Positions 1 to 45,321 of a DNA stretch of 45,321 nt are shown in pieces (positions within the stretch are counted from its first letter, which is position 1; the number at the start of each line of letters is the position of its first letter). Under the pieces are notes generated by a model. The model ran no database searches. It saw only the letters and a list, made by a program, of their open reading frames with translations, and had not been told where the DNA came from. Source of the DNA: Mycoplasmataceae bacterium. Its GTDB lineage: Bacteria; Bacillota_I; Bacilli_A; Mycoplasmatales; Mycoplasmoidaceae. Where the stretch lies: contig JAIRKU010000002.1 in assembly GCA_031259945.1 (NCBI GenBank), forward strand, positions 1 to 45,321, in the 5' to 3' direction. The translations under genes and the position numbers were made by a program.

Positions 1-2
1 TT

Positions 3-8
3 TATAAT
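3..8 (+). promoter_or_regulatory. -10 box of tkt, leaderless type
   Basis: A perfect TATAAT ends 7 nt before the ATG of tkt and no Shine-Dalgarno sequence lies between. Transcription starting about 7 nt after the box would begin at or next to the start codon, giving a leaderless mRNA. The -35 region lies outside the window. Confidence 0.6.
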
Positions 9-15
9 CTTTCAC

Positions 16-2019
16 ATGTCTTTACCTAAAATATTCAAACAGCAAATTACTCAATATTCAAAATTAACCACCAATACGATTAGGTTATTAGCAGTAGAAG
101 CTATTGCTAAAGCTAAATCGGGTCACCCCGGCATTGCTTTAGGTGCGGCACCAATTATGTATGCTTTATTTCGTAACCATTTAAAAATTAATCCTCAAGA
201 TCCATTTTATTTTAATCGTGATCGATTTGTTTTATCGGCAGGACACGGTAGTGCTTTGTTATACGCTACTATGCTAGTCTCTGGATACGAATCAATTAAA
301 ATGGATGATTTAAAAAAGTTTCGTCAATTAAATTCTAAATGTCCAGGGCACCCTGAAAACCATATTTTACCTGGTGTTGAAGTCGGCACCGGCCCACTAG
401 GTCAAGGTATTGCTATGGGTGTTGGCATGGCAATTGCTGAAAGTAAACTAGCCAATAAATTTAATCGTTATGGTAAATTTATTAACCATTACACTTATGT
501 TTTATTTGGTGATGGTTGTTTACAAGAAGGTGTAGCTCAAGAAGCAATTGCTATAGCCGGTAAATTAAAACTTCATAAATTAATTATGCTTTATGATTCA
601 AACCATGTTCAATTAGACAGTAATGTTTCAGAAACCACCAATTACAATGTTCGTAAATTATTTAAAGCTCATAAATGAAATTACATTAGAGTAAAAAATG
701 CTAATAACACTAATCAAGTAGCTAACGCAATTACGCGTGCTAAATTTAGTTCGCGCCCAACTGTCATCGAATGTAATACTATTATTGGCTATGGGAGCAG
801 ATTTCAAAATACAAATGCGATACATGGAACACCACTAACTGAAGAACAAGTTCAAGAAGTCAGAGACTATTTAAATTATAAAGTGGATCCATTTGTAATT
901 CATCCTAGCGTTTACGAAGATATGTCCATTGTTCGTAAACGTGGTATTGATTCACAACGTCAATTTAATCTAGCATTACAAAAATTAGAAAATAAGGATA
1001 TTAATTTATACAATCAATATATCAAATTGAGCCAAAACCAATTTAATTTTAGTTTAGATTGATACAAAAACTATCAAACCAAGCTAGATATTCCTACGCG
1101 TAGTTTAATGAGTGATATATTACAACCAACTTTAGAACAAAATGATACTTTTATGTCTGGTGCTGCTGATTTAACAGCTTCAACATTAGTAATTAATAAA
1201 AAATCTATAAGTTTTAATAGCCAGAGCAAGAATGGTCAAAATATTTATTATGGTGTTCGTGAATTTGCGATGGCTGCTATTAATAATGGAATCACTATCC
1301 ATGGTGGATGTAAAGCAGTAACTTCTACTTTTCTAGCTTTCAGTGATTACAATAAAAATGCCATTAGATTAGCGGCGATTGATCATATTCCAGCTATCAA
1401 CATTTTTAGCCACGACACAATTACAGTAGGTGAAGACGGCCCAACGCATCACCCGATTGAACAAATTCCGACATTAAGATTAATTCCTAATCATTTTTTA
1501 TTTCGCCCATGTAATGCAACTGAATGCGAATTAGCTTTATCACATGCTATGGCTTCAACTGATCATCCTACTACTATAATTACTTCTAGGGGTAATGTAA
1601 AACAATATAATTCGTCAATGGAAGAAGCTAGATGCGGAGGTTATATTATTCACCCTGTTGAAAAGCATGATATGAATATTATTGCTACGGGTAGCGAAGT
1701 GCCGCTAGCCATTCAAATAAGTGATTTATTGTTAAATGAAAAGAAAATTAAAGCACGCGTAATTTCAATGCCCTCAGTTGAATTATTTGAATCTCAAGGT
1801 AATAATTACAAAGAAACCGTTTTGGATGGTAAACCAACCGTTAGTATTGAATTCAGTGCTACGGCACCTTGATATAAATATGCTGATTTGGCCATTGGTA
1901 TTGATCAATTTGGTAAATCTGGTAAACCAGCTGATGTTTTAAATTATTTTGATTTGACACCTACAAAAATTGTCGATAAAATTATAAGTTGATACCCAAA
2001 GGTACATAAGGAGAACTAA
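16..2019 (+). CDS. tkt: Transketolase
   Basis: This is a 667-aa transketolase, the usual family length, which moves two-carbon ketol units between sugar phosphates in the non-oxidative pentose phosphate pathway using thiamine diphosphate and Mg2+. The N-terminal part has the SGHPG motif (about residue 36) and the GDGCLQEG...N cofactor motif (about residues 165-195). The middle part has EDGPTHHPIEQ (about residue 473), and the C-terminal part has ATGSEVPLA. In-frame TGA codons at 676, 1060, 1870 and 1990 encode Trp; read as stops they would split the gene into fragments. The start is the ATG just after a TATAAT box. The last codons contain the ribosome binding site of the next gene, so the two are probably co-transcribed. 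The enzyme needs thiamine diphosphate, which fits the thiT uptake gene in the same window. Confidence 0.97.
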
Positions 2020-2020
2020 A

Positions 2021-2251
2021 ATGACTACAGGAGCAATCATCGGATTAGTGTTTGGTGTAATTGGCGCATTAATTGTTGGCGGCTTATTGGGCTTTTATAT
2101 TGCTACCAAAATGTTTAAAAAGCAAATGCGTGAAAATCCACCAATTACCGAAGACCAAATTCGAGCAATGTATGCCCAAATGGGTCGTAAACCATCCGAA
2201 CAACAAATTCGTCAGATTATGAATATGATGAAAAGCCAAGGTAAACCTTAA
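2021..2251 (+). CDS. UPF0154 family small membrane protein (YneF-like)
   Basis: This 76-aa protein has one N-terminal transmembrane segment (about residues 5-29, Gly/Ile/Val-rich) followed by a charged cytoplasmic tail containing NPPITEDQIRAMYAQMGRKPSE. That tail is characteristic of the UPF0154/YneF family of Firmicutes and Mollicutes, whose function is unknown. The ribosome binding site aaggag lies inside the last codons of tkt, only 7 nt before this ATG, and the gene starts 1 nt after the tkt stop codon. Translation is therefore likely coupled. The tkt-UPF0154 neighbourhood occurs in other Firmicutes-related genomes (from memory). Family assignment is strong; the role cannot be inferred. 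Confidence 0.9.
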   Translation: MTTGAIIGLVFGVIGALIVGGLLGFYIATKMFKKQMRENPPITEDQIRAMYAQMGRKPSEQQIRQIMNMMKSQGKP

Positions 2252-2281
2252 TTACATCCGTAATTAATATTTACTAAATTT

Positions 2282-2851
2282 ATGTCTATTTCTTTTATTA
2301 AATCAGCAAGTGCTCCAGAACATTGGATTCAAGATCAAACTACTGAAATTTGTTTAGTTGGTCGTAGCAATGTCGGTAAATCTACTATCATTAACGTTTT
2401 GGCAAATCAACAAATTGCTAAAACATCAAAAACTCCTGGACGGACTCAATTAGTTAATTTTTATGATTTTGGGAAATATCGTCTAGTAGATTTACCAGGT
2501 TATGGTTATATGGTTGGTAGCCACAAATTAAAACAAGGCATTAGTAATATCATTAACGAATATTTATCACAACGCACTAATCTTTTTGCTGTATTCCAAG
2601 TTTGTGATGCGAATGTTATTACTGATATGGACATTCAAATGAGTAAATATTTAACTTCTAAATTTAAAAATCATTATGTTGTTTTAAATAAAATAGACAA
2701 AAAAACTTTATCAGTTTATTTAAATAATCATTCTAGGATATGTAATTATTTAAAAGTAAAACCTGATCAATTGATTTTTATTAGTGCCAAAAATAAAACG
2801 AATATTTCATTACTTAGAAAAACTATTCACGACTTATTAGTGAAAATTTAA
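2282..2851 (+). CDS. engB: Ribosome biogenesis GTPase EngB/YsxC
   Basis: This 189-aa TRAFAC-class GTPase acts in late assembly of the large ribosomal subunit. Visible motifs are the P-loop GRSNVGKST (about residues 27-35), the switch region TPGRTQ, G3 DLPGYG (about residues 72-77), G4 NKID (about residue 139) and G5 ISAK (about residue 162). Length is typical of the family. It lies 30 nt after the UPF0154 gene and may belong to the same transcript. No clear ribosome binding site precedes the ATG; a TAATAT sequence sits 11 nt upstream, so an additional start of transcription there is possible. Confidence 0.96.
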   Translation: MSISFIKSASAPEHWIQDQTTEICLVGRSNVGKSTIINVLANQQIAKTSKTPGRTQLVNFYDFGKYRLVDLPGYGYMVGSHKLKQGISNIINEYLSQRTNLFAVFQVCDANVITDMDIQMSKYLTSKFKNHYVVLNKIDKKTLSVYLNNHSRICNYLKVKPDQLIFISAKNKTNISLLRKTIHDLLVKI

Positions 2852-2898
2852 TACATTAGTTTAGTAAATTTTTTATTTTTCATGTATTACATATATGG

Positions 2899-3270
2899 AT
2901 GCATAAAACTTTTAAATATTTATTAATTTTTGTAAGTATGATTGGCGTTTTTTTAATTTTAATTTTTATGTTCGTTAAATTACAAGTGGTTAACAATTGC
3001 TTGTTTATTAGTAATGGTGATATATCATCTATTGTTGTAAGTGATAAGATACATAGAATGATAAATACAAATGATATCAAATATTGTTATTTGGAATTGA
3101 AGGAAAATAAATATAAATCTTGATTAACGTTTAAAGATGAGGAAAATAATAATTTTAGTTATTGATTATCGGTTGATTCCCCGTTTGCTTTTAATAATCA
3201 AACCACAAATGTTAATCTAGAATTCGGAAAACTACCTATTTATAAATATATTGACTACATGGTTTTATAA
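2899..3270 (+). CDS. Small membrane-anchored protein, function unknown
   Basis: I do not recognise this 123-aa protein. It begins with one strong hydrophobic segment (about residues 7-28) and continues with a polar domain of about 90 residues, probably extracytoplasmic. TGA codons at 3121 and 3163 are read as Trp; the gene ends at TAA 3270. There is no lipobox cysteine at the end of the hydrophobic segment. It lies 47 nt downstream of engB in the same direction, and its stop is only 14 nt from the stop of the convergent minus-strand gene. No promoter is obvious. Confidence 0.6.
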
Positions 3271-3284
3271 AATCAAGAATGATT

Positions 3285-3974
3285 TTATTTAAGCTTTGTG
3301 TAACGTCCATGCTTTGGCAAGGTATGATGAAAGAACACCGGGGATTGTGAATTAGGTGAAATTCAATAACCTTTATGTCCTCTTACTTTTTCATAATAAT
3401 GTGGTAAATTATTAGACCTAGTATTTATTTTTTTGGCAAAATTATTTTTATTTCATCTCACAATTCGATTACCTATGTCATTATTTTTTTTAACGTAAAT
3501 AAATTGCCTTGGACAATATGCGCGCCCGACTAATTTTAATGATCCTGGTTTTTTATTTTTACGAATTTTATTATCGATATATTGCTGGAATGCAAATTTA
3601 TTTTTATAAATAGTATAAGCATTGTTTATTAATGCTTCTTTAGGTAGTTTTATTTCATGAAGTTTATCTATTACATAAATTATTCCGGTAAAGTGATTAA
3701 CGATATAAGTAAACGAATTATCGCGATAATGTGGGGATGATTTATTTCATAATTTTATGTCCAAGCGCCCATTGTTTTTATAGATGTGCTCATAGACTCC
3801 TTCCCACTCATAAAATTTTGTGGGATGATTTTTAGACAAAATCTCATCAAGATTTTTTAATGTTTGCTTGTTTGGTTTTTTACCATTTAGACGTTGAAAA
3901 ATACTACTTCAATATCAAACTAATCAAAGATGGTTTTTGAGGTATTGCTGTCTACTGTTACCAATTTTAGACAT
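3285..3974 (-). CDS. Uncharacterised basic protein
   Basis: This 229-aa gene becomes visible only when TGA is read as Trp (six in-frame TGA codons, several in an N-terminal cluster reading HLWLVWYWSS). The protein is rich in Lys, Asn, Tyr and His and strongly basic, with no transmembrane segment or signal peptide. The end of the protein contains RGHKGYWISPNSQSPVFFHH. I do not recognise the family; the mix of basic and aromatic residues would suit a nucleic-acid-binding protein, but that is a guess. It is transcribed away from rpoD. A TATACT box 6 nt before the ATG suggests a leaderless mRNA. Confidence 0.75.
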
Positions 3975-3980
3975 TCCAAA

Positions 3981-3986
3981 AGTATA
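3981..3986 (-). promoter_or_regulatory. -10 box (TATACT) of the basic protein gene, leaderless type
   Basis: On the minus strand TATACT, preceded by TGA to give an extended -10, ends 6 nt before the start codon, with no ribosome binding site between. It lies in the 55-nt divergent region shared with rpoD. Confidence 0.5.
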
Positions 3987-4029
3987 TCAGATAAGTTATT
4001 GATTTTTTTACTGCATATTTATATAGATA

Positions 4030-5358
4030 ATGAAAAAAGTAAAACAAAAAGCTAATAAGAAAGTTAGCAATAGACCGCCTATTAAAAAAACGCCTAAAAA
4101 AGTCAGCAAGCAAAAGCCTAAAAAGGTTAACAACCTTATTCAATTAGATGCCGTTAATCGCCCCATTGATAAAGCTCAGCAAGAACTTTCGGTTAAGTTA
4201 GCTAAACATGACCGTGTGAAAGCATTAGAAGGTGCCGTTACAAAAAATGAAGTGTCTCAATTAGAACTCAATGCAATTGTTGAAAAAATTGCTAGAACCG
4301 TTAAAAAACGTGGGCGTAACAAAAACACCATTCCTTTTAAAAAGGTTCGAAGCGCTTTTGATAGTTATAATTGAACATCTCAACTTTATGATGATATTAC
4401 CGACAAGCTATTAGAGAAACAAATCGAAGTAATTGATGAAGAGGGGTATGATGATTCCCTCGAAGTTAATACGATTAAGACTAAACTTTCTACTTCAGAT
4501 AAACTGACTGATAATGTTAAATCATTATTGGGAGTTCTTGGTGAATCAAAATTATTAACACATACAGAAGAAATTGAATTAGCTAAGTTATTAGTAGATT
4601 CTGATATTGAAAATCGTCAATATGCCAGAGATAAATTGGTAGTAGCTAATTTACGTTTGGTGGTTAAAAACGTTCGTATTTATTTAAATCGAGGATTAGA
4701 TCTTGACGATCTATTTCAAGAAGGTTGCATGGGATTAATGAAAGCAATTGAAAAATTTGATTATAAACTTGGAAATAAGTTCTCCACATATGCGACATGA
4801 TGAATTCGTCAGGCGATCACTCGTTCAATTGCTGACCATAGTAAAACTATTCGTGTTCCAGTTCATATGAATGAATTAATCAACCAAGTTATTAAAAAAC
4901 AAACTGAACTTGCTAATGAATTAGGACGAGAGCCTACAATTGACGAATTGACAGAAGGATTGGGCGGTGCCTCAAGAGGATTTAACCAATCTAAAGTTTC
5001 TCAGCTAAAGAAAATTTCAGTTAATCCTGCCTCTATTGATAAACCAGTTGGCGATGAAAAAGATAATAATTTTGCGGATTTTGCTGTTGATGATGTCAGT
5101 AAACGCCCTGATCAGCATCTTGATGAAGCGTTGTTGACAGATAATTTCGATGCCTTCTTAAAAAGGAATTTAACTGATCGTGAGCAAGATGTTATTCGTA
5201 TGCGTTTTGGCATTTCACCATATATTCAAGAATATACACTAGATGAAATTGCGCAAAAATACGGTAATACTCGTGAACGCATTAGACAAATTGAAGCCAA
5301 AGCATTACGTAAATTAAAACATCCTAGTAAAAGTAAAAAATTTGAAAGCTTTTTATAA
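4030..5358 (+). CDS. rpoD: RNA polymerase primary sigma factor (RpoD/SigA)
   Basis: This 442-aa protein directs RNA polymerase to -10/-35 promoters. The first ~40 residues form a Lys/Pro-rich basic tail instead of a typical region 1.1. Region 1.2/2 follows: [26 protein letters not shown] and the -10-recognising [27 protein letters not shown] (about residues 255-280), where both Trp residues are TGA codons. Region 3 contains [11 protein letters not shown], and region 4 contains the helix-turn-helix [27 protein letters not shown]. It starts 55 nt from a divergent gene; the AT-rich sequence before the ATG has several possible -10 boxes and no ribosome binding site. Its stop is 3 nt from the convergent atpC stop. 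Confidence 0.97.
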
Positions 5359-5361
5359 AAA

Positions 5362-5774
5362 CTACTTTTTACTTAACTTAGATAATTGATTAATTTCATT
5401 TTCCAATTTACGCTGAATATCTTTATAAGTTTTAATATTTTTGATATCTTGTTTATTAATTGCATTTTCAATTTTACGTCTGCGGATTTCAAAAACCGAT
5501 TGATTAATTTTGTCTGTAAAATCAAAAAAATCAGTAATAACATTAATTTGATTACCGTCCATTTTATAAATACCGCTGTTAATTACCGCAGGCACACGAT
5601 TACCGTTTTGATCTTTGATGTAACAAATTGAAGGCATTATTGCACCGATAGATGGTTGATGATCTGCTAAAAAACCAACCACACCATTCGGTGTTTTAAG
5701 TTCGATTTGCAAGATTTCATCTTCATAAGATGTACCATCTGGAGTATTAATTTTTAATTTGAATGGTTTAGGCA

Positions 5775-5775
<1 letters not shown>
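5362..5775 (-). CDS. atpC: F1 ATP synthase epsilon subunit
   Basis: This 137-aa epsilon subunit is part of the central rotor stalk and regulates ATPase activity. It has the N-terminal beta-sandwich with the family signature (LKINTPDG, VGFLADHQPSIGAIMPS at about residues 31-47) and a C-terminal charged helical segment. Its ATG overlaps the stop of atpD by one base (TAATG), the classic arrangement for translational coupling. It is the last gene of the operon. Only 3 nt separate its stop from the convergent rpoD stop, so any terminator must lie inside one of the two genes. Confidence 0.96.
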
Positions 5776-8092
<2,317 letters not shown>

Positions 8093-8094
8093 AA

Positions 8095-9672
8095 TTATTT
8101 TTTCTTTGCCTCAACTTGATTTAATTCACTTTCAAGACCATATTTGGAAATGTCATAGTCTTTAATACTTAAAATATAAGTTTTAATGAATTGCTTTAAA
8201 TCAGCAATTCATTTGTCCGTTAATTCTTTATCAAATTCTAATTTCTTTTCTAATTCAGCACGTAATGGTGATTTTTGAATATGAACGAGCAATTGAGTTT
8301 TAAAATTATCAAAATTTTCCATTGGGATTCATTTAATTAATCGTTCTTTAACAGTTAATAACATAACAGCTTCATCAACTTGATGTAATGGTTGGTTTTG
8401 CGGTTGTTTAATCATCAACATCACACGTTTACCATGCTCTAGAATTTTTTTAGTTTCTGCATCAAGATCACTGCCAAACTGACTAAAAGCATCTAATTCA
8501 CGATATTGTGCTAATTCTAATTTAAGCGATCCAGACATTTGTTTAATACATTTAATTTGGGCGGCGCTACCAACACGCGACACTGATAATCCGGCGTCAA
8601 TCGCTGGTCTTTGCCCGGCATTAAACAATGATGCCATCATAAACAACTGTCCATCAGTAATAGAAATAACATTAGTAGGAATATAAGCTGAAATATCACC
8701 GGCTTGTGTTTCGATGATGGGAAGGGCAGTGATTGAGCCACCACCATTTTCATCGTTTAATCTACAAGCACGCTCAAGTAAACGCGAGTGTAAATAAAAG
8801 ACATCACCTGGATATGCTTCACGACCTGGTGGTCGTCTTAAAAGCAATGATAGAGTGCGGTATGCAACGGCATGTTTTGATAAGTCATCATAAATAATTA
8901 AAACATTTTTACCCTTACTCATTCATTCTTCCGCAATTGTTACACCAGTATATGGAGCGATGTATTTTAAAGCCGGGATATCGCTAGCAGTTGATGAGAC
9001 CACAACTGAATAAGCCAAGGCATCCTTAGCAGACAATGTTCTTACAAGTTGGGCTACTGATGAATTTTTTTGACCAATAGCAACATATACACAATATACA
9101 TCTTTACCTTTTTGGTTAAGAATGGTGTCAAGCGCTACAGTAGTCTTGCCAGTTTGTCGATCGCCGATAATTAGTTCACGTTGTCCCTTGCCGATAGGGA
9201 ACATAGAATCAATTGATAGGATACCTGTTTCTAATGGTTGTGTTACAGATTGACGTGCCATAACGCCCGGAGCAATTTTCTCAATTGGCATAAATTTTTC
9301 AGCAACAATTGCATCTTTACCATCAATTGCATTACCCAGCGGATCTACGATTCTACCAAGTAAAGTATCACCTACTGGAACTGAAACGACTTTCCCAGTT
9401 CGTTTAACGATACTATTTTCATTAATGTTTTCAAATTCACCTAACATTACTACACCCACAAAATCAGCTTCAAGATTAAGTGCCATACCAAATGAACCGT
9501 TTTCAAATTGTACTAATTCATTTAGCATAACATTATCTAACCCAGTAACATTAGCAATACCATCGCCGATGGAAATAACCTTGCCTTCTTCACTAATAGT
9601 TGCACCTTTGGCATATTTTTCAATCTTAGCCTTAATTATTGTGGAAAATTGATCAGCATTTTTAAGTGGCAT
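8095..9672 (-). CDS. atpA: F1 ATP synthase alpha subunit
   Basis: This 525-aa alpha subunit has the P-loop [15 protein letters not shown] (about residues 170-184), the [14 protein letters not shown] motif and the alpha-type [17 protein letters not shown] segment (about residues 365-381). TGA Trp codons occur at 8920, 8329 and 8200. Read to the true TAA stop the C-terminal helical domain is complete, with a charged tail ending VEAKKK. It sits 1 nt after atpH and 2 nt before atpG, deep within the operon. Confidence 0.97.
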
Positions 9673-9673
9673 A

Positions 9674-10228
9674 TTATTCCCCTTTCTGAGAAAGTATAAA
9701 TGAGTTCTCGCGCATTTTATTTAATTTATTACGTAATGTATCATCTATGGAAATGGCATTAGTTCTTAATTTAATGCCACCAATTAAATTTGAATCTATT
9801 TCATTGTTAATAGTAACATCTGATAAATTCATTCCTTGCTTTAAAGCTTTTTTTAAATCTGTTATTTGTGTTTCAGATAATGGATATGCTGAAGTTACCT
9901 GGACATAACTAATTTTGTAATAAGCTTGTGTTATTTTTAAAAATAATTTTATTATTCGAACTAAATCTCGCGCACGATTAAAATCAATCAATGTTCATAA
10001 AAAGTAAATAAATGCTTCATCCAAATCGTGACCTAATAAATCCGTTACGATTTGTCTGCGCTCATTTTTATCGATGCTAGTGTTACCAATTAATTGGCTA
10101 AATTCATCATTGTGCTCTAATAAACCTAATAATTCCGTAGCTGATTCAAAATAATTTCGTAATTTGTTATTTTGTTTACCCAAATCAAATAACACTGCAG
10201 CATAACTATTATTAATACTTGATATCAT
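9674..10228 (-). CDS. atpH: F1 ATP synthase delta subunit (OSCP)
   Basis: This 184-aa subunit joins F1 to the peripheral stalk. The N-terminal helical domain reads [17 protein letters not shown], and the C-terminal half carries [21 protein letters not shown] and [24 protein letters not shown], the standard delta-subunit pattern (V.SA.PLS, GG..v...d..iD.S...rL..l). A TGA Trp codon at 9995-9997 joins the two halves. It starts 2 nt after the atpF stop and ends 1 nt before atpA. Confidence 0.95.
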
Positions 10229-10230
10229 AA

Positions 10231-10848
10231 CTATTTAGTCTTAACCTGTTTCTTTGCCAACTTGTCGATAAATTCTTGGACAATTTTATCATTATCACTT
10301 TTATCAAAGTTCTTTTGTAATAATGCTTCGGTGGCGCTAAAAGCGATATCTAAAACCTGTTTTTCATTATCTTCACGTAACTTTTTTTCTAGTTTTAGAG
10401 ATTGCTGTTTTGCGTCTTCAATAATTTTTTTAGCATTTATTTTACTTTCGTTTTCGATTGTTTCTTTTTGAGCATAAGCTTGATTAGTGGCATTATCAAC
10501 AATAATTTTTGCTTGAGCATGTGCTTGAATTCGCGTTTGTTCAGCTTCATTTAATTTAATAAAAGCTTCACGACGTGATTTTTCCGCTTCAGCAATTTCG
10601 TTAGCTATATAAGCACGGCGTTTAGCTAAATATGTTTTAGTTGGTTTTCAAGCTAATCACATAATTATGATTAATAAGAAAACACATGCAAAAATATGTG
10701 TTAAAAATACTCAAAGATTAGGCAATAAATCATCAACGATTCCTTGTGTGTCTAACGGCTGACAAGATGTAAGCAAAATACTAAAAGGTAAAAAGACAAC
10801 AATTACTGCACCTAAAAATATTAAAAACTTAACACTTTGTCTACTCAT
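10231..10848 (-). CDS. atpF: F0 ATP synthase b subunit with lipobox
   Basis: This 205-aa peripheral-stalk b subunit is found by reading TGA as Trp; three TGA codons fall in and beside the membrane segment. The N-terminus is a signal peptide ending in ILLTSC (Cys29), a mycoplasma-type lipobox. A transmembrane segment follows (about residues 46-66, ending AWKPTKTYL), then a long charged Ala/Glu/Lys helix (AEAEKSRREAFIKLNEAEQ...) and the terminal membrane-distal part. The M. pneumoniae b subunit has been reported as a lipoprotein, so the lipobox is an expected lineage trait. It starts 21 nt after atpE. Confidence 0.93.
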
Positions 10849-10869
10849 GAATTTAAGTTATTTTGTAAT

Positions 10870-11148
10870 TTATTTAGGAACAACGAAGATTAATAGTAAT
10901 GCCACAATTAATGCATAAATCGCTGAAGTTTCAGCAATTGCTGCGCCAACAATTAACATGGTACGTACACGTGATTCCATCTCAGGATTACGAGCAATTG
11001 CTTCACAAGCCTTGCCAGCAGCATAACCTTGGCCCATTCCCGCTCCTAACCCTCCAATTGCTGCTAAACCAGCTCCGATATAAGCCCCTAAAGCATTATT
11101 GGTAGTTTCTCCTACAGCTTGTACTAATGCATTTAAAACATCTGTCAT
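10870..11148 (-). CDS. atpE: F0 ATP synthase c subunit
   Basis: This 92-aa c-ring subunit has two transmembrane hairpin helices joined by the polar loop ARNPEMESR. The ion-binding carboxylate is Glu73 in IAETSAIY. An in-frame ATG lies 15 nt upstream, but a clear ribosome binding site (ttaggag) sits between the two, 5 nt before the ATG chosen here, so translation starts at MTDVLN. It is the first gene of the operon; atpB, which normally precedes it, is not in front and not elsewhere in this window. Confidence 0.95.
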
Positions 11149-11293
11149 TTTGTCTCCTAACATTTTTTTAAATATTAATGATATTAATAATATTACTATT
11201 TATTAATTTTTACCAATAAGTTATTTGTTCATTAATTTTGTTGAAAAACTATAAATATTTTAATGACGATTTACTTTAAGGCAAAGTATTAAT
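11149..11293 (-). promoter_or_regulatory. Upstream region of the atp operon
   Basis: This 145-nt AT-rich interval separates yebC from atpE. On the minus strand it holds TTGGTA followed by TAATAT-like sequence about 40 nt before the ribosome binding site, a plausible promoter, and the AGGAG that fixes the atpE start. No convincing terminator for yebC is visible, so read-through from upstream is possible. No fragment of atpB was found in any frame. Confidence 0.4.
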
Positions 11294-12007
11294 TTAAAAA
11301 GTATCATTGTAATTGGTAATCACTCATTGAATATCATCATCTTGATCACAAGCATCAATAAATTTTTCCAATCTAGCTTTTGTTTCTGAATCTAGAGATT
11401 CAATTGGGTTTTTCGGCAATAGACGAACTTCAGCATTAAAAATTTTGGCACCATTATTGATTAAAATACCTTTAATCTTGTAAAAATCATTAACTGTAGT
11501 TTTAATTTCAAATGCATCTTCTTGCTCTATGATGTCCACAACGTTATGATTGAATGTTAATTCAAGAAGTTTATCAAGATTAAAATTATCTTTGTACATA
11601 ACGATGTAACCAAGATAATCAAAGAAAATTTTTGCGCTATTTGGTTTCGCGATTTCTCCATGCAACTTTGACAAATAACCATTAAGATTACTAATGGTAC
11701 GATTGGTATTATCAGTTAATGCACTAATTACAATTTGTAATCCATTGGGGCCATAGCATTCAAATTCTTTTACTAGCATTTCAACATTATCTTTATTGGA
11801 ACCATTAATGTTTCGTTCGATTGATTCACGTGATAAATTATTTTGCAAAGCTTTATCTACTGCCGCTTTTAATCTAGGGTTAGCTTCTAAATTAGGGCCA
11901 CCTACTTTAACAGCAGCTTTAATTTCTCTCGCTAATTTTTGTCATAGCTTAGCTTGAGATTGTTGCTTTTTATTAGTTTGATTAGCTACTAGATGCTTAC
12001 GTGGCAT
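11294..12007 (-). CDS. yebC: YebC/PmpR family protein
   Basis: This 237-aa YebC/TACO1-family protein has long been annotated as a transcriptional regulator; more recent work on the family points to a role in translation at difficult sequences such as proline runs. The three-domain structure is visible: the N-terminal basic domain (MPRKHLVANQTNKKQQSQAKLWQKLAREI; the family usually starts AGHSKW), the signature ALQNNLSRESIERNI, and YGPNGLQIVISALTDNTNRT. Two TGA codons encode Trp (11324 and near residue 22). It starts 11 nt after the nuclease gene and has no ribosome binding site. The N-terminus lacks the usual AGHSKW sequence. Confidence 0.93.
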
Positions 12008-12018
12008 AATGCAAAAGA

Positions 12019-14346
12019 TTAATTAGTTCTTAACTGAAATTTAATTGACACTGGCATATGATCAGCATAAGCAAAATTATTATCATAACCATTGGTGTAA
12101 AGAACTCGGATATTATTGGAAACTAAAAATCCATCAATGTTTGCTTTATAAATTTTCTTGTCGCCTTCAGAACGAACAGAATCATCGCCAGCATATCTAA
12201 TTCCAGCATCTCTTAAAGAAGGCACAGCATGATTGCCGAAAAATGATGCCAAAGGTTGTTTGCTAGACTCAGGATCAGCAAAAGCAACGGGTAATTGTTC
12301 TTTACGTACGGCTTGTGAAAGAGAAACATTACGGTAAGTTGACTCAACTTTATAACGTCATAAATCATTATTTTTCCCACCATTTATTAACGGTGAAGTA
12401 CTATCACCGTTTTTAACAATATCTTTTAATGCGATGTATTCTTCAGTACTATTGGGTTCTTCATAACTATATCGTGAACCATAATCAGTACCATAGTAAC
12501 CGTTAGGGTTATAAGAATCTTGTTGTGGATCTTCTCATGGCTTAACATAATCTACACCGCTATTTGGGTTTAATGAGTTAAAAGTACATATTGTACCAGC
12601 TGGAATTACTTCGCCATCATTATATTCATTGTAATTCTTGTAGGTTACTCAATCGCTATTAGATGGATTAACAACATCGCCATTAAGTTTGAAATCATGA
12701 TATTCTCATGGTTGAATTGAGTTATCATTTTGATAACGATGAGCGACATCGTTAGAATCATACATATCGTTACCTTCATAACCTTTAGTTTGAGGTAATG
12801 TTAAGTTTCAATCGGCTGCCATCATAACATAATTACCTTTATCGTATTCAGTTTGAAATAACTTATTAACTTCTTCTAATTGTCTACGTCTTACTGAACC
12901 ACCTTTATCATAAGCGTCTAAGTGACCTGTAATATAAACGAACTTACGATTACCTAATTCTGGATGATCGGTGTTTGCTATATTGGTGTCAATGACGTTG
13001 ACGATTAAACATCTACGTAGTTGGAATAACCCCATTATTCCAGAAATACTAGGTAAAGCATATCGGTGCGAATCTTCAATAGTATACTTACTAAATGAGC
13101 ATAGACCGCCTTCGACTTGTCCGTGCATTTGGTTTAGAGGCACAGGAACTAATGGGATAACATAGTTATAAGCATAAACTGAAGCATAAAAATCTTTTAC
13201 AGGATTAGAAGCGATAGTTGGGCTATTTGGATCATCTGAAGTATTATTAAGAATTGGTTTATTACGTAAATAATCATATTCAGGCATGTAATAACTGCGC
13301 GTTGAATTTTGGTCAAGTTCTTCAAAGGACATAAAGTCAAATAAACCATCTTCTCCCGCAACAGATGTTGAGTCATTAGAATAACTAGAATCATCAACAT
13401 CAATATATGGTTTATCTATTAATGAATCAGACTGTCAATCACCAATTTTATCAGTGGACGTATCTAAACTATCAAAATAGGTACTTTTATAAATATCTCT
13501 AACACCCTGAACATTCATTGCTCCAACACTTTTTTCATTTCAATTGATAGTATTTGTATCATGCCCATATCCAATTACACGAGCAATACCGTTAAGTGAT
13601 TGGTCAACAGCTTCACGACTTTGTGCTCAACTTTGTCCGTTTAAAAAATGTCCAGGCGCATCCATAAAGAAATGCATGTCATGATTGTAAGCATTAAACC
13701 CAACATTGTATGTGATTGCGCTGTAGTTAACGCCAGATAACATTTGTTTTGTCTCAGAAGTACGATCATCTTCGATATTGGCTTTAAAACCTGCACCTAA
13801 GGAATCGCCATAATTACTGGGATCATACTTAACAAATATATTAGAAACAACAAACGTTCCTAGTACTCCCAAAAGTAGTATTAAAATGCTAGCAATGATT
13901 CGTAATACATGAAGTGAGATGTTATGATACAATTTTCGTTCTTTTTTGATAATTAAGTGTTGGATACGAACTGGTGCTAATTTAACTTGAGCAATTAATT
14001 CATGAATCATACCAACGAATGGAATAAAACAAGAAATTAAATGAATCATAAAATAGGTGTGATCTTGATTCTTTTTATGATGTTTTAAGTACTTAACACA
14101 ATAATACAAATTGAAACCAAAGAAAACTAAACCTATAACAAAAATGACGCACATTGCTCAAGCAATTGGGAAATAGATAATGGTGTCATGTGGGACATCA
14201 CGACTAAAGCCGATTGCTCAAACACATAATAAAATAACAGAAATTAATATTGATAATGAATAAAAGAAGTTGATAGTTATAAAACGATTAATAACATGTC
14301 ATTTTCTTATTATCTTTACCGACTGTGTTGATTTATTATCTTGCAT
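12019..14346 (-). CDS. Membrane-anchored endonuclease/exonuclease/phosphatase (MnuA-like)
   Basis: This 775-aa protein has four hydrophobic segments near the N-terminus (about residues 22-46, 56-84, 98-114, 144-170), then a large domain of the EEP (DNase I-like) superfamily, probably outside the cell. EEP landmarks in order are ITYNVGF (about 207), VYITGHLDAYDKGGSVRRRQL with the catalytic His, YVMMAADWN (GDFN position), IDGFLVS and the terminal YADHMPVSI (SDHxP position). Mycoplasma membrane nucleases of this superfamily (MnuA in M. pulmonis) degrade host nucleic acid for nucleotide precursors. Many Trp residues are TGA. An aaggaa ribosome binding site lies 12 nt before the ATG. yebC follows after 11 nt. 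Substrate could also be a phosphoester lipid; nuclease is favoured. Confidence 0.88.
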
Positions 14347-14519
14347 AATTTAGTTTCTTCCTTTATTGATTGCTATATTAATGTAAGAATGCTAAGAATA
14401 GAAATAACTATTCATAAAACTTAATTACAAAACTAATCATACTAAATCATCTAATATAAAACAAGTAATCATTTTGTCTCTTATTATATAAGTATAATAC
14501 CTGTCTCAAAATAGTTATT

Positions 14520-15494
14520 ATGCTTACTTTTCAAACGTGTCCACATTTAATTATTGGAATTAAATCATTTCATTATTTGATGTGTTTAATTCGTGAAAAT
14601 CATTTTAAAAAAGTAGGTATTATTTTTGAAAAAAATACTTTGTTAATTTCTAAAAATATTCTTAAATTATCACGCCGCATTAAAAACCGACACACACAAT
14701 GTATTTTATATCCAACCGATATACGTCAAGATATGATTAAGGTTGACCATAATTTAGATTTAATTATTAGTTATGGTAATCGCTATATCCATGATATTGC
14801 CAAACAGTCGAATAATAATCATGCTCATATATATTGTATCGAAACTATAGCGGGCCATATGTCGTCATATGGCACAGGAATTGTATGGAAAAATAATCAG
14901 ACAGCTTGAAAGGCTCTTATCCCTAATATGGTTTTTAATAGTTGTCATAAAGTCCACAAATGAGGCATTAATGATTTGTTGTATTATTTGCATAATATTC
15001 CATTAGCTTTAGAAGCATGTTTTAATCTTGAGAAAAAAGATGATTTTATTAATGCTTGTGCTTTTAGTGGAATCTTACAAACTTTAAAATATTATAAACA
15101 GTGCAAGGAGGCACATAGTCATCATGCACTTCGCCGAATTTATCGTAATTTAGCACAAGCCGATATTTTAACTAAGAATGCTTACAATAATGCTCCACTT
15201 AGTGATGAAACTAAAAAAATTGCTGAAAATATTCAACATTATCATCAATTTGAAGTTGTCATTGCCTATGAATCTTTAGATATGGTCAACACTCAATTAC
15301 GTCGCCATTATGATCAAATTACAAAGATTTTTAAATATTTAGGTTCTTCGATTGAAGCATTTAAAGATGACTTTGAGAAAATGTATTATGAATTTATTAA
15401 ACATCCTAAGCGTTGAGAAACGTGTGGAGATATTTTAGGTAAAAAAATTACCGAAATTATGGGATTAAATAAACAGACACGGAGGGTTTTGTAA
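14520..15494 (+). CDS. Divergent protein, possibly a degenerate Fe-ADH-fold paralogue
   Basis: This 324-aa protein has no clear family. Its first half seems to follow the iron-containing alcohol dehydrogenase fold: DLIISYGNRYIHDIAKQ resembles the DALISIGGGSAHDAIKG of the next gene, and IETIAGHMSSYGTGIV resembles INTTAGTGSDVTNAAVI. A WGINDLLYYLH segment sits where the next protein has WVGIDALVH, with the metal-binding Asp replaced by Asn. The NAD-binding GGGS and two metal His positions are not kept, and the C-terminal half is a charged helical region. If correct, this is a non-catalytic or repurposed paralogue. It overlaps the dehydrogenase start by one base, so the two proteins are probably made together. 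TATAAT lies 21 nt upstream. Confidence 0.6.
15481..15485 (+). promoter_or_regulatory. Ribosome binding site coupling the two genes
   Basis: A ggagg sequence inside the last codons of the upstream gene lies 8 nt before an ATG that overlaps the TAA stop (taatg). This fixes the start of the dehydrogenase at 15494 and predicts termination-reinitiation. Confidence 0.7.
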
Positions 15495-16801
15495 TGATTT
15501 ACCAAGTTTTTACTACTCTTTTAAAATGAAAACCAACTCGACGCTTATTGCAAATTGCTAAACATGTAAAATTGTTTCAAATTTGAGTACCAATGTTACG
15601 TGAGTGAGCAGAAAAAGACAATATTTCTCAATATCCTGAAATTAGTCTTTTAGGTATGGACGGTATAAACAATTTTAAGATTATTGCCAATAATTTTAAA
15701 TTCAATAGCCCTTTGCTTGTAACTGATCCGGTTTTAATAAAAACTGGAGTAGTCCAAGCAGTAATAAAGCAATTAGATTATCTTAAAATTAAATATACCA
15801 TCTTTGATGGCGTTCAACCTAATCCGTCAATCCAAGTGGTCCAAAAAATTATTGATATGTACCAAACATCTAAATCTGATGCATTAATTTCAATTGGTGG
15901 TGGTAGTGCGCACGATGCTATTAAAGGAGCTAGTTTAGTTCTTTCCAATAAAGGACGAGAACTGAAAAAATTTCAAGGTTTAAATGTTACGCCCAATGTT
16001 TCCATTGCTCCAATTATTGCTATTAACACAACTGCTGGTACGGGAAGTGATGTTACTAATGCTGCAGTTATTACAGATGAAGTAAAACATTTCAAAATGA
16101 CACTTGTTGATAAGAATATTCAACCGCATGCAATTGTGGATGATAGTAACTTGATGTTAGGTTTGCCAGCCAAACAGTCGGCTTGAGTTGGTATTGATGC
16201 ACTTGTGCATGGTATTGAAGCAGAACTATCTATTTTTAGTAATTTAACTAGTAGAACTTATGCCAGACAAACAATGCGAATTGTATACCAACATCTACCG
16301 CTTGTATATGAAAAAACTGATAATAAATTTGCTCGTGAAAAAATGGCCTATGCCGAATTTTTAGGAGGATTAGCTTTTAATAGTGCGTCATTGGGTTTTA
16401 TTCATTCTATGTCTCATGCGATGAGTGGTGTATTTAATACACCGCACGGATTAGCTAATGCCGTCCTTCTGCCATATGTATTAGATTACGAATTAAAATC
16501 AAAAAAAATTGTACCTAAAATCGCTAATTTAAGTCGCTTTATGCAAATGAACAATGCCTCAGAAGATGTATTCGGTAAAGCTCAAGAAACAATACGTAAT
16601 CTTATTGCTTTTACAAAAGCGCTAGGGGTACCAAGCAATTTAAGTGAAGTGCAACCAAAAATTTCTAAGAAAGATATTCGTCAAATGGCTAAGAAAGCAA
16701 TGAAAGATTTTTGTGGCATATCTAATCCAATTCAATTTTCACGTCGTGAAGTGATACGTATTTACCACAATGCCATTAGTGGTAAATTTGATAACATTTA
16801 A
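15494..16801 (+). CDS. Iron-containing alcohol dehydrogenase family protein
   Basis: This 435-aa group III dehydrogenase reduces or oxidises an alcohol/aldehyde with NAD(P). The NAD motif IGGGSAHD is at about residues 135-142 and TTAGTGSDVT follows. The four metal ligands appear intact: Asp and His in WVGIDALVHGIE (about 235 and 239), and two His 14 residues apart in FIHSMSHAMSGVFNTPHGLANA (about 304 and 318). About 50 residues (with several TGA Trp codons) precede the point where the family usually begins, and this extension is supported by the coupled ribosome binding site. Substrate cannot be told from sequence; ethanol, butanol, lactaldehyde or glycerol-type enzymes are all possible. Confidence 0.93.
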
Positions 16802-16851
16802 CGTTTTTGTTACAAAGAAATAACTATTAAAAAAGCTTTATTTTATCAATG

Positions 16852-16857
16852 TATAAT
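16852..16857 (+). promoter_or_regulatory. -10 box of the DUF2804 gene, leaderless type
   Basis: TATAAT ends 8 nt before the ATG, with no ribosome binding site between. Confidence 0.55.
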
Positions 16858-16865
16858 CAAACCAA

Positions 16866-17885
16866 ATGGTTAAGTTAGTAGATAAAGACACTAATAAAGT
16901 TAATTACGGCGTTCATGATGAAAAAATAGAATTTAATTGACATGATTATACATTGCATAATTTTTGAGATAAAAGAGTAAGCAAACTAAAAAAGAAAATT
17001 GGCTTTCATAAATTTCATTTTGTAAGTTTTGTTACTAGTGAATTTGTAATCGGTTTAGCTTTCGTGGACGTTGCTACTGTTAAAAATGTCTTTGGATACG
17101 TTTATCGCATCAGTGAAGGATTAATTGCTAATTGACAAAAAACCATTTTTAATCACACTATTAAATTTACTGATGATTTTGACTTCAATAAAATCGAGCA
17201 TTCATCTAAAAACTGTCATTTTCTTATTCAAAGTAATATTGATGAAGGTAATATTAAAGGAACTTTTAACTTTAAAAATATGATTAGTTTAGAATATCAA
17301 GTGGAATTAAATTTAGCAAACAAACCACTACGCGTTGTAAACCCAATTGATTTTGATCATTGATCATTTACTGAAAAAAGAGCAGGATTAAAAGTTGAAT
17401 TAATAAACTTAAAAATTAATAATGAACCAATCTTTTTAAAGCCGAGCGAGATATTAGCTGCAATAGATTGATCGGGTGGTTATTTTCGTCGAGCAACAAA
17501 CTGAGCATGAAGTAGCGGATCTACTAAATTTCAAAATCATTTAATCGGATTTAATTTTACAATTTTTCATAATAATGCTTTATACCCTGAAAATGCTATT
17601 TGAATTGATAACGATCGCGAGCATATTAGGGACATACTTTTTAAATATGATTATGCGAATCCTTACAAGGGTAAAATTGAAATTTATACTCCGGATGAAC
17701 GCATTCATTTATATTTTGAACCATTAGGCCAAAAGAGTGATGTTAAATCTCGTGGTTTAGGTTTGATAAAAACTAATTTTCATCATTTTTTTGGAATATA
17801 CAACGGCCATATCACTTACAATAATCAAAAAATTAACTTACCTAAATTTTTAGGTTTTTTTGAAATGCATAAAGCGCTTTGATAA
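16866..17885 (+). CDS. DUF2804 family protein
   Basis: This 339-aa gene is visible only with TGA as Trp (ten TGA codons). The DUF2804 pattern is clear: AAIDWSGGYFRRATNWAWSSG (about residues 200-220) matches the family's DW.rG.w..rt.W.W.sg, followed by a lipocalin-like run of beta strands with HLIGFNFT and IHLYFEPLGQK. The biochemical role of the family is unknown; it resembles beta-barrel proteins that bind or act on hydrophobic ligands, which is inference. No signal peptide or membrane segment, so probably cytoplasmic. The last 117 bp occur again 429 bp downstream as a decayed copy. Confidence 0.87.
17769..17885 (+). repeat. 117-bp direct repeat, copy 1 (DUF2804 3' end)
   Basis: The final 117 bp of the DUF2804 gene, ending at its TAA, match 18314-18430 without gaps at roughly 90% identity (about 12 mismatches by eye). 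This copy is the functional gene end. Confidence 0.85.
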
Positions 17886-17953
17886 AATGTTTCTTTGTTT
17901 TAAAAATAAGCTCTGCTTAATTGGAGAATGGATACAATATTTTTAAACGATTG

Positions 17954-17959
17954 TATAAT
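17954..17959 (+). promoter_or_regulatory. -10 box before the broken coiled-coil gene, copy 1
   Basis: TATAAT followed after 6 nt by ATAAAAAAG, where the paralogue at 33181 has GTGAAAAAG after 7 nt. The box is intact although the start codon seems lost. Confidence 0.4.
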
Positions 17960-17965
17960 GTAGGC

Positions 17966-18299
17966 ATAAAAAAGGAAACTAAAATTCTTAAATCAAATCA
18001 TAATCCAGCGCAAGTTGGTGATAATGTTCTTGTTGCTGTAAAAACTAACAAACGCAAACCACTAGTCATTGGCTCCGATCTTATCAAACCGCCAAGAAAA
18101 AAATTTGGAAGAGCGTATTGCTGAAGCGATTGTCAAAACAGTTCCTAGTCTTATTGATAACGCTTTAACGAAAGCTTTAGAACCGATTGTCTCTCGTTTA
18201 AATGAACAAGGTAACGACATTAAAAACATCAATGCTCGTTTAGATAAACAAGATGAATTTAATAAAGTCGTTATAGACTATATGAAATCTCATCCATAA
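17966..18299 (+). pseudogene. Frameshifted small coiled-coil protein gene, copy 1
   Basis: The first part reads VAVKTNKRKPLVIGSDLIKPPRKK (17966-18105), a segment shared with the paralogue at 33181 (VATKTNKRNPPVIGPNITRPPR). At a run of seven A (about 18099-18105) the frame must shift to continue as NLEERIAEAIVKTVPSL...NARLDKQDEFNKVV to TAA 18299, a heptad-like coiled-coil tail. The position of the expected start codon holds ATA. So this copy has probably lost both start and frame, unless the A7 run supports slippage or varies in length. I do not recognise the family; short mycoplasma proteins with a conserved head and a coiled-coil tail (such as DUF16) are a loose analogy. It is flanked by the 117-bp direct repeats. 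Confidence 0.6.
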
Positions 18300-18313
18300 T
18301 TAATCGTTAATTT

Positions 18314-18430
18314 AAAACTAATTTTCATCAATTTTTTGAAATATAAAACGATCATACCACTAACAATAATCAAAAAATTAATTTACCAAAATTTTTAGGT
18401 TTTTTTGAAATGCATAAACTGCTTCGATAA
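18314..18430 (+). repeat. 117-bp direct repeat, copy 2 (decayed DUF2804 3' end)
   Basis: This is a gap-free, roughly 90% identical copy of 17769-17885. It is not translatable in the original frame, since a TAA appears after about ten codons. It marks the far side of the coiled-coil cassette. Confidence 0.85.
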
Positions 18431-18468
18431 GTTAATTTTCTTATGGTTAATCGTAGATATTTAAAATA

Positions 18469-18474
18469 TATAAT
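18469..18474 (+). promoter_or_regulatory. -10 box of murQ, leaderless type
   Basis: TATAAT ends 6 nt before the murQ ATG, and no ribosome binding site intervenes. Confidence 0.6.
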
Positions 18475-18480
18475 ATTTAA

Positions 18481-19395
18481 ATGAAGCATCAAAGTTATAA
18501 GAAGATTGATTTATCAAAGATATCTACTGAAGACATTAACTATCAAACGCAAGGCATTGATGCCGTTAGTACTTTAAAATTAGCAGAATTAATAAATCAG
18601 CAAGATCAACAAGTGGCGTTAGCTGTAAAAACACAATTAAAAAATATCGCTCAAGCAATTGATGCCATAGCTTGAGCATTTGAACATCAGGGGCGATTAA
18701 TCTATATTGGTGCTGGAACTAGTGGTCGATTAGGAATTTTAGATGCAAGTGAAATGCCGCCAACTTATGGCGTTAGTGATAAATTGGTGATTGGACTAAT
18801 TGCTGGCGGCGATATTGCTATAAGAAAACCAATTGAAGGTGCAGAAGATGATGAACAAATGGTTGTTAATGATCTTAAATATATTAAATTAAATAAGAAT
18901 GATGTGCTTGTAGGTATTAGTGCAAGTGGTCGTACACCATATGTAGTTAGTGGGTTAAAATATGCTAATAAATTAGGTTGCAAAACTATTAGTATTGCTA
19001 CCAGCAATAATTCAGTTATTGGTAAAATAGCTCAAATTAAAATTGAGGCTGTTACAGGTCCTGAAACCATTGTTGGTTCAACGAGAATGAAATCAGGGAC
19101 TGCTCAAAAAATCATTTTGAATATGTTATCAACAGGAGCAATGGTTAAGATTGGTAAGGTTTATGGTAATTTAATGGTTGATGTTCAACCTACCAATCTT
19201 AAGCTGATTGCTCGTGCACATAATCTAGTTAAGAAGATTACTAAAGCAAATGACGATGAAGTCGCAAAGGTGATGATAACTACTTATAATAAAGTGAAAC
19301 CGGCGATTGTGATGATTAAGAAACATTTAACTTATTCACAAGCGCAAAAATTATTGACTAAGCACCACGGTTTATTAAAAAAATGTTTGAAATAA
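18481..19395 (+). CDS. murQ: N-acetylmuramic acid 6-phosphate etherase
   Basis: This 304-aa SIS-domain enzyme cleaves the lactyl ether of MurNAc-6-phosphate to give GlcNAc-6-phosphate and D-lactate, in peptidoglycan-sugar recycling. Signature motifs are GAGTSGRLGILDASEMPPTYG (about residues 79-99) with the catalytic Glu region, SASGRTPYVVSGL, and GPETIVGSTRMKSGTAQK followed by GNLMVDVQPTN. A TGA at 18673 encodes Trp. The length is right and all expected motifs are present, so the enzyme is probably active. In an organism without a wall this would imply use of muropeptide sugars from other bacteria. A small secreted peptide gene follows after 1 nt. No MurNAc transporter or kinase is seen nearby. 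Confidence 0.96.
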
Positions 19396-19396
19396 A

Positions 19397-19537
19397 ATGA
19401 AAAAAATAAAGTTTTTGTTTATACCAATTGCGGCCGTTTTATCTGCCCCAATTGCTTTAACAGCTTTTAATTACAATACAAGACTAGAAGATGACACTAA
19501 TAGTCCAGAAAATGCTGGCTTTGATGAAGATAAATAG
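19397..19537 (+). CDS. Short secreted peptide or truncated exported protein
   Basis: This 46-aa reading frame starts 1 nt after murQ. It begins with a classic signal peptide (KKIKFLFIPIAAVLSAPIALTAF, no lipobox Cys) followed by only about 22 acidic/polar residues. Such a short mature part suggests the first exon-like remnant of a larger exported protein whose remainder was replaced. The frame ends exactly where an unrelated DUF4143 fragment begins, which supports a deletion junction. It could still be translated as a coupled peptide. Confidence 0.45.
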   Translation: MKKIKFLFIPIAAVLSAPIALTAFNYNTRLEDDTNSPENAGFDEDK

Positions 19538-19749
19538 ATATAGATTTTGTATTAACATTAAAAAATAAAATTACATACGTGCAAGTATGTTACGAACTAA
19601 ATACGGACAATTACAAACGCGAATGTGAAAACCTATTGAAAATTAAGGACAACAATAGAAAAATAATAATTTGTGGGAAAAATAAAGCATTAAATGTCAA
19701 TAATGGAATCGAAATCATTTTAATTGAAGATTTTCTCAGAATTTCATAA
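19534..19749 (+). pseudogene. C-terminal fragment of an AAA/DUF4143-type ATPase
   Basis: The translation from 19534 to TAA 19749 (about 71 residues) reads DIDFVLTLKNKITYVQVCYEL, then ECENLLKIKDNNRKIIICGK and IEIILIEDFL. This matches the C-terminal end of DUF4143 ATP-binding proteins (pattern EVDFv....yiQV.y.l......Re...L..Ikd.y.K.v.......G....i.DFL). The AAA domain and at least 300 upstream residues are missing and there is no start codon. It is a relic of a gene family commonly expanded in host-associated bacteria. Confidence 0.7.
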
Positions 19750-19827
19750 AGTAATATTTTTTTATATTAATTTGAATAAGAAAAAAATGAATTAAAATAA
19801 ACCAAAAATTCTATTTCATTTTAAAAA

Positions 19828-20010
19828 TTGACATTTCTATTATTTTATGATATAAACTAACCATTAATTTAAAGGGATTAAGAGAGAGAACAGCGATGCT
19901 GTTTCTGTGCTTTTATTTTTAAATGTTTCCTAAGCAAGGATTTAGCGCTAGCTGGTCTTTGCTTTTTATTTGATATTTAGTTTACAAAAACTACTCAACA
20001 AGGAGATATT
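19828..20010 (+). promoter_or_regulatory. Surface-gene 5' leader, copy 1: promoter, GA tract, hairpin, terminator-like hairpin
   Basis: A near-consensus promoter is visible: TTGACA (19828-19833), 17-nt spacer, extended -10 TGaTATAAA (19848-19856). The leader then contains (GA)4 (19882-19889), the hairpin acagc-gat-gctgt, an A/T-rich linker, and a 9-bp stem (19932-19940 with 19956-19964, one G-U pair) followed by T5. After this terminator-like structure comes an aaggag ribosome binding site 7 nt before the ATG at 20011. The same order and similar sequence recur at 27874-28030 and, on the minus strand, at 45007-45164. A weak dyad (TAAACTAA near TTAATTTA) overlaps the transcription start. Confidence 0.75.
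19932..19967 (+). terminator. Terminator-like hairpin within leader copy 1
   Basis: Stem aagcaagga/tctttgctt with one G-U pair, a loop of about 15 nt, and T5 immediately after. It lies between promoter and start codon, so it would act as an attenuator. Confidence 0.65.
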
Positions 20011-21456
20011 ATGAAAAAAATAATTAAACAACAAAAACGTATTAAAAGTGTGCTATCTGCAATTGGAGTAATCGGATTAGTAGGTGCGGCCATTGGCGCT
20101 ACGACTACAGTTATCTCATCTAACCGTAACAATGAGATGACGCAATTAAATTCATTGAATCGCACTACCAATATTAAAGATGATTCTCTAATAGGAGACA
20201 GCCCTTCATTCATTATGGATATTCAACCAAGTTCAATCACAATTGGCTTACCTCAGCTTGACTATGATGAACAATGCGGAGAAATTGGTTGTTTATATAC
20301 AACTCATCATTCTTTTTCAATTAATTTAAATGCAACTAAATTAATGACCAGCTTTTCTGTTTTAGACGACACTCTTTTAAATACATTTATCAAAATTCAT
20401 GGTATTACGATAAATAATAATAAGTATGTAGACATGAATTCTGTTTTAAATACTGGCGGTTTAGTTAGGGATTTTAAAGCTGCAATATTAAATGGCGATA
20501 ACCAATTTGGTGATTTTTGTATAGATGACCATATGACATGGCCTAAGCATTGGGTACCAAATCCATATAAACCAGATAGTGGCAGTGGATGATGAATCCC
20601 TGCTGGTAGTGACGATAAACACTTTGCAGCATCAACAACCACTGGCGTAGAACTGACATCTATTCGAAAATATAGATTTTCATTTGATTGGCATTCTACT
20701 GAAGACCTATCTGATCCAAATAGCATGAAGTTAGCAATTATGGATCTCTTTGGATTGGACAAATATATTTACATTTGTCGAGACGCCTCTGCGCATTGCT
20801 ATAACATAGGTTTATATGATGTTAATGGTAATTTAGATCACCTTAACAGTATGTTAGCTTACGATTTTGATGCAAATTATTTTTACAATGGATCGCCGCA
20901 ATTACACGGTAGTTATACATTAGATTGAAAAACAACCATTATCAAAAATTATAGTCTGAGTTCATCTGATTACAAAGCACCATATGCTAAGAACTTTGGC
21001 ATAGTATGTATGAATTACAACCAAGATATTTATAAGCAACGTTATTCACAAACTTTTTATACATCTATTAAGGATTTGGGATTAATGAATATAGACAACA
21101 AAAACTTTGTTGATGTTACACAACAAGCACAAATTAACCAAGTATTTAATGGTAATCAATTGTATTTAGTTGTTAATGCGCAACATGACAACTACGATAT
21201 TTCATACAATGGAATAGAAAGACTTGGTGATTACAGAAAACCTGAAGTTTCTTTTTCATTAGTTAAAGATGATGATGGCAACATTACCGGATTTGATGTA
21301 AATATAGATGGTTGACAAAAAACTGGAGGCGGCATTGATCCGGTAATGGGGCCATGAACTGAGACTATAACAGAACAATATGTTACTTTAGGATTGCAAG
21401 ATCGTTTAACCAAGCAAAACTATGGCAATATTGGAACAGTTACCTTTTACGAATAA
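20011..21456 (+). CDS. Exported/surface protein, function unknown
   Basis: This 481-aa protein starts after a strong aaggag ribosome binding site. It has a basic N-terminus and one hydrophobic segment (about residues 13-36) with no lipobox Cys, so it is either secreted or anchored by an uncleaved signal. The rest is polar, rich in Asp, Asn and Tyr, with several Trp encoded by both TGG and TGA; no domain is recognised. Cys residues occur in the exported part (CGEIGC near residue 89), unusual for mycoplasma surface proteins. Its last 27 bp recur upstream of the second locus. The following gene starts 25 nt downstream with its own aggag. Confidence 0.85.
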
Positions 21457-21481
21457 GAATATGTACTAGGAGAAAACAAAT

Positions 21482-24400
21482 ATGAAAATCAATCAAATAA
21501 AAACAAAAACAAAACTTTTAATAGCAACTAGCGCCATTCTTGCTGCATCTGGTGCTATTGCTACACCATTAATATATATACATTCAGCAATTGCGAAACC
21601 AAAAACAAGCGATATAGTCTTATCTCTTACTAATGATGATTTAAGTTTTTATAAAAATCAATTGTTATCTAAATATGATGCCCAATTAAACTATGATAAC
21701 AGTCAATTTGATACCAACATTGATGTTAATAAAGAAGTAGGTATCATGCTGAATGATATGAACACTTTTACGCCACAAAATTCTAAAGATTCAACCCCGG
21801 CCCTAAATAATGTTCAATGATATCAACATTATACTGATGTTGCTAATGCTTTAGGGGTAAGCGTGGCGGATACAAATATTTACAAATATGATCGTGGCGG
21901 AGTATTATCAAATTCTGCCAATTCCTATGCGCAATTAGATTCTAAACTTAGAAATAACAAATCAATTGATGATTATAAAAAAGCAGTAATTACTGCACTT
22001 AATTTAGCTAATGATTCCCTAATGGATAACGATGAATTAAATACAGCTCTTGTTTTAGCAGAAACAAATGCTAATTTATATTTATCATATGACTATGACT
22101 CTGAACTTATTAGTAATGCTTTGAACATCTTAATAAATGCTATTAAAACTAAAAACTTAGAACAAAATTCTGATTTAACTGTTCAAGCAGCATTCTTAAA
22201 AAATGTAATTAATTATTCAGAAACAGGTTCATTAAAAACCGGCGATGAAATTCCTACAGAGTTTATAGGCAAATTATGTTCTTACAATTACAACCGTTGT
22301 TATGGTGCCCCTCTTGATGAATATAGAGAAGATATAAGTGATGTTACAGCAACTACTGGCACACATTCAGCTGAGGCTAATAATTTAATCAAATTAAATT
22401 TTGTTGGCTACAACGGTGATGGTAGTACATTTGGCATGGCTGAAATTTTGCCAGGCTACACTGCTCATTTGAAAATCGATTCCATGGATCAAGATACTGA
22501 TTCACATACATGTAAATTGATATTAGTACCTGGAATCTCTAAAACAGGAAGTTCAAATGTAACATGAGCTTCTACGACAGAAGAAGGAAGAGAAACTCCT
22601 ACTATTGAATTTAACTTGTCTACGAATTTTGATGAAATTAAATATATTAGTCAAAATACTTGATACAACGATATTACACCTATTAAATTAAATGCTTCTG
22701 ACTATGATGCTTCTACTAGTTTGTATTTTAGTTCAACAGCTGCTCTTAGAACAAAAATCGATGATATTATGAAAGACTGTGAAATTGATCCAGTTACTAA
22801 AAGATATGTTCTAGATGACCCAGAATATCCATGTTTAATGACAGGACAAGCACTTGCCGGTATTACTTCACCCGGGGCAACTAATAGTAAATTACATACA
22901 AATCAATTTTATGCTATGCAAGTAACCGATATCGATTATGAAGATGGTTGATTACAGGCGCATTGAGTTATTGCTGATAATGTTTCACCGCATGCAAAAA
23001 TCGTACAAGATATTAAATGAGAAGATGAAAACGGAAATATTCTTAGCAACGTTTTCATAAAATACAATGCCGATGTTGAAACCCAACACGAAATTAACTA
23101 TGTTAAAACCTTGCTTAAAACTTGCGCATCAGTTGGTACGGTTTATAAAGTGTACCAAAGTATGTCGCAAGATTCTGTTTACAAAATAGATGAAAAATTT
23201 CAATGAGATCAATATACGAACGGAGTTATGTTGGCAGCCACAATAATTGGTACAGGGTTAGCTTTAGCTGATGCAATTTTCTGTGGAATTCCGGGTGCCG
23301 GGGTCATAGCTTGAGTTAAATTTCTTTTAGAGGTTGCTTTTAATGCGGCAATGATTGGTGTTAGTATTTGACAAATAGTTACTATGACTCAAGAAGGTAA
23401 TGATTACTCAAATTTTGTTAGTAATTATCATGAGATGACAGATGATTCATCACAAAAATTAACATCAGAGATTAAAACATTTAATGACAGCATTGATTCA
23501 AAAGATGTAATAAATGTAACCGATTCTTTAATGAATATTGCTGATAGAAAAAAAAGTGCTGAAACAATTATTACTACATACAATAATTCGGACCTTTTTA
23601 AAGACCAAGATACATGGAAAAAAGCAATTAATTATTTAAATAGTGATGATAAAGCACATGACGATGAATTGTATGTACAATTTACGACACCTTGAAATAA
23701 ATTAAAAACTTCAGCATCTCAACAAGATGTAGCTTTTGATGTATGAGCAGTTGCCGATAATTTTCTATATTACGGTATGTCTGTTTGAAGTAAAACTTAT
23801 TTAGCGGCATTAGGTGATAGAACAGCCGCTGCCGTTACTAAATCATTGAACGATGCTAATGGGTATGTGACTAATATTAAAGCTGGAACGACAACCGTCA
23901 GTCAATTAACGGCTACAGATAATGAGTTCGTGTCAATGATAGACGATTTTGTAAACAAATATGATTGTGATCCAGGTGTAGTAACGAGCTTCTTCGATAG
24001 CATTCAAGATTGCACAAATAGTAAAACTGCTCTTAGTATGGCTACATCAGTATTAAATGACAAATGTCCTTCTTTCATGCATAACAACCAAAGATATTTT
24101 ATGAATTTAGAAAATGGCACAATTAAAGTTACTGACGATGTTGGTAAAGCCAAAGATATGAAAACTTTATTTACTCACGATATCTCAGGAAACATATTAT
24201 GAAATACTGATAGAGGAATTGATGCTAGCGTACTCAATCACGATTGGTCACAGGTAAATATAGAAATATTTGAGCACAATTTTTTCAAACCTGTTAATGT
24301 TCCAGCTCAACAAGCTGTTGGGAGAACCACTCCATTTATTACTGAAATAGTAGAGGGTGACAACGCACGCGCTAACAACAATGGTCGTACTATAGATATT

Positions 24401-24694
24401 AAATATAAAGATAGCCAAGTAGATTCTTATATAGATAACACTACCGCAACAAACAATATGGATAGAGATACTGCTACCTATGCAAATAAATTAAGCGTTG
24501 CTGAAAATGCAGAAACAGATTTTGATAATGCTGTTAATGCTTATAAAAATGGTGAAAAGGCTAAAGACGCTCTTAAAAAAGTAGGTAGATCTCCGATTGC
24601 TAAAATGTTAGGATACATAGGAATTGTTCTTGGTGTAATTAGTACGGTTGCAACGATTGCGCAAATAATTGCGGACATGATAATTAATCCATAG
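21482..24694 (+). CDS. Large surface protein with hydrophobic hairpin and C-terminal anchor
   Basis: This 1070-aa protein is reconstructed through about 16 TGA Trp codons. It has a signal-type hydrophobic segment at the N-terminus (about residues 10-38, no lipobox), a long hydrophobic region in the middle (about 578-630: two stretches around GIPGAGVIAWVKFLLEV), and a Gly/Ile-rich transmembrane segment at the very C-terminus (about 1043-1068). Long Asp/Asn/Ser-rich helical segments lie between, with Cys pairs. This layout (exported body, central hydrophobic hairpin, C-terminal anchor) suggests a membrane-interacting surface protein, perhaps adhesin- or pore-like, but there is no family match that I recognise. 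Preceded by aggag. Confidence 0.85.
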
Positions 24695-24707
24695 GCACAA
24701 AGGCAAG

Positions 24708-26873
24708 ATGTTAAAGCTAAAGCTTTTATTTACATTAGGCGCTGGAGCGGTACTAGTTGCTACGGAAACATCTAATATTATTAATAACGTTAACACATCT
24801 TTTACAACACATGTTAACAAAATAGATGACATGTTTGACAACTTAAGCGTCACTAGTAAATTTAATAATAACGATCAAACATATAAGTTATCTCCATCTG
24901 TAGTTGGAGGGACGTATAAGTTTATAAAGTCAACTGGTAATTTATCTATTTCTAGAGACGGTACGATTACTTTGCCAAAAGAAACTTTCGCTACCAATGA
25001 ATATATTTTAAATTTTTCTTATACAACAAAACAATCTTCTGATAATTATTCTTTTTCTTGGTTTCTAGATAATAGTGAAGTTCCTGATGTCACTAATTTA
25101 ACAAACACTACGTTTTATGATGGCAAAATTCAAACGTTTAATGGCCTAACCCCAACCATTGCCGGAGGAGAATATACTAGAGTTTCTGCTGATTCGGGTA
25201 TTGACATTGCACTAGATGGAACGGTTACACTAGATGCTACTGCATTACCGCAAGACTATAATCTTAAATTTACTTATAAAGTTAGTTGGTACGAACCAAT
25301 AGAAAAAGATTTTGTGTGACATTTAGAAACTGGTGCGGCACCCGATGTTACCAATTTAACAAACACTACATTTTATGATGGTAAGGCGCAAACATTTAAT
25401 GGTTTAACCCCAACTATTACCGGAGGGAAATATACTAGAGCCTCTGCTGACGCTGGTATTGATATTGCATCCGATGGAACGATTACACTTGATGCTACTG
25501 CAAAACCTAAAGACTACAATCTCAGTTTCACTTATATAGTAAGTGGCTATCAACAAGTGACAAAAGATTTTGTGTGACATTTAGAAACTGGTGTGGCACC
25601 TGATGTTACCAATTTAACAAACACTACGTTTTATGATGGTAAGGTGCAAACATTTAATGGCTTGAAACCAACAATAGCTGGTGGCATATATACCAGGGTT
25701 TCTGCTGACGCTGGTATTGATATTGTATCCGATGGAACAATCAGTCTTGCTTCTACAGCGAAACCAAAAGATTACAATCTTAAATTTACATATACAGTTG
25801 ATGGATATGCTCCGGCGCAAAAAGATTTCGTATGGCATCTAAAAGTGGAAATGGATGGGGTTTTGCTTAAAACAAATGGAACAAAAATTACTTTTAATTC
25901 TTCAAATACACCGATGTCTAATTTCTGCAGTCAGATTGGTGATTTTGTAATTAATAGCCAGAATATTTCAAGGAAAGATATTAAAAATATAAGTTTTGGT
26001 AATTCCTATTTAGCAATCACAGAAGTTGATAACGATTGATTATGATATTGTAGTTCGTTAATATCGATTGACTTTAATGGACTAACAAATTTATTGTCCG
26101 TTGGAGACAATTGATTGTATGGTTGTACTTCGTTAACATCTGTTGACTTTTCTCCATTATCAAATTTAGTTTCCGTTGGTAACGATTGATTAAGCGTTTG
26201 CTCTGCCATAACATCTGTTAATTTTTCTAAATTATCTAAATTAAAATCAGTTGGTAACGATTGATTATTGCAATGTTCGCAGTTGGAAACTATTGATTTT
26301 GGAAAATTAACAAAACTTTCATCTATTGGAAACAATTGATTAGCCGCTTGTAGTTCGTTGACGTCAATTAATTTTAATGGATTAGCTAATCTAACATCAG
26401 TTGGTAACAATTGATTGATTAGTTGTAGTTCATTAATATCGATTGACTTTAATGGATTAACCAATCTAACTTCGGTAGGGGACAGCTGATTGTATGATTG
26501 CAGTAAAATTACAACAATCAATTTTAATGGATTAACAAATCTGTCATCAATTAGTTACGAATGATTACACGGTTGTATTTCACTAACATCAATTGATTTT
26601 AGCGAATTAATAAACCTATCTTCAGTGGGGGACAATTGACTATATGGCTGCACAAATATTCAAACAATTTCAGTAGGTAATATTTCATGAATTGAACGCA
26701 AATTTATTGATTGACATTGAGTTGGTTTTTCAACTACAAATTTCGCTTTAAAATGCCCCAAAAACGGAACTATAAAAGCATCATCTAACGATAACGGTCA
26801 AAAATGAATAAAGGCAGTAGAAGAACAAAAACAAAAAGGAGAAACATGAAACTGAAACGTGGTTTTATCGTAA
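24708..26873 (+). CDS. Repeat surface protein: three 86-aa repeats plus eight LRRs
   Basis: This 721-aa protein has a short hydrophobic N-terminus (MLKLKLLFTLGAGAVLVA) and a divergent copy of the repeat domain. Three tandem 86-residue beta-rich units follow (PDVTNLTNTTFYDGK...KDFVWHL, residues about 126-383) that look Ig-like. Next come a connecting domain (TKITFNSSNTPMSNFCSQIG) and eight 25-residue BspA-type leucine-rich repeats (LTSVDFSPLSNLVSVGNDWL, about 451-650). Every LRR holds a TGA-coded Trp. The true stop is TAA 26871-26873, so the end overlaps the following lipoprotein gene by 28 bp. BspA-type LRR proteins are often adhesins. Repeat number likely varies by recombination with the locus at 28164. 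The start follows the previous stop by 13 nt. Confidence 0.9.
25083..25856 (+). repeat. Tandem array of three 258-bp units
   Basis: Units begin at 25083, 25341 and 25599, exactly 258 bp apart with no indels, each encoding 86 residues. They are interspersed in sequence with the eight units at 28539-30602. Confidence 0.95.
26058..26657 (+). repeat. Eight 75-bp LRR units
   Basis: Eight consecutive 25-codon repeats encode L-S-DF-GL-NL-SVG-WL-CS. The Trp is encoded by TGA in each unit. The spacing of 75 bp was measured between cgtta landmarks at 26056 and 26131. Confidence 0.9.
26838..26841 (+). promoter_or_regulatory. Ribosome binding site fixing the lipoprotein start
   Basis: The sequence aaaaggag just upstream places translation at the ATG 26846, not at an earlier in-frame ATG at 26804 that has no such site. 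It lies inside the coding end of the preceding gene. Confidence 0.6.
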
Positions 26874-27760
26874 GTTTAAAATTTAGAAAACCACTGTTTG
26901 TTTTTTTGATTAGTATTACAATTTTTTCATTTACAGGATGTGCTAATAGCGAAATAAAAGACACTCCATCGTTGATAACAAAAATTGATGGTACTACGAT
27001 TCAGTTTTATTCAATAGACACATCAATATCAACCTTTTGTTCAAAAAGAGAAACTGTTATTATCAATGGCGTTTCTATTCTTAAAAGTGATATCAAATCT
27101 ATTATTTTTTCTAACACATACTCAAACATAACTAATATTGGGAATTATTGATTAAACGGTTTTTCATCATTAACATCAATTGATTTTCAAGGGATGAGTA
27201 ATGTAGTGTCTATCGGTGATAATTTTTTGAATAATTCTTTTGCCATCGGCACACATTTAAACTTTAATGGTTTGAGTAAAGTGGAAACAATTGGTTTATC
27301 TTTTTTACATAATTGTAATTTCCATTCTGTAGATTTCAGCGGTTTAACTTCTTTACAATTTATTGCACCAGAAAGCGAAAATGCTATTTTCTTATCCTAT
27401 TGCGACTATTTGTCAACAATTGATTTTTATGGATTTAAATTAACTGAAATACCAAATAGTACATGCTTAAATTTTAGTTCAAGCGAAGAATTGCCAGATT
27501 CTGTCGGATGTCAGGTTGTTGATATCAGTAAATTATCTTTAGCAAAGATAGGGTCATCTTTTTGTGAAAAAGCCCCACATTTATCAAAATTTATTGTTGG
27601 CGATTATTCCTTTTCTAGCGAACTAATGCCTGACACTACATATTGTTTTGATACCATACCATCAATAGGTGAAATAGTCGCAAATACAGAAGATATTGCT
27701 AAAACTTGAATAGATAACATTCCTTCATTTAAAGGATGAAAATTTACGCCACAAGAATAA
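26846..27760 (+). CDS. LRR lipoprotein
   Basis: This 304-aa lipoprotein has a signal peptide ending in FSFTGC (Cys32). The mature part starts with a segment homologous to the domain preceding the LRRs in the upstream protein (LITKIDGTTIQF..., ILKSDIKSIIFSNTYSNIT). A few irregular BspA-like leucine-rich repeats follow (SLTSIDFQGMSNVVSIGDNFL, KVETIGLSFLHNC, SVDFSGLTSL), then a unique C-terminus ending in WKFTPQE. Its reading frame overlaps the preceding gene by 28 bp. The gene at 31577 encodes a paralogue of the same length. Probably surface-exposed and lipid-anchored; partner of the repeat protein is inference from the conserved gene pair. Confidence 0.92.
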
Positions 27761-27873
27761 AAAAATTATTGTTCTTTTGGTATTATTTAAAATGATTGTG
27801 TCTCTAATCGTTTTTATTTATCATTATACTTGTCATTTAAACCACTTTTAGGCAGTTTTATGCGAATTAAAAG
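27761..27873 (+). other. Intergenic region between the two surface loci
   Basis: There is no gene here. A 9-bp inverted repeat, CCACTTTTA/TAAAAGTGG (27842-27850 and 27869-27877, overlapping the next -35 box), separates the end of locus 1 from leader copy 2. It could be a terminator remnant or an operator. Confidence 0.4.
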
Positions 27874-28163
27874 TGGACATTTTCATTATTTTATGATATA
27901 AACTAAGCGTTAGTTTAAAGGACGAGAGAGAAACAGCAACGTTGTTTTGTATTTTTGATTTTTAAACTATTTTCAAAGCAAGGATTTGACGTTAGCTGAT
28001 CCTTGCTTTTTAATATTTAGTTGAGAGATTTTAACCCAGTAAATGGAATGCTGATTAGTAAATCTGAATTTGTCACGCTTTATGTTGTGTTTAATAAAGT
28101 TGTGCAAACATTGGAACAGTTACCTTTTACGAATAACAAAATATAGAGGAGAAAAAAACAAAT
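27874..28163 (+). promoter_or_regulatory. Surface-gene 5' leader, copy 2, plus remnant of a deleted gene
   Basis: The promoter is TGGACA (27874-27879), 17-nt spacer, TATAAA (27897-27902). A perfect dyad, taaactaa-gcg-ttagttta, overlaps the likely transcription start. (GA)4 is followed by a caacgttg-centred hairpin and the terminator-like stem at 27976-28008. After about 28020 the sequence departs from copy 1. A 27-bp stretch (28110-28136) identical to the last 27 bp of the gene ending at 21456 is followed by a similar aggag ribosome binding site. This indicates that a homologue of the first gene of locus 1 was deleted here, leaving its 3' tip. Confidence 0.75.
27976..28011 (+). terminator. 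Terminator-like hairpin within leader copy 2
   Basis: A perfect 10-bp stem aagcaaggat/atccttgctt with a 13-nt loop, ending in a short T run. It lies about 150 nt before the start codon of the repeat protein. Confidence 0.7.
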
Positions 28164-31100
28164 ATGAAATTAAAAATCTTACTTCTACTATCAGGAATAG
28201 GATCTACAGTGTTTGGTGCAACTGTGCCCATTATTGTTGACAACAATGAAAATATTATGTTGCAAAACAACAACATGATAAATGATATGTTTGATGATTT
28301 GAATACTACTAGTGAATTTGACGGGAATGACCAAACATTTCAATTATTGCCATACATACAAGGAGGAATATATAAATTAATTAATTCGACTGGTAATTTA
28401 TCTATTTCAAAAGATGGTGTGGTTACTTTACCAGGGGCGACTTCAGATTATGGTGAATACATTTTAAATTTTTCTTATATTACAAAATCATTATCTGCCG
28501 ATTATTCTTTTTCTTGAATTTTAAAAACAGACTGAATACCTGATGTTGTCAATCTAACAAACACTACGTTTTATGATGGCAAAATTCAAACATTTAATGG
28601 TTTAACCCCAACTATTACCGGAGGGGAATATACCAGGGTTTCTGCTGATCCGGGTATTGACATTGCACTAGATGGAACGATTACACTTGATGCTACTGCA
28701 TTACCCAAAGACTACAATCTTAAGTTCACTTACACAGTGGACGGATATACTCCGGTACAAAAAGATTTCGTATGACATCTCAATAACGGCAATGCTCCTG
28801 ATGTCACTAATTTAACCAATACAACAAGTTATGATGGTAAGACACAAACATTTAGCGGTTTAAACCCAACAATAGCTGGCGGCATATATACCAAGGTTTC
28901 TGCTGACCCAGAGATTAGCGTCGCATCCGATGGAACAATCAGTCTTGTTTCTACAGCGAAACCAAAAGACTACAATCTTAAGTTCACTTACAAAGTAGAT
29001 GGATATGAACTAGCACAAAAAGACTTCGTATGACATCTCAATAACGGTAATGCCCCCGATGTCACTAATTTAACAAACACTACGTTTTATGATGGCAAAA
29101 TTCAAACATTTAATGGTTTAACCCCAACAATAGCTGGCGGGACATATATTACCGACTATGCAAATGTTGGCATTAGTATTGCAACAAATGGAATAATTAC
29201 GCTAGATGCTACTGCACAACCGAGAGACTATAACATTAGTTTCACTTACTCAGTGAGCGGATATCAATCAGTACAAAAGAACTTCGTATGACATTTGGAT
29301 GCTGGCGTAGCCCCTGATGTTACTAATTTAACAAAAACAACGAGTTATAACGGCAAAACTCAAACGTTTGACGGTTTAGTACCTTCCATTAAAGGAGGCA
29401 TATATGTGCGAACATCAGGCGACGTTGGGATTAACATCACATCCGACGGAACGATTACACTTGATGCTACTGCATTGCCAAAAGATTACAATCTTAAGTT
29501 CACTTACAAAGTAGATGGATATGAACTAGCGCAAAAAGATTTCGTATGACATCTCAATAACGGCAATGCTCCTGATGTCACTAATTTAACAAGCACTACG
29601 TTTTATGATGGTAAGGCACAAACATTTAATGGTTTAACTCCAACAATAGCTGGCGGCATATATACCAAGGTTTCGGCTGACTCAGAGATTAGCATCGCAT
29701 CCGATGGAAAAATCAGTCTTGCTTCTACAGCGAAACCAAAAGACTACAATCTTAAGTTCACTTACACAGTGGACGGATATACTCCGGCACAAAAAGATTT
29801 CGTATGACATCTCAATAACGGCAATGCTCCCGATGTAACCAATTTAGCCAATACAACTACCTATACTGGTAAGGTCCAAACATTTAATGGTTTAAAGCCA
29901 ACCATTGACGGAGGCACATATACGCGAACTTCTGGCGACACTGATATTAGCATCGCATCTAACGGAATAATTACTCTTGCCTCTACTGCAAAACCAAATA
30001 GCTACAATCTTAAGTTCACTTATACAGTGACTGGATACACTCCAGTACAAAAAGATTTCACATGATATTTAAATAATGCTATCGCTCCCGATGTCACTAA
30101 TCTAACTAACACATCAAAGTATAACGGTAAAGCTCAAACATTTAATGGTTTAACACCTACCATACTTGGCGGTGTATACGGTAGAATTTCGGCAGATGCT
30201 GGTATCGATATCGCATCCGATGGTACAATTACTCTTGCGCCTACTGCATTACCAAAAAAATATGAAATTCATTTTTTCTATTTGGTAGATAATTGTGCAT
30301 CTGTGGAAAAAGATTTCGTATGAAATCTCAATAACGGCAATGCCCCCGATGTCACAAATCTAGATAATACAACAGATTACAACGCTCAAACCCAAACATT
30401 TAATAGTCTAACCCCAACTATTACCGGAGGGGAATATACCAGGGTTTCTGCTGACCCAGAGATTAGTATTGCATCCGATGGAACAATTACACTTGCAGCA
30501 ACCGCACAACCCAAAGACTATAACCTTAAATTTACTTATAAAGTAGATGGATATGAACCGGTACAAAAGAATTTCGTATGACATTTAAAACCTACTAACA
30601 TTGATGGGACTTTACTTACAACTGATGGAACAAAAATTACTTTTAATTCTTCCAATACACCAATGTCTAATTTCTGTAGTCAGATTGGTGATTTTGTAAT
30701 CAATGGGCAAAGTATTTCTAGAACAAAAATTGTTAGTGTAAGCTTTGGCAAAACCTATTCAGAAATTACAAAAGTTGATGACAATTGGTTTTGAGGTTGT
30801 AGCTCATTAACGTCAATCAATTTTAGTGGATTAGCTAATCTAGCATCAGTTGGTAATTATTGACTATACAAATGTAAATCTTTAACATCTGTTGACTTTT
30901 CTCCATTATCAAATTTAGTTTCAGTTGGTAATGAATGATTAAATGGGTGTTCTACAATTACTTCTGTTAACTTTTCTAAATTATCTAAGCTTGAATCCGT
31001 GGGTGACGATTGATTAATATCATGTTCGATGCTTCAATCGGTAACATTTAAAGATTTAGTAAATCTATCATCTGTCAAAAATAATTGATTGGCTGATTGT

Positions 31101-31601
31101 ACTTCATTAACATCAATTGACTTTAATGGGTTAACTAAATTAACGACAGTTGGTGATAACTGATTGCTTAATTGTACTTCATTAACATCAGTTGATTTTA
31201 GTGCCATAACCAATCTAACGTCGGTTCGCAATTCTTGATTGTATGGTTGCATTGGATTAACATCAATAAACTTTGGTGCATTAACTAATTTATCAACCAT
31301 TGGCTATGAATGGTTATCTGGTTGTACTTCACTAACATCAATTGATTTTAGTAAACTAATAAATCTATCATCGATTGGTGATAACTGATTAAGCGGTTGC
31401 ACTTCGCTTAATTCTATTTCAGTTGGTAATATTTCATGAATTCCACGGAAAATGGTTGAATTTGTTTGAGTTGGTTTTTCTGATACTAATTTTGCTTCAA
31501 ATTGTTCTAATAGTGGGGATTTGGTATGCTCATCAACCGATATCGGTAATGGCTGAAAAAATGGGGGGACACTTAAATGAAATATAGTTACTCCAGAGTA
31601 A
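28164..31601 (+). CDS. Repeat surface protein: eight 86-aa repeats plus eight LRRs
   Basis: This 1145-aa paralogue of the protein at 24708 has the same plan. The signal-type N-terminus is MKLKILLLLSGIGSTVFGA, followed by a divergent first repeat domain. Eight tandem 86-residue beta-rich units follow (about residues 126-813), then the shared connecting domain (TDGTKITFNSSNTPMSNFCSQ) and eight 25-residue BspA-type LRRs (about 882-1081). More than 20 TGA codons encode Trp, mostly at the FVWHL end of each unit and in each LRR. The stop is TAA 31599-31601, overlapping the next lipoprotein start by 25 bp. Preceded by agaggag. Probably surface-exposed and size-variable. Confidence 0.92.
28539..30602 (+). 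repeat. Tandem array of eight 258-bp units
   Basis: Units start at 28539, 28797, 29055, 29313, 29571, 29829, 30087 and 30345. Every interval is exactly 258 bp. Neighbouring units differ by mosaic patches such as NNGNAPDVTNLTNTT versus DAGVAPDVTNLTKTT. Confidence 0.95.
30807..31406 (+). repeat. Eight 75-bp LRR units in the second repeat protein
   Basis: Eight 25-codon BspA-type leucine-rich repeats, the same number as in the paralogue at 26058-26657. Each has a Trp, encoded by TGA, in the WL position. Confidence 0.9.
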
Positions 31602-32491
31602 AATCAATATTCTGAAAATTATCATTTGTATTTTTAACTGGAGGTACTACTTTTTTATCTGCAGGGTGCAGTAACGAAGTAAAAGATATTCCATCGCTGA
31701 TAACAAAAATTAATGGAATAAAAATTGCTTTTAATTCTTCCAATACACCAATTTCCAATTTTTGTTCTCCAGCTAATGACCAAAACGTTATCATTGATGG
31801 CGCTTCTATTCTTAAAAGTGATATCAAATCCATTATTTTTTCTAATACATATTCAAAAGTAACGAATATCGAGAAAAATTGATTAAATGGTTTTTCATCA
31901 TTAACATCAATTGATTTTCAGGGAATGAGTAATGTAGTTTCTATTGGTAATAACTTTCTAGATACTTCGTTTAATGTTAATACACAATTGAACTTTGATG
32001 GTTTGAGTAAAGTAGAAACTATTGGTTTATCTTTTTTACATAATTGTAATTTCAATTCGGTAGATTTTAGTGGTTTAACTTCTCTACAATCTATTGCACC
32101 AAAAAGCAATAACGCTAATTTCATATCATATTGTGACTATTGATCAACAATTGACTTTAATGGGCTTAAGTTAAGTGAAATACCTAATAGTGCATGTTTA
32201 GTTTTTAGTTCAAGTGAAGGATCGCCAGATTATGTTGGGTGTCAAATAGTCGACATTAGTAAATTAACTTTAACAAAGATAGGGTCATCTTTTTGTGAGT
32301 CTGCACCTAATTTATCAAAATTTATAGTTGGTGATTATTCCTTTTCTAATGAACTAATGCCTGACACTACAGATTGTTTTGATACCATACCATCAATAGG
32401 TGAAATAGTCGCAAACACAGAAAATATTGCTAAAACTTGAATAGATAACATCCCTTCATTTAAAGGTTGAAAATTTACACCACAAGAATAA
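31577..32491 (+). CDS. LRR lipoprotein, paralogue of the one at 26846
   Basis: This 304-aa lipoprotein has the lipobox FLSAGC (Cys31). From about residue 40 on it is closely similar to the 26846 product, including ILKSDIKSIIFSNTYS, MSNVVSIGNNFL, and the final KGWKFTPQE, while the signal peptides differ strongly. The start is the ATG at 31577, inside the last codons of the upstream repeat gene; ggggggac upstream is a poor ribosome binding site, so translation may depend on coupling. Two TGA Trp codons are in the leucine-rich part. Probably lipid-anchored at the surface. Confidence 0.92.
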
Positions 32492-32567
32492 AAATCGTTA
32501 TTGACAAATTTATTTGCATCCATGAAGATAACAATTTAATTAGCTTAAAATAAATAATTTTGAATTG

Positions 32568-32573
32568 TATAAT
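32568..32573 (+). promoter_or_regulatory. -10 box of purE, leaderless type
   Basis: TATAAT ends 7 nt before the purE ATG. An upstream in-frame TTG would put this box inside the coding region, so the ATG at 32581 is preferred. Confidence 0.6.
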
Positions 32574-32580
32574 CTTGGAT

Positions 32581-33060
32581 ATGAAAGTAGCAATTTTCTT
32601 TGGTAGTAAATCAGACATTGAAGTAATGCGTGGTTGCGCTTCTGTTTTAAAGGAATTTGGCATACCATATGAATCATTTATTTTATCAGCTCATCGTGTA
32701 CCAGAAAAATTATCAACTACTTTAAAAAACGTACAAAATAAAGGATGCGAAGTAATCATCGCGGGAGCTGGATTAGCTGCTCATTTACCCGGAGTAATTG
32801 CAAGCCAAACAATTCTACCCGTAATCGGTGTACCAATTAAAGCAGATCTTAACGGATTAGATGCTTTATTATCAATTGTACAAATGCCTAAAGCAATTCC
32901 CGTAGCTACGGTGGGAATTAATAATAGTTATAACGCCGGTATGTTAGCGATTCAAATACTAGCACTCAAATATCCTAAGATTAATAATAAATTAATTAAA
33001 TGACGTAACGATATGAAAAATAAATTTTTAAACGATAACAGCAAAGGCGCTAAACTTTAG
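32581..33060 (+). CDS. purE: 5-(carboxyamino)imidazole ribonucleotide mutase (PurE)
   Basis: This 159-aa class I PurE converts N5-CAIR to CAIR in purine synthesis. Motifs present are FFGSKSDIEVM (residues 6-16), SAHRVPEKL (about 41-49), and GAGLAAHLPGV (about 65-75), where the family usually has GAGGAAHLPG. A TGA at 33001 encodes Trp and the gene ends at TAG 33060. No other purine synthesis gene (purK, purC and others) lies in the window. An orphan PurE in a Mollicute is odd; it may have another use or be a leftover. Confidence 0.93.
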
Positions 33061-33167
33061 TATTAAAATACGTGCTTAATTATTTTAAATCTTTATCTTT
33101 TTATACAAATTATTTAATTATTAAGCTCTGCTTAAGCTGGGGAAAAATGAAAATTTTTCAATGTCTG

Positions 33168-33173
33168 TATAAT
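33168..33173 (+). promoter_or_regulatory. -10 box of the coiled-coil gene copy 2, leaderless type
   Basis: TATAAT ends 7 nt before GTG at 33181, the same geometry as the other leaderless genes. Confidence 0.5.
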
Positions 33174-33180
33174 AGTAATT

Positions 33181-33415
33181 GTGAAAAAGATTAAAATCGT
33201 TGAGTACAAAAAAGATCCAAGTCGCGTCGATGATGGAAATTATTGTTGCTACAAAAACTAATAAACGCAACCCGCCAGTTATTGGCCCAAATATTACAAG
33301 ACCACCTCGTATCACATTAGCAAATCTTGCCAAAGAAATGCGGGGTGGATTTAAAACCGTCAACATTCGTTTAGCTAATCTTAAAAAAAGAGTTGTTAAA
33401 CTTGAATCTCAATAA
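33181..33415 (+). pseudogene. Frameshifted small coiled-coil protein gene, copy 2
   Basis: From GTG 33181 the frame reads KKIKIVEYKKDPSRVDDGN, then stops at 33259 unless it shifts by one base at about 33238-33243. The other frame continues IIVATKTNKRNPPVIGPNITR, ...LAKEMRGGFKTVNIRLANLKKRVVKLESQ to TAA 33415. The copy at 17966 shows that head and core should be one protein, since there the same junction is in frame. A single-base insertion (an extra T) therefore breaks this copy. The C-terminal end is heptad-like. Translation could also start at the internal ATG 33230 and give a short protein. Shared upstream sequence (gctctgcttaa) occurs at both copies. Confidence 0.55.
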
Positions 33416-33450
33416 TCCATAACTCAGAACACTTCAAAAATAAAATAAAA

Positions 33451-33473
33451 ACTATTGGCATATTGCCAATAGT
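33451..33473 (-). terminator. Rho-independent terminator after tRNA-Thr
   Basis: A 10-bp perfect stem, actattggca/tgccaatagt with a 3-nt loop, is followed on the minus strand by a T-rich run. It closes the pgm-tpiA-gpmI-tRNA transcript. Confidence 0.85.
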
Positions 33474-33477
33474 TTTC

Positions 33478-33551
33478 TGGTGCTGAATCCGGGAATTGAA
33501 CTCGGGGCTAGAGCTTACCATGCTCTTGTTTTACCACTAAACTAATTCAGC
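33478..33551 (-). tRNA. tRNA-Thr (GGT anticodon)
   Basis: A 74-nt cloverleaf with encoded CCA. Acceptor GCTGAAT pairs with ATTCAGC. The anticodon stem agagc/gctct encloses the loop ATGGTAA, giving anticodon GGT. The T arm holds GTTCAAT. It is the last of three tRNAs and sits just before the terminator. Confidence 0.92.
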
Positions 33552-33611
33552 TACACGAATGTATAAAACTGGTTGGTCTTTACCAAATCATTTCGTTATT
33601 TGGTAAAGATT

Positions 33612-33686
33612 TGGCTGGGATGGGTGGGTTCGAACCACCGCATGTCGGATTCAGAATCCGAAGCCTTACCGCTTGGCTACATCCCA
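33612..33686 (-). tRNA. tRNA-Gln (CTG anticodon)
   Basis: A 75-nt cloverleaf with CCA. Acceptor TGGGATG/CATCCCA with G discriminator; the anticodon stem TCGGA/TCCGA encloses TTCTGAA, giving CTG. D-arm AGCCAAGCGGTAAGGC and the weak first pair are typical of tRNA-Gln. It reads only CAG, so a TTG isoacceptor must exist elsewhere. Confidence 0.9.
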
Positions 33687-33687
33687 A

Positions 33688-33764
33688 TGGTGACCCGTAT
33701 CGGATTCAAACCGATGAATGCTGCCTTGAGAGGGCAGTGTGTTAAGTCGCTTCACCAACGGGCC
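33688..33764 (-). tRNA. tRNA-Glu (CTC anticodon)
   Basis: A 77-nt cloverleaf with CCA. Acceptor GGCCCGT/ACGGGTC; anticodon stem CTGCC/GGCAG encloses CTCTCAA, giving CTC. The body is typical of tRNA-Glu. It begins 19 nt after the gpmI stop and ends 1 nt before tRNA-Gln. Confidence 0.88.
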
Positions 33765-33783
33765 AATTAAACTTAATTATATG

Positions 33784-35298
33784 TTAGGGAGTTATTAAAG
33801 AAGGCTCATCCATTTCTTTAGGGATGGGTACTCCCATATAATCTAACATAGTTGGTGCAATATTACTTAATTTGCCATTATTTTTTAATTTTATATTTGT
33901 ATCTGTAACGATGAAAGGAACAGGGCTTAAAGTATGTGCAGTTACTTTATTACCATGTTCATCTATTTCTTCATCAGCATTACCGTGATCTGCTGTAACA
34001 AATAAAGTGTAATTATTTTCAATTGCTTTCTGATAAATTTTACCAATCATGGTATCCACGGTTTCAATTGCTCGGATTGTGGCTTGTAAATTTCCGGTAT
34101 GGCCTACCATATCACCATTAGCAAAATTACAAATAATAACATCGTTATTAAGCATGTTCTCTAATAGTTTATTACATACTTCCGGTGCTGACATTTCTGG
34201 TTTTAAGTCATAGGCGGCTATTTTAGGAGATGGTACAATTATTTTGGTTTCCAAAGGATAATTGATTTCTTCACCGCCATCAAAAAAGAAAGTCACATGA
34301 GCATATTTTTCAGTTTCAGCAATTCTTAATTGGCTTAATTGATTGTTAGCTAATACTTCTCCTAATACATTTTTTAATTTAGTTGGCGGATAGGCAATCA
34401 TAGATGGTTTGATTCCTTCATATGCCATCATGGTAACATAAAATAAATCATGTCTTCTGATGCTAGGAGTATATTCGTAATACGTAGAACCAAAAATCAT
34501 ATGCGACATTTCACGTGCTCGGTCTGGACGAAAGTTAACAAAAATGACGGCATCATTATCTTGAATACTAACCATTTCTTTAGGATAACTATTATTTAGT
34601 GCTGGCATAATGAATTCATCAGTAATGTCTTTGTTATACATTTCTTGAATGTAGGCGAAGGGATCGGCATATGTGTGTTGTGGATTGCCAATCAATGCTT
34701 GGTATGCTAATTCTTCGCGTCCCCATCGTTTATCACGATCCATTGCATAGTATCTGCCAGCAATCACACCTAATTTAATGTTGCATGATTTTAAAGCTGG
34801 TAAAATTGCTGTTTTAAAATCATCTAATAATGTTTTAGGTGGTACATCTCTTCCGTCGCCAAAAGCATGAAAAATTGTGTTGATTTTATTTTCAGATGCT
34901 ATTTTAAAAATACCGATTGTGTGATTTAAATTGGCATGGACGCCACCAAAACTAGCTAACCCCATGATGTGTAGTTTACTATTGTGTTTTTTAACATGTT
35001 CTATGGCAGCTAAAAAAGCTTTGTTCTGATAAAAATTACCGGTTTGTAAGTCTTTATTAATAAGAGATAAACCAGTATATACAATGCGCCCAGCACCAAT
35101 ATTTAAATGGCCAACTTCGGAATTACCCATTTGTCCTTTAGGTAAACCGACTGCTTCTTCAGAAGCCAATAGTTGTGTATGTGGGTATTTATCTATCAGC
35201 ATATCTAAATTAGGTTTTTTAGCTAAGGCAACGGCATTACCTTCACGGACTTTGCGTATGCCGACACCATCCATAATAATTAAAATTATTTTTTTCAT
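33784..35298 (-). CDS. gpmI: 2,3-bisphosphoglycerate-independent phosphoglycerate mutase
   Basis: This 504-aa Mn2+-dependent enzyme interconverts 3- and 2-phosphoglycerate in glycolysis. It belongs to the alkaline phosphatase superfamily: metal site IMDGVG near the N-terminus, phosphorylated Ser in QMGNSEVGHLNIG (about residues 57-68), GDGRDVPP, RPDRAREM, and the second metal cluster NGDMVGHTG and TADHGNADE. The length is standard. Its start overlaps the end of tpiA by 13 bp once TGA is read as Trp. It is followed after 19 nt by three tRNA genes, so mRNA and tRNAs probably share a transcript. Confidence 0.97.
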   Translation of the reverse strand: MKKIILIIMDGVGIRKVREGNAVALAKKPNLDMLIDKYPHTQLLASEEAVGLPKGQMGNSEVGHLNIGAGRIVYTGLSLINKDLQTGNFYQNKAFLAAIEHVKKHNSKLHIMGLASFGGVHANLNHTIGIFKIASENKINTIFHAFGDGRDVPPKTLLDDFKTAILPALKSCNIKLGVIAGRYYAMDRDKRWGREELAYQALIGNPQHTYADPFAYIQEMYNKDITDEFIMPALNNSYPKEMVSIQDNDAVIFVNFRPDRAREMSHMIFGSTYYEYTPSIRRHDLFYVTMMAYEGIKPSMIAYPPTKLKNVLGEVLANNQLSQLRIAETEKYAHVTFFFDGGEEINYPLETKIIVPSPKIAAYDLKPEMSAPEVCNKLLENMLNNDVIICNFANGDMVGHTGNLQATIRAIETVDTMIGKIYQKAIENNYTLFVTADHGNADEEIDEHGNKVTAHTLSPVPFIVTDTNIKLKNNGKLSNIAPTMLDYMGVPIPKEMDEPSLITP

Positions 35299-36077
35299 TG
35301 TTGTGCCTTTACGTATTCAGGAGTAGACTGAATGATATTATAAAATTTATGGGGGTCTAAAGAAGCGCCACCAACTAATACTCCATCAACATTTTTTGCA
35401 TGCAATATATCTTTGGCATTCTTTTCATTAACACTACCACCATAAAGTAAAGGAATGGTATTAGATTGATTGGAAAACATGTCTTGTAAGATTTGTTTAA
35501 TTTCACCTAAAGTTTTTTCTACAATTCCGATTGTAGCAGTTTTGCCTGTGCCTATTGCCCAAATGGGTTCATAAGCAATAATTAGATTTTTGATATTTGA
35601 TAAATCAAGACTGGCTAAATCATCTTTTAGTTGTTGAGTTAAAATATTTTGAGTTTGATTTTTTTCAAATTGCTCTAAGGTTTCGCCGATACAAAGAACA
35701 ACAGTTATGTCTGCTTTTAACAAATTTAAAACTTTTTTATTAACACAAGCATCAGTTTCATGTAAATGAGAACGCACTTCTGAATGACCTAACAGAACCG
35801 CATTTACTTGGATATCTTTTAGTAGTGTATATGAAACTTCTCCAGTATATGCACCATTAATTTCAGCGTTAGCATTTTGTGCCATTAATAATGTTTTAGT
35901 ATTATTGTATTTTTGAAATGTAGATAAACCAATGTATGTTGGTGCGATACCGATAGCAGTATTGAGACTAACTAAAATTTTATCATTATTTAATAAGTCA
36001 TTAAATGTTTGACAAAATAATTGAATATCATTTTGTGATTTATACATTTTTCAGTTTCCTAAAATATATTTTTTCAT
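35286..36077 (-). CDS. tpiA: Triosephosphate isomerase
   Basis: This 263-aa glycolytic enzyme interconverts dihydroxyacetone phosphate and glyceraldehyde 3-phosphate. The N-terminal MKKYILGNWKMYKS contains the catalytic Lys and a TGA-coded Trp. The catalytic His is in LGHSEVRSHL, and the catalytic Glu in IAYEPIWAIGTGKTA. The phosphate-binding LYGGSVNEKNA and VDGVLVGGASL follow. An aggag ribosome binding site inside the last codons of pgm sits 7 nt before the ATG. The final QQWKK to TAA 35286 overlaps gpmI. Confidence 0.97.
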
Positions 36078-36079
36078 AT

Positions 36080-37708
36080 TTATACTCCTAACATTTGTTT
36101 GAATAACAAATCCAATTTATTATATTGATTTAATAAAATAGACATATCGTCACCAAAGAGATTGTAATATATTTTAAATTTAGGTTCAGTACCACTTAAT
36201 CTAAATTTAATTCATGAATCATTGTCTAGATGTCATTCTAAACAATCGCCAATTTTATTCCATAAAATTTTTTTAATCTTTAAATCGCCGATAGTGTTAT
36301 GTTTATATTTTTTTAATAAATCCATTTTACTTTTAACTACTGGCTTTCAATCAAGCACATCATAAGTAAATGATACGGTTTTACCAAATCATTGTCCATA
36401 TTTGGGATAGATTTCTTTTTCAAGAATATCTACAAAATCCATTCCTTTTTTACGATACACTTCACGAATCTCAAGTGCTAAGGCAGAAGCGGTAAAAGAA
36501 TCTTTATCACGGTTAATTGTAGTATTTAATGCTCCTATCGCTTCTTCAAAAGCAACAACGAATGACTCCCTATTACCAATTTCTGTAACTTTTGCCCCCA
36601 TTCATTTAAAACCAGTTCCAGTGCGGTATACCTTGCCTTTATATGCTTTTACAATTCGATCGATTAAATATGTAGAAACATATGAGGAAATAACGTATGG
36701 TGTTTTTGTGAAATGACGATTTTTAAGACAATAATATGTATAAATGATACCCATTTCATTACCGCTAATTAAACGTCATTGGCCTTGATGTTTTAAACAA
36801 ACCGCCATCCGGTCAGCATCTGGATCAACCCCAATACAAAAGTCACTGTCTAGTTTATCTGCCTCCTTAATTGATTGATCAAATGAATTAAAATCCTCAG
36901 GGTTAGAAATTGGTGAGTTAACAAACGTGGGGCTAAAGAATGTTTGGCTCTTAATTGGTTTAACATTAAAATTTAACGATTTTAAAAATTGAGGTAATAG
37001 TTTAGAAGCGGTACCATGATGTGTTGTTAGCATAATCGGATCGTACTTACCATGTTTAATTTCTTTTTTATTAATTAGTACCACGCGTGCGCTTCTTAAA
37101 TAATTATTTATTACACTATTAGATAAATATTTGATTAATTTGTAATTAGGTTTACACTCTAACTTTAAAATGTCTTTGGGCTTATTCAAGAATGTAGAAA
37201 TTTGGTTAGCGGCATCCGGTAATATTTGTCCACCATCATCAGCATATGCCTTAAACCCATTATATTCTTTTGGATTATGGCTGGCTGTGATAATTAACCC
37301 ACCAACCGATTTCGTTTCTCTAATGGCATAAGAAACGATTGGTGTGGGCATTAGTTGATTATTGGCAAACAATAAAACCTTAATACCGAGTGATGATAGT
37401 AGTTCGGCACACAATATGGCAAATTTATCTGAATTCAAACGGTTATCATGACCGATGACTATAGTTTTGTTTAACCCATGTTGTTTAATAATATATCGTC
37501 CATATGCATTCGCAAGGTTAGCGTAAGTAAAACGATTCATTCTTGCCGTCCCCATGCCCATCTTGCCACGTACACCAGCGGTACCAAAAGTTAATAGTTC
37601 ATTGGGGAAATAAGTGTCTCGTTCTTTTATAGAAAGTTTTTTAATTGCTTTCTTTTCGATTAAAGTTAATTTTGATGAGTTTAGTCATTCTTTGTAAATG
37701 TGATTCAT
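36080..37708 (-). CDS. pgm: Phosphoglucomutase/phosphomannomutase
   Basis: This 542-aa alpha-D-phosphohexomutase interconverts hexose 1- and 6-phosphates. It has FGTAGVRG near residue 50, the phospho-Ser loop TASHNPKEYNG (about 143-153), the Mg2+ loop GVDPDADRMAV (about 305), the sugar loop FEEAIG, and the phosphate-binding SGTEPKFKIYYN near the C-terminus. About eight Trp codons are TGA. It is the first gene of the pgm-tpiA-gpmI operon. A TATAAT sequence lies about 19 nt before the ATG, and no good ribosome binding site is present. Whether glucose or mannose phosphate is the main substrate cannot be told. Confidence 0.95.
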
Positions 37709-37742
37709 ATGTAATTAATTATCAATGAATTATATTTAATGA

Positions 37743-37919
37743 ATGACAATATGTGTGAAAGCAATATCTCTCCTTAAACTTTTAGTATTAAAAATTAAGT
37801 TTAAACGACAATGATTTTTTTCTCGGATTAATCAACTAATATTAGTTTTAACAATTGGCGTAATTTATATTTCTCTCATCCTCTCCCTATTTATCAATAA
37901 AAACTTTAAAACCAATTAG
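37743..37919 (+). CDS. Possible small single-pass membrane protein
   Basis: A 58-aa frame with one TGA Trp: basic N-terminal part followed by a strong hydrophobic segment (INQLILVLTIGVIYISLILS, about residues 30-50) and a short KNFKTN tail. A TATATT box ends about 10 nt before the ATG. This is the only coding possibility in the 331-nt interval between pgm and tRNA-His. It may be chance in AT-rich DNA; no homologue is known to me. The rest of the interval to 38016 shows nothing identifiable. Confidence 0.3.
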
Positions 37920-38016
37920 TAAATTAAATTTACCTAATTATATAAATGGTGGGAGTGTTTTAAAAGTTTTAAGTTTGGCGGTGTTAACAAAGTTATTATG
38001 GCAACTTTATCTATCT

Positions 38017-38022
38017 TATAAT
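38017..38022 (+). promoter_or_regulatory. -10 box for tRNA-His and probably thiT
   Basis: TATAAT 17 nt before the tRNA 5' end. No other promoter is evident between it and the riboswitch. Confidence 0.5.
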
Positions 38023-38039
38023 ATTTAACCTAACCATAT

Positions 38040-38117
38040 GGCGTCTATGGCGAAGCTGGCTAACGCACCTGACTGTGACTCAGGCACTCATGGGTTCAAG
38101 TCCCATTAGACGCCCCA
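38040..38117 (+). tRNA. tRNA-His (GTG anticodon)
   Basis: A 78-nt cloverleaf including the His-specific G(-1) that pairs with C73. Acceptor GCGTCTA/TAGACGC; anticodon stem cctga/tcagg around CTGTGAC gives GTG; T arm ATGGGTTCAAGTCCCAT; CCA is encoded. It ends about 14 nt before the TPP aptamer. Confidence 0.94.
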
Positions 38118-38130
38118 TTGAAAATTTTAA

Positions 38131-38206
38131 ACAGGGGTACTAATCTTAAGATTAGTTGAGAAACACCCTTAAACCTGATCAAGTTAAAACTTGCGGAGGG
38201 AGTTCA
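38131..38206 (+). ncRNA. TPP riboswitch (THI element) aptamer
   Basis: The conserved blocks are in order: GGGGT...GTTGAGA (38134-38161), ACACCC (38164-38169), the core ACCTGATC (38173-38180) and TGCGGAGGGA (38192-38201). TPP binding normally lowers expression of thiamine uptake or synthesis genes. The expression platform is the adjacent terminator. The gene downstream is a thiamine transporter component, matching the ligand. Confidence 0.93.
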
Positions 38207-38218
38207 ACATTTTGAATA

Positions 38219-38250
38219 AGTCCTTCTGCACCAACTACAGAAGGACTTTT
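38219..38250 (+). terminator. Riboswitch expression platform: terminator hiding the ribosome binding site
   Basis: The stem agtccttctg/cagaaggact (10 bp) with a loop of about 8 nt is followed by T5. The aagga in its 3' arm is also the only plausible ribosome binding site of thiT (about 9 nt before the ATG), so the hairpin could block both transcription and translation. Confidence 0.85.
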
Positions 38251-38253
38251 TAT

Positions 38254-38802
38254 ATGCAAAAAAATAAAAGTGAAATTTATTGAATAACTATAACTGGCAT
38301 TTTAGTTAGTATTTGTTTAGTATTAAAAGTAATATTTTATTTTATACCAATCATTAATGGATACGGGTTAGAACTATACTTGATTGGTTATATCTATGGA
38401 ATGCAATTAATCAAAAAAATGAAATGAAAGTGGACTTTTTGATTAATTACACCATGATTGTTATTAATAATCCCACCAACTGTCGCTAACTTTTGAGATT
38501 TATTATTAGAATACATTTTAGCGCTTTATATTTTCGCACCATTTATATTTTTCGATAAATGTGTTAAGCTCAATAAAACTTGATTGCAATTAGTTTTATT
38601 TAGTTTTTTAATAACTCTTTTAATTTTTTTAAAATTATTAATTCATACAATTGCTGGCGTATTATGGTGAACACTAAATAATTGATATGGTAGTTTTATA
38701 TTTAATTTACCAATCTATGGTGTTACATTAGCTTTTGTTCTACCTATTTCCATAATAATATACAAACCAATACAAAAACTAAATAGTTCAATTAATGGTT
38801 AA
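38254..38802 (+). CDS. thiT: Thiamine ECF transporter S component (ThiT-like)
   Basis: This 182-aa protein is almost entirely hydrophobic, with about six membrane segments and ten TGA Trp codons, so it is invisible under the standard code. LLEYILALYIFAPF and LLIHTIAGVLWWTLNNW resemble the thiamine-binding regions of ThiT (LVDYILAF..., H.ISG..fW). The assignment rests mainly on the TPP riboswitch directly upstream. As an S component it would use a shared EcfT/EcfA module encoded elsewhere. Its end overlaps the convergent cls stop by 4 bp. The product would supply thiamine diphosphate for transketolase. Confidence 0.85.
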
Positions 38803-40349
38803 AGCAGCGGTTTGTAAAGATTGTAAATAGCTAATTTACATTTATTTATGAATGATATAAACTTTTTATTCATTGTTTCTGTAATACGGATACTATTTTT
38901 TAAGTCGTGTTCAAAAATGTTTAACATTTGCTTAACGAATTGTGAGTTTTCTATCAAAATACCACTTTCAAAATTATTTCAAAAGGAACGGTAATCAAAA
39001 TTAGCAGTCGTGATAAAAACATATTGGTCATCAATAATTAAGTATTTGGAATGGATGAACCCATCATATTCATAAATTTTATAATTCATCTTAAGCAACT
39101 CGGTATATCGGCCACGGTTCATGAGAACTGTAAATTTCTTATTATCAGATTTGCCAGGTAAAATAACTTGTATATCTATTCCTGAACGTGCGGCAATATT
39201 TAAAATGGAATCGGAAAATTCAGTTGGAATAAAATAGGGGGTAACAATTTTGATTGATTTTTTTGCTTTAAGAACCAATAAAACAATTAAGTTCATAATA
39301 CCTTTTTCTTGGTAATTAGGGGCGCTAGTACAAAATTGCATGTAACAAGATGATGCAGTTTTATGGATTGATAAATATTTATCTAAATTATTCAATAAAA
39401 GATTACGTTGTTTTTTAGAAACGGTGTAATCAGTAAAATTGGTTCAATCACCAATGAAGGCAATGTTCAAACTATTAACAATTTCTCCTTCAATAAAAAA
39501 ATTTTGATCTTTCCAATAATTGGTTTTTCGGTCCATCGCTAAATATTCGTCGCCAAAATTACTACCACCATATATGGCATATTTATTGTCCACAATAATG
39601 GCTTTACGGTGTAAACGATAATTAGTCGCTCCTTTAAAGACGTTAATACCTGGAGGATTAAAGATACCAACTTCAGCACCATATCTACGTAATTCTTTAA
39701 TTTGGGTTTTTTTAAATTTACGGAAACAACCCATCCAGTCATAAAGTAGTCGAATTTCAATTCCCTCTTGGGCTTTCTTAACTAATTCTGCCATGATAGT
39801 TCTTAAAAAAAAGCCATCATGTAAAATGAATGTTTCGATATGAATAAATTTTTTAGCACGACGAATCAATGTAATAATTTCATTTAATGTTTGTGAATTA
39901 TCCATAATTGGTCTAATAAAATTATTTTTATAGATAGGTTTTAATTCATTTTTGTAGCTATAAGCAAAAATATTTGCATCATTGCCTATTTTTTTAAAAT
40001 ATTCTTTAGTGTAATCATATTTCTCGAAATGATTGAATTTAGAATTAGCTAGATTTTGTTGTTTTCAGTCATTACGATTCATTGGAAAAGTGCCAAAAAC
40101 AGTAAAGAAAAGGCAACCAAGTAACGGAAACATAACAATGCAAAACAATCAACAAGCTTTAGTATATGTTTGACGTTTTGAATTCATAATATATACACCA
40201 AAACCAATATCAATACAACCAATTGCAACACCTATAATGGTAATAATTCAAGATGATTTTACATAGTAAACTAATAAAACCAATAACACTATCAAAACTA
40301 CAATAACTAAGGAAATTATGGAAATAATTGCCGCCTTTAACTTATTCAT
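38799..40349 (-). CDS. cls: Cardiolipin synthase (PLD family)
   Basis: This 516-aa enzyme joins phosphatidyl groups to make cardiolipin in the membrane. Two transmembrane segments at the N-terminus (about 7-29, 34-52) and a third (about 64-84) are followed by two phospholipase D domains, each with an HKD motif: LHRKAIIVDNKYAIYGGSN (about 264) and HSKYLIIDDQYVFITTANFDYRS (about 447). TGA Trp codons occur at 39441 and 38976, among others. TATAAT ends 6 nt before the ATG. The 3' end overlaps thiT (convergent). Substrate could include other phosphatidyl acceptors. Confidence 0.95.
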
Positions 40350-40355
40350 GTTTCA

Positions 40356-40361
40356 ATTATA
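40356..40361 (-). promoter_or_regulatory. -10 box of cls, leaderless type
   Basis: TATAAT (minus strand) ends 6 nt before the cls ATG, with no ribosome binding site between. Confidence 0.6.
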
Positions 40362-40415
40362 GAAAAAATCAGAAAGCCGCATAGAGTATTATTGTGTCTA
40401 TAATTTATTCAAACA

Positions 40416-42239
40416 ATGAGTGCTTCGTATTTTGGTAATTTATGAATGTGCAATGCCATTACTTTAATTTTTAGCATATTGGTTTTTATTATTTTAATTA
40501 CGTTTAGAAATCATAATTTTTATAAAAAATATATTCAAAGTAAAAAAAGGCTCTGACCAATCGTAGATGTAATTGTCGGAATAATTGTGGGGTTATTTTC
40601 CTTTTTTTCTTTTTATCTTTCTTCAGGCGATAGTGACAACATGATTAATTCGCTTGCTGCAATTCTCATCTTGTTACCAGGTTGCTTATTCATAAATCCT
40701 TATTTTGCTGTTGGTGGTGTTGTACCAATGGTGGTGGGCTTGGCAAGCATATTCAAAATAAATAATGTGCTTGTCATATATGTTGTTGTTTCCTATGTAA
40801 CATATTTAATTATTAATTTAATACTTTATTATGTTTTTCCTAAAATCTCAATTGTAATTAAAACTATTTTAGCTCAATTGTTTTTTATTGTGACCCAAGG
40901 GACTTTAATAGGTATTTTAAATTATGTTATTAAAATTCAACCAGAAACACTACACAACCAATTATGGGTAACTGCTTCAATTTTGCAAATATTTATTTTT
41001 ATTAGCTGATTAATCATGTTATATGTCAGCAAAATTTACCAAAAGAATAAAACATTGAGTACGCATGTAGCTTTTAGTTATGATCATTTTGTTGCTGCTG
41101 ATTATGCATATAATGCAATCAATGATTTTATTTTTGAACATAATATTCAATATGCTTATGTGTTTGGCATTTCTATTAAAAATATTCAATATTCCACACA
41201 TACCATCGGTAGTAGAGTTTTAAATAATCTTAAAGAAAACATTGCTAACGATGTTTATGTCTTTTTTAGTAATTTTCCCAAAAAAATATTTTTTACAAAT
41301 GAAGAAAATTATTTATTCGTTTTAGTTGGGGCTGACATTAATGCAACAAAAAATTTAAAATTATCTTACCAAAATAATTACAATGTAACAAGACAAAAAA
41401 CCGACCCATTAAATGTTTTTCAAAACCTTAAAATTTCACCCTTTTCATATAATGGTATTCAAATTAAATCTGATGTTAATTTAATTACTGGAATTTATGG
41501 AGTACATAGTAATGATATTTTAGGATTGACACAAAATTTACAAGCAACGATAGAATCCTTAGAGATTCAAAACAATTGCAATGTTATTCAGTTATTTGAC
41601 CCACACATACAATCATCATTAAATTATGATATAGATCAATTTCATCAATTAAAACAAATTATCAATATCAATACTATTACGATTAAACCAATTTACCATA
41701 AATATGGGAATGACAAAATAGTATTTCCGATTTTCTCATCTATGAAAGCTACAGCGTTCAATACATCGACAATCGTAAAATTAGTGCCCAATCATTTGAA
41801 ACCAATCCTTTTAAGACATTTAATGGCAAGAGCAGTTAAATGATTTTTCATCAATCAGCAATCAAAAGATATTAAACTAATGGTTAATTATCCAATAGAA
41901 TCTTTGTTAAATCAAAATTTCTCAGTGCAAATGTTTTATAGCAAGATTGCAAAGTTTGATGTATCAATTAAACAAATCATTATTCTTTTGGATTTAATAT
42001 ATTTACCCAAAGATAACTCAAAGGCAATCGTTGTTAAAAATATCAATAACCTAAAAAAACTGGGTTTAAATATCGCGTGTATTAATATCAATACCAGTAA
42101 TATTGATTTAGTTTTATCTATTAAGCCAAATTTTGTGCTGTATTATGATAAACATTCCTCTAATAAAAAAATTAATGAGTACAATTTTTTGATGAAAAAA
42201 CTATTAGCAAAAGCAAAAATTAATTGTTACTCTTATTAA
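40416..42239 (+). CDS. Membrane protein with apparently degenerate GGDEF/EAL domains
   Basis: This 607-aa protein is read through four TGA Trp codons. The first 210 residues hold about six transmembrane segments (one reads FINPYFAVGGVVPMVVGLASIF, recalling 5TM sensor modules). A cytoplasmic region follows in which KISPFSYNGIQIKSDVNLITGIYGVH resembles the end of a GGDEF domain, without the GGDEF signature. The C-terminal part, AIVVKNINNLKKLGLNIACININTSNIDLVLSIKPNFVLYYD, resembles the end of an EAL phosphodiesterase domain with its catalytic acids lost. Enzymatic c-di-GMP activity is therefore unlikely; a sensory or scaffold role is possible. This is fold-level inference by eye. TATAAT is 11 nt before the ATG. 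Confidence 0.6.
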
Positions 42240-42317
42240 TTTATTGACTTTATAACTTGAAAAAATATATGAATTAAGTTTGCCGGTTGATTAATTTTCA
42301 ATTCATTAAATAATATA

Positions 42318-44123
42318 ATGAAACTTGTGAAAAAACAAAATATTAGAAATTTTAGTGTTATTGCTCATATAGATCATGGTAAATCAACATTAAGTGATCG
42401 AATTATTGAGATGACTAACGCCCTTAGCAAACGCGAAATGCAAGAGCAAGTATTAGATAGTATGGATTTAGAACGTGAGCGTGGTATCACAATTAAACTA
42501 AATGCCGTTCAATTGTTATACAAAACTAAAAACAATGAAGAATACATCCTTCACTTAATTGACACTCCAGGGCACATTGATTTTACTTACGAAGTATCAC
42601 GTAGTTTGGCTGCATGCGAAGGAGCTTTGTTGGTTGTTGATGCTACTCAAGGTGTTGAAGCACAAACGTTATCAAATGTTTATTTAGCATTAGAAAATAA
42701 TTTAAAAATTATTCCAACTATTAATAAAATAGATTTACCGTCTGCAGATATTGAAAAAACTAAAAAAGAAATTGAAGAATTAGTTGGCATTGATACGAAC
42801 TTAGCACCAGCTGTTTCAGCAAAAACGGGTTTAAATATGCAAGACGTATTAGATGCCATTGTTAAATATATACCTCCACCTATAGGTAACGATGAAGCGC
42901 CACTTAAAGCTCTAATCTTTGATTCTTACTATGATTCATATAAGGGAGTCATTTGTTTGGTAAGAATTAAAGACGGTGTGTTAAAAGTGGGTCAACGTAT
43001 CAAAATGATGTCCACTAACAAAGATTTTATTGTTACTGAAGTTGGCATCAAAACACCCAAAGTGGTTAATTTGAAAGAACTAAGTAGCGGTTATGTAGGT
43101 TGATTTGCTGCATCAATCAAAACTGCACACGATATTAGTGTAGGTGATACTGTGACAGATTTTAATCATTCAGCCCACGAACCGCTACCTGGATATAAAA
43201 AAATATTACCGATGGTATATTGTGGTATTTATCCAATAGATAATTCTCAATTTGATGCCTTAAAAGACGCCATGCAAAAAATATCACTAAGTGATTCTTC
43301 GTTAACATACGAGTATGAGACATCGCAAGCTTTGGGATATGGCATACGTTGTGGTTTTTTAGGTTTGTTACACATGGATGTTATTCGTGAACGAATTGCT
43401 CGAGAGTATAAGATTGATTTAATTATGACTACACCTAGCGTTAAATACAAAATTGTTAAAACAGATCATAATGTGGAAATGATTGATAATCCATCAAAGT
43501 TAGTTGACCGAACATATATTAAACAAATTGAGGAACCGTTTGTTAAATTAGGCATAGTGACTCCAGAAGAATATATGGGCGATATTATGAATTTATGTAC
43601 TAATCATCGTGGCACTTATCGAAATTTAGAATATCTTGATAATAAAAGACATCGATTAACTTATGAGATACCATTAGGGGAAATTATTTATAATTTCTTC
43701 GACAGTCTTAAAACAATTTCTCGTGGTTACGCTACAATGGATTATGATTTCTTAGATTACCAACCACAAAATTTAATTAAAGTTGATATCTTGCTTAACA
43801 ATATAAAAGTTGACGCTTTATCTTTTATAAGCCATAAAGATTTTGCCTATGCTAAAGCAAATAAACTATGTATTAAACTAAAAGAACTAATTCCACGCCA
43901 ACAATTTGAAGTCCCTATTCAAGCGGCTATTGGTGGAAAAATTATTGCTCGTGAAACTATTAAAGCAATTTATAAAAATGTATTAGCCAAATGTTACGGC
44001 GGAGATGTTTCGCGTAAAAAGAAATTATTAGAACAACAAAAAGAGGGCAAGAAAAAATTGAAAGCAATTGGTAATGTTTCTGTTCCCCAAGATGTTTTTC
44101 TAAAACTATTAAGTGAAAATTAA
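42318..44123 (+). CDS. lepA: Elongation factor 4 (LepA)
   Basis: This 601-aa ribosome-associated GTPase back-translocates or remodels stalled ribosomes. G1 is AHIDHGKST (about residues 16-24), the switch [11 protein letters not shown]3 DTPGHIDF, G4 NKIDLPSA and G5 SAKTG. LepA-specific domains include [19 protein letters not shown] and the C-terminal basic domain [27 protein letters not shown] at 43101 encodes Trp. A TTGATT/TAATAT pair lies directly upstream of the start. Confidence 0.97.
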
Positions 44124-44145
44124 TAAAATTTATTATCTAACTAGA

Positions 44146-45006
44146 TTATTGGTTTATTGGTAATCTTATGTTGTCAAACCCTATGATAGGTACATTGGAT
44201 CATGATTTTTTGTAAGAAGAAAAATCAAGTGAAACCTCTGAATTATAAGAAAAGATAAAATCCAAATAAAATGATGTGTCAACTGTACTATTAGTAATCT
44301 TTACATTATTACCTTTTCAAATTTCCTTATCTTCGTCATCGTTTGCCACATAATAAGCTTTCGTTATAGATGTTGCAAAGGTGCTTTTAGTATGAAGAAT
44401 AATTTCTAAAACACTATTTGGCATGATTTCAATATTACCAAATCAACATTTTTCGACAAAATTGAAAGATAAGAATAAATATATATCGAATTCATTGGGA
44501 TTAGTCATTCTAATGAATTCAACATTTAAAGCATTTGTTCAATCAGTATGCACTGCTTCTTTTATTGTCATTGTAGGATCAGCGTCTGTTGTTTTAGAAA
44601 GTAATGGCTTGTCCAATAAATGCTTACAATAATCAACTATTGAATCTAGTAAATTAATTGGCTTGTAATTATTTTTAAAAAAATTTATTATTCGTTGATC
44701 ATCCGGATTTAAATTACTAAAATCTTCATTTTTATGATTGGATTGAAATTGTCAATTTTCTATTTCATTTACTGAATAATGTTTGTCAATGATATCGTTT
44801 GTGTAGGTATGTCAAATACCATAACCCACTCCTATACCACCACCAACGCCAATAATAACAGCACTAGTAGCGATTAATACTTTTATTTTCTTCCTACGGT
44901 TTCATATCTTATGTTGCTTAGCTGTTAAAACGTTATTATGTGAATTAGAAAATTCACCATTTTGTTTTCTAAATTTGATTGCTTCTGTTTGACTCTTTGT
45001 TTTCAT
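44146..45006 (-). CDS. Exported surface protein, third leader-controlled gene
   Basis: This 286-aa protein is visible with TGA as Trp (seven codons). A basic, hydrophilic N-terminus of about 40 residues (ending RRKKIK) precedes one hydrophobic Gly/Val-rich segment (about 43-64) without lipobox, so the protein is anchored by an uncleaved signal with the C-terminal ~220 residues outside. The exported part has NEIENWQFQSNHKNEDFSN and beta-rich segments and is not recognised. It shares a 5' leader, not sequence, with the surface genes at 20011 and 28164. The aggag ribosome binding site lies 7 nt before the ATG. The stop is 22 nt from the lepA stop (convergent). Confidence 0.75.
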
Positions 45007-45164
45007 ATTTTATCTCCTATTGATTAGTAACAACAAAAAAAACAAGAACTAGCAAATGCTAAATTCTTGCTTTTAAGAAAAGCTAAAGCGTCAAGAGCAA
45101 CTAAGTTGCTCTCTCTCTCTCTCTCTCTTGTGTTGATCATGTTAAAATTAATGTAATACTTATA
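45007..45164 (-). promoter_or_regulatory. Surface-gene 5' leader, copy 3, with (GA)10 tract
   Basis: On the minus strand: candidate -10 TATAAG (45159-45164), (GA)10 (45109-45128), hairpin gagcaac-tta-gttgctc, a T-rich linker and a terminator-like hairpin (45035-45071: caagaa...ttcttg with an inner tagca/tgcta stem and a run of eight T). An aggag ribosome binding site and ATG follow. Order, spacing and the motif aagcaag-atttagc match copies 1 and 2, but the GA tract has ten units instead of four. Confidence 0.75.
45035..45071 (-). terminator. Terminator-like hairpin within leader copy 3
   Basis: Outer stem caagaa/ttcttg, inner stem tagca/tgcta, then T8 on the minus strand. It is upstream of the coding region, so it is read as an attenuator. 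Confidence 0.65.
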
Positions 45165-45267
45165 CAATAAAAAATGTGTTTTAAAACTTAAAAAAATTTC
45201 CGCTATTTAGAAAATAGCTTGGTGTATTAATCGTGTTTAAATTATTATTTAAAATCCCGTAGAGATT

Positions 45268-45273
45268 TATAAT
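45268..45273 (+). promoter_or_regulatory. -10 box of alaS, leaderless type
   Basis: TATAAT ends 7 nt before the start codon, with no ribosome binding site between. Confidence 0.6.
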
Positions 45274-45280
45274 CACAAGT

Positions 45281-45321
45281 ATGAAAAAAATGACTACTAA
45301 TCAAATACGTCAATCATGATT
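45281..45321 (+). CDS. alaS: Alanyl-tRNA synthetase, N-terminal end (partial)
   Basis: Only 13 complete codons are in the window: MKKMTTNQIRQSW, the last being TGA. The pattern (M)KKLTTNEIRQ(M/S)(F/W) is typical of the alanyl-tRNA synthetase start. The gene runs off the right edge. Identification rests on a short stretch plus the leaderless promoter geometry, so it is probable, not certain. Confidence 0.65.

Follow-up and report, generated by a model that had tools for sequence, protein, structure and literature searches.

The surface-protein genes at three loci of a mollicute contig are preceded by leaders of the same build, and the question raised by these loci is what kind of control such a leader exerts. 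The window analyzed here, i.e. the whole stretch of 45,321 nucleotides, is contig C21 of an 848-kb mollicute assembly, which is 88% complete and is read with genetic code 4. The nearest cultured names to the source genome are Ureaplasma and Mycoplasma amphoriforme. A first-pass annotation of the window had described one ordered leader at positions 19828 (+), 27874 (+) and 45164 (−). The order of promoter, GA tract, short hairpin, A/T-rich linker and a stem followed by 5–8 T, ending at about 19967, 28011 and 45035, was indeed found at all three loci, but the leaders are not of one uniform type: those at 19828 and 27874 belong to a subfamily A, and that at 45164 is a member of the large subfamily B, in which (GA)n has n = 6–20. 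The coordinates of all features are compiled in Table 1.

Distribution and structure of the leader family

The three loci do not form the complete set. A covariance model was built from 16 leaders and applied to the genome itself with a cut-off of E < 1e-5, which gave 20 leader copies, the true number possibly being slightly below 20 because copies split by contig ends may count twice. Overall, about 90 leaders were detected by covariance models in 7 of the 36 species of the genus. The leader-bearing relatives are G019, G023, G024, G027 and G033, with G006 added by a broader model. Among the other genomes of the family and order searched, the covariance model gave a partial match for G109, a weak match for G090 and no leader elsewhere. 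The proposal that surface-protein genes share a cis-acting attenuator, for which such a search had been suggested as a check, was thereby strengthened by further copies both in the genome and in its relatives.

A pattern composed of GA tract and terminator arm yielded many further copies in the own genome, while the reversed pattern yielded none. Also, GAGAGAGA occurs eight times in the window against an expectation of 0.34, a count reached by no shuffle. A search of 298 genomes of the order for the strict pattern TATAAT, 4–8 nt, ATG, 8–14 nt, G8 gave matches in 4, every one of them from this genus; the reversed control was almost empty. No leaders were found near lepA in named relatives. Judged by its sequence, the leader family is real, undescribed in the literature searched, and belongs to one genus of uncultured mollicutes.

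In the own genome, the contigs C1, C5, C6, C12, C20, C22, C23, C24, C25 and C27 end in or near a B leader. Since so many contigs end there, the leaders break the assembly, and at these places neither the number of copies nor the order of the genes around them is certain. An Rfam scan of the window returned only four tRNAs and a TPP riboswitch (RF00059, 64.7 bits) at 38123–38218 (+), without a family match at the leaders, in line with the annotation, which had seen neither a T-box nor a known riboswitch in them. The TPP riboswitch adjoins tRNA-His and is noteworthy in a reduced mollicute genome.

Hairpin 1, linker, terminator and the ribosome binding site (RBS) of the gene follow each other in the same order in leaders with GA and with poly-G tracts. 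The folds of the leaders in the window are more stable than those of dinucleotide shuffles, with z values of −1.96 (19828), −2.57 (27874) and −3.51 (45164). Among 92 aligned leaders, standard pairs occupy 91.8% of the pair cells of both helices, and two-sided changes were found at 22 of 25 pairs, which are the compensatory stem changes that the annotation had named as a further check. Two-sided changes occur in 376 cells, whereas shuffles gave 121 and slid controls no more than 62. Fitting the alignment to the structure favours such changes, but the margin over the controls is large. Both hairpins are supported by covariation.

With regard to the downstream genes, 71 proteins were long enough to judge; a lipobox is present in 33 of them, and a further 31 carry a membrane anchor (64/71). 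The earlier statement that the products share little or no sequence applies to the ectodomains, while many of the proteins share one of a few recurring N-terminal membrane-anchor modules (MKxKNQTExLKFRKEDG... and MKKIKLIKSLIGIGxxxxIGLG...SC) and differ in the remainder. A-type leaders precede long genes, several of them with leucine-rich repeats. The two stretches 20011–27760 and 28164–32491 are neighbouring groups of long surface genes with related members of the BspA-type leucine-rich repeat kind, each behind an A-type leader, and probably arose by duplication. Between terminator and gene, the leaders at 27874 (28090–28163 of the window) and at C23:37153 share a conserved stretch, aacattg.aacaattac..ttta.gaataacaaaatata.agg, which may represent another promoter or an additional regulatory element.

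Table 1. Features of the B-type leader at 45164 (−) and of the two A-type leaders in the window, with the genes behind them.
Feature	Positions	Strand	Basis	Remarks
B type: −10 box TATAAG	45159..45164	−	sequence	18-nt gap to ATG, the commonest in GA-class leaders
B type: upstream ORF (predicted leader peptide)	45024..45140	−		ATG 45140–45138, reads through the GA tract; stop 45026–45024
B type: (GA)9G simple sequence repeat, within the upstream ORF	45109..45127	−	sequence	n = 6–20 in other copies
B type: hairpin 1, loop TTA	45093..45113	−	fold and covariation	TAG in CTTAG is the early stop of one frame
B type: intrinsic terminator	45035..45074	−	fold, covariation	stem AAAAGCAAGAATTTAGC / GCTAGTTCTTGTTTT and T8 run
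B type: downstream gene	44146..45006	−	sequence	286-aa membrane-anchored protein (MKTKSQTEAIKFRKQNGEFSN...); RBS AGGAGA
A type: promoter	19828..19856	+	sequence	TTGACA 19828–19833, 17 nt, TATAAA 19851–19856
A type: (GA)4 tract	19882..19889	+	sequence	no ATG/GTG opens into the tract
A type: hairpin 1	19885..19906	+	fold	core ACAGC gat GCTGT
A type: terminator hairpin and T-run	19932..19968	+	fold, covariance-model match	
A type: second leader	27874..28012	+		promoter, (GA)4 27924–27931, hairpin 1 about 27930–27948, terminator to 28012
Genes after the 19828 leader	20011..27760	+		481, 1070, 721 and 318 aa; last two with leucine-rich repeats; first membrane-anchored
Genes after the 27874 leader	28164..32491	+		1145 aa with leucine-rich repeats; 304 aa

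Upstream reading frame and repeat tract

In G027, G023 and G024, poly-G of 7–12 takes the place of the (GA)n tract, as it does in one leader of the own genome (C4:13040). An ATG lies at most 25 nt before the repeat in 76 of 82 leaders, whereas the mean of 1000 shuffles was 22.8 (maximum 35) and a neighbouring upstream window used as control had an ATG in 17. The distance from ATG to repeat ranges from 4 to 25 nt and is mostly 12–13 nt for GA and 13 nt for poly-G. No stop codon interrupts the frame of this ATG before the repeat in 76 of 77 leaders; the corresponding numbers for the other two frames are 64 and 46. The ATG excess also persists after clustering of the leaders at 60–90% identity.

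In the poly-G class, 35 of 37 leaders have 5–7 nt between the −10 box and the ATG, which would make the upstream ORF leaderless. For GA leaders this spacing is mostly 18–22 nt, and the ATG is thus more than part of a start-site motif. No clear Shine-Dalgarno sequence was found before the upstream ORFs. For M. pneumoniae, 16% leaderless-like starts and only 8.1% starts with a Shine-Dalgarno motif were described (PMC10568206); starts that are leaderless-like or lack a Shine-Dalgarno sequence are ordinary in mycoplasmas.

A second covariance model begins only at the last repeat units and extends as far as the terminator. As it is thereby blind to the start codon, its new matches served as a held-out test of the ATG rule derived from the first leaders. 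It delivered 38 new matches, 36 of them with a repeat, and in 33 of these 36 an in-frame ATG or GTG lies at most 22 nt upstream; one of the three remaining leaders has an ATG slightly further upstream.

All 15 (GA)6+ tracts of the own genome belong to leaders, one of which is cut by a contig end, and all five such tracts in G023 are leaders as well. About 40 other poly-G tracts were sampled in G000 and G023, and nearly all of them are located in or near ordinary ORFs. The combination of ATG, repeat and terminator as a general property of poly-G tracts was rejected, since only L255 among these roughly 40 fits, and L255 is itself a further leader. Many of the tracts in the series L219–L257 (G000, G023) are poly-G of 8–10 within coding regions, often early in lipoprotein-like genes, and represent ordinary coding contingency loci. 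In other genera (G286, G114, G052 and G182), (GA)n directly follows an ATG with a promoter or a Shine-Dalgarno-like sequence upstream; these tracts look like ordinary coding repeats. All repeat lengths come from metagenome assemblies, one per species, and are possibly inexact; the variation seen is that between paralogous copies.

Besides the poly-G of the upstream ORF, leaders of G027 such as L053, L060, L062, L112 and L114 carry a poly-C just upstream of the −10 box, possibly a second repeat that acts on the promoter. Mollicute lipoprotein gene families with repeat tracts near the promoter, together with this poly-C, would fit a repeat that acts on transcription initiation, as proposed for the GAA promoter repeats of Mycoplasma gallisepticum vlhA. 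In both leader classes, however, the repeat lies about 20–45 nt downstream of the −10 box, within the transcript, and an action on initiation would leave the start codon as well as the terminator unexplained, so that we regard it as scarcely credible.

For the analysis of the three reading frames, an early-stop frame was defined as one with a stop more than 10 nt before the terminator. In 82 of 83 leaders, one or more early-stop frames are combined with one or more frames whose stop lies immediately in front of the terminator, within it or beyond it, compared with about 60 for shuffled linkers. Leaders without any early frame number 0 against 18.4 expected from shuffled linkers, and leaders with all three frames early number 1 against 4.1 expected (83 leaders each). 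In 55 of 83 leaders the hairpin-1 loop shares nucleotides with a stop codon. The leaders are kin by descent, and raw counts therefore overstate the independent evidence, a point that is addressed by identity clustering: at 90, 80, 70 and 60% identity, the two-state property is present in 66/67, 51/52, 35/35 and 23/23 clusters, respectively, and no shuffle equals this.

These frames also bear on the idea that the leader is mainly a stretch for homologous recombination, which shuffles surface genes behind active promoters as in vsa and vlhA, the repeat being incidental. Near-identical B leaders at many loci and the frequent contig breaks at them would be expected from such a stretch, but every copy keeps its own promoter, RBS and terminator, and copies from other species have diverged in sequence and yet keep structure and frames, neither of which is needed for recombination. 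We consider this explanation decidedly improbable.

Proposed control of the terminator by the upstream frame

Taken from sequence comparison, it is quite likely that the leaders are phase-variable, translation-coupled transcription attenuators. Transcription would start from the −10 box, and a ribosome would begin the short upstream ORF at the conserved ATG before (GA)n or poly-G. Since neither GA nor G units are multiples of three, each slippage event shifts the frame in which the repeat is left. In one frame, often in two, the ribosome would soon meet a TAG or TAA, often in the loop of hairpin 1, and depart, so that the terminator could form (OFF). In a frame that stops directly before, inside or past the terminator, it would cover or unwind the 5′ arm and the polymerase would enter the surface gene (ON). 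We infer translation of the upstream ORF, termination, a change of repeat length in the population and the control of expression from the sequence. A ribosome-dependent antitermination is plausible in these organisms, as a mollicute expressome is documented in M. pneumoniae, where the ribosome is coupled to the polymerase through NusA (PMC8116511).

The leader at 45164 (−), a canonical B-type copy, illustrates the three frames. With (GA)9 its upstream ORF would encode MINTRERERESNLVALDALAFLKSKNLAFASSCFFCCY (genetic code 4) and has its stop past the terminator, i.e. in the through frame, which is the predicted ON frame; the TAA of the second frame directly precedes the 5′ arm of the terminator. 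Among own-genome copies with a 13-nt spacer, the stop lies in hairpin 1 at n = 7 and 10 and 4 nt ahead of the terminator at n = 11 and 17, and copies with n = 9 and 15 read beyond the terminator. OFF is the predicted state of 58 of 81 leaders, more than would be expected from frames drawn uniformly with a single OFF frame. Some early stops are located only 12–16 nt before the terminator, where the OFF assignment is uncertain. Fusion of a shifted frame to the surface gene was rejected, as no frame in 77 leaders reaches the gene ATG in frame (0/77).

In some frames the stop of the upstream ORF lies within tens of nucleotides of the gene start, so that reinitiation or unmasking of the RBS, with a hairpin that is not a terminator, might come into play. 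Such translational control is in our view very improbable: a T-run of at least 4 directly follows the stem in all 86 repeat-bearing leaders (86/86), with a mean of −16.9 kcal/mol for the region, which is the mark of an intrinsic terminator, and the RBS of the gene lies outside the hairpin.

The annotation had suggested a common control step that co-regulates the genes through protein, antisense, temperature or ligand. As the GA tract lies inside an upstream ORF and is substituted by poly-G in many copies, the evidence points to frame-dependent, ribosome-mediated antitermination rather than to a sensor of any of these kinds. Co-regulation is contradicted by the tract lengths, which differ from copy to copy, and therefore each gene should switch independently. 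In the form of an attenuator in which GA tract and hairpin 1 bind a regulatory RNA or protein that decides on terminator formation at all genes together, a sensor would account for the conservation of structure and order before many genes, for the A-type leaders, which have no recognisable upstream ORF, and for hairpin 1, which has no obvious alternative pairing with the terminator. It is difficult to reconcile with two chemically unlike tracts, (GA)n and poly-G, in the same slot, with the hypervariable repeat length and with the lack of an Rfam match at the leaders, and it leaves start codon and frame architecture unexplained. An antiterminator GCUUUU/AAAAGC in the linker of B leaders, the best candidate assessed in a non-exhaustive search of pairings, was rejected because its pairs do not covary and 4 of 15 sequences disrupt it. 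Altogether, we consider such a sensing attenuator improbable.

For translation-coupled attenuation, hairpin 1 has a possible role as a pause site or as the holder of the early stop codon. The A-type leaders take a special position. Subfamily A consists of the close relatives 19828, 27874 and C23:37153, occurs in this species only and has a fixed (GA)4 in all three copies (3/3). Both hairpins are kept and the tract length does not vary among the three copies, and a scan for ATG and GTG recognised no start codon opening into the repeat in any of them. As a candidate for an A-type upstream ORF, the ATG in the loop at 19882 was discarded, as it is not kept at 27924. We take 19828 and 27874 as a diverged or locked branch; since they have no recognisable start codon, the mechanism rests on leaders of the 45164 type.

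A wider reading, to which we would give an even chance, is that of a genome-scale system for antigen variation in host-associated mollicutes, of an origin independent of Streptococcus, with about 20–30 surface genes per genome, each with its own frame-shifting leader. Hairpin 1 would then be a separate module, e.g. a site at which the polymerase pauses and is brought into step with the ribosome, so that a timely arrival at the terminator would be limited to ribosomes in the correct frame. If this is right, phase-variable attenuation would be the main regulatory scheme of the surface repertoire in tiny genomes with few transcription factors, and its principle would be used with two different repeats in several species. 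The ON/OFF code would be readable from DNA alone and testable on metagenome reads. The approximately 90 attenuators would also provide a natural library for the ribosome–terminator distance needed to block the terminator.

Comparison with known systems

In the trp and pyrBI attenuators of E. coli, whether the terminator forms depends on where the ribosome stands on a leader ORF, and trp has a hairpin upstream of the terminator. The leaders described here likewise have a hairpin in this position. Unlike in trp and pyrBI, there is no evident sensing of amino acids or nucleotides and no supported antiterminator, and the input would be the repeat length. Conventional coding contingency loci, which also exist in these genomes, resemble the leaders in that a slippage-prone tract shifts a reading frame; there, however, the frame of the protein itself is shifted, whereas no leader frame is fused to the gene. 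In M. gallisepticum vlhA, the GAA repeats precede the start site by about 40 nt, and initiation is regarded as the step on which they act (PMC6258824). Both systems concern surface lipoprotein genes of mollicutes, with repeat length as the switch in vlhA and as the predicted switch in the leaders, but the vlhA repeats are in-frame trinucleotides upstream of the promoter, while those of the leaders are non-triplet and lie downstream of the −10 box.

Phase variation combined with ribosome-mediated attenuation has one described case in the literature searched, the two pilus operons pil1 and pil3 of the streptococcus S. gallolyticus. The pil1 leader ORF contains GCAGA repeats; frames with a stop 39–49 nt upstream of the terminator lead to termination, and expression follows when the stop lies inside the terminator or 4 nt in front of it. 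The predicted effects were obtained with chloramphenicol, with ATG loss and with terminator loss, the first two showing that leader translation raises the level of full-length transcript (PMC3894217, Danne et al. 2014). As in the pil1/pil3 operons, a leader ORF with a non-triplet repeat is followed by an intrinsic terminator and a surface structure would be controlled, and the frames split, as in pil1, into those with stops well upstream and those with stops at or in the terminator, which in our case is read from the DNA. These pil1-type sequence features are shared by the B-type and the poly-G leaders, whereas the A-type leaders lack the start codon. The first-pass annotation's suggestion of a previously undescribed class is consequently correct for the sequence family; the working principle was already described in 2014 for pil1 (PMC3894217).

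Several differences to pil1/pil3 are evident. Instead of two operons with a 5-nt repeat, there are about 20–30 copies per genome in the richest of the seven species, with 2-nt and 1-nt repeats. The streptococcal ORFs have a Shine-Dalgarno start, a feature missing from the starts described here, those of the poly-G class being predicted to be leaderless. The mollicute leaders are further set apart by the reading of TGA as Trp and by an additional conserved hairpin, whose loop often contains a stop codon. A sequence relation to pil1/pil3 was neither found nor expected, and the leaders of the two groups are probably convergent.

Follow-up and report, generated by a model that had tools for sequence, protein, structure and literature searches.

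A dinucleotide repeat as the candidate switch of a phase-variable leader-peptide attenuator before mycoplasma surface genes

Background

Why does a long dinucleotide repeat stand in the leader of a surface-type gene in a mycoplasma, and what could a change in its length do to that gene? The repeat lies near one end of the 45,321-nucleotide stretch of Mycoplasmataceae DNA analysed here (the window), and a first-pass annotation had proposed that it is a phase-variable element acting within the transcript, through the folding of the leader. The first two parts of that reading, phase-variation candidate and action within the transcript, held up on closer analysis, and the folding mechanism did not. 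We propose that the GA repeat is the switch of a phase-variable leader-peptide attenuator, with tract length setting the reading frame, a reading that the sequence comparisons below make quite probable.

The logic of such a switch is known from the pili of S. gallolyticus. In pil1, 22+3n GCAGA repeats end the leader peptide far before a terminator and expression is low, while other repeat numbers extend the peptide to or into the terminator and expression is high; across pil1 and pil3, expression is low when the stop lies 28 nt or more ahead of the terminator and high when it lies just before or inside it, and removing the ATG or the terminator of pil1 gave the predicted effects (Danne et al. 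2014; PMC3894217). Control of a terminator by a repeat within a leader peptide was found in the open-access literature searched only for these pili and for no mycoplasma, absence from that literature being no proof. What would be new here is a dinucleotide version of the pil1 logic, used as a multi-copy cassette in a mycoplasma genus.

The leader in the window

The tract at 45109–45128 is a perfect (CT)10 on the plus strand, that is, (AG)10 on the coding minus strand, which bears out the ten units originally counted; in the register common to the family, ACACAA(GA)nGCAAC, it reads n = 9. The motif GAGAGAGA occurs eight times in the window, six of them inside the tract, where shuffling expects 0.34. 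Upstream lies a -10-like box, TATAAG (45159–45164, minus strand, as are all parts of this leader), with no clear -35, and a sigma-70 scan reported no two-hexamer promoter at the window leader. Since the tract begins about 30 nt downstream of this box, it falls within the predicted transcript, in agreement with the annotation, which had placed it in the transcribed leader and not in promoter spacing. Three features had been overlooked: an ATG (45140–45138) without a Shine-Dalgarno sequence, in an open frame with the tract and predicted to start a leader peptide; a terminator hairpin (45074–45035); and the many other copies of the leader described below.

Hairpin 1 (45113–45093), with 9 bp, a UUA loop and a predicted energy of −11.1 kcal/mol (z −2.5), adjoins the tract, as had been noted, and contains an early stop codon. 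It is followed by a spacer (45075–45092) that is pyrimidine-rich here and in related leaders, and by a premature intrinsic terminator (45035–45074; −15.1 kcal/mol, z −5.6) with a stem at 45074–45038 and a T-run at 45042–45035. None of 200 shuffles was as stable as the terminator hairpin, and eight T follow its stem; a simple terminator scan of the window did not report it, probably because of a bulge in the stem. Beyond it lie the Shine-Dalgarno sequence AGGAG (45014–45018) of the structural gene and the gene itself, the predicted target (44146–45006), which encodes a 286-aa protein with an N-terminal hydrophobic segment. This protein has no Pfam match, and its N-terminus is common to proteins behind other leader copies.

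The first stops after the tract fall at +6, +34 and +83 in the three frames, with the terminator stem beginning at +35 and the T-run reaching +74. The +6 stop is a TAG within hairpin 1 (45101–45103), 29 nt ahead of the terminator stem, and is used when n = 1 mod 3, the class predicted to be OFF; the +34 stop is a TAA at the edge of the terminator (45073–45075), used when n = 2 mod 3 and predicted to leave the gene ON or intermediate. With n = 9, the window copy is read in the +83 frame: its predicted leader ORF (45024–45140), MINTRERERESNLVALDALAFLKSKNLAFASSCFFCCY, runs through the terminator to a TAA at 45026–45024, so that this copy is predicted to be ON. Because the unit is 2 nt long and not a multiple of three, every gain or loss of a unit shifts the frame.

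Two other leaders in the window had been described as carrying (GA)4, and both were found on the plus strand, one with a hairpin and a terminator-like hairpin (19882–19967) and the other with a hairpin and a terminator (27924–28011), the latter before a gene for a BspA-type LRR protein (28164–31601). Both of these terminator-bearing leaders precede surface-type genes; in each, a start codon is absent from the interval between -10 box and tract, and there is neither a leader ORF nor an early stop. That leaders with so short a tract lack both the leader start and the early stop was counted in favour of a frame switch.

Copies of the leader in the same genome

The genome to which the window belongs is an 88% complete draft of 848 kb in 28 contigs. 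Searched with the 171-nt leader, it showed 19 matching places at E < 1e-8, with 75–100% identity. Thirteen copies carry a start codon and a tract, with n ranging from 3 to 20 in the draft assembly and with near-identical flanks in several cases, and four additional contigs start or finish within a leader copy. Copies 82–96% identical to the window leader have n = 7, 10, 10, 11, 14, 15, 17 and 20, against 9 in the window. Such differences among close copies are as expected for a slipping repeat, making the tract a candidate for phase variation in a surface-gene leader, as first suggested. By count, all tracts of (GA)6 or longer in the genome belong to this leader family, whose places account for the 111 matches of the 12-mer, 100 of them listed singly. 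The proteins encoded behind the leaders include lipoproteins, membrane-anchored proteins with a common N-terminus and one BspA-type LRR protein. Two copies have decayed: C12a (contig C12, near 15546) has (GA)4 and no terminator, and a remnant near position 160 of contig C7 is followed by a long (CA)n array.

Leaders in related species

Of 36 genomes of the genus, 7 matched a pattern combining the tract with a CAAG...CTTG terminator, while none of 59 from other genera of the family did; the same pattern run backwards gave no matches. Long GA tracts were also searched for and about 140 loci inspected, which brought in leaders with different terminators from G009, G029, G032, G033 and G034; the G029 leader runs on into a long coding frame and has the weakest claim to belong to the set. 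The final set, assembled by hand from GA-tract matches in draft assemblies, comprises 53 leaders from 12 species of the genus; one candidate (G081a) was left out, its downstream hairpin resembling part of a tRNA. Those relatives that have names are uncultured Mycoplasmataceae, represented mostly by metagenome bins, and several of these bins presumably come from termite guts.

These leaders share one layout, consisting of a -10 box, a start codon, a dinucleotide tract, an early stop usually placed in hairpin 1, a pyrimidine-rich spacer and an intrinsic terminator, with only 59–81 nt between the end of the tract and the T-run. The gene downstream usually encodes a lipoprotein or membrane protein. 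Other targets also occur: a leader in G010 (L329, C11:6900–8100) precedes a zinc-dependent alcohol dehydrogenase-like gene (PF08240, PF00107), which is metabolic and not a surface gene, and ATG-(GA)n-hairpin leaders precede DNA methyltransferase or restriction-type genes in G032 (L382) and in G033 and G034 (L384–L387). The latter two genomes have a Shine-Dalgarno-like AGGAGG ahead of the hairpin and the gene's ATG directly after the T-run, so the hairpin there could additionally affect translation initiation. Across the remainder of the family, GA tracts are for the most part found within ordinary long ORFs or close to where these begin. About a dozen CT/GA-tract loci near the start of small ORFs in G015 (L340–L354) are apparently coding contingency loci.

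In a sister species (G019, L362–L366), a (TC)7–12 tract occupies the same layout as the (GA)n leaders. Here the -10 box is followed by ATG CAA AAC or ATG CAA AGC, the (TC)n tract and an early stop at +1 or +8, with a CAAG...CTTG terminator at three of four loci, and the genes downstream encode lipoproteins and other small proteins. A change of repeat sequence with the layout intact can be explained by a reading-frame switch and not by purine binding or GA-specific pairing. Leaders with an (AC)n tract were sought and not found. A further (TC)n copy lies at L174:5888, and one (TC)n copy stands directly downstream of lepA; the L174 leader beside lepA, which belongs to another genome, was considered as an ortholog of the window leader and rejected, its orientation relative to lepA being opposite.

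Conserved start codon and early stop

If frame matters, a start codon ahead of the tract and an early stop behind it should be more frequent than chance provides. Of 28 upstream sequence clusters, 24 have an open ATG at most 32 nt ahead of the tract, where base composition, or windows lying further upstream, would predict 34–40% (binomial P ~7e-7, for clusters that come from related species and are hence not fully independent), and the remaining four clusters have GTG in its place. The clusters were formed without gaps; a gapped aligner put almost all sequences into one group, and that clustering was set aside. Upstream of the start codon, a -10-like hexamer with at most one mismatch is present in 49 of 50 leaders, 4–30 nt away (median 18 nt). 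An SD-like motif at the leader start was found in only one of the 50, while the structural gene of the window has one. With 49 leader starts lacking it, initiation would have to be leaderless or SD-independent.

At least one frame stops 14 nt or more before the terminator in all 24 spacer clusters, whereas 1000 shuffles gave a mean of 12.3 clusters and a maximum of 19; the role of early stop shifts between frames as sequences diverge. A frame that stays open into the terminator was also considered as evidence and proved uninformative, since chance alone provides one in about 23 of 24 clusters, which leaves the start codon and the early stop as the only features with statistical weight. Of the 51 leaders whose start is known, 31 stand in an early-stop frame, whereas random n would give 22.3 (P 0.0075, uncorrected for relatedness).

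These figures bear on the alternative that the leaders are relics spread by duplication or recombination, with a slippage-prone but neutral tract and no switch. The many copies 82–96% identical to the window leader fit such a history, as do the decayed ones; neutrality sits poorly with a start codon and early stop kept in divergent leaders of 12 species and with the same design before genes as unrelated as DNA methyltransferases and the zinc dehydrogenase, and we consider a relic unlikely.

Predicted folding and tract position

The annotation had proposed that tract length acts through leader folding. In the form considered here, the tract would extend hairpin 1 or pair with the spacer, and the length of the resulting helix would decide whether the terminator forms. 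The tract and spacer do pair in the predicted fold, the expected number of pairs being 3.7 with n = 2 and 15.2 with n = 12, and the spacer is pyrimidine-rich in relatives too. This pairing saturates by n ~12, however, yet n reaches 20, and at n = 4, 7, 9, 12 and 20 hairpin 1 has a predicted probability of 0.98–0.99 and the terminator a mean pair probability of 0.89–0.91, so that both are nearly constant and the terminator forms at every length tested. A (TC) tract takes the same place in G019, and folding leaves the conserved ATG and early stop unexplained; we regard length-dependent folding as very improbable. RNAalifold on a MAFFT alignment of the leaders returned no consensus structure, owing to the differing lengths of hairpin 1 and its resulting misalignment, and leader structures were judged singly instead.

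The other mechanism with a mycoplasma precedent is that of M. gallisepticum vlhA, in which a GAA tract about 40 nt upstream of the transcription start must have 12 repeats (PMC6258824). The analogy, drawn at the outset, stands as a general likeness, both being mycoplasma surface lipoprotein families with a variable purine repeat for each gene. Applied to the window leader, it would have a protein recognise a particular tract length in DNA or RNA, as a spacing or binding switch. The position speaks against this, the tract here lying downstream of the -10-like box and hence of the predicted start, within a leader ORF whose variable is length modulo three; moreover, (TC)n substitutes for (GA)n in the sister species, and no common n emerges among copies ranging from 3 to 20. 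This was the least probable of the explanations considered.

A model for the switch

The layout, the frames, the length differences between copies and their conservation are features of the DNA itself, and from them we infer where transcription starts, that the leader is translated, that the tract slips in cells and that the frame affects termination, in the following way. The transcript would begin just downstream of the -10 box, and a ribosome would initiate at the ATG 13 nt ahead of the tract and read the tract as Arg-Glu repeats. Slipped-strand mispairing would alter n, and n modulo 3 would fix the frame beyond the tract. With n = 1 mod 3, the peptide would stop at the TAG in hairpin 1, leaving the terminator free to form and the gene OFF. 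With n = 0 mod 3, as in the window, the frame is open past the terminator to a stop just ahead of the Shine-Dalgarno sequence of the gene, and the translating ribosome would disrupt the terminator and turn the gene ON. With n = 2 mod 3, a ribosome stopped at the base of the terminator would cover it too, leaving the gene ON or intermediate. Hairpin 1 may make the polymerase pause, which would give the ribosome time to close up on it.

It is also reasonably likely, though we hold this less firmly, that dinucleotide-driven leader-peptide attenuators operate at many loci genome-wide in Mycoplasmatota, one cassette design standing before many unrelated genes. The cassette would comprise a promoter, an SD-less leader ORF with a slipping tract, an early stop and a terminator, and its targets would be lipoproteins, membrane and LRR proteins, DNA methyltransferases and a dehydrogenase. 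If so, each gene would be an independent ON/OFF switch working through transcription-translation coupling, with the same logic repeated as a cassette across a genus of small-genome bacteria, and a dozen or more such switches per genome could give a large combinatorial repertoire of surface states. Under the model, the sequence by itself would tell which genes are ON, and the loci would be natural reporters for transcription-translation coupling in mycoplasmas.

Comparison with known systems

The window element resembles pil1 and pil3 in having a short tandem repeat within a leader-peptide ORF between a promoter and a premature intrinsic terminator, in a frame that decides between a stop well before the terminator and one reaching it (here predicted), and in surface structures as targets. 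As in pil1, where 22+3n repeats give low expression, one frame class of three is predicted to be OFF. At the sequence level, the element shares with pil1 a repeat within a leader ORF that has a start codon to itself, a unit that is not a multiple of three, a premature terminator, and early and late stop frames, which together suggest an attenuator function. The exception is a recognisable leader ribosome-binding site, a pil1 trait that would be dispensable if initiation is SD-independent. The repeat also differs, being the dinucleotide GA, or TC in one species, instead of a pentamer, and the first hairpin here contains the early stop. There are a dozen or more loci per genome, against two described in S. 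gallolyticus, and the host belongs to Mycoplasmatota, in which the element also precedes restriction-modification genes and one metabolic gene.

Coding-sequence contingency loci, with dinucleotide tracts near the start of an ORF, are similar in that slippage would change a reading frame; here it is a short leader peptide, distinct from the main product, whose frame would change, and the structural gene retains its own start and ribosome-binding site. Ribosome-mediated attenuators such as the trp and his leaders combine a leader peptide, a first hairpin and a terminator, all of which are predicted in the window leader. Unlike them, it lacks a regulatory run of codons for a single amino acid and shows no clear antiterminator, and its input would be the repeat number in the DNA.

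Other features of the window

An Rfam scan of the window gave only tRNA and TPP matches and no known RNA family for the leader; the tRNA and, within 10 nt of it, the TPP riboswitch lie at 38041–38218, both as gathering matches. Large ORFs of the window contain 258-bp tandem repeats, with about three copies at 25083–25828 and about eight at 28551–30584, and these ORFs also carry 75-bp LRR-type repeats.
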